Source of the DNA: Alphaproteobacteria bacterium
Lineage (GTDB): Bacteria; Pseudomonadota; Alphaproteobacteria; UBA7985; JAUIBT01
Assembly (NCBI GenBank): GCA_030428565.1
Contig: JAUIDR010000005.1
Span: 1 to 64,000, forward strand
Reading direction: 5' to 3'
DNA length: 64,000 bases
The position numbers were made by a program, and so were the translations under genes. The notes under the pieces were generated by a model that was not told the origin of the DNA, did no database searches, and saw only the letters and a program-made list of their open reading frames with translations. Shown here piece after piece: positions 1 through 64,000 of this stretch (positions are counted from its first letter, which is position 1; each line of letters starts with the position of its first letter).

Positions 1-754
1 CGACAAATATGCAAGTGAGCTGGTCGCCAATGGCTTCGTGGATCAAGACCGCTGTTACAGCAGAATCGACTCCGCCAGACAGACCGCAAATCACGCCCTG
101 ATCGCCAACCTGAGCACGGATGCGCTCGATGGCCTGATCCTTGAACGCGGCCATGGTCCAGTCCGCAGAGCAGCCGCAGACCTTGATGGCAAAGTTGGCC
201 AGAAGCGCCGCGCCTTGGTCGGTGTGGGTCACTTCGGGGTGGAATTGCAGGCCGTAGTATTGGCGCTCAATGTCGGCGATGGCGGCAAAGGGCGCGCCCG
301 AACTCGAGCCCACCACCTTGAAGCCAGGGGCCAAGGTATCGACGCGATCGCCGTGGCTCATCCAAACGCGCTGGTCTTGTGGCAAGCCTTCGAACAGGCG
401 GCAGGGGGCGTCAACGTGCAAGTTGGCTGCGCCGAACTCCTGGTGATCGCTGGCTTCGACCGATCCGCCCAATTGCACGGTCATGGTCTGCTGGCCATAA
501 CAGATGCCCAGGATCGGCAGTTTGGAGTCAAACACCCACTGCGGTGCACGCGGCGATCCCGCCTCGGTCACAGACGAAGGGCCTCCGGCTAGAACGATAC
601 CCCGGGGCTCCAGCGCTTGCATGCGCTCGACTTCGGCGTTGAAGGGCAGGATCTCGCAGTAGACCTTGGCTTCGCGCAGGCGGCGCGCGATCAACTGGGT
701 GACTTGGCTGCCAAAATCCAAAATCAGGATGGTATTGTCAGACAGGGACGACAT
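1..754 (-). CDS. guaA: GMP synthase (glutamine-hydrolysing), N-terminal part; runs off the window start
   Basis: Reverse complement from ATG at 754 reads [37 protein letters not shown]...GGPSSV...GICYGQQ...FHPEVTHT...[10 protein letters not shown] (GATase I plus PP-loop). Absent from ORF track because truncated. Confidence 0.96.
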
Positions 755-840
755 GGGTTCTCTCAACAAAATAAGAAGCAAGCGCGCGCAAGAAGCGCGC
801 CAGCAAGCAGAGCGGGGGCGACCAAGGCCAAGCGCAGCCT

Positions 841-930
841 GGGTCAAAAGTAGACGGGGTTCAAAGTAACCGGGGCCAAAAGAAACCGGATCAAGAAGGA
901 ACCAAGGTTTGAAAAACCGGGGCTCAGAAC
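841..930. repeat. degenerate ~16-bp tandem array between guaA and guaB
   Basis: Read directly: gggtcaaaagtagac / ggggttcaaagtaacc / ggggccaaaagaaacc / ggatcaagaaggaacc / aaggtttgaaaaacc / ggggctcagaac. Confidence 0.7.
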
Positions 931-1010
931 GCCGTGGCCGACGGTCAGCCCTTTGGCTCCTCTTAGACAGGCTTCCTTTCGCTAGGCTCCCTTTAGACCA
1001 GGCAGCGGCT

Positions 1011-2711
<1,701 letters not shown>

Positions 2712-2920
2712 TCATTTGGACGGCACTCGGGCGGCCCTCGGGCGGCCCTCGGGTGTGTGGCGGCTGGCTCTATGGGGTGCCCAAATGCGGGAGCCTCGTG
2801 CTCTCGGTGAGGCGCTTTGCAACTCAAGACGCAAAACGGGGCTTGCAATTTGCTACCCTAGGTAGTAAGACGGGGGAGATTTTATCCGCCCTTCTTAGGC
2901 TCATGTTTAGGTGAATTGCT

Positions 2921-3826
2921 ATGCGCCGCTACTACTCAGCGCTCTTTGCTCTGTCCGCGCTGCTTTTGGTTTTTGCGTGTCAACCAACACAAACCGGTAC
3001 CGCCAATTGGCGACTGGACCCCGAACGCGGGGCGCTGACCCCCAGCGAGTGGACCTCGATCCCGGCCTTTATCGTCGATTACACCGCACAAGACGGCACC
3101 CCGCTCAAGGCCTGGGTCTGGAAGGGTTGGCTGCCCGCCTCGCCAACGCTCATGTATCTGCACGGCCCGCGTGGTCACTTGGGATACTCGGCCCAATATC
3201 TGCGGTATATCATCGAGCAAGGCCATTCGGTCATCATTCCCGAATATCGCGGCTTCGGTCCAAACGAGGGTGAAGCCTCGCTGGATACCATGGTCGACGA
3301 CGCCTTGGGCGCCTTTGCTATGGCCCAACGTGAGGCCGCGCTGCCCTCGCAGATCGTGGTCATGTCGCATTCGGTCGGCTCCTTGCCCGCCGCTGAAGTG
3401 GCCAAGGCCTTCCCCAACGTCTTTGGCATGATTTTGATTTCTGCCATGCCCGATGGTTCCGCCAGAAAGGTTCAGCAGACCGATCCCTTGGCGCAGGCCT
3501 TGCAAAATATGGCCGATCAAAGCAACAACGCCAAGGGTGGCACAACCACCGTCGCCGAGACCAATTTTACCGACATCAAGGTGCCGAAAATCTTTGTCCA
3601 TGGGCGCTTGGACAACGTGATGGACTACGCCTCTGCGCATCTGTTGTACGAATCCAGCCCAGGACCGTCGGCTTTCATTACCTTGGATGATGTCGGTCAT
3701 CGGCCTTCTGAGTTCGCGGTCGCCAATCTCTACCCCATGGCCTTGCAGGCCATCACGACCCGCAACATGGCGCTGCTCAAACCGCTGGAGCGCAGCGGCC
3801 TGATCCACGTTGAGGTCAAGTACTAG
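2921..3826 (+). CDS. alpha/beta hydrolase, probable lipoprotein
   Basis: Lipobox LLVFAC; MYLHGPRGHLGY, SHSVGS nucleophile elbow, HGRLDNVMDY, DVGHRP. Confidence 0.8.
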   Translation: MRRYYSALFALSALLLVFACQPTQTGTANWRLDPERGALTPSEWTSIPAFIVDYTAQDGTPLKAWVWKGWLPASPTLMYLHGPRGHLGYSAQYLRYIIEQGHSVIIPEYRGFGPNEGEASLDTMVDDALGAFAMAQREAALPSQIVVMSHSVGSLPAAEVAKAFPNVFGMILISAMPDGSARKVQQTDPLAQALQNMADQSNNAKGGTTTVAETNFTDIKVPKIFVHGRLDNVMDYASAHLLYESSPGPSAFITLDDVGHRPSEFAVANLYPMALQAITTRNMALLKPLERSGLIHVEVKY

Positions 3827-3837
3827 TCATTGATGGG

Positions 3838-3890
3838 CCCTCGGACGCGCCCTGGGCCGCACCCTGGGACGCTCCCTGGGACGCACCCTT
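3838..3890. repeat. 4 x 12-bp tandem repeat
   Basis: ccctcggacgcg / ccctgggccgca / ccctgggacgct / ccctgggacgca. Confidence 0.8.
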
Positions 3891-3914
3891 GACCGGCAAG
3901 GGATGATTTATGAA

Positions 3915-3945
3915 GCGAGCGGCCGACGGGCCCTCGCTTTTTTTT
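3915..3945 (+). terminator. Rho-independent terminator
   Basis: gcgag-c-ggcc-gacg-ggcc-ctcgc hairpin followed by 8 T. Confidence 0.75.
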
Positions 3946-4077
3946 GTGAGCGCGCGCCGGAGGGTTTGGGGAGCGGTCTCTCATTTTTTTGGGGCCAGAG
4001 GGATGCACGGTTGAAATTTGCTTTTGGGCGCGCAACATGGCGCTCATGACATCAGCGATAGAAAATGGAATTCCGGC

Positions 4078-4734
4078 ATGAGTAGAGTTGTCTTGGTCCG
4101 CCACGGGCAAGCGAACGCGGGCGCGGCCAGCGAGGAGGACTATGACCGCCTAAGCGGCCTGGGTCAGCAGCAAGCGGCATGGCTCGGCGAATACCTGTCG
4201 GGCATCGACCACGGCGTCGAGCGCATCATCGCGGGCAACCTCAATCGACAGCGCGATACGGCCGCTGCGGTCGCCGAGCATCTGGGCCTGCCGGTCGCCG
4301 AAGACCCGCGCCTGCGTGAGATGAACTATTTTGAGCTGGCGCAATCGGCCCGCGAGACCCTGAACATCGGTGCCTACACCGGGCGTCAGTCCTTCATCGA
4401 GCATTTCCCCTTGGTGCTTGAGGCCTGGGAGGAGGGCAAGATTTCCTGTCCGACCGAGACCTATCGCGAATTCGCCGATCGCGTGCTGAGCGCGCTGGAA
4501 GACGCCGAGCAGCAAGATGGCACCATGCTGGTAACTTCCGGCGGGGTGATCGGCGTCGCGATCCGTCACATCTTGGGACTGGACACCCACAGCTTCGCGC
4601 ACGTGCTGTTGCAGATCAACAATTCATCGCTGCACCGCTATACGGTGGAGTATGGCCAGCGGCGCTTGAACGCCTTTAACACGCTCGCCCACCTGGAGCT
4701 GCCCGACCGCGCCCACGCCCGCACCTTTGTTTAG
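4078..4734 (+). CDS. histidine phosphatase family protein
   Basis: MSRVVLVRHGQANAG (RHG motif); start at internal ATG of ORF 4018. Confidence 0.85.
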   Translation: MSRVVLVRHGQANAGAASEEDYDRLSGLGQQQAAWLGEYLSGIDHGVERIIAGNLNRQRDTAAAVAEHLGLPVAEDPRLREMNYFELAQSARETLNIGAYTGRQSFIEHFPLVLEAWEEGKISCPTETYREFADRVLSALEDAEQQDGTMLVTSGGVIGVAIRHILGLDTHSFAHVLLQINNSSLHRYTVEYGQRRLNAFNTLAHLELPDRAHARTFV

Positions 4735-4751
4735 CCCGCACCTTTGTATCG
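4718..4751. repeat. 2 x 17-bp direct repeat spanning stop codon
   Basis: cccgcacctttgtttag / cccgcacctttgtatcg; the first copy ends with the stop codon TAG (4732-4734). Confidence 0.75.
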
Positions 4752-4818
4752 CGCGGGCCCTTGTTTGAAGTGAGTCTTGGCGGTCAAGCCAGGGCTAAGC
4801 GCGGCTTTGGGGCCCGCT

Positions 4819-7260
4819 TCAGCCGCGCATGCGCGCGCCGTCGGCGTCGAACAGAGGCTGGGTCAACAAGCGCGCCTTGCGGTGCTCGCCCAAAATCTCG
4901 ATTTCAACTTCCAGATCATCGCGGATGAATTCGACCGGCACAAAACCAAGCGCGATCGACTTTTCGGCATGGTGCGAGTAGCCGCCCGAGGTGCAGAACC
5001 CCACGACCTGATCGTCGATGATAATGGGCTCATAGGCCACAACATCGGCATCTAAAGCATCGACTTCAAAGGCACAAATCTTGCGCTTGGGCCCGGCGGC
5101 CTTTTCCTGCAAGGCCGCTGCCTTACCGATGAAATTCGACGGTTTGTTGTAAGAGGTAAAGCGATCCATGCCGGTCTCAGCGGGCATATAGTCTGGGCCG
5201 AACTCGCGCAGCCAAGAGCCGAAAAACTTGTCAAGGCGCAGGCTCATCATGGCGCGCATGCCAAAGGGCTTCAGGCCCAAATCGTGCCCCGCTAGTGCCA
5301 GCGTCTCGTATAGCTGACGCTGGGCATCGGCGCCGACATATATCTCATAGCCCAAATCACCAGTGTAAGAGACCCGCTGCACCAAGGCATCTTGCATGCC
5401 CACGTCGATGACTTTGGCATCCATGAAGCGGAAGGCCTGCGCGGACACGTCTGCGCGGGTCGTGCGCGCCAAGAGGTCACGCGCGCGGGGGCCAGCGATT
5501 TGGAAGCCGATGCGCCGGGTCGAGACGTTCTCTACGGCGACGCCCGTCTCGGGCAAATGCTGCTCGAACCAGCGCATGTGAAAGGCTTGCGCGCCGTATG
5601 AGGCGGTGAGTTGGAAGCGCTGTTCGTCCAGGCAAGTGACGGTGAAGTCGCCCATCAAGCGCCCCTTGGGCGACAGCATGGGCGTTAGGGTCAGGCGGCC
5701 GGGATGCGGGATGCGGCCTGCCATGATGGTATCCAGCCAAGCGCGGGCATCGGGGCCCGTGACCAGGAACTTGCCGAAATTGTGGATCTCATTGATGCCC
5801 ACGGCTTCGCGCACGGCTTTGACCTCGCGCGCTGTGGCCGCAAAGGCGTTGGAGCGGCGAAAGCTGGGGGTCTCATAACGCGGCTCGCCCGCGTCGGCGA
5901 AATAGTTGACCGCCTCCATGCCATAAGCCGCGCCAAACACCGCGCCTTGCTGGTCCCAAATGTCGTAGGCGGGCGTGGTCTGGAAGGGGCGCGCGACCGG
6001 CAGCTCCTCGTTGGGAAAGCCGATAGAAAAGCGGCGCTGATAGTTTTCGCGCACTTTGGCGCGGGTATAGCCGGTGCTGATCCAGCGGCCCGCGTCGCGG
6101 TCCGTGCGCAGCTCGCCAAAGCGCGCCACGTCCATGGCAAAGACATCGCGTTCGGGCTCGCCCTCGATCATCCATTGCGCCAGCGATAGGCCGACACCGC
6201 CACCCTGGCTGAAGCCCGCCATGACTGCACAGGCGGACCAATAGTTGCGCAGGCCCGGTACGGGACCGACCAAGGGGTTGCCGTCGGGTGCGAAGGTGAA
6301 GGGGCCGTTGATGATGGATTTGATACCGGCGCGCTCTAGCACAGGAAAACGGCGGTAGGCGAACTCGACCGAATCGCTGATGCGATCGAGCTGGTTTTCA
6401 AGCAATTCGTGACCAAAATCTTGGGGTGTGCCGTCCACCGCCCAAGGATCGCAGCGCTGCTCGTAGAAGCCGATGCACAGCCCGCGGCCCTCTTGGCGTA
6501 GGTAGGATTCTCCCGCTGGGTCCATGACGTGCGGCAGCTCTTGGTCGCGCTCATAGACTTCGGGCGTCTCTTCGGTGACGAGATATTGGTGCTCCATGGG
6601 GTGCAGCGGCAGCATGAGCCCCGCCAGCGCGCCCACTTCGCGCGCCCAAAGGCCGCCCGCATTGACCAAGTGCTCAGCAATGATGGTGCCGTTTTGCGTC
6701 ACCACTTCCCAGCCTTCGGCGCAAGGCCGTGTCGCCAGCACCGGATTGCGCAGCACGATTTCAGCGCCCGCCATACGCGCGGCCTTGGCGTAGGCGTGGG
6801 TGGTGCCCGAGGGGTCCAAGTGGCCGTCTAGCGGATCATAAAGCGCGCCCAAAATGCCATCCACGCTGGTGATGGGTGACAGTTTCTTGATCTCCTCAGG
6901 GCCGACGATTTCGGTCTCAAGGCCCATGTAGCGATGCTTGGCACGTTCAGCTATCAAGAAGTCCAGCCGCTCGGGTGTGTCGGCCAGGGTGACGCCGCCA
7001 ACGTGGTGCAGGCCGCATGACATGCCGGTCAGGGCCTCCAGCTCGCGGTAGAGACGGATGGTATACCCCTGCAAGGCGGCCATGTTGGTATCGGCGTTCA
7101 GGGTGTGGAAACCGCCCGCCGCGTGCCAGGTCGACCCCGAGGTTAGCTCAGAGCGCTCGACCAACATCACGTCATGCCAACCCAGCTTGGTCAGGTGATA
7201 GAGGACCGAGCAGCCGACGACACCGCCGCCGATTATCAAGACCTGGGTGTGGGTTTTCAT
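4819..7260 (-). CDS. FAD-dependent oxidoreductase with C-terminal GcvT domain (dimethylglycine/sarcosine dehydrogenase-like)
   Basis: N-term IIGGGVVGCSVLYHLTKLG, DAO fold, followed by GcvT-like domain (YTGDLGYEIYV, GMRAMMSLRLDKFFGSW). Confidence 0.88.
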   Translation of the reverse strand: MKTHTQVLIIGGGVVGCSVLYHLTKLGWHDVMLVERSELTSGSTWHAAGGFHTLNADTNMAALQGYTIRLYRELEALTGMSCGLHHVGGVTLADTPERLDFLIAERAKHRYMGLETEIVGPEEIKKLSPITSVDGILGALYDPLDGHLDPSGTTHAYAKAARMAGAEIVLRNPVLATRPCAEGWEVVTQNGTIIAEHLVNAGGLWAREVGALAGLMLPLHPMEHQYLVTEETPEVYERDQELPHVMDPAGESYLRQEGRGLCIGFYEQRCDPWAVDGTPQDFGHELLENQLDRISDSVEFAYRRFPVLERAGIKSIINGPFTFAPDGNPLVGPVPGLRNYWSACAVMAGFSQGGGVGLSLAQWMIEGEPERDVFAMDVARFGELRTDRDAGRWISTGYTRAKVRENYQRRFSIGFPNEELPVARPFQTTPAYDIWDQQGAVFGAAYGMEAVNYFADAGEPRYETPSFRRSNAFAATAREVKAVREAVGINEIHNFGKFLVTGPDARAWLDTIMAGRIPHPGRLTLTPMLSPKGRLMGDFTVTCLDEQRFQLTASYGAQAFHMRWFEQHLPETGVAVENVSTRRIGFQIAGPRARDLLARTTRADVSAQAFRFMDAKVIDVGMQDALVQRVSYTGDLGYEIYVGADAQRQLYETLALAGHDLGLKPFGMRAMMSLRLDKFFGSWLREFGPDYMPAETGMDRFTSYNKPSNFIGKAAALQEKAAGPKRKICAFEVDALDADVVAYEPIIIDDQVVGFCTSGGYSHHAEKSIALGFVPVEFIRDDLEVEIEILGEHRKARLLTQPLFDADGARMRG

Positions 7261-7364
7261 GGCTGCCTTCCTGATTGTGTGCCTGGAAACGGCCTCAGAC
7301 TAACCCCTGGCCCGCCAGAGGCAATCTGATTTGCGCCAGATTTTGTACTCTTGCGATTGAAGGC

Positions 7365-7395
7365 TTGACCTTCCAGTTACTGGAAGGATTATCTT
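7365..7395 (+). promoter_or_regulatory. CueR/MerR-family metal-responsive promoter
   Basis: TTGACC (7365-7370), 19-bp spacer, TATCTT (7390-7395); spacer overlaps perfect 19-bp dyad CCTTCCAGT-T-ACTGGAAGG (7369-7387). Confidence 0.85.
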
Positions 7396-7438
7396 CTGGT
7401 AATGAGAATGAAATCAGACCAGCGATAGGAGCCAGATC

Positions 7439-10400
7439 ATGGCCGCGTTCCAAGACCTATCACAAGATCCGAAAGCCAGCGATACCCTGCGCTTTGAAGT
7501 CGAAGGCCTCAACTGCGCGTCTTGCGTCGGGCGCGCCGAAAAGGCGCTTGGCGGCCTTGAGGCCGTCGGCTCTGTCACGATCAACCTGGCCAATAAAATG
7601 GCGGAGGTTGAAGGCGAAGCGTTGAGCGCGGCGGATTTGGCCGCTGCCCTGGACGACGCGGGCTATCCGGCAGCGCGTCGCAGCGCCAGCCTTGAGATCG
7701 AAGACATGACCTGTGCCTCCTGCGTGGCTCGGGTTGAACAAGCCTTGGCCAGTGCGCCGGGCGTGGTCAGTGCAGCAGTCAATCTGGCCACGAGCCGCGC
7801 CCAAATCGAAGTGTTGGCGGGTTCATCGCAACAAGAAGAGGCCAGCATCGCCGCCGCCGCTAAGGCATCAAGCGACGCGGGCTACCCGGCATATCGATTA
7901 GGCCGCACGGTCAGCCAGTCACTCGACGGAAGCCGGTTGCGTTTTGCGGTTGAGGGGCTGAGTTGTGCTTCTTGTGTTGGCCGCGCTGAAAAGGCCCTAT
8001 CGGGCGTCGAGGCGGTGAGCGAGGCAAGCATCAATCTGGCCACCAAGACCGCCGAGGTCCAAGGTCAGGCTCTAAAGGCGGCGGATTTGGCCGCTGCGCT
8101 GGACGAGGCGGGCTATCCAGCAGCGCGTCGCAGCGCCAGCCTTGAAATCGAAGGCATGACCTGTGCCTCCTGCGTGGCTCGAGTTGAGCAAGCCTTGGCC
8201 AGTGCGCCGGGCGTGGTCAGCGCTGCGGTCAATCTGGCGAGTAGCCAAGCCGAGATCGAGGTTCTGGCGGGCTCACAGCAGCAAGAAGAAGCCAGCATCG
8301 CGGCGGCCGAGCGGGCGTCGACGGCGATCGGCTATCCCGCCCACTGGCGCCGCCCGGCGGGCGAAGGAGAGGCGGCAGCCCGGCCAAGCCTAGCCGAACG
8401 CCAGTCTTCAGACCAGGCCGCGGCTTGGCGCAAGTTCCTGATTGCCGCCGTCATGACGGCTCCCGTCTTTATTCTGGAAATGGCTGGGCACGCCATCCCA
8501 GCCTTTCACATGTGGGTTCATGCCACCATCGGACAAACGGCTAGCTGGCTGCTGCAATTTTTGCTGACAAGCTTGGTCTTGGTCTGGCCGGGTCGCCAGT
8601 TCTTCCAAAAAGGCCTGCCAGCGCTGGCCAAGCGACGCCCCGACATGGATGCACTGGTCGCGCTGGGCGCTGGTGCTGCTTGGCTCTATTCCAGCGTCGC
8701 CACCTTCGCGCCGTCGCTTTTGCCGGCGGATAGCCGGGCGGTCTACTTTGAGGCCGCTGCGGTCATCGTGACACTGATCTTGTTGGGCCGCTTTTTGGAA
8801 GCGCGGGCCAAGGGCAAAGCCGGTGCGGCCATCCAAAAGCTGTTGGATTTGCAGGCCAAGACGGCTTGGGTTCAGCAAGGCAATGGCTTTGTTGAGCGCC
8901 CGATTGAAGCGGTCGTGGTCGGTGATCGCCTGCAATTGCGACCCGGCGAGACCGTGGCCGTCGATGGCCGGGTGGTCCGTGGTCATTCCAATCTGGACGA
9001 GAGCATGATTTCGGGCGAACCGCTGCCCGTAGCCAAGAGCGAAGGCGATACCGTTGTGGCTGGGACCATCAACGGCCAGGGCAGCCTGGTCTATGAGGCC
9101 GAAGGTGTCGGCAGCGATACCATGCTGGCGCGCATCATCCGCATGGTCGAGCAAGCCCAGGGCAGCAAGCTGCCGGTTCAAGATTTGGTCAACCGCATCT
9201 CGTCTTATTTCGTCCCGGCGGTCATGTTGATCGCGGCGGCCACCTTGTTGATCTGGTTGCTGGCGGGCGCGCCGCTAAACCAAGCTCTGGTCGCGGCAGT
9301 CTCGGTCCTGATTATCGCCTGTCCTTGCGCCATGGGCCTGGCGACGCCGACCTCGATCATGGTGGGCACGGGCAGAGCCGCCGAATTGGGCGTTCTGTTT
9401 CGCAAAGGCGCGGCGCTCCAGAGCCTCAATCAGGCCGAGATGGTGGCGTTTGACAAGACCGGCACCTTGACCCAAGGGCGCCCTGAGCTGACCCACTTCG
9501 AACCGCAGCCGGGCTTTGACGAACAGCGCCTGTTGGCGCAAGTCGCCGCGGTGGAGGCCGCTTCAGAGCACGCCATCGCCGAGGCCCTGGTGCGCGCCGC
9601 GCAAGACCGCAAGCTGGATTTGCCCGAGCGGGAGGCCTTCCAGGCCATCGCTGGCTTTGGTGTGGACGCCAGCGTTGGCGGTCAACGCCTGCTGATCGGT
9701 GCCGCCCGGCTCATGCAGCGCGATGGCCTAGCTTTGGGCGACCTGGAATCGCGCGCCGATAAGCTTGCCCATCAAGGCGTGACGCCCTTGTTCGTGGCGG
9801 TTGACGGTAAGCTTGCGGCGTTGATTGGTGTCAGCGATCCCATCAAGCCCAGCAGCGCGGCCGCCATTGCGGCCCTCAAAGCGGCGGGACGCAAAGTGGC
9901 GATGATTACCGGTGATGCGCAAGGAACCGCCGAAGCCATTGCCGCCAGACTGGGCATTGACAGTCTGCGCGCCGAGGTTCTGCCAGACGGCAAGGTGGCT
10001 GCTATCGAAGAGCTTCGCGCCCAGCATGGCAAGCTGGCTTTTGTCGGCGATGGCATCAACGATGCCCCAGCGTTGGCCTCTGCCGATTGCGGGCTGGCGA
10101 TGGGAAGCGGCACCGATGTCGCGATAGAGAGCGCCGATGTGGTTCTGATTTCGGGCGATTTGTCCGCGGTAACGCGCGCCTTCGACTTGAGCCGTGCCAC
10201 CATGGCCAATATCCGCCAAAACCTGGTCTGGGCCTTTGGTTATAACCTGGTATTGATCCCGGTCGCGGCGGGGCTTTTGTACCCGAGCTTGGGTTGGCAA
10301 CTCTCACCGGCGCTAGCGGCGGGCGCAATGGCTGCGTCCAGCGTGATGGTTGTGACCAATGCGTTGCGCTTGCGCTGGGTCGGGCGTCGCCCCGCTGATG

Positions 10401-10474
10401 GTCCCGAAAACCAGGCTGTGTTACAGGGCGCTGCATCAGAAGGGCCGGCCCCGCGCGCGCCACACGGAGCCTGA
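7439..10474 (+). CDS. copA: copper-translocating P1B-type ATPase with four N-terminal HMA domains
   Basis: Four CASC HMA motifs, CPC (IIACPCAMGLATP), DKTGTLTQG, GDGINDAPAL. Confidence 0.94.
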   Translation: MAAFQDLSQDPKASDTLRFEVEGLNCASCVGRAEKALGGLEAVGSVTINLANKMAEVEGEALSAADLAAALDDAGYPAARRSASLEIEDMTCASCVARVEQALASAPGVVSAAVNLATSRAQIEVLAGSSQQEEASIAAAAKASSDAGYPAYRLGRTVSQSLDGSRLRFAVEGLSCASCVGRAEKALSGVEAVSEASINLATKTAEVQGQALKAADLAAALDEAGYPAARRSASLEIEGMTCASCVARVEQALASAPGVVSAAVNLASSQAEIEVLAGSQQQEEASIAAAERASTAIGYPAHWRRPAGEGEAAARPSLAERQSSDQAAAWRKFLIAAVMTAPVFILEMAGHAIPAFHMWVHATIGQTASWLLQFLLTSLVLVWPGRQFFQKGLPALAKRRPDMDALVALGAGAAWLYSSVATFAPSLLPADSRAVYFEAAAVIVTLILLGRFLEARAKGKAGAAIQKLLDLQAKTAWVQQGNGFVERPIEAVVVGDRLQLRPGETVAVDGRVVRGHSNLDESMISGEPLPVAKSEGDTVVAGTINGQGSLVYEAEGVGSDTMLARIIRMVEQAQGSKLPVQDLVNRISSYFVPAVMLIAAATLLIWLLAGAPLNQALVAAVSVLIIACPCAMGLATPTSIMVGTGRAAELGVLFRKGAALQSLNQAEMVAFDKTGTLTQGRPELTHFEPQPGFDEQRLLAQVAAVEAASEHAIAEALVRAAQDRKLDLPEREAFQAIAGFGVDASVGGQRLLIGAARLMQRDGLALGDLESRADKLAHQGVTPLFVAVDGKLAALIGVSDPIKPSSAAAIAALKAAGRKVAMITGDAQGTAEAIAARLGIDSLRAEVLPDGKVAAIEELRAQHGKLAFVGDGINDAPALASADCGLAMGSGTDVAIESADVVLISGDLSAVTRAFDLSRATMANIRQNLVWAFGYNLVLIPVAAGLLYPSLGWQLSPALAAGAMAASSVMVVTNALRLRWVGRRPADGPENQAVLQGAASEGPAPRAPHGA

Positions 10475-10477
10475 CGT

Positions 10478-11161
10478 ATGAGCGATCTCAATCACCACTG
10501 GCAGAAGGTCTATCGCGACAAGAGCCCCGACCAGGTCTCCTGGTTTCAAGCCGCGCCGCAGCCAAGCCTGGATCTGATCACCAAGCAGCGTGCGAACCTC
10601 GGCGGGCTTGAATTCATCGACGTGGGCGCGGGGGCGTCAACTCTGGTTGATTCTTTGCTGGACCTCGGCTTGGCCAGCGCGACATTGCTGGATATTTCGG
10701 CTGAGGCGCTGGCGGTCAGCCGCGCGCGCCTGGAGGCCCAAGGCCACCAAGACCTTGGCTATCTGGTGCAAGACATCAGCCAATGGCAGCCTGATCGGGC
10801 CTTTGATATCTGGCATGATCGCGCCGTGTTCCACTTCATGGTCACGCCAGAAGCTCAGGCAGGCTATCGCCGGGCACTGATGGCGGGCACGCGGCCCGGC
10901 AGCCTGATTGTCTTGGCCACTTTTGCCCTGGACGGCCCGGAAAAGTGCAGCGGATTGCCGGTTCAGCGCTGGGGGCTGGACTCGCTTCAGGCCTTCTTGG
11001 GTGAGGGCTTTCATGCGCTGGAGAGCCAGAACCACCTCCACAGCACGCCTGGCGGCGTCGAGCAAAAATTTCAATTTTCTGTCTTTGAACGCCAGCGCGA
11101 GAGCAAGCCGCGAACGAGTGGCAACACGCATGAGCAAGGACTTGTGTTAGAAATCAGTTAG
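10478..11161 (+). CDS. class I SAM-dependent methyltransferase
   Basis: HHWQKVYRDKSPDQVSWFQ, EFIDVGAGASTLVDSLLD, DIWHDRAVFHFM. C-terminal ~20 residues lie in the dispersed repeat. Confidence 0.82.
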   Translation: MSDLNHHWQKVYRDKSPDQVSWFQAAPQPSLDLITKQRANLGGLEFIDVGAGASTLVDSLLDLGLASATLLDISAEALAVSRARLEAQGHQDLGYLVQDISQWQPDRAFDIWHDRAVFHFMVTPEAQAGYRRALMAGTRPGSLIVLATFALDGPEKCSGLPVQRWGLDSLQAFLGEGFHALESQNHLHSTPGGVEQKFQFSVFERQRESKPRTSGNTHEQGLVLEIS

Positions 11162-11205
11162 CTAGAGCGGATGGGCTGTTGCTAGTCCAGCGCTCGACGC
11201 TCTAG
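11103..11205 (+). repeat. 103-bp dispersed repeat, copy A, ending in a 44-bp hairpin (11162-11205)
   Basis: About 86% identical by hand alignment, gap-free, to reverse complement of 21250-21352; ctagagcg...cgctctag terminal arms. Confidence 0.9.
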
Positions 11206-11311
11206 TTTGTTCCAAGGTTGCAGCGTTGCCGAGCGGTTCGTTATGGCGCTCAGGGGGCACGCTCAAGGTTCGACCAAGCCCAGCCGCGGTCACCGCGCTG
11301 CGCTGCTCTTC

Positions 11312-11845
11312 TTAGTCGGTCGGTGCGCGGTGGAGTTGGACCAGGTGCCATTCGCCGTCATCGTGGCAGAGCAGGGCAAGATCCCCTGGATTGATATCCA
11401 TCAGTTCCCGGCTCATGGCGGGCGATCCACCGACCGTATCGGCCAACCACAGCCCCAGACCGGGATTGTGGGTGATGATCAAAGCCGAAGCGGCGGGCCA
11501 GTCATCCAAAGCATTCAGAACGTCTAAGGGGGCGTCGTAGAGACCGTCTAACAGCTGGGCGTCAGGCGGTACTTTTCCATTGGCACCGGCGGCCACCTGC
11601 GCGTGGGTCTGTTGCGCGCGTTGGGCGGAGGAGACGAACGCTGCTTCAAGCGGTTGCTCCAAGGTCTCGGCCAACCAGAGGCCTTGCGCCCTAGCGCTGG
11701 CTTGGCCTTGGTGCGATAATTCGCGTTCGCCGTCGCTTTGGTCCAGGTCGGCGGGCAGCGCGTGAGCATGGCGCATCACCACCAAGAAGCGAAGCTGCGT
11801 CTTGGGCTTAGCCGGTGCAAAAAGGGAACGGAGCGCTCTTAGCAT
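11312..11845 (-). CDS. SixA-like phosphohistidine phosphatase
   Basis: LRFLVVMRHAHALPADLDQSDGERELSHQG; TDWPAASALIITHNPGLG. Confidence 0.85.
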   Translation of the reverse strand: MLRALRSLFAPAKPKTQLRFLVVMRHAHALPADLDQSDGERELSHQGQASARAQGLWLAETLEQPLEAAFVSSAQRAQQTHAQVAAGANGKVPPDAQLLDGLYDAPLDVLNALDDWPAASALIITHNPGLGLWLADTVGGSPAMSRELMDINPGDLALLCHDDGEWHLVQLHRAPTD

Positions 11846-11943
11846 GTCCCTAACTTAGGGCCAATCGGGGCCGGATGCAAAATCAACCCGTCTCACAGCT
11901 CCAAGAGGCCCCGAATAATTCCTAAGCGCGATCACGCCAGTGC

Positions 11944-12008
11944 AACAAACCAGGGTAACAAACCAGGGCAATACGCCAGGGTAACGAGTCAGGGTGTTCC
12001 ATCAGGGC
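11944..12008. repeat. 5 x 13-bp tandem repeat
   Basis: aacaaaccagggt / aacaaaccagggc / aatacgccagggt / aacgagtcagggt / gttccatcagggc. Confidence 0.85.
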
Positions 12009-12106
12009 CCGGTTTCGGCTAGGGGCTCACGCTGCGCTGGCAGGCCGGGCAAATCGGCCCCCTTGATTGGCGTCCATCGTGCCAGTCCCAAGCCGCAAGA
12101 CCGGCT

Positions 12107-12541
12107 CTAATCGTCTGAGCTCAAGGCTTTATCGAGTTGTCGACGCTCTTTTTTGGTCGGCCGTCCGCTGCCCTCATCACGCACGGCGGGCGAGCGCGGG
12201 CTAAGCGGGCGTTCTTCCTTTTCGCCCACCTCAGCAGGGCCGCGTTCGGGCGGTGGGGCCAAATCCTTATAGAGCTGGCGTGCTTCAGGGGCGGGGCCGC
12301 GCCGTGTGCCCAGCGCCACGATTTCTATGACCCGTGTTAGGCTGCCTTGCTGGAAGGTCAGCACGTCGCCGGGCCGCACCGCATAGTGTGCCTTGCTGGT
12401 CGGGGCCTTGTTGACCCGTACTTTACCGCCTTGAACCACTTTGGAAGCCAGGCTGCGCGACTTGAAAAACCGCGCTTGCCAGAGCCATTTGTCGATGCGC
12501 AGGCTCTCGGCGCTCAGTTTGCCTGGATCGGCGTTGCTCAT
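12107..12541 (-). CDS. S4-domain RNA-binding protein (Hsp15/HslR-like)
   Basis: LRIDKWLWQARFFKSRSLASKVVQGGKVRVNKAPTSKAHYAVRPGDVLTF. Confidence 0.88.
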   Translation of the reverse strand: MSNADPGKLSAESLRIDKWLWQARFFKSRSLASKVVQGGKVRVNKAPTSKAHYAVRPGDVLTFQQGSLTRVIEIVALGTRRGPAPEARQLYKDLAPPPERGPAEVGEKEERPLSPRSPAVRDEGSGRPTKKERRQLDKALSSDD

Positions 12542-15500
12542 GAGGCCTTCTTGTTCAGTTGATCTTTCAGGCCAGCCAAGACCGCAAAGGGCGAATCGGG
12601 GTCCATGGGCTTGTCCTTGGCGGGGCGGCCTTTGCCCCCTGAATCGCGATTGGCCTGGTGGCGGCGATCATCATCGCGGCGCGGCTTGCCCTTGCCGGGT
12701 TTCTTGCCCCGTGCGTCCTTGGAACGGGCTGCTTTGTTGCCTTCGTCCATGGATGCAGCTTCGCCCTCGCCCGCTTGTGGGCGATTGCGCGCACCCCCGC
12801 TACGTGGGCCCCCGCTACGTGGGCCGGAGTCTTTGTTCCCGTGGCGCGAGCCAGAGTCTCTATTCCCGTGGCGTGAGCCAGAGTCTCTATTCCCGTGGCG
12901 TGAGCCACTATCGCGTTCACGTCGAGGGGGACGGAAGGCAATGACCTCGAACTGAAGCTCGGGGCGCTGCTTTTTGCCCTTCTTTGACTTATCGTCACTT
13001 TTGTCGCCGGTCGTGTCCCCGGTTTCGTCTCCAGTTTTCTCTCCAGGCTCACTCGCCTCATCGCCCGCGCCGGCCTCAGCTGTCTCGGCGGCCTCAGCTG
13101 TCGTGGTGGCCACACTGGACACCTCGGCGCTTGCATCCTCGGCTGAGACTTCCGCTTCCAAGGCCGCAGCATCCACCTGGACCTCAACCTGGGTCTCCCC
13201 TTGGGCGTCTGCCGGGACTTCGGTCGGGGTCTTAGCCGGTATCTCAACTGGGGCCTCGACTGGGGCCTCGACTTGTTCGTCTGTAGACGCTTCGTCTTCT
13301 TGGCCGGACTCGCTTGTCACCGTTGCAGCCGCTTGTGCCGCCTGGCCCGTTGCCTCGGAATCGGCCGCCGCAGCTTCTGTGTCTGTGGCTTGGTCTTCGC
13401 TTGCCGCTGGCGCTTCGGGCGGCAGATCGTAGATCCGATAATCCAAGGCCGCCAGTGCGCCCTTTACCAATTCACTGTCGCCGCCCATCAGGGTTGCCAT
13501 CAGCCGGTTTGAACGCGCGGGCTCGTCACGGGTAGCTTTGCGCGCGGTGCGGTAGGCCACATCGGCAAAATTATCCAAGACATCGGCGCGCATCACCATG
13601 CGCTTATCGCCTTTGCCCATGATGACGAAGCCCATGGCTTGCCAGAAGCTGGCTTCATCGCTATCCAAAGCGGGGCGCGCAGTCAGGCCGGGTGCGGGCA
13701 GCTCGGGGATCGGCTTGTCGTGGTGCAAGCTCCAGAGCAGGGCGCGTAGCGCGCGGTTGCGTGGGCGCACCAAGTTACCCAGCCAAATCGCATGACGGCC
13801 AAAGACGACGCCCAAATCCTTCAGCGCTTTGCGGCTGGCGCGATCCAGAGTGACCTGTTCCAGGGCTTGTTCGCGCGGCAAACAGCCGAAAGCTTCGACC
13901 AACTGGAAGGCCAAGCCTTTGGCTGCGCCGCTCAATTCAGCATCGCGCAGACGGGTTAGAGTGGTCAGGCGCTGTTGAACATCGCGCTGGGCCCAAGTCT
14001 CAACATAGCTCGCCAGCGCTTCGCGCTCGGTCTGTTCCAGCATGTTGGTCTCGTGCAGTCGCAGCTTGGGCGTAAAGCGGTCGCTGCCCGCTTGCAGCAC
14101 GCCGATTTCTTGCCCTTGCCAGGTCACAGCGCCCGCATCGGTGATGGCATAGACCGCGCCCGCAGGGGCCAGCATTTCCGCCAGGCGTTGCTTGACGGGT
14201 TCAGCCATGGCGCTCTTGGCGGCTGACAGCAGGCTGCGCGCGTCTTTGGCCTCCAGGGCGTCAATGGCTTTAAAGTTCAAGCCAACCAATTGGCCTACGT
14301 GCTGGCCTTCTACCTGAACGTCGTTTTCTTTAATCTCTGCCACGGCGGCACTTTCCCTTGCTTTCATCAGCACGGCGGCACGTTGGTCCACGAACTGCAA
14401 TGTCAAGCGTTCATGGAGTGCGTCCGACAGCCTGTCTTCTATCTGACGGCTCACGCCTTGCCAATGGCTGTTATTCTGTAACCAGTCTCTTCGGTGCGAA
14501 ATAAAGGTCCAAGTGCGGATCGAGGCCAGGCGATTGGTCAGCGTATCAATATCGCCGCGCACATCGTCAAGACGCAGCACCTGCTTGGCGATCCAATCCT
14601 CGGGAATGCTGGCTTCGGGGCCCATTAAGAAGCCATAGAGCGCAGACAGCAGTTTGACATGACTGCCGGTCATGGTCTTGTGGAAGTCGGGCACCTGGCA
14701 CACCTCCCACAAGATGCCGACCGCAGCGGGGCCCAGGGCTAGTCGGCGCACCTGTTCTTCTTTGGCCAAATAGCGTAGGGCGCGCTGATCGTCGGCCTCA
14801 CGCCCGCGCACCAATTCACTGCGCGGAGAGGGCGCATCCAGCGAACGCAACAGCCGCTGGATATCGTAAAAATCAAGATCGGGGTTGCGCCAGACCAGGG
14901 CTTCGAGTGGTGGGAAGGTGTGGCTCTCGACCGCTTCGACGATATCCGGGTCCAGGTCGCCCAACTCTTGGGTCATGGAAAAGCTGCCGTCGTTCTTATA
15001 GCGGCCGGCCCGTCCGGCAATCTGCCCGATTTCAGCGGCGTTGAGGCGGCGCGGGCGGCGGCCGTCGAACTTGGTCAGACGGGTAAAGGTCACATGATCC
15101 AGGTCCATGTTGAGCCCCATGCCGATGGCGTCGGTGGCGACTAGGTAATCGACCTCACCGGCTTGGAACATGGCAACTTGGGCGTTGCGGGTACGCGGGC
15201 TCAGCGCGCCCAGCACCACCGCTGCCCCACCACGGTGGCGCCGGATCGTATCGGCGGTGGCGTAGACGTCTTGGGCCGAGAAGGCCACGACGGCGGAGCG
15301 CTTGGGGATGCGCGACAGTTTCTTAGGTGCCACATAGGACAGTTTGGAGAAACGGGCCTTGGAAATAATCCGCACCTGCGGCACCAAGCGTTTGATCAGC
15401 GGCTCGATGGTGGACGAGCCCATGAACATGGTCTCCTCGAGCCCGCGCGAATACAGCAAGCGCTGGGTGAAGATGTGGCCGCGCTCTAAGTCAGAGGCGA

Positions 15501-15795
15501 GCTGGATTTCATCGACCGCCAGGAATTCGGTGCTCACATCCAGCGGCATGCTCTCGACGGTGCAAATCCAATAGGCGGGCGAGCGGGGCACAATTTTTTC
15601 TTCGCCGGTCAACAAGGCCACTTGTTGGGCGCCACATTTCAGCACCAGCTTGTCATAGACCTCACGCGCCAATAGGCGCAACGGAAAGCCCATGATGCCC
15701 GATTTGTAGGACAGCATGCGATCAATCGCAAAATGGGTCTTGCCGGTGTTGGTCGGTCCCAACACTGCGGTCACAAACGCATCGCTATAACTCAT
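12538..15795 (-). CDS. Suv3-like superfamily 2 helicase with long low-complexity C-terminal tail
   Basis: VTAVLGPTNTGKTHFAIDRM, TGEEKIV, IGQIAGRAGRYKNDGSF; 4-bp overlap with the S4 gene; basic repeat tail. Confidence 0.9.
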   Translation of the reverse strand: MSYSDAFVTAVLGPTNTGKTHFAIDRMLSYKSGIMGFPLRLLAREVYDKLVLKCGAQQVALLTGEEKIVPRSPAYWICTVESMPLDVSTEFLAVDEIQLASDLERGHIFTQRLLYSRGLEETMFMGSSTIEPLIKRLVPQVRIISKARFSKLSYVAPKKLSRIPKRSAVVAFSAQDVYATADTIRRHRGGAAVVLGALSPRTRNAQVAMFQAGEVDYLVATDAIGMGLNMDLDHVTFTRLTKFDGRRPRRLNAAEIGQIAGRAGRYKNDGSFSMTQELGDLDPDIVEAVESHTFPPLEALVWRNPDLDFYDIQRLLRSLDAPSPRSELVRGREADDQRALRYLAKEEQVRRLALGPAAVGILWEVCQVPDFHKTMTGSHVKLLSALYGFLMGPEASIPEDWIAKQVLRLDDVRGDIDTLTNRLASIRTWTFISHRRDWLQNNSHWQGVSRQIEDRLSDALHERLTLQFVDQRAAVLMKARESAAVAEIKENDVQVEGQHVGQLVGLNFKAIDALEAKDARSLLSAAKSAMAEPVKQRLAEMLAPAGAVYAITDAGAVTWQGQEIGVLQAGSDRFTPKLRLHETNMLEQTEREALASYVETWAQRDVQQRLTTLTRLRDAELSGAAKGLAFQLVEAFGCLPREQALEQVTLDRASRKALKDLGVVFGRHAIWLGNLVRPRNRALRALLWSLHHDKPIPELPAPGLTARPALDSDEASFWQAMGFVIMGKGDKRMVMRADVLDNFADVAYRTARKATRDEPARSNRLMATLMGGDSELVKGALAALDYRIYDLPPEAPAASEDQATDTEAAAADSEATGQAAQAAATVTSESGQEDEASTDEQVEAPVEAPVEIPAKTPTEVPADAQGETQVEVQVDAAALEAEVSAEDASAEVSSVATTTAEAAETAEAGAGDEASEPGEKTGDETGDTTGDKSDDKSKKGKKQRPELQFEVIAFRPPRRERDSGSRHGNRDSGSRHGNRDSGSRHGNKDSGPRSGGPRSGGARNRPQAGEGEAASMDEGNKAARSKDARGKKPGKGKPRRDDDRRHQANRDSGGKGRPAKDKPMDPDSPFAVLAGLKDQLNKKAS
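12830..12910. repeat. coding 27-bp tandem repeat (RDSGSRHGN)
   Basis: agccagagtctctattcccgtggcgtg units; protein RDSGSRHGNRDSGSRHGNRDSGSRHGNKDSG. Confidence 0.9.
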
Positions 15796-15962
15796 GGCAA
15801 AGACCCGCCTTCTCGTCGCCAGATGCCTTGCAAGCCTGCGCTGCGTCCCCCATATGCGGGCCGTCAGCCTGCAATTCCGCGCGCAAGCTCAAGGCTTGCT
15901 GGATGGGCTGCTCCGACATCATCAACCGATTATATGCGCAAATAGAAGAGCTACAAAACCCT

Positions 15963-17855
15963 ATGACTGCCGCTACCGCCGAGTCCAAGACTTATCAATT
16001 CCAAGCTGAAGTTTCGCGCCTGTTGGATATCGTGGCTAACGCCTTGTATTCCAACAAAGAAATTTTCCTGCGCGAGCTGATCTCCAACGCCTCGGATGCT
16101 TGCGATAAATTGCGCTACCGCGCTTTGACCGAAGACGGGCTGATGAGCAGCAATCAGGAGTTGAGCGTCTTGCTGGAACCCGACCCCGAGGCGCGGAGCT
16201 TGACCGTCACCGATAACGGCATCGGTATGAACGAGGCCGATTTGCAAGATACCTTGGGCGCCATTGGCCGTTCGGGTACGGCAAAATTCATGGAAGCTTT
16301 GGAAAATTCCAAAGACAGCAATCTGATCGGTCAATTCGGTGTCGGCTTCTATTCTGCTTTCATGGTGGCCGACTTGGTGACTGTGGAGACCCGCAAAGCC
16401 GGTGAAGAGCAAGCCTGGCGCTGGCAGTCGGACGGCAAGGGCGACTATAGCATCGAGCCCATCGGCTCGCGCCCTGTCGGCACCCGCATCATCTTGAGCT
16501 TGAAAGAAGATGCGAGCGAGTACGCCGAGCGCCAACGCCTGGAGCATTTGGTCAAGAAATACTCCGACCACATCGTGATCCCGGTTCAAATGCCCGCCGA
16601 AAAGCAAGACGTGGGCGAAGAGGGCGAGGCAGGCCAAGAATCGGACGAATGGCTGGTGACGCTTAACACCGCGTCGGCCTTGTGGACCAAGCCCAAATCA
16701 GAGATCGCCAAAGAAGAATACGCCAGCTTCTATAAATCCGCGGCCGGCGCTTGGGACGAGCCTTGGGAGACGCTGCACTTCAACGTCGAAGGCCATCTGG
16801 AGCATACCGGGCTGCTGTTCATTCCAACGGCGCGACCTTTCAATCTGTTCGAGCCCGACCGAAAGAATGCCATTAAGCTCTATGTAAAGCGCGTCTTTAT
16901 CACCGACGATTGCCAAGAATTGGCCCCCGCTTACCTACGCTTTATGCGCGGTGTGATCGACTCATCCGACCTGCCGCTCAATGTTAGCCGCGAATTGTTG
17001 CAGGCCTCGCCCATTTTGAACCTAATCCGCAAAGACGTGACCAAGCGCACTCTGTCGGCACTGAAGTCGCGCGCCAAGAAAGACGCTGAGGGCTACGACG
17101 CCTTTTGGGGCACGTTTGGCGCGGTCTTGAAAGAGGGCCTCTATGAAGACCCCGATCAGCGCGAGCCGCTGCTTGAGTTGGCGCGCTTCCGCTCCTCGAC
17201 CCAAGACGGCTGGGTCAGCTTGGCCGACTACAAGGCGCGCATGGCCGAGGGGCAGAGCGCGATCTACTATCTGGTGGGCGAGGATCTGGAGACCGTCAAA
17301 CGCTCGCCGCACCTGGAGGGCTTTAAAGCCAAGGGTGTGGAGGTGCTGCTCTTGACCGATCCCGTCGATAGCTTCTGGACCTCGGTGGTCGGCGATTACC
17401 AGGACACCCCGCTAAAATCGGTAACCCGAGGCGCGGACGATCTGGCGGCCATCAAATCTGGCGAGGATGCCAGCGAGGAGTCCGCGAGCGAGCCGGTCAA
17501 GGAAGGCGATTTCGCCGAACTGATCGCGGCGATGAAAGAAGCGTTGGAGGCGGACGTTAAAGACGTGCGTTTGTCAGAGCGCTTGACCGATTCTCCCGTC
17601 TGCCTGGTGGCGGATGAAGGCGATATGGACATGCAGTTCGCGCGCATGATGGCCGCCCACGGCCAAGAGATCCCCAAGCAAAAGCGCATATTGGAGATCA
17701 ACCCCAAGCACGCCACTATCAAAGCGCTAAAAGAACGCCCGGCGCAGCTGGATGACAGCGTACAGCTGCTGCTGGATCAAGCGTTGATTATGGAAGGCGA
17801 AGCGCCGCGCGATGCAACCTTGTTTGCCCAGCGCCTCAGCCGCCTGATGGCCTAG
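15963..17855 (+). CDS. htpG: molecular chaperone Hsp90
   Basis: YQFQAEVSRLLDIVANALYSNKEIFLRELISNASDACDKLRY; NVSRELLQ. Start set to internal ATG. Confidence 0.96.
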   Translation: MTAATAESKTYQFQAEVSRLLDIVANALYSNKEIFLRELISNASDACDKLRYRALTEDGLMSSNQELSVLLEPDPEARSLTVTDNGIGMNEADLQDTLGAIGRSGTAKFMEALENSKDSNLIGQFGVGFYSAFMVADLVTVETRKAGEEQAWRWQSDGKGDYSIEPIGSRPVGTRIILSLKEDASEYAERQRLEHLVKKYSDHIVIPVQMPAEKQDVGEEGEAGQESDEWLVTLNTASALWTKPKSEIAKEEYASFYKSAAGAWDEPWETLHFNVEGHLEHTGLLFIPTARPFNLFEPDRKNAIKLYVKRVFITDDCQELAPAYLRFMRGVIDSSDLPLNVSRELLQASPILNLIRKDVTKRTLSALKSRAKKDAEGYDAFWGTFGAVLKEGLYEDPDQREPLLELARFRSSTQDGWVSLADYKARMAEGQSAIYYLVGEDLETVKRSPHLEGFKAKGVEVLLLTDPVDSFWTSVVGDYQDTPLKSVTRGADDLAAIKSGEDASEESASEPVKEGDFAELIAAMKEALEADVKDVRLSERLTDSPVCLVADEGDMDMQFARMMAAHGQEIPKQKRILEINPKHATIKALKERPAQLDDSVQLLLDQALIMEGEAPRDATLFAQRLSRLMA

Positions 17856-17923
17856 GGTCTATATTTAGGCTGTAAAACAACGAGTTAGAGGCCGGGAGCT
17901 GGCGGTACGCCCGCGCCCGCGCC

Positions 17924-18259
17924 CTAGCTTTTTACGGGATAGCGATCGGCTTCTTCGAACACGTCGATCGCCAGCGAGCCCGCTTTGACCACCGCTCGGT
18001 GCTCAACGCCGGTCGGAATATCCCAGCTCTCTCCCGGCTTGAAGGTCTTGGTAACGCCGCCGATGGTCAGCTCAATTTCGCCGTGGATTAGGGTGCCCCA
18101 TTGGGCTTTGTGGGCGTGAGTGGGGATTTCAAAATCCTGTTCGAAGGTGAAGAAGACCACCAGTCCGCGATCGGATTGGATGGCTCTGGTCTTGACCACA
18201 TCCTCAGAGAAGGGCACGTCCAGCGCCGGGAAATTCATGATAAATTCCGGGTAGTTCAT
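17924..18259 (-). CDS. cupin domain protein
   Basis: PTHAHKAQWGTLIHGEIELTIGG...WDIPTGVEHRAVV. Confidence 0.82.
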   Translation of the reverse strand: MNYPEFIMNFPALDVPFSEDVVKTRAIQSDRGLVVFFTFEQDFEIPTHAHKAQWGTLIHGEIELTIGGVTKTFKPGESWDIPTGVEHRAVVKAGSLAIDVFEEADRYPVKS

Positions 18260-18362
18260 CTACTAGCCTCCAAACTTGCTAAAGCCGCGCTGCCAGCGGG
18301 CAGCTGGCCGCAAGCATGCCGCTTAGCGCGGGGGATGGCAAGATAAGCTTCGGCGGGCGGTG

Positions 18363-19940
18363 CTAGCCTTGGTCCGCCAGCTTTTCGCGGATCAGAGCGT
18401 TGGTGTTGGCCAACCCGTAAAGCGCGGCAAAAGAGCCAAAACGCGGGCCTTGGCTTTGGCCCAACAAGACCTGATACAGCGCCTGGAACCAGTCGCGCAG
18501 GTTTTCGAACCCGGCTTCCTTACCGACCGCATAGACCTGCGACTGCACGGCTTCCCCATCGGTCTCATCGCCCAGCGCTTCAAAGGCCAGCACTAGCTTT
18601 TCCATGGCCGCGCGCTCTTGTTCGCTCGGCGCGCGATAGACCTTGGTCGGCAGCACGAAGTCCTTGTAGTACCGAATGGCATAGCCCGCCATTTTGTCCA
18701 GCATGGGCGCGTTTTCGGGTGTTGCGCTGGGTTCGTACTTGGAAATAAAGCCCCACAGCACCGCCGGATCGTCGGAGTTGACCACCGCAGCAAGATTGAG
18801 CAGCAGCGAAAAGCTGATGGCATTCTCGCGCGCGGGCGGTTGGCCACCGTGGATGTGCCAGGCGGGATTTTCGATCTGCTTGTCCAGCTCCTGCCCCGGG
18901 AACTTTTCAACAAAGCTCAGGTATTCATCCATGGTCTTGGGGATGACATCGAAATAGAGTCGCTTGGCCGTGCGGGGCTTTTGATACATGAAGAGCGACA
19001 GGCTCTCAGCCGGGGCATAGGTCAGCCAATCTTCAATCGACAGGCCGTTACCCTTGGACTTGGAGATCTTTGAGCCTTCTTTGTCGAGGAACAGCTCGTA
19101 GTTAAAGCCGTCCGGCGCGCGTCCGCCCAGGGCTTTGACGATCTTGGCGCCCTGCTTGACGCTGTCAATAAGGTCCTTGCCCGACATCTCGTAGTCAACG
19201 CCCAAGGCGAACCAGCGCAGCGCCCAATCGGGCTTCCACTGCATTTTGACATGGCCGCCGGTCACAGGCGCTTCGACTTGGCTGCCGTCTTCATCGGTAA
19301 AGACCACGGTGCCGCGTTCCGGGTGGATTTCATCCATGGGCACTTGCAGCACTTTGCCTGTTTTGGGCGACAGGGGCAGGAAGGGCGAATAGGTGGCACG
19401 GCGCTCTTCGCCTAACGTCGGCAGCATGATGGCCATGACCTGATCATAGACCTCAAGCATGCGTTGCAGCGCGGCATCAAAGCGACCACTGGTGTAATAC
19501 TCGGTCGATGAAGCGAACTCGTAGTCAAAGCCGAATTCGTCCAAGAAACTGCACAGTCGCGCGTTGTTGTGGTGGGCGAAGCTTTCGTGATCGCCGAAGG
19601 GGTCGGGCACCTTGGTCAGCGGTTGGCCGATGTAGCCTGCCAGCATGTCTTGATTGGGCACATTGGTCGGCACTTTGCGAAAGCCGTCCATGTCATCGGA
19701 AAAGCAAATCAGTTTGGTCGGGATATTGGGCGCCAGCGCTTGAAAGGCTTGGCGGACCATCGAAGTGCGCGCGACCTCACCGAAGGTGCCGATGTGCGGC
19801 AATCCCGAGGGGCCATAGCCCGTTTCGAACAGAACGTATCCCTTTTCCGGCACTTGCCCTTTGGTACGCGCCAGCAGCTTGCGGGCTTCTTCAAAGGGCC
19901 AAGCCTTGGCCGTTTTGGCTAGGTCGGGAAGACGGGTCAT
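18363..19940 (-). CDS. lysK: lysine--tRNA ligase, class I
   Basis: GPSGLPHIGTFGEVARTSMVRQAF (HIGH), KISKSKGNG (KMSKS). Confidence 0.93.
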   Translation of the reverse strand: MTRLPDLAKTAKAWPFEEARKLLARTKGQVPEKGYVLFETGYGPSGLPHIGTFGEVARTSMVRQAFQALAPNIPTKLICFSDDMDGFRKVPTNVPNQDMLAGYIGQPLTKVPDPFGDHESFAHHNNARLCSFLDEFGFDYEFASSTEYYTSGRFDAALQRMLEVYDQVMAIMLPTLGEERRATYSPFLPLSPKTGKVLQVPMDEIHPERGTVVFTDEDGSQVEAPVTGGHVKMQWKPDWALRWFALGVDYEMSGKDLIDSVKQGAKIVKALGGRAPDGFNYELFLDKEGSKISKSKGNGLSIEDWLTYAPAESLSLFMYQKPRTAKRLYFDVIPKTMDEYLSFVEKFPGQELDKQIENPAWHIHGGQPPARENAISFSLLLNLAAVVNSDDPAVLWGFISKYEPSATPENAPMLDKMAGYAIRYYKDFVLPTKVYRAPSEQERAAMEKLVLAFEALGDETDGEAVQSQVYAVGKEAGFENLRDWFQALYQVLLGQSQGPRFGSFAALYGLANTNALIREKLADQG

Positions 19941-20084
19941 GGACGAAACGATCTCCAAATTAGGGGCGGGAAAGCAAAACAGAACCAGACGGCTGGGCTG
20001 GGCCCGCCGCTTCTGGTCCTGTCATATATGGTCCAGTCTTTTGCGCCCATTAGGACGCAAAGGCCAGTAGGTTTCGCGCTGGTT

Positions 20085-20537
20085 TTAGTGCGTCAAGTGG
20101 TCTGCACCACCGAAGTCGCGGCGCGCAGAGCGAATGGAGATGGTGAAGCCGGCGACCACGTCTACGAACATCATCATGATCAGCAAGAAGAACTCTGAAG
20201 TGCTGGCTTGCGGGATGATAAAGAACAGCACCAAAGAGACGATAAAAATGACCATGGAAAAGACGTGATTGACGATCTGGGCGGCCGACGAACGCGCTGA
20301 CAAAGAGACCTCTATATAGAGGGCGACCAAACCGATGGTGAGCAAGATTGTGCCCCAAGTAATGTGCCACACAGCGCCAGAAATCATTGTAAGTTCAAAC
20401 GCTTGCTGATCCCAAACGCTAAAGATGCCGCGCGCCATGGTCTCTTCATTGATGCCGCCTTGGCCCGCGAACGTGCCGACGAAATACATAAGAACCACAA
20501 CGATCATCAAAGGCATAAAGTTGAGAATGCGAAGCAT
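20085..20537 (-). CDS. small membrane protein, about 4 predicted TM segments
   Basis: Strongly hydrophobic segments; no family recognised. Confidence 0.6.
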   Translation of the reverse strand: MLRILNFMPLMIVVVLMYFVGTFAGQGGINEETMARGIFSVWDQQAFELTMISGAVWHITWGTILLTIGLVALYIEVSLSARSSAAQIVNHVFSMVIFIVSLVLFFIIPQASTSEFFLLIMMMFVDVVAGFTISIRSARRDFGGADHLTH

Positions 20538-20721
20538 GGGGTCAGTCCTTGTTTTGGTATTTGGAGTTTTTGAAGTGGGAAATGAGCGACGGCCAAACCG
20601 GCCCAGCCAGGCCCGCGGCAGAGCCGCAACAAGCGCGCCCTCAGGGTTCCTGCTTGCCCCTTTATTACACTACCTTAGCAAGAATACCAATCAGCAATTG
20701 CGCGCGTTCAGCCCGTCCGGC

Positions 20722-21204
20722 CTAGCTATCTAGCAGGACTTCAGCTTCGATTTCCATGGCAAAGCCCATGGGCAGGCTGACGACGCCCAAGGCCGAGCGC
20801 GAATGTCGCCCGACATCAGGGCCAAAGACCTCAAGGATGAGATCGCTAAAGCCGTTGGCTACCAGGTGCTGCTCGTTAAAATCCGGCGTTGAGGCGACCA
20901 TCGCAAAGACGCGTGCCCAGCCAGAAACCCGCCCCAGATCACCGATCTCAGCCTTTAGATTGGCAAGAACCGACAGCCCAATGTAGCGGGCGATATCGTA
21001 GCCTTGCTGGCTGGTGAAGGTCTCGCCAAAGGTGCCGTAGGGGCCAAGCAGCTGGCCGTCGGCGCCGTGCGCCGGGTGACCGGATATTAGGGCGCGATTA
21101 CACCGCAGGGTGACAAAGCTAAAGGGGAGTTTCAGGGTATCGGGCAGTTTGGTCGGCGCTGGCAGGCTCAGACCCAACTGCGATAGGCGCTGTTCTGGAT
21201 GCAA
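20722..21204 (-). CDS. RidA family protein
   Basis: GQLLGPYGTFGETFTSQQGYDIARYIGLSVLANLKAEIGDLGRV; SALGVVSLPMGFAMEIEAEVLLD. Confidence 0.85.
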   Translation of the reverse strand: MHPEQRLSQLGLSLPAPTKLPDTLKLPFSFVTLRCNRALISGHPAHGADGQLLGPYGTFGETFTSQQGYDIARYIGLSVLANLKAEIGDLGRVSGWARVFAMVASTPDFNEQHLVANGFSDLILEVFGPDVGRHSRSALGVVSLPMGFAMEIEAEVLLDS

Positions 21205-21249
21205 TATTGTGGCCCTTCCCTCGCTTTATGTCGGCGCTTGGTTAAGCGC

Positions 21250-21352
21250 CTAGAGCGTCGGGCGCTGGTGTGGTGACAGCCCATCTGCTCTAGCTGACCT
21301 ATTTCTAACGCAAGTCCATGCTCACGCGTGTTGCCACTTGTTCGCGGCTTGC
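21250..21352 (-). repeat. 103-bp dispersed repeat, copy B, with 44-bp hairpin (21250-21293)
   Basis: Inverted counterpart of 11103-11205; begins 2 bp past the stop of the SIS/CBS gene. Confidence 0.9.
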
Positions 21353-21353
21353 G

Positions 21354-22337
21354 CTAGACCACGCCGAATTGCATTAGGTCTTGCAAGTGCACGATACCAA
21401 TCGGGCGCTGGGCCTCATCGACCACGAACAGGACCGAGATCTTGTTGCGTTGCATCTCGGCCAGCGCGTCGGCGGCCAGATCTTGCCCGCCGATGGTCTT
21501 GGGCGATTGGCTCATCAACTCGCGCGCGGGACGTTCCAGATCTTGGCTCTGTTGGAAGGTGCGGCGCAAATCGCCGTCGGTGACGATGCCGTTCAAGCGG
21601 CCCTGGTCGTCCAGCACACCAACGCAGCCCTTGCGCCCGCTGGTCATGGTCAACATGAGGTCGTGCAAACTGGTGGTCTCTGAGGCGAGCGGCAGGGGGC
21701 CGACCGTTTTGTCGATGATTTGCTGAACCCGCAGCAGTTGTGCGCCCAGCTTGCCGCCGGGGTGGAAATTGCCGAAATCTTCGGGCGTAAAGCCTTTGAG
21801 CTGTAACAGAACCAGCGCCAAGGCATCGCCCAGCACCAAGGTCATACTGGTCGAGGTCGTCGGTGCCTTATCGAGCGGGCAGGCTTCTTCGGCTTGGGGC
21901 AGGGTCAGGCAGACCGCCGCTAGGTTGGCGAGGCTGGAATCGGCTTGCGAGGTGATGGCGATCAAGGGGATATCAAAGCGCGCGCAATAACGCAGCGTAT
22001 CGGTCAGCTCGCGCGTCTCGCCGGAATTGGAGATGGCGATCACGACGTCGTTTTGCGAGATCATGCCCAGATCGCCGTGACTGGCTTCGCCGGGGTGTAC
22101 AAAAAAAGCGGGGGTGCCCACCGAGGCCATGGTCGCCGCAATCTTGCGCCCGATATGGCCCGACTTGCCCATGCCCGTCACCACCACGCGCCCTTTGACT
22201 GCAAGCAACAGCTCAAGCGCGCGCTCAAATTCGCGGCCCAAGCTGTCGCGCAAGGCGGTAATACCGCGAAGCTGGATGTCGATTGAGGTCTTGGCCAGCT
22301 CAAGGGCGTTGAGGTCGTCGGCGGAGCGTGGGTTCAT
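21354..22337 (-). CDS. kdsD: KpsF/GutQ-type arabinose-5-phosphate isomerase (SIS + CBS)
   Basis: VVTGMGKSGHIGRKIAATMASVGTPAFFVHPGEASHGDLGMI; two CBS domains. Confidence 0.92.
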   Translation of the reverse strand: MNPRSADDLNALELAKTSIDIQLRGITALRDSLGREFERALELLLAVKGRVVVTGMGKSGHIGRKIAATMASVGTPAFFVHPGEASHGDLGMISQNDVVIAISNSGETRELTDTLRYCARFDIPLIAITSQADSSLANLAAVCLTLPQAEEACPLDKAPTTSTSMTLVLGDALALVLLQLKGFTPEDFGNFHPGGKLGAQLLRVQQIIDKTVGPLPLASETTSLHDLMLTMTSGRKGCVGVLDDQGRLNGIVTDGDLRRTFQQSQDLERPARELMSQSPKTIGGQDLAADALAEMQRNKISVLFVVDEAQRPIGIVHLQDLMQFGVV

Positions 22338-22394
22338 ACGGACTCTTCTTGGAGGCTCTTTGGGCGGAAAATAGCGTCAGGTGTTGACACTTTG

Positions 22395-22445
22395 GCATGT
22401 AGCGGTCTTGGGCATGTAGCAGTCTTGGGCTTGTAGCGGTCTTGG
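22395..22445. repeat. 3 x 17-bp tandem repeat
   Basis: gcatgtagcggtcttgg / gcatgtagcagtcttgg / gcttgtagcggtcttgg. Confidence 0.85.
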
Positions 22446-22498
22446 CGGCTCTTGTCAGCCCCGCGTGCGCATGTTGGGGAGAGGTGGCCAGGGAGCCG

Positions 22499-23488
22499 TT
22501 AGCCGACGTGTTGGCCGCCGTCGATCTGGATTTCAGATCCGTTGACGTAGGAAGCGGCATCCGAACACAAGAACATCACCACGTCAGCCACCTCTTTTGG
22601 GTTGCCGATACGGTTCATTGGCACTTGGGTCTGTACGATCTTATCCGTGCCAGCGCTCAAAATGGCGGTCTCGATTTCGCCAGGGGCGACCGAATTGACC
22701 CTGACGCCTTGGCGGCCCAGCTCGTAGGCCATTTCGCGGGTCAAAGCCGACAGCGCCGATTTAGACATGGCGTAGGCCGCACCCGCAAAGGGGTGGATCC
22801 GCGAACCGGCGATCGAGGAGACGTTGACCACCGCGCCTTTGCCGTTTTGCAGGGGCCCCAGCAGGCCGCGCGTCAGCAAGAGCGGTGCGTAAACGTTGAC
22901 CATCATGACTTTTTCATAGGTAGACAGATTGGTCTGGGTCGCGTCCAAGCGTAGGCCTTGCTCGTTCTTGGGCGAAATGCCCGCGTTGTTGACCAGCGCG
23001 TTTAGCGGCTTATCGCCCAGCTGTTCTTTCAGCACATCAACAGCGATACGCACCGACGCTTCGTCGGACAGATCGACCGAGATGTGGCGGGTCATACCTT
23101 CGGCCCAAGGGCACTTGCTGGTAAAGGGCGTGCGCGCCAGGGTGTAGACCTTCCAGCCGTGCTCGTAGAATTTGCGCACGATGGCGTGGCCGATGCCTTG
23201 GCTGGCGCCGGTGACGACGACCGTGGGTTGTTCGGCGGTGGCGGCCGAATTGACGTGCGAGACGGGGCAAGCCAGAGCGCTGCCATTGTCTTTGCCTGTG
23301 GCGGGTACCTGGCCGCTCTGTGCTTGCGTTGGTTGGACCTGATTAGAGGGCGCCTGAGACATAGAAGCCTGAGACGTGGCAGCCTGAGACGTGGCAGCCT
23401 GAGACTTAGAAGTCTGGGCGCTCGCCGCACTTTGCTCGGCGGTGGCGCTGGCAGCTGGGGCGTCGTCGTGAAAAGGGCAACCGCTCAT
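22499..23488 (-). CDS. SDR family oxidoreductase with unusual CPFH-containing N-terminal extension
   Basis: VVTGASQGIGHAIV, NNAG, YAMSKSAL; N-term MSGCPFHDD plus S/Q/A repeats. Confidence 0.88.
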   Translation of the reverse strand: MSGCPFHDDAPAASATAEQSAASAQTSKSQAATSQAATSQASMSQAPSNQVQPTQAQSGQVPATGKDNGSALACPVSHVNSAATAEQPTVVVTGASQGIGHAIVRKFYEHGWKVYTLARTPFTSKCPWAEGMTRHISVDLSDEASVRIAVDVLKEQLGDKPLNALVNNAGISPKNEQGLRLDATQTNLSTYEKVMMVNVYAPLLLTRGLLGPLQNGKGAVVNVSSIAGSRIHPFAGAAYAMSKSALSALTREMAYELGRQGVRVNSVAPGEIETAILSAGTDKIVQTQVPMNRIGNPKEVADVVMFLCSDAASYVNGSEIQIDGGQHVG

Positions 23489-23648
23489 GGCCTTGTCTTC
23501 CTATCTGAGCTGGGGGCGTCTTTGCGGGCTTTGACCTGGCTCGCGCTATGTCCCATATATGAGCCCCATATATGAGCTAAGTTGCGCCGCTAGACAATGG
23601 GTGAGACAAGAGAACAGCAAGACGGTAATGCTGGGGCCATGACACGTA

Positions 23649-23754
23649 GGCCCTTATTTGCAGGCCCGTATTTGGTAGGCCCGTATTTGGTAGGCCCGTA
23701 TTTGGTAGGCCAGAAATTGGCAGGCCAGAACTAGGCAGGCCAGAACTAGGCAGG
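23649..23754. repeat. 7-unit ~15-bp tandem array
   Basis: ggcccgtatttggta x3 and ggccagaactaggca-type units x3, plus one 14-bp leading unit. Confidence 0.92.
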
Positions 23755-23765
23755 AGTGAGAACGC

Positions 23766-24002
23766 ATGACACGCCCCCCCGACGCAGAATTGGACGCACG
23801 CGACCTCAAGTGCCCACTGCCTGTGCTTAAGGCCCGCAAAGCGCTGAAAGCGCTGGCACCGGGCCAGGTGCTGCGCGTGCAGGCTACGGACCCTAAGTCG
23901 CCACAGGATATGCAGGCTTTTTGCGACACAACCGGTCACGCCATGCTGGCCATGCAAATCAACCTCATGCCCTATGAATTTTTGATCGAGAAACGCGCAT
24001 GA
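23766..24002 (+). CDS. TusA-family sulfurtransferase
   Basis: ELDARDLKCPLPVLKARKAL (CPxP motif). Confidence 0.9.
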   Translation: MTRPPDAELDARDLKCPLPVLKARKALKALAPGQVLRVQATDPKSPQDMQAFCDTTGHAMLAMQINLMPYEFLIEKRA

Positions 24003-24964
24003 ATGATCAAGCCGCTGCCTTCAAGACCTTGGTTTTTACCGACCCGCAGTTCGCGCGCCAGGACCCTGGTCCCGGTCATCCCGAGCAAAGCGCGCGGGCA
24101 GGGGCTTATGAGCGGGGCTGGCGCCAGGTTGCCAGCTGCGAGGAGCGGCCCATCGCACCAACGGATGAGGCCGCGATTTGGGCGCTAGCGGAGAGCCTGC
24201 ACACACGCGAGTATCTGGACAGCCTAAAACAGGCTCACGCCAAGCTTAGCGCAGAGCCGGGCACGCGCTTGTCGTTGGACGCTGATACCCACATTATGTC
24301 TGAGAGCCTTCCAGCGGCGCTCAAGGCGGTCGCAGGCGCTATGCAAGCGGTTGATGCCCTGATCGCAGGCGAGGCGCCGCACGCCTATTTAGCTGCGCGT
24401 CCGCCAGGCCATCACGCCGAAACGGACCGAGCGATGGGCTTTTGCCTGCTGTCTACCGCCGCTCTCGCCGCGCGCTACGCTCAGCAGGCACACGGCAAAC
24501 AACGCTGCGTAGTGCTGGACTTCGATGTGCATCACGGCAACGGAACGCAAGCTTGTTTTTGGAACCACGCCGATCTTATGCTGGTCTCGAGCCATCAAAT
24601 GCCTCTCTATCCGGGCACGGGCGAGGCTTCAGAGCGCGGAGCGCACGGACAGATCGTCAATTTGCCGCTGGCCGAAGGCTGTCAAGGGCCAGAATTTCGC
24701 CGGGTCTGGACATCGGCCCTGGAACGCGTGCGCGCCTTTGCACCCGATTTCATCGTGGTGTCCGCCGGCTTTGATGCGCACCGTGATGATCCCTTGGCGG
24801 GCTTGCAGCTCGACGAAGACGATTTTGCCTGGTGCGCCCAAGCCATCGAGGCCCTAGCGCGAGGCCTTGGCACGCCGGGCCTGCTGTCGTGCCAAGAAGG
24901 CGGCTATAATCTGCAAGCGCTTGAGCGCTGCGTTGCGGCCTACTTGGGGGGATTTTCGCGCTAG
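23999..24964 (+). CDS. histone-deacetylase-like amidohydrolase
   Basis: RPPGHHAETDRAMGFCLL, VLDFDVHHGNGTQ, VSAGFDAHRDDPL. Confidence 0.92.
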   Translation: MNDQAAAFKTLVFTDPQFARQDPGPGHPEQSARAGAYERGWRQVASCEERPIAPTDEAAIWALAESLHTREYLDSLKQAHAKLSAEPGTRLSLDADTHIMSESLPAALKAVAGAMQAVDALIAGEAPHAYLAARPPGHHAETDRAMGFCLLSTAALAARYAQQAHGKQRCVVLDFDVHHGNGTQACFWNHADLMLVSSHQMPLYPGTGEASERGAHGQIVNLPLAEGCQGPEFRRVWTSALERVRAFAPDFIVVSAGFDAHRDDPLAGLQLDEDDFAWCAQAIEALARGLGTPGLLSCQEGGYNLQALERCVAAYLGGFSR

Positions 24965-25020
24965 GCTCGGTTGGGGGCATCGCGGCGAGCCGATACGATC
25001 CAAATGCCGACACCTGCTAT

Positions 25021-25080
25021 CCCATGCTCCTGCTTTCCCATGCTCCGGCGATGCCATGCTTCGGCGATCCCATGTTATGG
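25021..25080. repeat. ~16-bp degenerate tandem repeat, about 4 units
   Basis: cccatgctcctgcttt / cccatgctccggcgat / gccatgcttcggcgat / cccatgttatgg. Confidence 0.8.
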
Positions 25081-25235
25081 AAAAGCGCGTCGTTGAGCGC
25101 CCGCTGGCTTGCGGCGCTGCCCTGCGGCCTTGATTCGATCAAGCCGCGAGGTCATATGAAGCCCTAACCGGATCGCTTGACCGTCTTCGGTCGCCGCTTT
25201 TGCCCTTTAACCCGCCCGCGCGGACACAGAGACTT

Positions 25236-26177
25236 ATGGATTTTACTGCCATTCTGGCCCTGGTGGCTGGACTTGTCATGTTGGCCGTCGGAGCTGACTT
25301 CCTGGTGGTGGGCGCCATTTCGTTGGCGCGCCGCTGGGGCGTGCCCCTGTTGGTCATTGGTCTGACCGTCGTGGCCTGGGGCACTTCTGCGCCCGAGCTG
25401 GTGGTGTCGGTCGAGGCCTCCTTGACCGGGCACCCAGGCGTTTCCATCGGTAATTTGGTGGGATCGAACATCGCCAACCTCATGCTGATCGGCGGCATAT
25501 GCACGACGCTGATGGCGCTGGGCCTTTCGCGCGCCGAGTTTCGCCGCGACGGGGTGGTTTTGTTGTTGGCCACTTTGCTGTTCATTGGTCTGTTTTTGGA
25601 CGGCCAACTCACAATCTGGAAGGGCGTCATCATGCTGGTGGCGGTCTTTGGCTACAGCCTTTGGATGACCCTGGATTGTATGGGTTGCGGGCGCCTGCCC
25701 GACGAGCTGCAAGAACCGCTGTTGCCGCGTTTTGGGGCTGCTTGGCGGGTCGCGCTTGGGGCGGTCATGCTGGCCTATGGCGGCAAGTTTTTGATCCATG
25801 GTGCGGTTAGTTTTGCCGAATTCTTGGATGTCTCCGAGGCGGTGATCGGCATGACGGTCGTGGCGGTCGGCACCTCTTTGCCTGAATTGGCCGCATCGCT
25901 GGCCGCGGTACGGCGCAATCAGAGCGATATCGTGCTGGGCAACCTGATCGGCTCCAACATCTATAATATTCTGGCCATTATGGGCGTGGTGTCGCTGATC
26001 TCAGGCAACCAGGCCATGCCTGCCGGTGTGATCGAACGCGATATGTGGGTCATGGGCGCTACCACCGGCATCACTTTGGCGCTGTTGCTGGCGATGCAAA
26101 GGCTGCCACGTTGGTCGGGGCCGGGCATGCTCGCAATTTATTTCGGCTTCCTGGTGCTCCAGGTCCAGGGCGCTTGA
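25236..26177 (+). CDS. calcium/sodium antiporter (CaCA family)
   Basis: Two alpha repeats: VVAWGTSAPELVVSVEAS...GNLVGSNIANL and VVAVGTSLPELAASLAAV...GNLIGSNIYNIL. Confidence 0.93.
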   Translation: MDFTAILALVAGLVMLAVGADFLVVGAISLARRWGVPLLVIGLTVVAWGTSAPELVVSVEASLTGHPGVSIGNLVGSNIANLMLIGGICTTLMALGLSRAEFRRDGVVLLLATLLFIGLFLDGQLTIWKGVIMLVAVFGYSLWMTLDCMGCGRLPDELQEPLLPRFGAAWRVALGAVMLAYGGKFLIHGAVSFAEFLDVSEAVIGMTVVAVGTSLPELAASLAAVRRNQSDIVLGNLIGSNIYNILAIMGVVSLISGNQAMPAGVIERDMWVMGATTGITLALLLAMQRLPRWSGPGMLAIYFGFLVLQVQGA

Positions 26178-26920
26178 TGGGCGCGGCGCTGGTCACTGCG
26201 GGTGGGCGGCGCTTGGGGCGCGCGATGGCTCTGGCCTTGGCCGGGCGCGGCCATGACGTGGCGATCCACTACCAAACCAGCAAAGATGCCGCTCTTGAGA
26301 CTTGCGCAGATATCCAAGCTCTGGGTCAAAAGGCGGTGGCCTTGCAGGCCGATTTGGCCAGCGAGGAGGCGACGCAAGGCTTGATGGCAGAAGCGGCCCA
26401 GGCGATGGGCCGCCCCGTGTCCTTGTTGATCAACAACGCCAGCCTGTTCGAGCGCGACGACGTCCTGGACGCAGATAAGGCGCTATGGGACCGCCATATG
26501 GCGATCAATCTGCGCGCGCCTTTTGTGCTGAGCCAAGCGCTGGCGAAGGGATTGGCCGCGATCCAGGCTGCGCCTTTGTCGGGTCTGATCGTCAATATGC
26601 TGGATACGCGCGTTCTAAATCTGACGCCGCATTTTACCAGCTACAGCTTGTCGAAAGCGGGCCTGCATACGCTGACGCAGACCTTGGCGCTGGCGCTGGC
26701 GCCGCAGGTTCGTGTCAATGCAATTGCGCCTGGTTTCACCTTGCCCAGCCCCGGCCAGAGCCAAGCGCAATTTGACGAGCGCGCGGCGCGCCAACCGCTG
26801 GGCCAGTCGGTCGATCCCCAAGATATCGTTGCTGCGCTGGCCTGTCTTTTGGATGCGCCCAGCTTGACGGGCCAGGTCATCGCGCCGGATGCTGGCCAAC
26901 ACCTCAATTGGCGCCCTTAG
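26177..26920 (+). CDS. SDR family oxidoreductase (pteridine reductase/FolM-like)
   Basis: ALVTAGGRRLGRAMALAL, NNASLFERD, YSLSKAGL; 1-bp stop/start overlap TGATG with upstream gene; next to folB. Confidence 0.85.
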   Translation: MGAALVTAGGRRLGRAMALALAGRGHDVAIHYQTSKDAALETCADIQALGQKAVALQADLASEEATQGLMAEAAQAMGRPVSLLINNASLFERDDVLDADKALWDRHMAINLRAPFVLSQALAKGLAAIQAAPLSGLIVNMLDTRVLNLTPHFTSYSLSKAGLHTLTQTLALALAPQVRVNAIAPGFTLPSPGQSQAQFDERAARQPLGQSVDPQDIVAALACLLDAPSLTGQVIAPDAGQHLNWRP

Positions 26921-26952
26921 GATTTAGTCCTCACATCGAAAGAGGTACCGCG

Positions 26953-27315
26953 ATGCGGCTGTTCATCGAAATCGAAGCGCTGAGCCTGGAGGCTTGGGTC
27001 GGTATCTTGCCGCAAGAATACCAAGCATCGCAGCGCCTGATTGTGGACTGCAAGGCCCAGGTTGCGCCGCGACATTGGCCACTGCAAGAACTGGAAGACA
27101 GCGTTTCTTATGCGGCGGTGGTGGAGACCATTACCGAGGTGGTTGCATCCCAGCACTGGCCATTGCTCGAAGAACTGATCGAGGCCCTGCGTCAGCGCCT
27201 GGCTGACGATTATCCCTTGCTCGACACGCTAGAGTTGAGGTTGCGTAAGCCCGATATCCTAGAAGCAGTGGCAAGCGTTGGAATTTCCCTGCAATGGCAA
27301 CGCGAAGGCTCTTGA
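26953..27315 (+). CDS. folB: dihydroneopterin aldolase
   Basis: IEIEALSLEAWVGILPQEYQASQRLIVD; 45-bp shorter start than the ORF. Confidence 0.88.
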   Translation: MRLFIEIEALSLEAWVGILPQEYQASQRLIVDCKAQVAPRHWPLQELEDSVSYAAVVETITEVVASQHWPLLEELIEALRQRLADDYPLLDTLELRLRKPDILEAVASVGISLQWQREGS

Positions 27316-27679
27316 CAAGTCAGGCCGCGTTCAAGTTGTGCACAGCTGCCCTGCAGGCTGGAATCCGTAGCTTCTCTGGCAAGCGATTCCTTAGGATTAT
27401 GTTGAATTTGAAAAATAAGTAAGAAAAAATTGTTTAATAACAATATGTTATAGGGTTTGCTCAAAAAATAGACAAAGTAAAGCAAGCCATTGAAAACACG
27501 CGATTCTCTGGCCTAACCCAAGGAATAACCACAGACTTATCCACCGAATTTGGGGGTAACTTGACGTGGGCTGTAGTAAGCTGGCGATTGTTCGATTCCG
27601 CGCCCTGTCAAGCCGATTATTTTTGCTGAACATCGCTCGCTGCGACGATAGGGCTTCTCAATAAAAGACGATCCACGCC

Positions 27680-28615
27680 ATGTCATTGCTTGCAGACGCG
27701 CCTTTGCCACCGCGTAATGAAAAGGCTGCGGCCATTGGTGTTATGCTGACCGCTACTTTATTTATCGCCACCTCGTTGCTGTTGGCCAAGATGGTCGGCA
27801 GCGGCTGGGGTGCCGTGACACCAGACCAAAAGCTACACCCCTTGCAGGTGACCGCTGGACGCTTCTTGTTTGGCTTTATTGGCATTGCAAGTTTTGTGGC
27901 CTGGCGTCGTCCGTCTTTCACCCGGCCGGCCTTGGGTCTGCATCTGCTGCGTTCCCTGCTCGGTATGAGCGGCGTCGGGCTGATGTTCACGGCCGCCTTG
28001 TTGATCCCTTTGGCTGAGACCACCGCCATCAGCTTCCTCAACCCCATCTTTGCCATGATGCTGGCGGTGGTCATTTTGGGCGAGCGGGTTGGTCTGCTGC
28101 GTTGGTCTTGCGCCGCCCTGGCCTTTGCGGGCGCGCTATTGCTGGTGCTGCGCGGCGGCTTTGAGCCGCGCCCCGAAGCGCTGGTAGCACTGGCGGCGGC
28201 GGCACTGTTGGGCGGGGAAGTGATCGCGCTAAAGTTTCTAAGTGGCCGCGAAGCAGTGCCGCAAATCTTGCTGCTCAACAATGGCATCGCGCTGCTGGTG
28301 ATGATGAGCTTGGCGAGCCTGGTCTGGATTTGGCCAAGCCCGCAGCAATGGCTCGCTCTTGCGGGCGTCGGCTTGGCCATGATCTCGGCGCAAGCGCTGT
28401 TTACGCGCGCCATCCGCATGACCGACGCCAGCTTTATCGCGCCCTTCAGCTATGCGACGCTGATTGTCTCTAGCGGCTTGGATTGGCTAGTGTTTGGCTC
28501 CTGGCCCAGCCTACGCTCGTGGCTGGGGGTGGCCATTATCGTGACCGCGGGCGTGTTGCTGTCTTGGCGTGAAGCGGTGCGTGAAAAGCGGGCACGCCAG
28601 GCGGGGGCCGTATGA
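27680..28615 (+). CDS. DMT family (EamA) transporter
   Basis: Ten hydrophobic segments, two EamA repeats (SFLNPIFAMMLAVVILGERV). Confidence 0.87.
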   Translation: MSLLADAPLPPRNEKAAAIGVMLTATLFIATSLLLAKMVGSGWGAVTPDQKLHPLQVTAGRFLFGFIGIASFVAWRRPSFTRPALGLHLLRSLLGMSGVGLMFTAALLIPLAETTAISFLNPIFAMMLAVVILGERVGLLRWSCAALAFAGALLLVLRGGFEPRPEALVALAAAALLGGEVIALKFLSGREAVPQILLLNNGIALLVMMSLASLVWIWPSPQQWLALAGVGLAMISAQALFTRAIRMTDASFIAPFSYATLIVSSGLDWLVFGSWPSLRSWLGVAIIVTAGVLLSWREAVREKRARQAGAV

Positions 28616-28645
28616 CGGCCAGCACCTGACGCGGCCCAATACGGG

Positions 28646-28715
28646 GGAGCCCAATGTGAGGGGAGCCCACAATGTGAGGGGAGCCCAGTGTGCGGGCGGC
28701 CCAGTGTGAGGGCAG
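28646..28715. repeat. ~16-18-bp degenerate tandem repeat, 4 units
   Basis: gagcccaatgtgaggg / gagcccacaatgtgaggg / gagcccagtgtgcggg / cggcccagtgtgaggg. Confidence 0.8.
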
Positions 28716-29492
28716 CTAGGCGCTCATCAACACATCGCCAGAATAGAGCCGCAGCAAGCGCGCGTCGTCCAGGCGTAACAAGAGCTGGCCTTGCTCGTCA
28801 ATGCCTTCAAAGATCCCGTCTTGATAGTCCTGTTTGTCAGCGCTGGTGCCCAAGCGCACGCGCTGGCCCAGCCGGTGGGCGCGCTGCAAAAACCGCTGGC
28901 GCAGGGGCTCAAAGCCGCTGGCAAGCCAGGTCTGCAAGTTGACTGCCACCGCCTGCCTTAGGCCTTGTACCAACAGCGCCGGATCGGGCGGAATCTGACC
29001 TTGAGCCAGCAAGCTGGTCGGCGGATACAGCGCCTGGTTGGCTTCGGGGGCATGGCGCAAGTTGATGCCAATGCCTGCGATGACATAGGCGGGCAGAGCT
29101 GATCCGCGCTCGGCCGGTCCGCTGGCTTCCAGCAGCATGCCGGTCAGCTTGCCGCTGTTAAGCAATATGTCGTTAGGCCATTTGATCTCCAGTTTTTGGC
29201 TGGGGTCGATCTGAGCCGCTAGGGCTTCGTGAACCGCCAACGCGACGACATAGACCAACTGCGGTACAGCGGGCCAGTGTCGCTGTGGGCGGAATAAAAT
29301 CGACACGTAGACATTGCCCGGTGGTGAATTCCACACCCGCCCATGGCGCCCGCGCCCCTGGAGCTGTTGGTGCGCCCAGACGCACGATAGAGGCGCAGCG
29401 CCCTGCTCGGCCAAGGCGCGCAAATCATCATTGGTCGACTGAGTGGCCTCTTTTTCGACCACCACCGCATCAGCAGGCAAACGGCTGCTCAT
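28716..29492 (-). CDS. birA: biotin--[acetyl-CoA-carboxylase] ligase
   Basis: QGRGRHGRVWNSPPGNVYVSIL; KWPNDILLNSGKLTGMLLE; IGIGINL. Confidence 0.92.
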   Translation of the reverse strand: MSSRLPADAVVVEKEATQSTNDDLRALAEQGAAPLSCVWAHQQLQGRGRHGRVWNSPPGNVYVSILFRPQRHWPAVPQLVYVVALAVHEALAAQIDPSQKLEIKWPNDILLNSGKLTGMLLEASGPAERGSALPAYVIAGIGINLRHAPEANQALYPPTSLLAQGQIPPDPALLVQGLRQAVAVNLQTWLASGFEPLRQRFLQRAHRLGQRVRLGTSADKQDYQDGIFEGIDEQGQLLLRLDDARLLRLYSGDVLMSA

Positions 29493-29496
29493 GCCT

Positions 29497-30540
29497 CTAA
29501 CCCAGCAAATTATCTTCGATCCGGCGCAGCTCTTCCAGCTTGTCGGGATCGTGCTTGAATTTTTCTTCCATGACCTGGTTGATGATGAGCTGCGCGTCTA
29601 GCGCGGTAAAGCCCAGGGCCTTACGCTCGTATTCCAGATTCTGGCGTCCTTCCAAGCTGATCTCCTGGCCGCCGTTGCGCTCCAACGCGATCTCGATGGA
29701 GCGGTGGAAGGCGTCCTGCCGCTTGAAGCGCGCAAAGGTAAAGCCAGATGCCAGCACACCTGTAACCATGGCCACCAGTAAAACGCCCGCCAGTGATATG
29801 ATCAGGCCAAAGGCGCGGCCCCAAGTGGTCTCTGGTCCGCCGCCCGCATCGCCGATACCCGACAAACTGGCCACGGCCCAGCGCATGGCCGAGGGGATGG
29901 AGCTAAAGGCCTCGTTGGTCTTGCCTTCCAGCGCGAAAATCGTGCTGGCGGCCATGATGATGACCAGCAGGAAGATAAAACCGATGGTGCTGAGCGTCGG
30001 CAGCTCGGCCTTCAGCACGCCAAAGACATTGTCCATGGTGGGTGAATAGCGGGTTAGCTTGAAAGCACGACGCAGGCGCATAATCCGCAAGAAACGCAGA
30101 TCAACAAAGCTATCCAGGCCCGATAGGATAATAAAGAAGGGCAGAATGGCGACCAGATCAGTCAAGGCCATTGGGGTGAAGATATAGCGCAGGCGACCCC
30201 AAAAAGCCCCGCGCTGGCCAAAACGCTCGTCTTCAATGCAGGACCAGACCCTCAGCAGGTATTCAGTGCCAAAGACGATGACCGAAAAGGCCTCAAACAC
30301 AAAAAACGGGGTCGCGAAGGCCTTGGAATAGCCGCTGACACTCTCCAGCATGACCGCCAGCACATTGAGCACGATCATCCCCACCAGGAAGACGTCGAAC
30401 AGGCGCGATAGCTTGTCATTAGGGTCGCGGGTGACGGTGAGCAGCTCGTGAACCCGGGCTCTGGTATAGCGGGTTTGGCGGTGCTGTTTCCAGGCAGCTC
30501 CCAAAAAGGCGGTGGTGGCGAGGAGTGACTTGGCGATCAT
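29497..30540 (-). CDS. voltage-gated-like ion transporter (Ion_trans fold)
   Basis: S4-like LRFLRIMRLRRAFKLTRYS and pore region MRWAVASLSGIGDAGG. Confidence 0.82.
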   Translation of the reverse strand: MIAKSLLATTAFLGAAWKQHRQTRYTRARVHELLTVTRDPNDKLSRLFDVFLVGMIVLNVLAVMLESVSGYSKAFATPFFVFEAFSVIVFGTEYLLRVWSCIEDERFGQRGAFWGRLRYIFTPMALTDLVAILPFFIILSGLDSFVDLRFLRIMRLRRAFKLTRYSPTMDNVFGVLKAELPTLSTIGFIFLLVIIMAASTIFALEGKTNEAFSSIPSAMRWAVASLSGIGDAGGGPETTWGRAFGLIISLAGVLLVAMVTGVLASGFTFARFKRQDAFHRSIEIALERNGGQEISLEGRQNLEYERKALGFTALDAQLIINQVMEEKFKHDPDKLEELRRIEDNLLG

Positions 30541-30630
30541 GCTTTACGTCCAGCTTGGTAGAGACCGACAGGTTGAGACGCGAGGGCACGCTCAACCCTT
30601 TAGGGTCTTATACCAAAGATTGTGAACGTT

Positions 30631-31566
30631 TTAAGCCGCATCTTGCGTTAATTGAACGAAGGTATCCTCCAAGTCTGATTCTTTGGTCGATACGTCGGTG
30701 ATCTCCAATTCGGCGTGACGGATGGCGCGCAAGATCTCGTTGACCGGCGATTGGCTGGGGCGGTAGCTGAAGATCAGCTTGTTGCCGCGCAGTTCCGGGC
30801 TCCAGGGCGCCAGCAGCTCAGGCACGGTGTCGAGCGGCGCGTCAAGCCGAACCTCCAAGACCTTGTTATCGAACAGGGCCAGCAAGCCTTGGGTGGTGTC
30901 TTGGGCGATGATCTCACCGTGATTGATGATAGCGATCTCGTCACACAAGCGCTCGGCTTCTTCGAGGTAGTGCGTGGTCAACAAGATGGTAACGCCGCTG
31001 TTGTTGAGCTGGCGCACGTGCTCCCAAAGTTGACGGCGCAGTTCCACGTCAACCCCAGCGGTGGGCTCGTCCAACACCAGGATCGGTGGGTGGTGGACCA
31101 TGGCTTTGGCGACCATTAGGCGGCGCTTCATGCCGCCCGAAAGCGAACGTGCCCAAGCGTTGGCTTTGTCGTCAAGGCCGACAGCAGCCAAGATTTCCAT
31201 GATGTCACGCTCGCCCTTGGGCACCCCATAGAGCCCGGCTTGTAGATCCAACGCCTGGCGGGGGGTGAAGAAGGGGTCGATGGTGATTTCTTGCGGTACG
31301 ATGCCGATGGCCGAACGCGCCATGCGGGTCTGTCGGTCAATATCATAATCCCAGATTTTCACCTGACCGCTGGTCTTGGTCACCAGCCCTGCCATAACGT
31401 TAATCAGGGTCGATTTACCCGCGCCATTTGGTCCCAAAAGGCCGAAAATCGAGCCGCGAGGGATGGTCAGATCCACGCCCTTCAGGGCCTGCTTTGGGGT
31501 CTTGCCGCCATAGGTCTTGGTCAGACCTGTAATTTGAATGGCAGCGTCGGGCAGGGGCTTGGTCAT
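30631..31566 (-). CDS. ABC transporter ATP-binding protein
   Basis: GLLGPNGAGKSTLINVMAG, LSGGMKRRLMVAKAM, LVLDEPTAGVD. Confidence 0.93.
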   Translation of the reverse strand: MTKPLPDAAIQITGLTKTYGGKTPKQALKGVDLTIPRGSIFGLLGPNGAGKSTLINVMAGLVTKTSGQVKIWDYDIDRQTRMARSAIGIVPQEITIDPFFTPRQALDLQAGLYGVPKGERDIMEILAAVGLDDKANAWARSLSGGMKRRLMVAKAMVHHPPILVLDEPTAGVDVELRRQLWEHVRQLNNSGVTILLTTHYLEEAERLCDEIAIINHGEIIAQDTTQGLLALFDNKVLEVRLDAPLDTVPELLAPWSPELRGNKLIFSYRPSQSPVNEILRAIRHAELEITDVSTKESDLEDTFVQLTQDAA

Positions 31567-31772
31567 GGCACGGGCCTGGTCGTTGAGTAGAAAAAGGGGC
31601 AAGAGCAACAGCGTTGCGGTGACGCGCGTGCTTGTGGAGGCTTGTCATTGCTGACTCTGCCTCGTAAATAGCCTTTGATAGGAGCCGCGACAAGGTAAGG
31701 ATGGCTTGGCTGAGGCCAAGTTGGCTGAGCTTTGCGTCGCGGCCTAACCTTTGTTCTGGAAGATCGTCACCC

Positions 31773-31943
31773 ATGAGCGCGACCACGACCCCCGGCCAAG
31801 CCCAACCCATCGAGACCAGCGATAAGACCGTCGCTTGCAATGGCGGCGGCGGCGCCCTGGGGCATCCAATGACCTATTACACCTTCGGCGACAAGAAGCA
31901 GATCGACTGCCGGTATTGCGGCCAGGTCTTTGTTAAGAAGTGA
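31773..31943 (+). CDS. zinc-finger domain protein (zf-CHCC/NDUFS6-like)
   Basis: VACNGGGGALGHPMTYYTFGDKKQIDCRYCGQVFVKK. Confidence 0.87.
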   Translation: MSATTTPGQAQPIETSDKTVACNGGGGALGHPMTYYTFGDKKQIDCRYCGQVFVKK

Positions 31944-32575
31944 AGCCGCAAAAGCACATTTGTTTCGTTGGCGCTTCGACCGTCGAAGGCCTAGGCGATT
32001 CCACCGGGCAAGGCTGGGTTGGTCGCTTGGCGGCGCGCTATCGCGGCAGTCCGCAAGCCTTCGTGCCCTATAATTTGGGGGTGCGTGGTAACACCGTCGC
32101 CATGATGGCTGCCCGTGCGCCAGGCGAGTGCCAAGCGCGCTTTTTTCATCGCAAGCTGGCGGGCATCGTTTTGAGTGCCTCGGTCAACGATGTCGCTTAT
32201 TTGAACGGGCAAGGGCCGCGCACGCCCTATCGATCTATGCTGCGGTCTTTCGAGGGGCTGCTGGATAGCCTGAGCGCCTTGGCGCCGCTGATCGTCATTG
32301 GGCCAGGCCCGGTGATCGAAGAGCGCTTACCCATGCTGTTCTACGGCTACGATTTTTCTTTCAAAAACGCCGATATCCAAGAAGCCGAGCAGGGCTTTGC
32401 AGAGATTTGCCAGGGACGCGGGCTGCCGTTTTTGCCCAGCTTTTCTGCGCTGCACAATAACCCCGCCTACCGCGCGGCTCTTGAGGCCGAAGATGGGGTC
32501 CACCCCAACGATGACGGCTATGCCATCATGGCCGAGCAAGTCGCGGGCTGGCAGGCCTGGCAGGATCTGCTCTAA
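31940..32575 (+). CDS. GDSL/SGNH-type esterase
   Basis: FVGASTVEGLGDSTGQGWVGRLA, YNLGVRGNT, DGVHPNDDGY. Confidence 0.86.
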   Translation: MKPQKHICFVGASTVEGLGDSTGQGWVGRLAARYRGSPQAFVPYNLGVRGNTVAMMAARAPGECQARFFHRKLAGIVLSASVNDVAYLNGQGPRTPYRSMLRSFEGLLDSLSALAPLIVIGPGPVIEERLPMLFYGYDFSFKNADIQEAEQGFAEICQGRGLPFLPSFSALHNNPAYRAALEAEDGVHPNDDGYAIMAEQVAGWQAWQDLL

Positions 32576-32656
32576 GAACGGCTAGGGTGTGGCAAGGGGC
32601 GGTGCGCCCAGGGAGCGGCACGGCACGCCGCTTGTGCCAAGCCAAGGCCCAACGCT

Positions 32657-33208
32657 CTAGCGGGACTTTTCAACGATCGCGCCACCGTTCGAGCTGAGCG
32701 GGGCCTGTTCTTGCGGGCCCAGCGGGCGGATGTAGGTGAAGACCAGGCGGTCACTGGTGAAGCGGCCGGTGGGTTTGCATTTGTCGTGGACCTCGCGCCG
32801 ACCGATCAAGATGATCTTATGCTCCCAGCGGTGGTCGCCGGTAACGCCGTAGGCCAGCGGTGCGCCCTTGCAATGCTTGGAAAAGACTCGTGCTGTCCCC
32901 TGGTATTTGTTGCCCTTAAGCTCACCATTAAACAGCAGCGTGCCCGGTTGCACACCGGCGTTTTGCATGAGGCGGCGCGGCTCTAGGTATTCAAAAATGC
33001 GCTGGTCGCCCTGGGCATGCAGGATCATGACCGAGCCGTTGTGCCACCAGAGCGATTCAGCCTGCGCGGCGCTTGGGCCGGCCAGCGCCAGACCCAATAG
33101 CCCAAACACAGACATGAGCACCGCCAAGCCAACGTGCTTGAGCCGCGCCAGATTGCGCGGACCTGTGTGGCCGAAGCGTTGGGAAAAGGGGGCGGTTAGC
33201 TGGATCAT
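32657..33208 (-). CDS. secreted protein of unknown function
   Basis: Hydrophobic leader then WWHNGSVMILHAQGDQRIFEYLEPR...; no confident family. Confidence 0.6.
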   Translation of the reverse strand: MIQLTAPFSQRFGHTGPRNLARLKHVGLAVLMSVFGLLGLALAGPSAAQAESLWWHNGSVMILHAQGDQRIFEYLEPRRLMQNAGVQPGTLLFNGELKGNKYQGTARVFSKHCKGAPLAYGVTGDHRWEHKIILIGRREVHDKCKPTGRFTSDRLVFTYIRPLGPQEQAPLSSNGGAIVEKSR

Positions 33209-33437
33209 GGCGGGCCTCTTGGCAAGTCCGGTTGCAGGAGCGATTGCGGCCCTTCTTGGCTCTGGTGAGCGGCAAAACGGGCGATTTCAAAGGGCCCTAA
33301 AGCCAGTGGAAGCCCTAGGCTGCATTTCGTGCTTGGGCTTTGTTGGGCCAAGCAGCGATTGCGCGCGCTAAAAAATCGACCCGAGCCGCAAATCGCCCTT
33401 TGCAAGCGCAGCATTCTAGACTAAATAACGGGTGAAT

Positions 33438-33511
33438 GCGGGTGTAGCATAGTGGTAATGCAGCGGCCTTCCAAGCCTCTGAGGTGGGTTCGATTCCCAT
33501 CACCCGCTCCA
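33438..33511 (+). tRNA. tRNA-Gly (anticodon TCC), CCA encoded
   Basis: gcgggtg...cacccgc acceptor, T-arm gtgggTTCGATtcccat, loop cTTCCaa, 3' tCCA. Confidence 0.94.
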
Positions 33512-33558
33512 TTTTCTCCTGAAAATCAGTATTTTATCTTGCCTGACGGGCCAGACCT

Positions 33559-34494
33559 TCAGCGCTCAAAGCCCTGTTCGCGTGCCCGCAAGACGGCGCT
33601 TAACGTGGCGTTATGTGGTGCGCGCAAGCCCAAGGCTTCGGCCAAGGGGGCGATGGCGCCGTTGAGCGCATCCAGCTCAGAGCGCCGCCCGGCTTCGTGG
33701 TCTTGCAACATGGACGGCTTGGCGTTTCCGACCCGCTCGGCGAAGGCCGTGACATAGGCCAGGGCCGCCGCTTCATCATCAAAGGAGAAGGCAACGCCCC
33801 GGGCGCGTCCCACAGCGTAGGCTTCGCGCGCGCAGCCAAGAGCGACGGCCCAACGCTCAGGATCGGCGCGTAGCTCAGCGACCGTGCAGCCAAAGGCGGT
33901 GCAGGGCGCGGACAGGGTTACATTGCAGAGCAATTTTTCCCAGATCAGCTTTTCAATATCGTCAAAAACTTGCACATCAAAGCCGCCCGAACGCCAGGCG
34001 TCGGCCACAGCTTCTAATCCCGCGTCGGGTCCACCTTCAAGGCGCCCCAATCGTATCAGCTTCATCGAGGTATGGCGCGCGTGACCTGCTGCCACAATCG
34101 AGGCCCCGAAGCCTTCGGCTACCCCCAGCAATATAGCATCGTCTGGAATGTGTTGGGCCAGGCGCTCGCCAGCGCCCAGTCCGTTTTGAATGGTCAGCAC
34201 CAAGGATTGCGGGCCCATGGCCTGCGCCACCGCTTGCGCCGCGCTGGCAACGCCAGCGGCTTTGGTGGCGATGATGTAAAGATCACATTCACCCGGTTCG
34301 GCTATATTGTTGGTAGCCACCAGGGCACGTGTCTCCAGCCGACCACCGGGGCCGTCCACGACCAGCCCTTTTGTCTGCATGGCGGTGACATGCTCGGGCC
34401 AGGCATCCACGGCAAAGACCTGATGTCCGGCTAGGGCCAGACGGGCGGCATAGATGGAGCCCATGGCTCCGGTGCCAACGACGGCGATTTTCAT
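33559..34494 (-). CDS. ketopantoate reductase family protein
   Basis: MKIAVVGTGAMGSIYAARLALAGHQV; EKLLCNVTLSAPCTAFGCTV; 4-bp overlap with upstream gene. Confidence 0.87.
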   Translation of the reverse strand: MKIAVVGTGAMGSIYAARLALAGHQVFAVDAWPEHVTAMQTKGLVVDGPGGRLETRALVATNNIAEPGECDLYIIATKAAGVASAAQAVAQAMGPQSLVLTIQNGLGAGERLAQHIPDDAILLGVAEGFGASIVAAGHARHTSMKLIRLGRLEGGPDAGLEAVADAWRSGGFDVQVFDDIEKLIWEKLLCNVTLSAPCTAFGCTVAELRADPERWAVALGCAREAYAVGRARGVAFSFDDEAAALAYVTAFAERVGNAKPSMLQDHEAGRRSELDALNGAIAPLAEALGLRAPHNATLSAVLRAREQGFER

Positions 34495-36062
34495 TGGTTG
34501 GCTTCCCTTGGATTAGTCGGTGTGCCCGCGGGTTTCATCCTCGACATCTGGCCGCTCTGAACTGCATCCAGGCCAAAGCGCTGGCCGAGCGCTTGGCGCG
34601 TGTCATCCGCGCCGTGGCTTGGCCAATGCTGCGCCAGGATGCGCTTGGCCTCTTCGTTCGCCTTGGCGGCCATGTCCTGCCGCGGGCCGCCTTGCCACTC
34701 TTCAATACCGCTGCGATCGGCGAGCTGGGGATAGAGGAAGTCGCTGCGCATGCGGGCAAAGGTCTCGGGCCTCGCCAAGAAATGCCCCTCGCCAGCCGTG
34801 ACCTGGCGGATAGCGTCCAAGCCCAACGCCGCGTCGTCGATCTCGGATACGGCATTGGCGCGGGCGATGACGCCCAGCATTTCGTTATCGGCCACCATGG
34901 CCGCAAAGCTTACCGCCATGAGGCCCGCTTGCGAGCCTGCGGCTTGGGTCACCAGGTTGGCCCCGGCTTGAACGGCGGTGGTGATGGTCTGCGCCTTTTC
35001 ATAGCCTGCCTGAAAGTCGGCTTGTTTGCTGTCGGTAGCGCCGGCGATGGCCGAACACGGCAGGTTCCAGGTGCGCATGACCTGGAATAGCAAAGCGTTG
35101 ATTTGGGTTTGCTCGCCAGAGCCGCCCGCCATGGCCCCGCTTCTAAGGTCGGTGATCATGGCGCGCGGTCCGGCGATACGCGGCGCGCTTGGCTCTAGAG
35201 CATGGACCAGGGCGAGCCCGGCCAGCGTCTCGGCCAGGGTCTGCGCCGCAGATCCGGCTATCGTCACCGGGCTGGAGGCGCCCAGTTGACCGAATACGTT
35301 GCAGTGAACCGGGATGCCCAGCGCCACTGCTTGCATCAATACTCGCACGGCTTGCGGATCAAAGCGCAAGGGCGGCACGACGTGGTTGATATTGAGCGAC
35401 ACGATGGGCCGCGCCCGCAAGGCCGCAGCCCCGTCCGCCATCGGTTCGCAAATTTGCAGCATGGGGGCCAGGTGCTCGGGCGCGCTGGCCTGAAGCATGA
35501 CGTGTTTGGCGGTCCCCAACAGACAAGCGGCGGTTGTCGCTAGGTCCAAATCGCGGGGCTCGTTCTGATCTCTTGCCACCAAGGAGCGGGCGAAAAAGTG
35601 AATCTGGGGCAGGTGATCGGCAAGGCGCGCGGCATCGTAGAGATCTGCCAGGCGGGACGCGCGAACCTCCCCACTGGCCTCGATCAGCAAGGGCGCGGCG
35701 CCGCCAGTGCCGGTATAGGCGCGCTCGCCCCCGACAGGCAGGTCATAGCGCGGGTCTTGGCCCGCCAACAAGACGCTTTTGGGGCCGTCTGCAAGTGTCT
35801 GCTCCAGCAGTTCTAGAGGGAATAGCAGTCGGCCTTGGTGTTGGCGCCCGCCATAGTCTTCAATCAGGCTGACGGCCTCGGGCGGCGCGTCCGACATCCC
35901 GATTTCGGTTAGGATCTGCAAGGCCGCTTGGCCGACGCGCGCCACCGCAGCGGATGGATAGGGTCGCCAGCTTCCAGCGCGCAAGACCGCAACGGGCGGG
36001 CCGTCCTTGCCGGACTGCGCGGAATGGCGCGATCGTGCGCTGCCGGTCTTGCGTCTTGCCAT
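34491..36062 (-). CDS. MttB-family trimethylamine methyltransferase homologue (non-pyrrolysine)
   Basis: TGTGGAAPLLIEASGEVR, MTDLRSGAMAGGSGEQTQ, SKQADFQAGYEKAQTITTAVQAGANLV; ORF uninterrupted by TAG. Confidence 0.85.
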   Translation of the reverse strand: MARRKTGSARSRHSAQSGKDGPPVAVLRAGSWRPYPSAAVARVGQAALQILTEIGMSDAPPEAVSLIEDYGGRQHQGRLLFPLELLEQTLADGPKSVLLAGQDPRYDLPVGGERAYTGTGGAAPLLIEASGEVRASRLADLYDAARLADHLPQIHFFARSLVARDQNEPRDLDLATTAACLLGTAKHVMLQASAPEHLAPMLQICEPMADGAAALRARPIVSLNINHVVPPLRFDPQAVRVLMQAVALGIPVHCNVFGQLGASSPVTIAGSAAQTLAETLAGLALVHALEPSAPRIAGPRAMITDLRSGAMAGGSGEQTQINALLFQVMRTWNLPCSAIAGATDSKQADFQAGYEKAQTITTAVQAGANLVTQAAGSQAGLMAVSFAAMVADNEMLGVIARANAVSEIDDAALGLDAIRQVTAGEGHFLARPETFARMRSDFLYPQLADRSGIEEWQGGPRQDMAAKANEEAKRILAQHWPSHGADDTRQALGQRFGLDAVQSGQMSRMKPAGTPTNPREANQ

Positions 36063-36161
36063 GGCCTCCTCCTAGCAAGGCACGCGGCCTTGGTTTTAGT
36101 TATTTGTTATTAAAGGCAAATCCATCGCTGGGATCGTTGCAGGCTGCTGCGGGGGATTGCC

Positions 36162-36683
36162 CTAGGCAAGAAATTTAGCGTAGTAGCGCACCCACTTTCC
36201 ATCCTGTCCGGCCTCGGTCATGTCGCGATCATACAAAGCCGCAAAGCCCAAAGCTTTGTGGAAGGCGTGCGAAACGGGGTTGTCGGGCTTGCAGTTGACC
36301 TCGCAGGTCATCATCAGCAAGTCACGCTCGCGCGCCGCTTGTTCTAGGGCTGCATAAAATCGCCGTGCCAGACCCTGCCCCCGCGCCTCAGGCGCCACCA
36401 CGATACGGTCAACGTAGGCAAAGCGCAGCAGGCGCTGTTGTAGCCAGACATAGTTGGCGCCTTCATGGGCGGCGTTTGGGCCCAAGGCGAGCAGGAAGGA
36501 GCCGGTCTTGGGTTCGGCCAGCGCCAACATGGCGACGTCGATTAGGGCCTGCAAGCTGTCGCGATCCAGCGGTGAGGTCACGGCAACTACCTCTTGGTTG
36601 CGCGCGATCACCTTATCCAAAAGCGCGCGCTGAGCGTGGCGCAGATCAACGAGCCCGTGGGCAGGTGACGGGGCTTGGTTCAT
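36162..36683 (-). CDS. GNAT family N-acetyltransferase
   Basis: YVDRIVVAPEARGQGLARRFYAALEQAA; HAFHKALGF. Confidence 0.85.
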   Translation of the reverse strand: MNQAPSPAHGLVDLRHAQRALLDKVIARNQEVVAVTSPLDRDSLQALIDVAMLALAEPKTGSFLLALGPNAAHEGANYVWLQQRLLRFAYVDRIVVAPEARGQGLARRFYAALEQAARERDLLMMTCEVNCKPDNPVSHAFHKALGFAALYDRDMTEAGQDGKWVRYYAKFLA

Positions 36684-36695
36684 GGTTGGCCCCTG

Positions 36696-38066
36696 TTAAG
36701 AAGCAACGGGATTGCGCATAGTCACCAGCTCTTCGGCGGCGGTGGGGTGGATGCCCACGGTGGCGTCAAAATCGGCTTTGGTCGCGCCCATTTTCATCGC
36801 CACCGCAAAGCCTTGTACGACTTCGCCTGCGTCCGGACCGATGAAATGCAGGCCCAGCACGCGGTCGGTCTCCTTACAGACGATCAGCTTCATCAGCATC
36901 TTTTCATCGCGATCGGGCAAGACGTGCTTCATGGCGCGGCCAGTCGAGCGATACACGTCGATCTCATAGCCTTGCGCGCGCGCTTCTTCTTCGCTCAGGC
37001 CGATGGTGCCTACGTTGGGGTCAGAAAAGACGGCGGTCGCAATATTGCTGTAATCCATGCGCCGGGGCTTGCCTTTAAAATGCGTATCGACAAAGGCCAT
37101 GGCCTCGCCCAGGGCGACAGGCGTCAGCTGCATGCGGTCGATGACATCGCCCAGAGCATAGATACCCGGCACCGAGGTCTCAAAGTCCTGATCGACTTCA
37201 ATCGCGCCGTGGCTGTTGAGGGCAACGCCCAGTTCCTCTAGGCCCAGATTATGGGTGTTGGGGCGCCGTCCTGTGGCCATCAGCACTTGGTCAAAGCGCT
37301 GGCTGGGCAGGTCTTGGCCGCCCTCCTGCCAGGCCACGTCGATCGCGCCCGCTTGGCCCTCAAGCGCCTGCAAGGTGGTGAAGGGCTTGATGGTAACGCC
37401 CTTGTTTTGCATCTGTTGGGTCAGGTGATCGCGCAGGTCTTCATCAAAGCCGCGCAACAGCTTGTCGGCGCGAAAGGCTAGCGTTACGTCCGCGCCCAGG
37501 CCGTTCATGATGCCCGCGAACTCAACCGCGATATAGCCCGAGCCATAGACCAGGAATTTTTCCGGGAAATCTTGCAGCTCAAACAATTCGTTGGAGGTCA
37601 AGGCCAACTCTGCGCCAGGGATGGGCAAGCGCGAGGGGTGGCCGCCGACAGCGATTAGGATCTTATCGGCGGTGATGGTCTGCCCGTCTAGGTCGATGGT
37701 CTTGGCGCCGGCTAGCTTGGCGCGGCCGTGGTGGACCTCAACGCCCGCCGGGATCAAGACCGAGTGCTCATAGACCCGCTCAAGGCGGTCGATTTCAGCG
37801 TCTTTGGCCGCCATCAGCTTTTGCCAGTCAAAGCTGGGTTTGCCGCTCAACGACCAGCCATAGCCTTCAGCGTCGTGTAGTTCTTCACCGAAATGACTGG
37901 CGTAGGAGAAAAGCTTTTTGGGCACGCAGCCGCGAATTACACAGGTGCCGCCCCAGCGATAATCTTCAGCAATACCCACTTTGGCGCCGGTGGCAGCCGC
38001 CATTCTGGAAGCGCGCACCCCGCCAGAACCCCCGCCGATGACAAACAGATCGTAGTGCTGGCTCAT
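36696..38066 (-). CDS. gor: glutathione-disulfide reductase
   Basis: FVIGGGSGGVRASRMAA, GGTCVIRGCVPKKLF, GIHPTAAEE. Confidence 0.93.
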   Translation of the reverse strand: MSQHYDLFVIGGGSGGVRASRMAAATGAKVGIAEDYRWGGTCVIRGCVPKKLFSYASHFGEELHDAEGYGWSLSGKPSFDWQKLMAAKDAEIDRLERVYEHSVLIPAGVEVHHGRAKLAGAKTIDLDGQTITADKILIAVGGHPSRLPIPGAELALTSNELFELQDFPEKFLVYGSGYIAVEFAGIMNGLGADVTLAFRADKLLRGFDEDLRDHLTQQMQNKGVTIKPFTTLQALEGQAGAIDVAWQEGGQDLPSQRFDQVLMATGRRPNTHNLGLEELGVALNSHGAIEVDQDFETSVPGIYALGDVIDRMQLTPVALGEAMAFVDTHFKGKPRRMDYSNIATAVFSDPNVGTIGLSEEEARAQGYEIDVYRSTGRAMKHVLPDRDEKMLMKLIVCKETDRVLGLHFIGPDAGEVVQGFAVAMKMGATKADFDATVGIHPTAAEELVTMRNPVAS

Positions 38067-38310
38067 AGGGGCATCCTTTTTTTGTGGCTCAGTTGTGGGC
38101 AGATCGCGCTGTCATGGGTCTCGTGCCGCGTTGCCCTCACAACTTAACCGGGCATAGAGGCTTGCCGAGCCCGGTAGTTTTGGTCAAACTCTAGGTCTGT
38201 GAGGTCGGGCCTTAGCGCCAAGACCGCTCCTATGTAGGAGCTGGCTTCGGCCGCGTCCAGGCCCGAACTCATACTCCGGTTGAACCCCCGTGAAACAGGA
38301 GGAGCAAGCC

Positions 38311-39003
38311 ATGTGTGGACGCTACCAGTTTGCCACCCCGGTCGAGGAGACAGGCCGCTGGTTCGACTTGGCCAGCATTACCCCGGTACCGCCCAACGAC
38401 AACGCCGCGCCGACGCAAAACTTGTCCGTAATCGCCAAGGGGCCGGATGGCCGCTTGCACGCGGTGGCGATGCAGTGGGGCTTGGTGCCCTCTTGGGCCA
38501 AAGATGCGAGCGGTGGTGCGCGGATGATCAACGCGCGCTCAGAGACCGTGTTCGAAAAGCCCAGTTTTCGCTATGCGGCTGCGCACAATCCTTGCGTAGT
38601 ACCCGCCAATGCCTTTTACGAATGGAAGCGCCAGGACAAGGCCAAGCAGCCCTACAAGATCACCTGGCCCGACCATCCCTTGTTCTTCTTTTTGGGCATT
38701 TGGGATGTCTGGAAGGGCGGGCCAGCGCCACTCTACAGCTTTGCGATTTTGACCCGCGAGGCCAACCCCTCAATCGCCGAGCTGCACGAGCGCATGCCGA
38801 TTATGGTCGATGGTGAGCAGGCCAAGCGCTGGCTGGAGCACGACAAACGCCACACCACCTTGGACCATCTATCCTATGAGACGGCGCAAGTCCGCTATGC
38901 GGCTGAGCCCGTGGATCGCGCGATCAATTCGACCCGCGCCGCAAAGGCGCACGATGCTTCACAAGCGCGGGTTGGTCAGCAAGGCCAGGGGCGATTGTTT
39001 TAG
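38311..39003 (+). CDS. SOS response-associated peptidase (YedK/HMCES)
   Basis: MCGRYQFA..., NARSETVFEKPSFR, VPANAFYEWKR, ERMPIMV. Confidence 0.92.
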   Translation: MCGRYQFATPVEETGRWFDLASITPVPPNDNAAPTQNLSVIAKGPDGRLHAVAMQWGLVPSWAKDASGGARMINARSETVFEKPSFRYAAAHNPCVVPANAFYEWKRQDKAKQPYKITWPDHPLFFFLGIWDVWKGGPAPLYSFAILTREANPSIAELHERMPIMVDGEQAKRWLEHDKRHTTLDHLSYETAQVRYAAEPVDRAINSTRAAKAHDASQARVGQQGQGRLF

Positions 39004-39264
39004 CAAGCAGTGACGTGAAACCGGCACTTAGCCCCAAAAGAAAACGACACCGAAAGAAAACTAAACCAAAAGCAAAGTAGTTCTGAGGCACCTATGCGAG
39101 ACCAAGGCGCGACGCCCGAAAGCGAGGCTGCATACCGTTGACTCACGCTGCATTGCTATCGCTTTGGTGAACCTCGCAGTGAGCTGACCCTCGCCGCACC
39201 CAAGGGGCTGGAGTTCGCCAGGCTGTGCCCAAGTCTATGTCTTAATGAGGAGGGTTTTCCCACG

Positions 39265-39777
39265 TTGGCCGCGACCGCTTGGGGTGGGTTTGGCGTGCAC
39301 TATGATCGCGCAAGTGCCGAGGCGACGCTGGCGAACCCGCTAGGTTTGTCCCCTGCGTTGGGGGAGGCCGTGGAGAGCTGGCAGGCGCTCGCCTTGCCGG
39401 TCTCTCATGTCGGGGCGGTCACTGGTCCCATGGCTGTGCTGACGTCGGCAGGTTTCGATTCTCACGAGCCCGACCAGTTACCGCGTATTCGCCATTTCTT
39501 GCAGGGCATTGTTCAGGTGTTGGCTTTCTATACCCAAATGCCAGACAACCTTCGCCGTGATGTCTTTACCGGGCATGATATGAACGAAGGTTGTACCATG
39601 TCACTTTGGCCGGGTGAGAAGGCCATGATCCAAGCCGCCTATGGCAGCGGGCTCCATCGCGACTTGATGGACAAAAGCCGGGATGGTTCGACCTTTGATC
39701 GCAGTTCTTTTACGCGCGCCCTGCTGGTCGCGAGCCAGGGGAGTTGGGACGGCGACCCACTGGCTGGCTTGATGTAG
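39265..39777 (+). CDS. uncharacterised protein; possible ABM-fold/CrtA-like monooxygenase; TTG start
   Basis: HDMNEGCTMSLWPGEKAMIQAAYGSGLHRDLMD...SFTRALLVASQGSWDGDPLAG resembles spheroidene monooxygenase-type C-termini from memory only. aggaggg 10 nt before TTG. Frame open upstream to TGA 39139-39141. Confidence 0.5.
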   Translation: MAATAWGGFGVHYDRASAEATLANPLGLSPALGEAVESWQALALPVSHVGAVTGPMAVLTSAGFDSHEPDQLPRIRHFLQGIVQVLAFYTQMPDNLRRDVFTGHDMNEGCTMSLWPGEKAMIQAAYGSGLHRDLMDKSRDGSTFDRSSFTRALLVASQGSWDGDPLAGLM

Positions 39778-39806
39778 AACCGTTTGCAGGAGCGACGGGG
39801 GCTCGA

Positions 39807-41174
39807 CTAGGCCTCTGGCAGCGACTCTCGCCAATTCGTGACAATTTCGAAGCCATAGGTCTTGCACACGTCGTCGATCGGCAGAACCAGGGCCTCGCTA
39901 TCAGAAGCCGATACCAGCAAACCAACGATTTCAGGCTCGTCATCCTCGCTCCTTGGGCGCGTTACGACCAGGGCTCCGCTGTCCCCGGCGTCAGCAAATC
40001 GTTGGTTGTTGTTATCGACAATGACAGCGCGCGAGTAGAAGACCGAACCATGGAATTTGAGCGCTTGAGCGGAAGTCGGATAGACGGTGCCGCTGTATTC
40101 AATCAATTGGGACTGCTCCAATGCGCTGTCCGGGTCTTCTACAATGATTTTCGAAATTGCGGCCCGTGTGTGTCCTGTTGTACGCCCCCATTTTTGAACC
40201 CTGTCATTGGGCTTTAGCAAGTTTCGTTTGGGACTGCCGCTCGCTGCCGCCGCCTCGGATTGGTTCAAAGCTGCGTGAACGCTTGGCGTGTCATAGACCG
40301 GGGTGCTGGTCTGCTGCCCTGTTGCGGTGAACTCCGGGGCCCCTTGTTGTGAACTCAACAAGAAGGGCGGTCTAGTATCTGGTTCATGGCTCATACGAAT
40401 AAACTGGCTGAGGTTGAACCAAGACACATCTCGATTGCTGTTGTCCGAGACGCTAGCGGGGAGGCCCATGTTCATCTCTGCCGAGCCAGCATAGTTGCCG
40501 ACGAGCCGCACCGCTGAGGTACCGATACCAATATCCATAATTCCTGGCATGATAACCGGCAGGCCCCTTGGCGCGTGATTGCATCCGCCGATGACGTGGT
40601 TGCAGGTCAGGCCAAGAATATCGCCGACTTCGGCACCATTTGATTTGTGATAGAGGTCAAAGGCCGGGCCGTCGATCAGGCGAACAAGCAACCCCAGCGT
40701 TCCACAACTGCGCTCATTGGCTAGCGATAGGGACGAGCCGCAGCCAATAAACGGTAACGCAACACCTTCCTCGAAAAAAACATTGGTCGCCTTGGCGGTG
40801 GAGGGCGCAACGAGTTTTGTTACCTGCTTGTGTGGTTTTTCATAGGTGATTTCCAGCGTGACCGCACGCAGTTGCTCAACCGCCTTTCACGCTTTCTCCA
40901 GTTCACTGCGAAAGGCGGCATTGACGGGCAGGCGGGTGGTGGCCAGCAACGTTGCTGGCTTGCCTTCTCCGCCATCGAAACCCAGGGTTTCAAGTTTAAC
41001 AATGGGGGCAGCTTGAAAGCGGTTTAGCGCTGCGTCCGAAATCTCAAAGCGAAGATCTTGGAGTGCTTCGGTTTTGGGTGCTTCCAAGCTCGTCGGTAGT
41101 CGCAATATGCCCGCCGGTTGGGCCCAACCGGCAAAGGCGCGCCGATATTCGCTGGCGCTATGGAGTGGTGGCAT
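39807..41174 (-). pseudogene. trypsin-like serine protease gene interrupted by one in-frame TGA (40889-40887)
   Basis: Downstream part has TCNHVIGG (His) and FADAGDSGALVV (Ser). ORF 40887-41174 and ORF 39807-40691 share a frame and the gap 40692-40886 translates without stops. Confidence 0.7.
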
Positions 41175-41309
41175 GCATGTAGCCTTCTATTCGTTGGTTG
41201 ATCAGCGCGTTCACCGATGCGGTTTTACCCCGTGAGCCTTCGATGGATCGATCCCCGGATCTTTTACCGGTCTAAGGACCTGGCTGGGGTCGCGGTTGCC
41301 CGCGTGGCC

Positions 41310-42758
41310 TCAGTCGTCGTCCGGCGCTCCAAGCAGAACAAATTTCCGCTCTACAGTTTTTGTGCCCAAGCGTACGCTGATATTGTAGACACCCCACGGC
41401 TTCATGTCGGTTAAGTCGACCTCGTGTTCCACATCCCTGTGGCGCGTATTGGAGACAGTGATGGACCATTTCTTTTCGGTTCGACCGACGCTTGTATCTT
41501 CGGCTCCGCCGTCCTCCTCGCGGCCATCGACGGGCGCTATCCAGGCAAGCGTGAATTCAAGTTCGAGGGCGTTTTGAACCTCAGGAAAGACGACGCGGAC
41601 GCCAAATGGTTCATCACTTTGCGTAAAATCGCTCGCGACGAACAGCGCCATTTCTGAGATTTGGTTGCGAATGGCCTCGTCCAAATTGACCGCAGATACG
41701 GGCTGCATGGGCTGCCCTTCAGGCGGGAACAGGCGCTGCATTTCGGCTTTAAACCGAGCTGATTCGTGTAAGTCCTCATGCTTTCCGGTCACAATGAACC
41801 ATTCTTCAGCCCCACTGAGTGCGCTTAGTACAGAGACAGTTCCATCTCCCGATGAACGGGATTCTTGCACAATGATCTCGTCGCCAAAAAGCTTGATCTG
41901 ATCGAGGGTCGTTTTGCTGCTAGCGGCAAAATACATATACGCTGGAAGCCCCTCTTGTTCCCGATCGAGCGACCCCCAAAATTGCTCGACGTTTTCCCAC
42001 GCGTCGCTGGGGACTGGGGGGTGGAAGTGGTGCGCCAGTGCATCGTCGGTCATTGCCACCTCAACAATGTCTGGGCGGTCAGCAAAATATTGCCGAACAA
42101 AGCCTGTGCCGGGTCGTGGACCTAATTCGAGTGCGCCCGTGCGTGTGGCATCGCGGAGCAGTGCCGCTTGGCGCTTGGCGTTCAAAAAGAAGTGGAAGGG
42201 CATGGACCGGTTGATGCCAAGCAGGTTTGCCAGCAGCAGCGGTGAACCTTGGTGGGGAGTGCCTAAAAAGGCAACACGCTTGATTTGCTGACGAACACTT
42301 GTTTGCAGCCCATGGCTTTGGGCTTCCAAGCAGGATCGTGTGACAAGCCCGCCCATGGAATGGGGGATAATCGTAATGTCGTGGTGAGTGTTGGCGAAAT
42401 TTTTGTTGAGCCACTGCGCAAATAAGTGGGCGTTGACAGAATTCGATTGGCGCCAATCATAGGCAAACCAGCGAAACGACCGGTCTTGATCGTCAATGAT
42501 GTCATCATTTGTTTCTTGCCGGTCGTCAAAGCCAAGGACGGCAACGAAGTATCGCCGTAAATTTTCGTATATTTCCAGTGATATCAACGAAGTAGCCGGA
42601 TAGTGCCACAAGGGCTCGGCCTCATAGTATTCATTGGACCTCATGTTTTCTTCGAACGCGGTCTTGTTCGACCAATTGGCGGGCCAAACCCGCTTGCCGT
42701 CTTTGTCCAAGAGTGTTGAGCCAAGAATACCCGGCACAAAAATCACGACTTCTGACAT
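41310..42758 (-). CDS. LCAT/PGAP1-like alpha/beta hydrolase (lipase) with C-terminal extension
   Basis: VVIFVPGILGSTLLDKDGKRVWP, FAYDWRQSN, IIPHSMGGLVTRSCLE (GxSxG-like), FLGTPHQGSP. Confidence 0.82.
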   Translation of the reverse strand: MSEVVIFVPGILGSTLLDKDGKRVWPANWSNKTAFEENMRSNEYYEAEPLWHYPATSLISLEIYENLRRYFVAVLGFDDRQETNDDIIDDQDRSFRWFAYDWRQSNSVNAHLFAQWLNKNFANTHHDITIIPHSMGGLVTRSCLEAQSHGLQTSVRQQIKRVAFLGTPHQGSPLLLANLLGINRSMPFHFFLNAKRQAALLRDATRTGALELGPRPGTGFVRQYFADRPDIVEVAMTDDALAHHFHPPVPSDAWENVEQFWGSLDREQEGLPAYMYFAASSKTTLDQIKLFGDEIIVQESRSSGDGTVSVLSALSGAEEWFIVTGKHEDLHESARFKAEMQRLFPPEGQPMQPVSAVNLDEAIRNQISEMALFVASDFTQSDEPFGVRVVFPEVQNALELEFTLAWIAPVDGREEDGGAEDTSVGRTEKKWSITVSNTRHRDVEHEVDLTDMKPWGVYNISVRLGTKTVERKFVLLGAPDDD

Positions 42759-43025
42759 ACGAAACCTCCCGCTAGATCATCATGGGACCGGCAGGATGTC
42801 TGTTTGAGCCTTGCCAAAAAGGCCTGAGTGCGTGCCGATCAACTTTGATAATACACGTAGTGTGATAATAAATCCACTTAAACCCGGTAATATGTCGAAG
42901 CGTATGTCTGCTGCTGGCCGGTCCCGTATCACACGCCAAGGCTCAACAGTCGATTGACCGCCCTCGCTTGCAAAGAAAATTTTCTGGAAAGATGTAAAGA
43001 CCAAGACCTTCGGCCAGCCCAGCCC

Positions 43026-43871
43026 CTAACCCTTAAAGCCCTGGGCGACGATGAACTGCTCGCGGGAGTCCGAGCGCGAAGCGTCGGGTTTGACCGTCTG
43101 CACCTTCTTGAAATTGGTCTTCAGGCGGTCCAGCGTCTCTTTTTGTGCGCCGCCTTGCAGGACTTTGGCGACGAAAGTGCCGCCGGGTGCCAGCAACTGT
43201 TCGGCCACGTCAAAAGCGATGTCGATCAGCGTCATGACCCGCAGGTGGTCGGTCTGGGCGTGCCCGGTCGAGGGGGCCGCCATGTCCGAGATGACAGCAT
43301 CCAGTTTGCCACCCGCTTGTTCGATCACCCAGGCTTGTGTGTCTTCATCGCGCATGTCGCCTTGCCAGATAACCGCGCCCGGTACAGGCTCGACCTCTTG
43401 CAGGTCAATGCCGAGTACGCGCGCATCAGACGGCTTGGGGTTCTCGTTATCGGCCTGATCCGCGCCGGTCCGCCGCGCCGCCACTTGCAGCCAACCGCCG
43501 GGTGCGCAGCCCAAGTCCAACACCCGCGCGCCTGGCTTTAGGAAGCCAAAGCGATCATCCAGCCCCACCAGCTTGAAGGCCGCGCGCGACCTGTAGCCTT
43601 GGCGCTTGGCCTCGGCGACGAAGGGGTCGTTGAGCTGGCGATTGAGCCAGCGTGCTGAGGAGTTGGAGCGTTTGCGGGCGGTCTTGACCTGGGTCGTCAG
43701 CTGGCGTTGCGCACCGATGGCCTGCATGGGGTCACCTTGAGCTGCGGCGTTGGGCTTGACGGCCAGGCCGATAGCTTTGGGGTCGGGGCGCTTGGCGGAC
43801 TTCACACCGACTTTGCTGCGGGGTTTGGCGCCACTCCTGGTCTGGGAAGAGGCGCTGGTTTTTTTTGACAT
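43026..43871 (-). CDS. rlmE: 23S rRNA (uridine-2'-O)-methyltransferase
   Basis: [56 protein letters not shown]. Confidence 0.93.
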
Positions 43872-43963
43872 AAGAGGGCGTACGCAAAGCTGAAAGTAAA
43901 ACGGGCCACTTTGCAGCGGCGGGGCTAGTCTAGTCCTGCAGGGCGATAAACACCACAGGCAAT

Positions 43964-44017
43964 GGCCAGTCGGTGGGGCCAGTCGGCGGGGGCCAGTCGG
44001 CGGGGGCCAGTCGGCGG
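43964..44017. repeat. 4 x 13-14-bp tandem repeat
   Basis: ggccagtcggtgg / ggccagtcggcggg x2 / ggccagtcggcgg. Confidence 0.88.
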
Positions 44018-44063
44018 GGCCTTGGGCGGCAAGTGCGGGATGGCTGACCGCGGATCGGCGGGG

Positions 44064-45620
44064 CTAGTGCGGGCGCTCGTTGTCCGCCGGGTGGCGGCGC
44101 GCTTTTTGGCTGTGCGGGCTGTTGGCTTGACGCCCATCGCTTTGCCGGCTTTCAGCATGTCGGCCATCACCTTTGGCGCCCTGTCCCCGCTTGCGATAGC
44201 GCTTGGAGCGTCCGCTGTTTTTGCCCGTCGGTTGCTTGACCGCTGCGTCCTCGCCGCCGCTCGTACGCTTGGATTTACCGCGCAGGGCCGCCCCTTTGCG
44301 CGGCTGTGCCATCAGCTCATAGAGCATGCCTTCACGCAGGCCGCGATCGGCCACCCTTAGGCGCTGCAACGGGAAGGTGTCCAAAATGCCCTGAAGGATC
44401 GCGCAGCCGGGCAGCACCAAATCCGCGCGGTGGGTACCGATGCTCTGCAGCTTGGCGCGCTCCTCATGGCTCATGGCGAGCAGGCGCTGACAGATGCGCT
44501 CGATGGCGTTGATGGTCAGATAGGAGCCATCGACCCGCGAGCGGTCATAGCGCTCTAGCCCCTGCACCAGGGCCGACAGCGTGGTGACGGTGCCCGAGGT
44601 GCCGATCAGTTGCACCTTGGCCTGGCGTTGGTGGGTGGCGATGCGATTGCGCCGCTCAAAATCGGCCAGGGCGTCCGCCATTTCCTGGCGAATAGCGGTA
44701 TAGTCTTCGCGCGACAGCGTTTGATCCGGCTGCTGCCGATTGGCCCCCTCGGGCGCGGGCTCAGCGGTGCCTTGTACGCGCGCGGCATAGCGCTCGGCCA
44801 AAGTCACCACGCCCATCGGCAAGGAGATGGAGTCCAGGGCGCGGGGGCGATAACCGCCCTTGACCTGCAGCCAAGAAATCTCGGTCGAGCCGCCACCAAT
44901 ATCAAAAACCAAGGCATAGGGACGGCGCGGATTCATCAGCGGGGCGCAACCCATGAAGCCCAGTTGGGCTTCTTCTTGGCCTGAAATCAGCTCTAAGGTT
45001 AAGCCGGTTTCGCGACGCACCCGTTTTAAGAAGTCGTCGCAGTTGTCGGCGGCACGGCAGGCTTCGGTGGCGATGCAACGCACCTTGTCTACGCGGTGAT
45101 TGGCGATGATGCTGGAGCAGGCTTTCAGCGATGCCAGCGTGCGCGAAATGGCTTCCTCGCCGAGTTCGCCGCTCAGTGCGAGGCCTTCGCCTAACCGCAC
45201 GATCCGTGAGTAGGATTCCAAGATCCGAAAGGGCGCGCGTGGGCGGCTGCCTTTAGCCGGGCGCACCGACGGCACTTCGCCCAGGCGGTGCCCCCCTGGC
45301 ACGCGCCGAGCGACCAAAAGACGGCAGTTGTTGGTGCCTAAATCGAGCGCCGCAAAGACGCCACTACCCTGGCCGCGGCGATGGTGGGAGCGCGGCCCGC
45401 CGGGACTCCGGTTAGAATCCCGCTGTAAATCCCGCTGAGTATCCCTGTTTGAATCTTTATGTGTCGAGGGACCGCGTTCACGGGCGGGCGCAGTTCGCAC
45501 GGGCGCGCCATGGTTCGCGTGTTGAGCGGCCATTTTTTCAGATGCTAGGTCCGGTGTTGCGGCGTCGCCAGGCGCGCCCGGATTTGCCTGCGATGCCAGC
45601 GGGGAGATCTGTTCGTTCAT
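44064..45620 (-). CDS. Ppx/GppA phosphatase family protein with charged termini
   Basis: FAALDLGTNNCRLLVAR, VFDIGGGSTEISWL, LIGTSGTVTTLSALV. Confidence 0.9.
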   Translation of the reverse strand: MNEQISPLASQANPGAPGDAATPDLASEKMAAQHANHGAPVRTAPARERGPSTHKDSNRDTQRDLQRDSNRSPGGPRSHHRRGQGSGVFAALDLGTNNCRLLVARRVPGGHRLGEVPSVRPAKGSRPRAPFRILESYSRIVRLGEGLALSGELGEEAISRTLASLKACSSIIANHRVDKVRCIATEACRAADNCDDFLKRVRRETGLTLELISGQEEAQLGFMGCAPLMNPRRPYALVFDIGGGSTEISWLQVKGGYRPRALDSISLPMGVVTLAERYAARVQGTAEPAPEGANRQQPDQTLSREDYTAIRQEMADALADFERRNRIATHQRQAKVQLIGTSGTVTTLSALVQGLERYDRSRVDGSYLTINAIERICQRLLAMSHEERAKLQSIGTHRADLVLPGCAILQGILDTFPLQRLRVADRGLREGMLYELMAQPRKGAALRGKSKRTSGGEDAAVKQPTGKNSGRSKRYRKRGQGAKGDGRHAESRQSDGRQANSPHSQKARRHPADNERPH

Positions 45621-46039
45621 GACCTATAAATGGACGTCGGCCCAGTGAAGCGCAATCGCTTTGTGCAAGGAAGGCCGGCTTTTGCCAACGCGCCGAGGCG
45701 CGAGGCCAGCGCCGGTGACGACCTGGCATGACCAGCCTTGGGCCATCGCTGATGTGTCTGGGCAGATGTGTCACGATTGGGAACATTTTGGCGGTGGTTT
45801 CCCTTTGGCTCACACCTAGCCTTTCCTTGGCCTCAATTGGTGGAAAATGACACAAGATCGCCTTCTATCTCTGATTGTGTACCTAAAAGCATAATGGTAT
45901 ATCTCTTTGCGTTAACTTGAATTTTAAAACGAACATTTCATATCCGATCATCACTCGGTCCATCGTGTCGCGCAATTTTAGCGCTTCTGGCCGGTGCAAG
46001 TGAAGAAAGGATAAAAAAAGAATACTTTGGAGATTTACC

Positions 46040-48298
46040 ATGCGGAAGCCATTGCTGACGACCACAATGCTTTCCAGCTTGTTTTTAATGTCCGGCTTCG
46101 CGGCTTCAGCGCTAGCAAACGACAATAAAGTCACAACTTCGGTCAATGGCACGGACTCTTATATTAATGGGCGTGTTGGCTCAGCAGGTAATGCCATTAA
46201 CTCCACCTTTGGAGCCGGTCAAACCTACCATTTCGAAATCGATGGCAACGGTTATAGCGTTGGCTACGTCTTGTCTGATAATGGCGATATCATCATCAAC
46301 GAGGCTACGATCGAAGATACCTCGGGTGATAGCCGCTATGAAATAAGCACCCAAGGCGGCAACGATTACTTTGAAAACGCGCCGACCGGCATCGTCAATG
46401 GCCAGATCCACATGGGCGATGGTAACGATTCCGACACTTTCTTTTTGAACGGTACGCCAAACGCGATTGGTGTGGATGCGCTGATTGACGGCGGCATCGG
46501 CGGCAATGATATACTGGCGCTGGGCGGTGCCAATGACGGCAGTATCTATGTCCTGGGCAGTACCGACCTATCCCACATCGTCGAGTTTGAAGACTTAGAG
46601 CAGCGCTCTGGCGTTTGGTATACTTCGGCCAATCTGGCTTACGACAGTCTGACGGTCTCGGGCGGTCAATTGACTCTGGACGGGACTTCGAACGGTATCG
46701 ATTTGGTGACCGTGGACAACGGCACACTGGTCGTCGACGGCGTGCTAACCACCAGCAATGATTTGGTGGTCAACTCCAGCGATACCACCATGGGCTACCT
46801 GAACGGTACCGGCCTCATCCACGGTAATGTGGTCAACCGCGGTAGCATATCGCCCGCGATGCACGGCACCATTGGCACCCTGACCATCGACGGCGACTAC
46901 ACCGCCACCGCAGGCTCGGTGCTGCAGTTGGACGTGGATGCTGCCAACGGCGTGGGCGATAGGTTGGTCATCAACAAGGATCTGTTGATCGACCCCGATG
47001 CGCGCTTGCAAATCAACACCCTCAGCGCCCCTGTCGATGGCCAGACCTTTGTTATGATCTTGGCAGACGTTGGTGGCATAACCGATGGTCGCTTCAATCT
47101 GACGACGCCTTTGGGCGAGTCTCTCAATTTGATTTACGATGAAGATACCCAGAACGTCCTTTTGACCGTGGGCGAGCAGTTGGTACCGGTTGTGGTGTCT
47201 CCTGATACCGAAGAAGAGACCATTATCGCCGATAAGATTTTGAATTCTAACATCATCACCCAACAGCTGTTGACCGAAGACGGCGGCGACGTCCTGGTCG
47301 CTGGCCTCAGCAATAACCTGGTCTCAGAACACGACTTGGCGCTGCTGTCGCCCGAGTTTTATGTCGGGGTCTATCAGGCTAACGCCAATGCAGGCCTCAG
47401 CGCTGGTCGCTATCTGATCGAGCGGATCGACGACCGTGAGCACTGCGGAACCCTGGAAGGCTCGGGTCAAGAAAACTGCCGCCAGCTGTCCGATGGCATG
47501 AACCTTTGGGGCACGCTGGACATGGATCTGGGCAGCTTTGATGACCGCGAGCACATGGAATTGGACTACCAGCTCTATCGTGCCATGTTTGGCATCGACC
47601 AGCGCATCGGCAGCTCGACCTTGGGTCTTGCTGCGGGCTATGGCTTCGGCAAGGGTCTGGAAGACGACTTCGGCGATTATACCACCCACTACGGCCATGT
47701 CGGTGCCTACGTCAGCCAGCACGTCACCTTTTTCAACATTGACGCCGCCTTGGGTTACACCTTTGGCTGGGGCGATGCCAACCGCACGATCAAGCGGATC
47801 ATGGGCAACAACTTCAACCAGACCTACACCGGTGAAATCCAGTCGCACTCGGCGACCGCTATGGCGCGCGTGACCCAAGAATATCAAGCCGAAAACGGTT
47901 TCGAATTTCAGCCGCAGGTGGGCTTTGAATACCATCTGGCAAGCTTTGGTGACATCCGCGAAACGGCGGGCGGCAACTATTCGGCGCTGGGCTTGGACAT
48001 CGAAAACTGGAACCACGATCAGTTGACCGGTTTCGCGGGTGCAGAGGTGCGCAAGGCTTTTGAATCGGGCAATACCATCTTCATTCCTGAGCTGCGCGCT
48101 ATGTCCCGTTACATGGTCATGGGCCAAGAGATTTCCGTTCCCGCGGCTTTCACCTTGGACCCCGGCAATACCCAGTTCTCTAAGAGCGCCAAGATCCCGC
48201 AGGCGACCTTTACCTTGGGCGGTGGCGTCAACGTGGAAGCGCGCAAGGCTCTGACTTTCTATTCGGACTACGATTTTACCTTCGGCGACGAATCATAA
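46040..48298 (+). CDS. autotransporter domain protein, C-terminally truncated by a TAA
   Basis: Signal peptide; passenger GNVVNRGSISPAMHGTIGTLTIDGDYT; beta-domain LWGTLDMDLGSFDDREHMELDYQLYRAMFGID; next 12 codons after TAA encode QHDFRAGLRVKF. Confidence 0.88.
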   Translation: MRKPLLTTTMLSSLFLMSGFAASALANDNKVTTSVNGTDSYINGRVGSAGNAINSTFGAGQTYHFEIDGNGYSVGYVLSDNGDIIINEATIEDTSGDSRYEISTQGGNDYFENAPTGIVNGQIHMGDGNDSDTFFLNGTPNAIGVDALIDGGIGGNDILALGGANDGSIYVLGSTDLSHIVEFEDLEQRSGVWYTSANLAYDSLTVSGGQLTLDGTSNGIDLVTVDNGTLVVDGVLTTSNDLVVNSSDTTMGYLNGTGLIHGNVVNRGSISPAMHGTIGTLTIDGDYTATAGSVLQLDVDAANGVGDRLVINKDLLIDPDARLQINTLSAPVDGQTFVMILADVGGITDGRFNLTTPLGESLNLIYDEDTQNVLLTVGEQLVPVVVSPDTEEETIIADKILNSNIITQQLLTEDGGDVLVAGLSNNLVSEHDLALLSPEFYVGVYQANANAGLSAGRYLIERIDDREHCGTLEGSGQENCRQLSDGMNLWGTLDMDLGSFDDREHMELDYQLYRAMFGIDQRIGSSTLGLAAGYGFGKGLEDDFGDYTTHYGHVGAYVSQHVTFFNIDAALGYTFGWGDANRTIKRIMGNNFNQTYTGEIQSHSATAMARVTQEYQAENGFEFQPQVGFEYHLASFGDIRETAGGNYSALGLDIENWNHDQLTGFAGAEVRKAFESGNTIFIPELRAMSRYMVMGQEISVPAAFTLDPGNTQFSKSAKIPQATFTLGGGVNVEARKALTFYSDYDFTFGDES

Positions 48299-48536
48299 CA
48301 GCACGATTTCCGGGCCGGTCTTCGCGTCAAGTTCTAAGCCAACGAGCCACCAGCAAGCCCGCAGAGTGCGCCTGGCTTTGGCGCGTCTGGGCTCCCGGCA
48401 GCGCGTGATCGCACGAACGATCCATCAAATTGCCATGCTAGGTTAACGGTCCTTTCGCTTGGGCGGGACTGTCAAATCACCTTGGCGTGGTGGAAGGCGG
48501 ATTTTCCGCCACCAGCCCGGCGAAATCTCCAAACTC

Positions 48537-48571
48537 CCCGCCTGTAACCCGCTGTTCCAGGCGGGTTTTTT
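48537..48571 (+). terminator. strong Rho-independent terminator
   Basis: CCCGCCTG - 13-nt loop - CAGGCGGG then TTTTTT. Confidence 0.88.
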
Positions 48572-48866
48572 GTGCAAATCCTTGGCGTGATCACGGCAAC
48601 CAGCATCCGCCCATTGGCGAAACCGGGCGGACCGCCCGCGCGCCAGGGCCACCAAATTTTCTCACCGACGGGCGAAAGTTTCAGGCGCGGCCTTTTTCTG
48701 GCGCTAGTTGGGCGCTATATATAGGCAAATTTGCGTCACACAGCGCTAAGCCCGCGCGCCCAAAGGCCTGCCGAGCGATTAGTGCCAAAACAAGCAAGCT
48801 TTTGTCTACGCGCCTTCCGATCACCGGCAAAGCAGGGGCGGGCTTGCAAACAATAGAGACACACCC

Positions 48867-50000
48867 ATGCTGCGATCCCTCGTTCCTGCAATCGTGCTAG
48901 CTCTGGCTATCGCGGGCTGGCTTTATTTTGGCTTTTGGAGCGGGAACGCGCCAGAAGTGACCAAGCCCAGCGCTAAGCTTGATGAGGTCGCAGAGAAGCA
49001 AGCGGTCTCGGTCGCCAAGGTCGGGCTGCGCGATTTTCGCTCTGAGCTGCGCTTTACCGCCGAGACCCGCGTTGATCGCAAGCTTGATGTGAAAGCGGAA
49101 ATCGGCGGCCAGATTGCCTCTTTGCGGGTCAAGCGCGGCGAGCGTGTGGTCAAAGATCAGGTCATTGCGGTGCTGGAGGCTGATGAACGCCCGGCGCAGC
49201 GTGCGGAAGCCAAGGCCGCGCTCAGTCAAGCCGAGGTGGATTTGCGGGCGAAGCGGGCTTTGCTCGACAAAGGCTTTGGCTCTGAGATCGACGTTGAGGT
49301 GGCAACGGCAGCGGTTGAACGCGCCAAGGCGGCCTTGTTGCGCGCCGATTTGGCGCTGAAAAAGCTGGAAATAAAAGCGGGCTTTGAAGGGGTGATCGAA
49401 GAGACCTTCGTTGAACCCGGCGCTTTCGTCAATCCGGGCAGCCCCATCGCGCTGCTGTTGGACAAGGAGCCGATCGAGGTCGTGGGCTTGGCCGGTGAAC
49501 GCCAGATCGGACAGATCGAATTGGGCATGATCGGGGCGGTTGAGGTCGCCACGGGCGATACCTTCGACGCTGAAGTTACCTATATTTCGACGGTGGCAGA
49601 GGGCGATACGCGGACCTTCCGCGTCGAGCTGACCGCCAAGATGGACCAAGCGCGCACGCGCCGCTTGAACCTGCCAGAGGGCGTTTCGGCGGAGGTTCGA
49701 ATTCAAACGCCGTCGCGCAAAGCCCACTTTGTGCCCACCAACGCGCTGACCTTGGGGCCGCGAGACCAGATCGGCGTCAAGGCCATCACCGCAGACCAAC
49801 GCGTTGCCTTCTATCCCGCGCGCATTATGCACGCGACCCCGTCGGGGCTGTGGCTAGCCGACTTGCCCGAGACCTTCGATTTGATCGTGCAAGGTCAAGA
49901 CCTGGTGCGCCAAGATGAGGGAGTTGCTGTGCAGAACTTGGACGAGGCCAACTTGGCGCGCTTGGGCCTTTTGGCCGACGCGAACTCGGTCGCCAATTAA
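48867..50000 (+). CDS. RND efflux periplasmic adaptor subunit
   Basis: DVKAEIGGQIASLRVKRGERVVKDQVIAVLE; hairpin QAEVDLRAKRALLDKGFGSEIDVE. Confidence 0.92.
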   Translation: MLRSLVPAIVLALAIAGWLYFGFWSGNAPEVTKPSAKLDEVAEKQAVSVAKVGLRDFRSELRFTAETRVDRKLDVKAEIGGQIASLRVKRGERVVKDQVIAVLEADERPAQRAEAKAALSQAEVDLRAKRALLDKGFGSEIDVEVATAAVERAKAALLRADLALKKLEIKAGFEGVIEETFVEPGAFVNPGSPIALLLDKEPIEVVGLAGERQIGQIELGMIGAVEVATGDTFDAEVTYISTVAEGDTRTFRVELTAKMDQARTRRLNLPEGVSAEVRIQTPSRKAHFVPTNALTLGPRDQIGVKAITADQRVAFYPARIMHATPSGLWLADLPETFDLIVQGQDLVRQDEGVAVQNLDEANLARLGLLADANSVAN

Positions 50001-50126
50001 GCCGCCGACTAAGTCCGTTTTTAGTGGGTGAGGACGCCGCAGCGCGTGTCGGCATAAACCCTGGGGTCAATAGAGCCCCAGATATGGAGCTGGGCCATCA
50101 ATTGAGCCCGTTTAAAAGTTGTTATT

Positions 50127-53100
50127 ATGAACGCAATCATTGACGCCGCCATTCGCTATTCCCGCACGGTCCTCTCGCTGCTGGTCGTGATTATCGCCGT
50201 GGGCATTATGTCTTGGCTCTCGATCCCCAAAGAAGCTGAACCCGATGTGAGCGTGCCTTTCATGTACGTCAGCGCCTCGTTGGATGGCATCTCGCCTGAG
50301 GATTCCGAGCGCCTGTTGCTGAAGCCGCTGGAGCAAGAAATTCAAGGCGTTGACGGCGTCAAGACCATCACCTCAACCGGTTATTTGGGCGGTGGTAATT
50401 TGGTGCTGGAGTTCGGCGCGGGCTTTGATGCCGATACCGCGCTGGAAGACGTGCGCAGCGCTGTTGACAACGCTAAGCCTAGCCTGCCGTCAGAAGCCGA
50501 CGAGCCCAAAGTCAGTGAGATCAACCTGTCCGAACAGCCGATTATCACTTTGGCGGTGTTCGGCGATATTCCCGAAAAGACGTTGCTGCAACTTATGCGA
50601 CGGCTGCAAGACCGCATCGAGGCGCTGCCCCCGGTGCTAGAAGCCGACCTGGCGGGTAGCCGCGAGGAAGTCGTAGAGATTCTGATCGATCCCAACGTGC
50701 TGCAATCCTACGGTCTCAATATGCAAGAAGTCTTGGGGCTGGTGGCGGGGTCAAACCGGCTGATCGCGGCGGGTTCGCTGCGTTCTGGCGCGGGTAGTTT
50801 TGACCTGAAAGTCCCGGGTCTGTTTGAAGACATTGAAGATATTTTCGATCTGCCGGTTAAGTCGGACGGCCAGTCGGTGGTGCTGTTCAGTGAGATCGCC
50901 GACGTACGCCCCACCTTTAAAGACCCCGAGAGTTTTGCGCGGGTCAACGGCAAACGCACCATGTCGCTGGCGGTCAAAAAGCGCGCCGGCGAAAACATTA
51001 TCGAAACCATCGAAGCTACCAAGGCTATCGTTGAAGAGGAGCGTAAAGCCTGGCCAGCCGGTCTGGAAGTCAAGTATCTGCAAGATCGCTCGGTGCCCAT
51101 CCGTACCATGCTGGGTGATCTGACCAACAACGTCGCTGCCGCGGTGATCTTGGTGTTGATTATCGTTGTTGGGGCGCTGGGGCTGCGATCGGGCCTATTG
51201 GTCGGCTTTGCGATCCCGGGCTCCTTCTTAATCGGCTTTATGGTGCTGTCGATCCTGGGCTTTACCGTCAACATCGTGGTTCTATTCTCGCTGATTTTGG
51301 CCTCCGGCATGCTGGTAGATGGCGCGATTGTCGTGATTGAATACGCGGACCGAAGGCTGAGCGAGGGGGCCAGCCGCCTGCAAGCCTATTCCGAGGCCGC
51401 CAAGCGCATGTCTTGGCCGATTATCGCGTCCACCGCGACGACTTTGGCCGCCTTTGCGCCTTTGGCTTTTTGGCCGGGCATTGTCGGCGAATTCATGGGC
51501 TATTTGCCGAAAACCCTTTTGATAACCCTGTCTGCGAGCTTGGCGATGGCCTTGATTTTCGTACCCGTGCTGGGTGCGGCCTTGGAGACCGTTTTGGCGG
51601 TCGTGGCCGTGGCGGTGGGTTTCATCTTCATGATCCTCGGCGTGCCGATCGTGCAGGGCATCTTGGCCGTCGTGGATGGCGTGGCGGGGACCGACATGGC
51701 CGCCTGGGGGCCGTTGGATAGCGTCGGGCGTCTGGCTTTCTTGGTCATTGGTCCAGTGCTGGGCTACTTGTTCTTGAAGGTAGCGCGCTACATGTTCGCC
51801 ACCACCACCAACGCGCCGCGCCCCGAGCCCAAACGCGAAATAGAAATTTCGGGTCTCGTGACCCTCTATTCGCGTTTCTTGAGTTTCTTGCTGCGCGCGC
51901 CGGCCTTGGTCATCATCGCGATGTTCGGCTTCTTGGCGTTGGTAGTGACCTTGTTTGTCCAATCCAAGCCCGGCACAGAGTTCTTCCCGACCGTTGAGCC
52001 TGAAAATATAACGCTGACTGTGCGCGCTCGGGGCAACCTGTCGATTTATGAGCGCGACGCCATGGTGCGGCGTGTCGAGAACGAAATTCTGGACATGCAG
52101 CGCCAGCACGGGGAGTTCAACGCCATCTACGCTGTTGCTCAGTCCTCCACCGGCGGTGACTCCCAGCAAGCCGAAGACACTATTGGTTCGGTCCAGATCG
52201 AGTTCGTCGACTACTTCAACCGCCGTACCGTTTCTGACATCGAAGAAGAAATGCGCGCGCGTATCGGTGATTTGCCGGGCATGTTGGTCGAAGTTGCTGC
52301 ACCCGAGGCGGGCCCGCCGCAAGGCAAGGCCGTGCAGGTCGAAGTCAGCGCCGCGGCCATTGACGACATCGTGCCTGCGGTAGAGCATATCTTGCGCGGT
52401 ATGGAGCAGATCGGCGGCTATCGCGATGTAGAAAACGGCCTGCCGCTGCCGGGCATTGATTGGGAGCTGTCGGTCGATCGCGAACAAGCCGCTATCTATG
52501 GCGTCGATATCGGCGTGCTGGGCTACTACGTGCGCTTGATTACCAACGGTGTGACGATCTCCACCTATCGCCCCGCGTCCTCGGAGGACGAGGTTGATAT
52601 CACCCTGCGCCTGCCGCCTCAGTATCGCAACCTGGCTCAATTGGATGAGTTGCGGGTCGATACACCCAAGGGGCAAGTGCCTCTCAGCCTGTTCTTGAGC
52701 CGCGAGCCCAAGCCCAAGGTCAGCCTCATTCACCGCATCGACGGCCAACGCACCCAGACCGTCAAGGCGGACATCGTTGAGTTCGTCAACGGCGAGCGGG
52801 TCTTGGAAGCAACCAAGGTTGCAGAACTCAAAACCTGGCTGAACGAGAACCCTTTACCCGGGACGGCGCAGGCCAAGTTTGTTGGCCAGGACGAAGAAAT
52901 GGCCGAGACCTTCGCCTTCCTAATGCAGGCCTTTGGTATTGCTCTGTTCATCATGGCGGTGATCTTGGTCACGCAATTCAACAACTTCTTCAACATGTTG
53001 CTGATCTTGAGCGCAATTTTCATGTCTTCGGTTGGGGTCTTGCTGGGCCTCTATTTGACCGGGCGGGATTTTGGCGTGGTGATGACCGGCGTCGGGCTGA

Positions 53101-53519
53101 TCGCGCTGGCTGGCATCGTGGTCAACAACAATATTGTTTTGATCGATACCTTTGAGCAGATAAAGCGCACCGGGGTGACGATCCACGAAGCTTTGGTCCT
53201 GACCGCTGCTCAGCGTCTGCGCCCAATTTTGCTGACAACGGTGACAACGGTCTTGGGTCTCATGCCGATGGTCTTGGGTCTGAATATCAACTTCATCGAC
53301 AACCTTGTGACCTTGGGGGCGCCGTCGGGCCAGTGGTGGCAGTCGTTGGCGACCGCCATCGCCTTTGGCCTGTCTTTTGCGACCTTCTTAACGCTGTTCT
53401 TTACGCCCTGCGCCATCAAGCTTCAGTATGATTTGCGTCGCATGACCTACGCCAAGGAGATCTACGAGGACGAACGACTGCAACTGGTGCCAACGACGGC
53501 CCGCCAGCCAGGGCACTAG
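50127..53519 (+). CDS. RND efflux permease subunit
   Basis: SRTVLSLLVVIIAVGIMSWLSIPKEAEPDVSVPFMYVSAS..., GMLVDGAIVVIE, GIVVNNNIVLIDTFEQ. Confidence 0.94.
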   Translation: MNAIIDAAIRYSRTVLSLLVVIIAVGIMSWLSIPKEAEPDVSVPFMYVSASLDGISPEDSERLLLKPLEQEIQGVDGVKTITSTGYLGGGNLVLEFGAGFDADTALEDVRSAVDNAKPSLPSEADEPKVSEINLSEQPIITLAVFGDIPEKTLLQLMRRLQDRIEALPPVLEADLAGSREEVVEILIDPNVLQSYGLNMQEVLGLVAGSNRLIAAGSLRSGAGSFDLKVPGLFEDIEDIFDLPVKSDGQSVVLFSEIADVRPTFKDPESFARVNGKRTMSLAVKKRAGENIIETIEATKAIVEEERKAWPAGLEVKYLQDRSVPIRTMLGDLTNNVAAAVILVLIIVVGALGLRSGLLVGFAIPGSFLIGFMVLSILGFTVNIVVLFSLILASGMLVDGAIVVIEYADRRLSEGASRLQAYSEAAKRMSWPIIASTATTLAAFAPLAFWPGIVGEFMGYLPKTLLITLSASLAMALIFVPVLGAALETVLAVVAVAVGFIFMILGVPIVQGILAVVDGVAGTDMAAWGPLDSVGRLAFLVIGPVLGYLFLKVARYMFATTTNAPRPEPKREIEISGLVTLYSRFLSFLLRAPALVIIAMFGFLALVVTLFVQSKPGTEFFPTVEPENITLTVRARGNLSIYERDAMVRRVENEILDMQRQHGEFNAIYAVAQSSTGGDSQQAEDTIGSVQIEFVDYFNRRTVSDIEEEMRARIGDLPGMLVEVAAPEAGPPQGKAVQVEVSAAAIDDIVPAVEHILRGMEQIGGYRDVENGLPLPGIDWELSVDREQAAIYGVDIGVLGYYVRLITNGVTISTYRPASSEDEVDITLRLPPQYRNLAQLDELRVDTPKGQVPLSLFLSREPKPKVSLIHRIDGQRTQTVKADIVEFVNGERVLEATKVAELKTWLNENPLPGTAQAKFVGQDEEMAETFAFLMQAFGIALFIMAVILVTQFNNFFNMLLILSAIFMSSVGVLLGLYLTGRDFGVVMTGVGLIALAGIVVNNNIVLIDTFEQIKRTGVTIHEALVLTAAQRLRPILLTTVTTVLGLMPMVLGLNINFIDNLVTLGAPSGQWWQSLATAIAFGLSFATFLTLFFTPCAIKLQYDLRRMTYAKEIYEDERLQLVPTTARQPGH

Positions 53520-53563
53520 AACCAGGGCACTAGAATCGGGGCACTAGAGCCAGGGTATTGGGC
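53508..53563. repeat. 4 x 14-bp tandem repeat starting inside the RND permease 3' end
   Basis: ccagggcactagaa x2 / tcggggcactagag / ccagggtattgggc; first unit contains stop TAG 53517-53519. Confidence 0.88.
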
Positions 53564-53728
53564 GAAAATCGCGAGCCTGTAGACGAGGTGGACATCTGAG
53601 ACGGCCCCTTATCGACATTCCTTATCGACCATGACGCGGCAAAACGCCGGAGCGCCAAGGGGCGCGCATTGATGCCGGGTGCCGCTTCAGGCGTTACCGT
53701 GCCGGGGATTTAACATTGGAGCCCCGTC

Positions 53729-54172
53729 ATGCGCCTAATCTCTCCCATCAAATCTGGCCTTATGGGCCTCGCTCTTATGCTGTCGCCCATGCTGCTTAAC
53801 CCGGCCAGCGCCGATGAAGCCGCTATGGAGGCCATGCAAGAATACCTCATGTTCTCTGAATACGAGGCAGGCATCATCCTGCCCCAGCAGATCGACAAAG
53901 ATGTGTTTGAAGCTGTGTTGTTCGTCGATACCCGCGATGAAGAGCAGTACGAGACCGCAACCATTCCGGGGGCTGTTCACATCGAATGGCGCGAAGTCCT
54001 GGATCGTATCGACGAGATCCCGGAAGACCAAAAGACCGTGTTGTTCTGTAACACCGGCAGCTTGTCGGCTCAGGCCGCCTTCGCGCTGCGCGTGGCCGGA
54101 CGTGAAAACGTCGTGGTGATGCAGACCGGTTTTACAGGCTGGCAGCAAGACGCCGCCTACAAGCCGGAATAG
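53729..54172 (+). CDS. exported rhodanese-domain protein
   Basis: Signal peptide; VLFVDTRDEEQYETATIPGAVHIEW; VLFCNTGSLSAQAAFALR. Confidence 0.87.
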   Translation: MRLISPIKSGLMGLALMLSPMLLNPASADEAAMEAMQEYLMFSEYEAGIILPQQIDKDVFEAVLFVDTRDEEQYETATIPGAVHIEWREVLDRIDEIPEDQKTVLFCNTGSLSAQAAFALRVAGRENVVVMQTGFTGWQQDAAYKPE

Positions 54173-54219
54173 CCATAGCTCGACCAAGCTCGGCCGAGCT
54201 TGGCCTACTCGATCTTCCT

Positions 54220-55353
54220 CTAGTCCAGCTTAAGCTTGGCCTCTGAAAAGGTCATAGGGCTGCGCAGTCCAGGCTGTCCGCCCTGATCGATACGCATGCC
54301 GCGGTGTTGGAATTGCGGATCGCCAAAGACCTGCTCAACGCTGTTGATCGGCCCTGCGGGGACGCCTAGCTTCGCCAAGGCTTCCAGCAGCGGATCTCGC
54401 TGCCAGTCACTCAGCGCGGCTTCGATCAGCGGTACCAGCGCCGTTCGGTGCTCGACCCGGCCCTGGTTGCCCGCAAAGCGCGGGTCTTGGTGCCATTCTT
54501 GGCCCAACAACTCGGCGAGCTTGGCAAATTGGCTGTCATTGCCGCAGGCGATAATCAGATAGCCGTCGGCCACCGCAAAGACCTGATAGGGCACAATGTT
54601 GGGATGGGCATTGCCCAAGCGCTTGGGGCTGACGCCCGAGGCTAGATAGTTCAAAGCTTGGTTGGCCAGCACCCCGGTCATGCAGTCGAACAGCGCCATG
54701 TCGATATGTTGCCCGCGCCCCGTGCGGCTGCGCATCTGAAGCGCGGCCTGAATGGCAATCACGCTGTAGAGTCCGGTAAAGATATCGGCAAAGGCCACGC
54801 CCATTTTTTGCGGTGCACCGTCCGGCTCGCCTGTCAGGTCCATGATCCCAGCCATGCCTTGGATCATGAAATCATAGCCCGCGCGCGGGGCGTAGGGGCC
54901 GTCTTGACCAAAGCCGGTAATGGAACAATAGACCAGCGCCGGATTGAGCGCCGCCAAGCTGGTGTAGTCGAGGCCGAATTTGGCCAGGCCGCCGACCTTG
55001 AAATTTTCAATGACAACATCGGCGTCGGCAATCAGCGCTTTGACCTGCGCCAAGTCGTTTGGGTCTTTCAAGTCGGCATGCACGACGCGTTTGCCACGAT
55101 TGCAAGAAAAGTAATAGGCCGCCGTCTTGTCGCTGGTGGACTTGGGATCGTCCAAAAAGGGCGGTCCCCAACCCCTTGTATCGTCGCCCGCTGGGCTCTC
55201 GACCTTGATGACCTCGGCGCCGAGATCGGCCAGGGTCTGGCCCGCCCAAGGACCGGCAAGAATGCGCGCCAACTCGACAACCTTGACGCCTTCAAGCGGG
55301 TAGGGTGCGGCTGGATCGCTGGGGCTCCAGTCGGTTGAATTAAGCGCCGTCAC
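54220..55353 (-). CDS. CaiB/BaiF family CoA-transferase
   Basis: PLEGVKVVELARILAGPWAGQTLADLGAEVIKVE; GRGQHIDMALFD. Confidence 0.92.
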   Translation of the reverse strand: MTALNSTDWSPSDPAAPYPLEGVKVVELARILAGPWAGQTLADLGAEVIKVESPAGDDTRGWGPPFLDDPKSTSDKTAAYYFSCNRGKRVVHADLKDPNDLAQVKALIADADVVIENFKVGGLAKFGLDYTSLAALNPALVYCSITGFGQDGPYAPRAGYDFMIQGMAGIMDLTGEPDGAPQKMGVAFADIFTGLYSVIAIQAALQMRSRTGRGQHIDMALFDCMTGVLANQALNYLASGVSPKRLGNAHPNIVPYQVFAVADGYLIIACGNDSQFAKLAELLGQEWHQDPRFAGNQGRVEHRTALVPLIEAALSDWQRDPLLEALAKLGVPAGPINSVEQVFGDPQFQHRGMRIDQGGQPGLRSPMTFSEAKLKLD

Positions 55354-56588
55354 AGGCTGGCCTCCAAGCCTTCGATCAGCGCCTTGATCTCAGCGGGGCT
55401 GTTGTAGTGGACGAGCGACAAGCGGGTCACGCCCTTATCTGCGCCGATGCCCAAATGGTCCAGCAGGCGGGCGGCGTAGAAGTGGCCCGAGCCCGCGCAC
55501 AAACCTCGCGCGCCCAAGTCTGCGGCTAGCTGCCACGCGCCCTTGTTGTGCGGAGCAAAGCCAATCGTGCCGTGGCGCCCATCGGCGTCGCTTTGCCCAA
55601 CCAGCCGCAGATCATTTCGATGCGATAGGAAGTCCAACAAAGGACGGCGCAATTCGGCCTCGTGCGCGGCCCAGAGCGCATTGACCCGCGCCACCGCGCC
55701 ATCGCCGAGCGAACCGGAGCCGCCGTGGTGGCGATCCAGGGCCTCGATATAATCCAACACGCCCTGCGCGCTGGCCTCTTGCGCATGATCGGGTCCGGCC
55801 GGGGTCAGGCGTTTATTGATTAACTCAGCGTTGAAATAGTGGCCTTGGTTCGGCAGTGCTTCCAGCAGCCAACGCCGCACCGCCATCAGCCCCTGGTGAA
55901 CCGAATAGACTTTGTAGAGGCTAAACAGATAGATATCGCAGCCCAGAGCGCCAACGTCCGGGATCGCGTGCGGCGCGTGACTGACGCCATCGACGACGAC
56001 AATGGCCTTCGGCGCCGCGGCCTTAATCAGGCGTGTCCATTCGGCGACGGGGTTGACCTGGCCAACGATGTTCGAGCAGTGCGGCAGGCAGACCAAGCCC
56101 GTCTTTTCGCTCAGGCGGTCGATGAGGCCCTGGGTGTCCAACAGGCCGCTCTGCGGATCGCTTTGCCATTCGTGCAGGGGTAGGCCGCGCTTTTCGGCCA
56201 TACGACGCACGGCACCGGTGTTGGCTTCGTGGTCCTGGTTGGTGACAATGACTTCGGCGCCGTCGGGCAGATAGTCGCCAAAGGTGTGCGCCAGGATATA
56301 GGTGTTGGCAGTGGTCGAAGGCCCGAATTGCACCTCCTCGGTCTCTAAGCCCAAAGCTACGGCCCAGCGTTCGCGCGATTGATCCATCAGCGCGATGGCT
56401 TCCATGGCCGCCTTGTGGGGGTGCTTGGGTTGCACCTTGCAGTGGGTATAATAGTGGGTCAGGCGCTCGATCGTTGGCTTGCAGGCATAAGACCCACCAG
56501 CGTTTTCGAAAAAGGCTTGGTCTTGCCGGTCGGCTTGCTGGAAGGCCGGGAATTGAGCGCGAACGAAATCAAGGTCTAAGGTGGCCAT
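55350..56588 (-). CDS. cysteine desulfurase-like protein (class V aminotransferase fold)
   Basis: FENAGGSYACKPTIERL; GPSTTANTYILA; VVDGVSHAPHAIPDVGALGCDIYLFSLYKVYSVHQG. Confidence 0.87.
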   Translation of the reverse strand: MATLDLDFVRAQFPAFQQADRQDQAFFENAGGSYACKPTIERLTHYYTHCKVQPKHPHKAAMEAIALMDQSRERWAVALGLETEEVQFGPSTTANTYILAHTFGDYLPDGAEVIVTNQDHEANTGAVRRMAEKRGLPLHEWQSDPQSGLLDTQGLIDRLSEKTGLVCLPHCSNIVGQVNPVAEWTRLIKAAAPKAIVVVDGVSHAPHAIPDVGALGCDIYLFSLYKVYSVHQGLMAVRRWLLEALPNQGHYFNAELINKRLTPAGPDHAQEASAQGVLDYIEALDRHHGGSGSLGDGAVARVNALWAAHEAELRRPLLDFLSHRNDLRLVGQSDADGRHGTIGFAPHNKGAWQLAADLGARGLCAGSGHFYAARLLDHLGIGADKGVTRLSLVHYNSPAEIKALIEGLEASL

Positions 56589-56639
56589 AAATCCTGCAAT
56601 GAAACGGTTGTTGGGTTGTCGGTGAGGCCGTGCGAACGC

Positions 56640-57203
56640 TTAGCGTTCGGTCAGGCGCGGCATCAGTTCGACCAAGTTACAAGGCCGGTGGCGATTGTCT
56701 AGCTGCCAGACCAGGATTTCCTTCCAGGCATCCTTGCAGGCGCCCGTTGAGCCCGGCAGCGCAAACATGTAGGTGCCCTGCGCCAGGCCGCCCAGCGCGC
56801 GCGATTGCATGGTCGAGGTGCCGATGGTCTTATAGGAGAGCCAGCGGAACAGCTCGCCAAAACCCTCGATCTCTTTTTCCATGACACGGCGGAAGGCTTC
56901 GGGCGTCACATCGCGCCCTGTGACACCGGTGCCGCCGGTCGAGATGATGACATCGACATCGCTTTGGGCGCACCAGGCGCGCAGTTGTGCCTCGATCAGG
57001 TCCGGCTCATCGCGCAGAATTTGGCGGTCGGCGACCACGTGGCCCGCGCCCTCGATCATGCTGACCAGCGTGTCGCCAGAGCGGTCATCGGCCAGGCTGC
57101 GGGTGTCTGAGACGGTCAGAACGGCGATACGTACCGCCAGGAAGGGGCGCGTTTCGTCCAAGCGGTGCGGGGCATTGTCGAATGAAGAAGCTGTAGCGTT
57201 CAT
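56640..57203 (-). CDS. moaB: molybdenum cofactor biosynthesis protein B
   Basis: [55 protein letters not shown]. Confidence 0.92.
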
Positions 57204-57356
57204 GAAGGGGCCTCTTGGTGCGGCGGCCAGGTTACTGATCGCCGACGTCATTAGTGTGTTGGCGGGCGATCCTTGGGAGGTTGCCCTAACTTGCGCTGCA
57301 GCGCCGGTCTGGAACCAGCCCGCACCAATCAAGGCATGGGTGCCAGATCGCGGGCG

Positions 57357-58193
57357 TCAGATTCCGGTTGGCACGCCACCAGCCACCGGTAGGTTTATAC
57401 CAGTCACGTAGTTGGCCTGCGGCCCTGCAAGATAGGCGACGGCGTTGGCAACATCCATAGGCAAGCCCGCGTCACGAAGTGCCACCTTCGCATAGCGCTT
57501 CGATTTGACGCCCTCTAGCGACATTCCTTGTTCTGCCGCCAGTCTTTTGTTCGCTGCCATATGCATATCTGTTGAGATGTAGCCGGGGCAGACCGTGTTG
57601 CAGAGTATCCCATCGGCGCCAAATTCTGCCGCCAGGGTCTTGGTGAAGCCGACCAGACCATGCTTCATTGCCGTATAGGCTCCAAAGCCTGGCTCAGCGC
57701 CCAGGCTGCCCGTGGAGCCGATGTTGATAATTCTGCCGCCGCCGTTTTTCTGCATGATGGGGATGACCGCTTGAGCCATCATCATTGGGCCCAATATGTT
57801 GACCTGAAAGCTGGCCTGCCACTGGCTGGGCGTGGTCGATAGGAAGTTGTCTGATCCGGCAAGCGATCCTGCGTTGTTGACCAGAATATCGGCCTTGCCG
57901 AAGGCGGCCAGGGTCGCCGTGATGCAATCGCTGACTTGGGATTGCTGGGTCACGTCAAGTTTCACGGCGATGGCCCGTCGGCGATGCGACTGGATTTCGC
58001 CGACCAGTTCGTCAAGGAGCGCCATCCTGGCATGATCCTTGCCGTCTATCTTTAGGGCACTGTCGATATCGGCAACCACCAAATTTGCGCCTTCTCGGGC
58101 AAGCCTGAGTGCAATGGCACGACCAATCCCCTTAGGAGCAGAGGCCCCCGTCACAATTGCGGTTTTGCCAGAAAGCAAGGTGATAAAGTCCAA
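57357..58193 (-). CDS. SDR family oxidoreductase
   Basis: AIVTGASAPKGIGRAIALRLAREG; VNNAG; YTAMKHGLVGFTK. Confidence 0.9.
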   Translation of the reverse strand: MDFITLLSGKTAIVTGASAPKGIGRAIALRLAREGANLVVADIDSALKIDGKDHARMALLDELVGEIQSHRRRAIAVKLDVTQQSQVSDCITATLAAFGKADILVNNAGSLAGSDNFLSTTPSQWQASFQVNILGPMMMAQAVIPIMQKNGGGRIINIGSTGSLGAEPGFGAYTAMKHGLVGFTKTLAAEFGADGILCNTVCPGYISTDMHMAANKRLAAEQGMSLEGVKSKRYAKVALRDAGLPMDVANAVAYLAGPQANYVTGINLPVAGGVPTGI

Positions 58194-58339
58194 GTCGATA
58201 TTGCTGAGAGATTGAAGGCATAGGCCTTAAAGAGATAGCCTATTTGAGCCGTTAAGTTTTGTCCACGTAGCAGGTTTTTGACCTGGATTTTGACCTGGGG
58301 GTCTCTCGTGCCAATAGGCATGGTCACACCACGGACCAG

Positions 58340-60364
58340 CTAGGAGGCCGGAACGCCCGCGCGATCTTGGCTCACATAGCCCAGTGTGCCGCCCTCACTG
58401 AAGCGTAGGAAATCGTCGCGGCTCTGCTTGAACTTAAGGCGATAGATCAGCACCGAGCGCAGCACGCGGTCAACATATTGGCGGGTCTCGCGCGAAGGCA
58501 GGCTCTCGATGAACAAGAGCTGGTCGCCTGCTGTGCGCGCGCGCGTTTTCCACTTCTTGGCATTACCGATGCCAGCATTATAGGCCACCAGCAGATTGAC
58601 CACATCGCTGTCAACGATCTTGGTGCCAAGCAAGTAAGCCAGATAGACCTCGGCAAAGGCGATATTCAGCTCGGGCTTGGTCAGATCGCGTACCCGTCCA
58701 TAGGGCGCGATATAGCCCTTCTTGACCAGAAAATCGGCCGAGGCAGGCGTCACCTGCATCAGGCCGGTCGCCCCGATGCCGTTGGTCAGCTCGGGCCGGA
58801 AAAAGCTCTCTTTGCGCGCAATTGCGAAAACGACAGCGCGATCGATTAAAAAGCCGCCCTGCGGCTCGTAGGCCATGCGCGGGTAGAGATCGGCATAGAC
58901 CCAATTGGTCTGGTCGCGCTTGACACTGGCGTAATGGCCCAGGCGGGCGGCCAGTTCGGGCAGGCGGGCGCGGCGGGCCAGGTGGCGCAGCGCGCGGCGC
59001 AGCTCCACATCTTGTTCGCGCGCGATCATCAGCAATTCCAGCTCGGCCAGGCGGTATTCGCCGACTTGGATCAAGGCGAAGGCGCGCCGCGCCGGTCGCC
59101 AAGTTGACAAGCGTTCCAACTCGCTGTCGCTCAAGCTGTCTAGGCTAAAGCGCATGTCCGGTACATCGCCTAGTTGCAGGGCTGCAAGCTGCCCATAGAG
59201 CGTATTGGGGAAGGCCATGGCGGCTTGCATGTGCTGGCTGGCGGTCTCGACCTGGCTCTGCGCCAGGGCCGCGCGCGCCGCCCAAAAGTGACAAGCCGCA
59301 CGGTCGTCGCTCAACCAAAAAATTGACCGCCCGCAATTGCCAAAGTGTGTTTCAGCCGTATCCCACTGTCCTAGCCGCCAAGCTGACAGGCCGGCGATCC
59401 AATTCGATAGGGGCACAAAGCGGCCATAGCGCGCAGCGGACCCGGATGCCAGTTCATAGGCGCGCCGAAAGGACTCATCGGTGCCGTCGTAGTAGATTTC
59501 GGCGGCGATCTCGGCGCGTTGCTGGTCGCGCTCGGTTGGGTCCAAAATCAGCGCCGCATCCGCGCCATTGACCAGCGCCAAGGCCTGGTCGTAGTCGTCC
59601 AAAATTAGCAAATCGCGGATGCGCTGGCGAAAGAGCTGGCGATCTTCTTCACTGGAAGCCGCCTTAGATGCGTAGTGGCCGGGTCTCTCTAGCGCGGGAA
59701 TTTTAAAGCGCGCTTTGGTGCCGGTTGTGTCGGGCAGGTCGCGCTCGCCGATGGTCTCGGCCAGTTGGCGCACGGCCTCGGCCTGCGGATGGCGGGGGTA
59801 GGAGGTCAGGTAGTCGCGCAGGCTACGCCCGTCGGGCAGCGGCGCTTCGGGGTTGGTATAAAGCTCGCCCAGGACGTGCCCCATCAAGAGCGTGTCTTGG
59901 ATTACCGCGCGCGCCTCAGCCACGGCGGCAAAGTCGCCGAGCGACAGGCCCAAAAAAGCGTGGCGGTAGGCAGCGACATCATCGGCGCTGAGCGGCGTGG
60001 GCAGGCCATAAAGGCTGTCGGGTTTGCGCGGGGGCGTGGGCGGCTTGGGCAGCTCCGGCTTGAGCTGCGGCAGCGGCGTCGGTAGACCGCTGGGATTGAA
60101 AAAGACCGGCGCATCATCGCCCAGGTCTTGAGCGTGTAGCGCGCCGCCTGCCGTGATGCCGATCCCAACAACGCCGAGCCCAACAACCCCAATCCCAGCA
60201 GCCCCAATCTCAGCCAAGCCAAGGCATGCGCCCAGCCAAAGGGCGAAGCAGCGTGCCGGTGCGGATCGACACGCGCGGGCGACGAAAGCGCGCTTACCCG
60301 GCGCTCGGTGACAGGCCTTTGGGCTGGCTTGACTTGTGGGCTGGATTGGGACTGTCGCGGTCAT
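58340..60364 (-). CDS. soluble lytic murein transglycosylase (Slt70-like)
   Basis: SLT motif VFAIARKESFFRPELTNGIGATGLMQVTPASA; NLLVAYNAGIGNAKKW. Confidence 0.91.
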   Translation of the reverse strand: MTATVPIQPTSQASPKACHRAPGKRAFVARACRSAPARCFALWLGACLGLAEIGAAGIGVVGLGVVGIGITAGGALHAQDLGDDAPVFFNPSGLPTPLPQLKPELPKPPTPPRKPDSLYGLPTPLSADDVAAYRHAFLGLSLGDFAAVAEARAVIQDTLLMGHVLGELYTNPEAPLPDGRSLRDYLTSYPRHPQAEAVRQLAETIGERDLPDTTGTKARFKIPALERPGHYASKAASSEEDRQLFRQRIRDLLILDDYDQALALVNGADAALILDPTERDQQRAEIAAEIYYDGTDESFRRAYELASGSAARYGRFVPLSNWIAGLSAWRLGQWDTAETHFGNCGRSIFWLSDDRAACHFWAARAALAQSQVETASQHMQAAMAFPNTLYGQLAALQLGDVPDMRFSLDSLSDSELERLSTWRPARRAFALIQVGEYRLAELELLMIAREQDVELRRALRHLARRARLPELAARLGHYASVKRDQTNWVYADLYPRMAYEPQGGFLIDRAVVFAIARKESFFRPELTNGIGATGLMQVTPASADFLVKKGYIAPYGRVRDLTKPELNIAFAEVYLAYLLGTKIVDSDVVNLLVAYNAGIGNAKKWKTRARTAGDQLLFIESLPSRETRQYVDRVLRSVLIYRLKFKQSRDDFLRFSEGGTLGYVSQDRAGVPAS

Positions 60365-60387
60365 GGTTTCATTTGGGTCTTATCGGA

Positions 60388-61461
60388 TCAAGCGGACGTC
60401 TTACCAATTGGTTGCTCACCGCTCAGCGCTGATTTGAGCGTCAAGCAATCTGCCCACGCTTCCCGCTTGGCGCGGGATTGGCGCAGCAGGTAGGCCGGGT
60501 GCAGCATGGGCAAGGCCGGCAGGCGCAGCTCGTGGCTCGGATCGTAATATTCTAGCCATTTGCCGCGCTGTTTTAGAATGCCGTCTTGGCAGCCGGTCAG
60601 GGCTTTGGCAGGACTGCCGCCCAAAAATACCAGTATTTTCGGCTTTGCTAAGGCGATGTGGCGGCGAACAAATGGATCACAGAGTGCAATTTCGCCGCTG
60701 GTGGGGGTGCGATTCCCCGGCGGTCGCCAGAACAGAATGTTGGAAATGTAGAAATTTTGGCGTCGATCCAGGTCGATAAAGGACAGCATACGGTCCAATA
60801 GTTGGCCCGAAACGCCAACGAAGGGCTTGCCGTTGCGGTCTTCGTCCGCGCCGGGTGCTTCGCCTAAGAACATGACCGGACTTCCGGGCTGCCCGTCGGC
60901 AAAGACGGTGGACTTGGCCAGCTTCTTGAGTGCGCAGCCTTCGAAATCGCGCACCGCTTGTTCCAGGCTGGCCAGGTCTTGGGCTTGGCTGGCGCTCTGT
61001 TTTGCGGCCGATAGCGCGCCTTGCAATGCAGCGGTCTCTTCAGCGGATAGGCCTGCCCCGCCGCCGCTCGCCGCAAAGCGCCCCTGAGCGCGCACGATGG
61101 GCGGCGCACTGGATGACGCAATGGATGACGCAATGGATGACGCACCGGACGCGGCGTTTGCCTGCGGGGATGTTGCGTGAGAGGATTCTGGTTTGGCAAG
61201 GGGCGCGCGATCTGGTGCGCCCTGTGCTGGTGCGCCCTGTGCTGATGTGCCCTTTGCCGGTCGGGTTGGACTGCTACTCGCCGGGGCAAGGCGCTGGTCT
61301 AGTCGCTTGAACGTGGCCCAGTCTGCCGGGTGGCTGTCGAGCGGTTCGTAGAGGCCTTCATCCATCAGCCACGCCAAGGCCGCCGCGGCCGCTTGCGGCT
61401 TGCTGCCTTCGCTAAGGGCGGCTGCGATGGGTGACGGGGGCTTGTGCTGGGGTCTGTCCAT
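60388..61461 (-). CDS. uracil-DNA glycosylase (family 4-like)
   Basis: VMFLGEAPGADEDRNGKPFVGVSGQLLDRML; NILFWRPPGNRTPT; MLHPAYLLRQ. Confidence 0.88.
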   Translation of the reverse strand: MDRPQHKPPSPIAAALSEGSKPQAAAAALAWLMDEGLYEPLDSHPADWATFKRLDQRLAPASSSPTRPAKGTSAQGAPAQGAPDRAPLAKPESSHATSPQANAASGASSIASSIASSSAPPIVRAQGRFAASGGGAGLSAEETAALQGALSAAKQSASQAQDLASLEQAVRDFEGCALKKLAKSTVFADGQPGSPVMFLGEAPGADEDRNGKPFVGVSGQLLDRMLSFIDLDRRQNFYISNILFWRPPGNRTPTSGEIALCDPFVRRHIALAKPKILVFLGGSPAKALTGCQDGILKQRGKWLEYYDPSHELRLPALPMLHPAYLLRQSRAKREAWADCLTLKSALSGEQPIGKTSA

Positions 61462-61622
61462 GCCTGCAATCTATCGCCTGGTCGGGCAAAATTCAGGCTC
61501 TTTCCGTCGCAATACGCCTGATTCGAAGCATTTATGTGCGTTTGCGGCCTTTTCCTTGCCGACTCACCCCGCTAGAAGGGAGCCCTGTGAATAACGCGCG
61601 ATCACCAAGAAGGATTATCGCC

Positions 61623-63260
61623 ATGAGCAACGAGATACAACGCGAATCCATGGAGCTGGATGTCGTCATCGTCGGCGGTGGCCCCGCTGGCCTGTCCGCC
61701 GCCATCAAGCTCAAGCAGCTCAACCCAGAGCTGGAAGTCTGTGTACTGGAAAAGGGCTCCGAAATCGGCGCTCACGTCTTGTCCGGCTGTGTCATGCAAC
61801 CCACCGCCATGGAAGAGCTGTTCCCCGATTGGCAAGAGCGCGGCGCGCCCTTGACGGTGCCGGTCCAGTCCGAGCGTTTTTGGATGTTGGGTAAGAAGAG
61901 CGGCCTGTCCATTCCGCTTTGGGCCATGCCGCCCCAATTCCAAAACCACGGCAACTACATCGTCTCTCTGGGCAATGTCTGCCGCTGGCTGGGCGAGCAG
62001 GCCGAAGAACTGGGCGTGATGGTCTTCCCCGGTTTCGCCGCGGCTGAAATCATCTATGACGAGAATGACCGCATCTCGGGCGTTATCACCGATGATAAAG
62101 GCATCGCCAAAGACGGCAGCCATAAGCCGACCTTCGAACCCGGCATGGAACTGCGCGCCACCTATACCCTGTTTGCAGAAGGCGTGCGCGGCTCACTGTC
62201 TAAGCAGGTCATTGCCAAATACGGCCTGGATCAGAACTCTGACCCGCAGACCTACGGCATCGGTATCAAAGAACTCTGGGAGCTGGACCCCGAACAGCAT
62301 CAAGAAGGCCTCGTGATGCACACCGGCGGCTGGCCGATGGACAATCAGACCTGGGGCGGCTCGTTCATCTATCACTTGGATAACAATCAGGCCTACGTCG
62401 GCTATGTGGTGGGGCTCGATTATAAGAACCCGCATCTTTCGCCCTTCCAGGAATTCCAGCGCTTCAAGACCCACCCTAAGGTCGCGCCCATGTTCAAAGG
62501 CGCAAAGCGTATTTCCTATGGTGCGCGCGCCATCAACGAGGGCGGTTTGCAGTCCATTCCTGAACTGACCTTCCCGGGTGGGGCTTTGATCGGCTGTTCG
62601 GCGGGTTTCTTGAACGTGCCGAAGATCAAGGGCAGCCACAACGCGATGAAATCGGGCATGCTGGCCGCTGAAGCTGTGGTCGAGGCGCTGGCCAAGGGCG
62701 AAGATCGGCCCACCAGCTATCCCGAGCGCTTTGAAGCCTCGTGGATGTACGGCGAGCTGCACGCGGCGCGCAATTTCCGCCCTTGGTTCGCCAAGCTGGG
62801 TCTGTTGGGCATGGGTTTTGGCGGCGCAGAACTCAAGCTGTCTGGCGGTAAAGCGCCCTGGACCTTGCACCACCGTCACAAGGACCACGAGGCCCTAAAG
62901 CCGGCGGCTTCGATGCCCAAGATCGACTACCCCAAACCTGACGGCAAGGTCTCCTTCGATCGCAACTCGTCGGTCTTCCTGGCCGCGACGGCGCACGACG
63001 ACGATCAGCCCATTCACCTGACTTTGAAGGACGAATCGGTGCCGATTGCTCACAATTTGGCGATATACGACGCCCCGGAGCAGCGCTATTGCCCGGCGGG
63101 TGTATATGAAATCGTTGAAGACCCAGAAAATGGTCCTAGTCTTCAAATTAACGCCCAAAACTGCGTGCACTGCAAAACATGTGATATCAAAGACCCGAGC
63201 CAGAATATCGTCTGGGTCACGCCCGAAGGCGGCAGCGGTCCGAACTATCCGAATATGTAA
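61623..63260 (+). CDS. electron transfer flavoprotein-ubiquinone oxidoreductase
   Basis: MELDVVIVGGGPAGLSAAIKLKQL; C-terminal ferredoxin motif CVHCKTCDIKDPSQNIVWVTPEGGSGPNYPNM. Confidence 0.95.
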   Translation: MSNEIQRESMELDVVIVGGGPAGLSAAIKLKQLNPELEVCVLEKGSEIGAHVLSGCVMQPTAMEELFPDWQERGAPLTVPVQSERFWMLGKKSGLSIPLWAMPPQFQNHGNYIVSLGNVCRWLGEQAEELGVMVFPGFAAAEIIYDENDRISGVITDDKGIAKDGSHKPTFEPGMELRATYTLFAEGVRGSLSKQVIAKYGLDQNSDPQTYGIGIKELWELDPEQHQEGLVMHTGGWPMDNQTWGGSFIYHLDNNQAYVGYVVGLDYKNPHLSPFQEFQRFKTHPKVAPMFKGAKRISYGARAINEGGLQSIPELTFPGGALIGCSAGFLNVPKIKGSHNAMKSGMLAAEAVVEALAKGEDRPTSYPERFEASWMYGELHAARNFRPWFAKLGLLGMGFGGAELKLSGGKAPWTLHHRHKDHEALKPAASMPKIDYPKPDGKVSFDRNSSVFLAATAHDDDQPIHLTLKDESVPIAHNLAIYDAPEQRYCPAGVYEIVEDPENGPSLQINAQNCVHCKTCDIKDPSQNIVWVTPEGGSGPNYPNM

Positions 63261-63349
63261 GCGGCGCTTGGGATCGGCAGCGATCCGCAGAACGGGCCTC
63301 GCAAAGACTGGGGGCGCCCCGTGCGTCCCCAACAATTCTAGGAGTCCCT

Positions 63350-64000
63350 ATGCTTAAGCTATCCACCCTCTGGCACGGTCCCGCAGCAAAAGACAGGTTG
63401 CGGCAAGGCGGGGGGACTGAGCGCTTGGCGTTCTGGGGCTCTGTAGAGCTTCGGGGCCGCGCGACAAAGGCCAGCCAGGGTGTGGCTTCTGTGGCCCTGT
63501 TGGCTGCGGCGTTTGGGGGCCTGGTTTCTGGGGCGCTGGTGTCTGGGGCGCTGGTGTCTGGGGCACTGGTGTCTGGCGCACTCGTATTCGGGGCGCTGCC
63601 GGTCAGCAAGGCTTGGTCACAAACGCTAGACCCGACGCAGTACCGCCTCAATTCCGATATCGAACAGCCGCTGCCACAAGTGGCCGAGCCCATTGCAGGT
63701 AGCGCCAGCGATGTCGGCGCCTACTTGGGCGTTATGCTGGCACGCGACGCACGCGATCTGCGCAAAGCCAGCGCCTTGCTGGGGCCGCTGGTCGAACGCA
63801 ACCCTGAGCGCCTGGATTTGGTGGCGCTGTTGCACGATATGCTGGCCGCTGAAGGCCAGTACGATCAAGCCGCCCCCTTGGCGCGGCGCTTGCTCGAACA
63901 GAGCGACGGCGAGGACGAAGATGCGCGCCGAACCCTCTATTACGTTACTTTAGCCAACGGCGATTACGACCAGGCGCTAGAGCACGCGCAAGCCTGGCAG
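63350..64000 (+). CDS. exported TPR-like protein, truncated at the window end
   Basis: ATG at 63350 after ggag; leader with GALVS repeats; helical repeats LLHDMLAAEGQYDQAAPLARRLLEQ. No stop before 64000. Confidence 0.75.
   Translation, partial: MLKLSTLWHGPAAKDRLRQGGGTERLAFWGSVELRGRATKASQGVASVALLAAAFGGLVSGALVSGALVSGALVSGALVFGALPVSKAWSQTLDPTQYRLNSDIEQPLPQVAEPIAGSASDVGAYLGVMLARDARDLRKASALLGPLVERNPERLDLVALLHDMLAAEGQYDQAAPLARRLLEQSDGEDEDARRTLYYVTLANGDYDQALEHAQAWQ

Follow-up and report, generated by a model that had tools for sequence, protein, structure and literature searches.

The window analysed here, a stretch of 64,000 nucleotides from the genome that we call G000 (its congeners being G001 and G002), carries two copies of a repeat, each directly behind a gene. 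Copy A lies at the 3' end of a methyltransferase gene (positions 10478 to 11161, forward strand; Pfam PF13649, E 1e-8) that has an orthologue in G001 and whose end enters the repeat. Copy B lies behind a SIS-CBS gene (KdsD-like; positions 21354 to 22337, reverse strand; Pfam SIS, E 5e-31, and CBS, E 2e-18), and the TAG stop of this gene (21354 to 21356) falls within the terminal CTAG of the copy. When positions 11103 to 11205 were compared with the reverse complement of 21250 to 21352, we obtained a gapless alignment in which 14 of the 103 positions differ, the number estimated by hand in the original prediction. The repeat is real, but the proposed 103-bp span was short by 5 bp at its start. 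In an alignment of 37 to 38 copies with their flanks, conservation begins and ends at CTAG on both sides, giving a unit of 108 bp, of which 104 bp form the element proper and 4 bp a YTAR junction, mostly CTAG. With these bounds, copy A covers positions 11098 to 11205 (forward strand, CGAG...CTAG) and copy B positions 21250 to 21357 (reverse strand, CTAG...CTAG; placed by model matches, bounds and alignment with copy A), and they differ by 16 mismatches over the full unit.

Each unit folds as two imperfect hairpins separated by a linker of 11-12 nucleotides. From the family folds and covariation, module 1 of copy A (hairpin arm 1, 53 nucleotides, with a partly decayed outer stem) was assigned to positions 11098 to 11150 and module 2 (hairpin arm 2, CTAGAGCG...CGCTCTAG) to 11162 to 11205, the linker joining them at 11151 to 11161 being also placed by linker comparison (all on the forward strand). 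An Rfam scan of the window gave only a tRNA above the gathering threshold and no RNA family matched the repeat; at another locus (L258) there was a sub-threshold match to the Brucella sRNA BASRCI27 (E 0.002).

We then looked for further copies. A whole-genome search with copy A returned at least 41 matches besides copy A itself, with E values down to 1e-40, and the repeat is therefore not a chance resemblance; the possibility left by the original prediction that only these two copies exist, as a simple duplication, is ruled out. For the census we used two covariance models, R1, built from 37 copies, and R2, in which copies of G002 were included. R1 gave 77, 53 and 17 matches in G000, G001 and G002, respectively, and R2 at least 84, 68 and 44, with up to 150 candidates scored per genome, so that old copies may be underrepresented in these counts; the matches of G002 are older and diverged. 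Copy A scores 107 bits with R2, and the same model found two old relics in the window, one at positions 36072 to 36165 (reverse strand, 25 bits, E 3e-5) and one at 17847 to 17927 (forward strand, 24 bits, E 8e-5), the latter between two convergent genes, htpG and its neighbour, that both end in CTAG. R2 found no copies in eight further genomes belonging to the same order, a plasmid BLAST with copy A gave no matches, and within a collection of named genomes the MAG Alphaproteobacteria bacterium Co_bin.199 was the sole one with the exact core pattern. The copies of G000 and G001 form slightly different subfamilies, and two insertions (contigs C53/C24 and C88/C201) are common to both genomes; the element has therefore spread both before and after these genomes separated. 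The modules do not appear to move independently, since the 40 scored matches in a DNA search with module 1 all fell at full-length copies, except for a tandem in G001. In this tandem (contig C180, L034/L171, 1295 to 1594), one complete unit is preceded by repeats of module 1 with a period of 64 bp, which would fit a separate expansion of CTAG-bounded modules. G000 also contains an array of four head-to-tail copies with a period of 104 (C102:2701-3119; L140 2499-2921), in which neighbours have one CTAG in common, and a dimer of the same type (C100:19989-20200), again with one common CTAG. An integron attC site was rejected as well, as single, scattered copies with such ends would not fit it.

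The placement of the copies relative to genes was studied with the sampled stretches and a simple gene caller based on codon usage. Among the 68 classifiable copies of G000, 46 are flanked by convergent genes, 20 by co-directional genes and only 2 by divergent ones, and none is wholly inside a gene. As a background we took the non-coding CTAG sites in 464 kb of G000 (55 convergent, 186 co-directional and 65 divergent). The excess of convergent positions is marked (46/68 copies versus 55/306 available sites, p ~4e-15); it is much stronger than target availability would explain and needs selection or another preference. The stop codon of the neighbouring gene falls inside the terminal 4 bp (CTAG or TTAG) in 27 of the 72 copies of G000, 19 of 46 in G001 and 7 of 17 in G002. 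This share is near the background, 83 of the 322 non-coding CTAG sites being stops (p 0.06 against 27/72), so that the stops can be explained by CTAG targeting together with the elimination of insertions that do harm. In the same 464 kb, which include the window, TAG is the commonest stop (140 of 370) and CTAG is present at 86 stops, unexpected at a G+C content of about 60%. As for orientation, copies A and B both turn their module-1 end to the upstream gene, as predicted, but the family has no such preference: junction stops occur 14 times at the module-1 end and 16 times at the module-2 end, so both ends behave alike.

These data bear on the possibility that the repeat is a functional RNA or a transcription terminator, whose hairpins would act in transcript 3' ends (termination, mRNA stability) and be kept by selection. 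The convergent bias and the near absence of divergent positions are what such a function would give, as is the covariation of the stems between lineages (cells with changes on both sides number 85, versus 47 after shuffling; columns 10-44, for instance, go from G-C to A-U). The location bias, however, would also arise if insertions in front of genes were eliminated; both orientations to the gene are equally common, which led us to reject a functional terminator recognisable by orientation bias, and the sampled flanks show no run of T after the hairpins. Selection on the RNA structure of single copies was looked for through the private substitutions of young copies, and none was seen. These substitutions are as frequent at paired as at unpaired positions (49 on 64 paired sites versus 30 on 44 unpaired ones), so that stems are not depleted, and those in stems have no preference for G-U over A-C (6 versus 7). 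A role of this kind is thus unlikely. Covariation between lineages combined with undepleted stems in young copies is as expected if the structure serves spreading and not the host. From these substitution patterns, inserted copies look neutral, and it is in the spreading copies that structure seems to count.

Comparison of the three genomes also gave information on the sites before and after insertion. Two genes followed by a copy in G000 (C102:3012 and C29:28297) have G001 orthologues with a CTAG stop and no element behind it; these are empty sites. At the CTAG stop of htpG, where G000 carries the old relic, G001 has a young copy inserted the other way round (L225, C191), which looks like repeated use of one insertion site. 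At two further pairs of orthologues (G000 C31:15553 and C89:31473 versus G002 C6:119415 and C6:196007), a young-type copy in the former genome and an old-type copy in the latter sit at the same stop in the same orientation, either because both genomes received insertions in parallel or because gene conversion replaced old copies.

The methyltransferase gene departs from this arrangement, as its frame does not stop at the junction. In agreement with the original prediction, according to which the 5' half of copy A is translated, the frame runs for 20 codons into the element, giving the predicted tail ESKPRTSGNTHEQGLVLEIS, and ends at a TAG that is the end of the linker (tail and new stop at positions 11099 to 11161, forward strand). 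The G001 orthologue is syntenic and shares 72% identity across residues 1-207; it ends with FSVFERRL followed by TGA and has neither element nor tail, so that a C-terminus common to the orthologues is not the explanation. Copy A starts with CGAG, whereas most other copies start with CTAG or TTAG, and in the alignment its GAG codon (positions 11099 to 11101, forward strand) falls exactly where the orthologue has its TGA stop. A CTAG at this position would be a stop, and a loss of the stop after insertion is suggested by these two facts. In the simplest history, reconstructed by comparing the two genes, copy A would first have begun with CTAG, its TAG in the same codon as the TGA of the orthologue; the insertion would have kept a stop at the methyltransferase end, a T-to-G change (CTAG to CGAG) would then have opened the frame, and read-through would run to the TAG of the linker. 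The CTAG target of copy A is itself inferred, since the G001 site lacks a CTAG. The proposal that the element gave the protein a new C-terminus is therefore supported, although probably not by the insertion itself. A tail made directly by insertion upstream of the old stop, with no later stop loss, would explain that the element is in frame with the gene and that a TAG inside it closes the frame; the exact alignment of GAG with TGA at the element start and the retention of such a stop in 27 of 72 copies make this unlikely. Insertion followed by stop loss, as we prefer, makes copy A a clean two-step example of a mobile repeat lengthening a predicted protein, a harmless insertion and then the loss of a stop. 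In two other genes (G000 C89:46519 and G001 C116:1463), 11 residues are read from a copy, in a different frame.

We then considered how the element may move. IS630-family transposases are present in the three congeners, and IS630 ends with the sequence YTAGAGC were found in G000, G002, G004, G061, G115 and G122, all of which except G004 bear the element; the element ends carry the same heptamer. Matching ends lie about 1.05 kb apart in G002 and G115, and one end was found in G000 and G122. Some of these ends were located through YTAGAG near the transposase, a biased procedure; those of G004 and G061 were found without it, by an inverted-repeat search and by copy boundaries, respectively. IS630 elements duplicate TA and favour CTAG. 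Because IS630 insertion sequences share both the terminal YTAGAGC and the YTAR target, the repeat can be read as a MITE of the IS630 type, with the reservation that terminal repeats alone would not explain the covarying internal stems of the element. After the YTAG, the IS end of G122 matches the local element at 10 of 12 bases; over all genomes, the likeness beyond the heptamer is 3.65 of 9 bases to the IS end of the same genome versus 3.38 to those of other genomes. No IS630 transposase was found by searching G106 and G109, which bear the element. With this scant end match and these two genomes, the IS630 link is likely rather than proven.

Another candidate is a REP/BIME-type element, on whose single-stranded hairpins a transposase of the Y1 (HUH) class, such as a RAYT, would act. 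The repeat recalls such elements in that each end carries a hairpin and each boundary a tetranucleotide, and the ends of GTAG REPs also often supply a TAG stop (PMC3733652). The Y1_Tnp domain (PF01797) is, however, absent from G000, G001 and G002, while control genomes were positive, which contradicts this reading unless the enzyme went unrecognised or was lost; furthermore, the unit is 108 bp long with YTAR inside the stem, whereas REP hairpins span 20-40 bp and have GTAG unpaired at their foot. We thus regard this origin as very improbable.

Altogether, we think it probable that the repeat is a non-autonomous two-hairpin element, most likely moved in trans by IS630-family transposases, that its insertion regenerates a stop codon and that copy A lost this stop later. 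Transposases of this family (Tc1/mariner-type, DDE_3) would insert the element at YTAR and duplicate TA. Of 115 young copies, 79 have YTAR on either side, and the two empty sites are CTAG, a pattern that fits duplication of TA as well as of CTAG. Insertion into a TAG or TAA stop would leave TAG at the junction, and since the element begins with G after TA, the host gene would usually keep its stop. Insertions would survive mainly behind genes, and after insertion the copies would drift neutrally. Stop-regenerating insertion would explain why such repeats so often sit exactly at stop codons.

To place the element among other repeats, we searched 142 genomes of the class with R2. Full-length multi-copy families were found in G061, G115, G122 and G106 and one match in G109, each of these genomes representing a different family of Alphaproteobacteria. 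The distant copies keep the YTAGAGC...GCTCTAR ends and an AAAACAA..TAGAGC-like linker, and in 20 loci from these families an ORF stop lay exactly in the junction in 7 cases and beside it in 1 more. The G109 copy matched 411 plasmid records, nearly all from Rhizobium and Sinorhizobium, and R2 matched two Rhizobium plasmid copies at full length (35.8 and 26.6 bits). These rhizobial repeats of 105-106 bp, which we take to be RIME1, have the same YTAGAGC...GCTCTAG ends and a linker AAAACAAA..TAGAGC; they differ in internal sequence, and one copy (L302) has GATTC in a loop. On a plasmid of Rhizobium sp. CCGE531 (L301, 331 to 951), an annotated hypothetical protein beside csgH overlaps a rhizobial copy. 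The element has two long hairpin arms and a linker in about 110 bp, with recognisable homologues outside the genus. Because families of the same design exist in five other alphaproteobacterial families and on Rhizobium plasmids, we place it, as a branch particular to the genus, among the alphaproteobacterial bipartite repeats of the CIR/RIME1 type, with CIR compared by description.

The movement of these alphaproteobacterial two-hairpin repeats was left unexplained (PMC2229807), and IS630 is a testable candidate mobiliser for them. Whether CIR/RIME1-type repeats are passengers of YTAR-targeting IS630 transposases, which recreate the stop, colonise gene ends almost without cost and occasionally give birth to new C-termini by junction mutations, appears to us evenly balanced. 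What is new is the combination of a stop-regenerating target, a candidate IS630 mobilisation of these repeats and a stop-loss step readable in the sequence.

CIR are intergenic repeats associated with CcrM that occur in Caulobacter and other alphaproteobacteria (Chen and Shapiro 2003, in the description of PMC2229807); they are about 110 bp long with two arms and a linker, and are reported there to be absent from genes. By this description, the element resembles CIR in its size, hairpin arms and linker, its intergenic multi-copy distribution, its TA termini and its alphaproteobacterial hosts. It differs in that the conserved GANTC (CcrM) loop site of CIR has little counterpart, any GANTC being present in only 5 of 135 copies, and in that three genes read into a copy. 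RUP is a short non-autonomous unit with ends matching an IS630-family IS and inserts at TA (PMC2229807); the element resembles RUP and other IS630-linked MITEs in being short and non-autonomous, and probably in its IS630-like ends and in insertion at TA, but it has two covarying internal hairpins and an end match of only about 7 bp. Rickettsia palindromic elements sit within proteins (PMC2229807) and ERIC copies lengthen C-termini when the normal stop is lost (PMC2759123). Like these elements and RU-1, ours is a palindromic repeat adding residues to host proteins; unlike them, it normally keeps the stop through its junction, and extension follows a point change. Finally, GTAG REPs, whose termini often provide a TAG stop, lie between convergent or co-directional genes (PMC3733652), as the element does; they are, however, units of 20-40 bp linked to RAYT, whereas the element occurs in G000 to G002 without a Y1 transposase.
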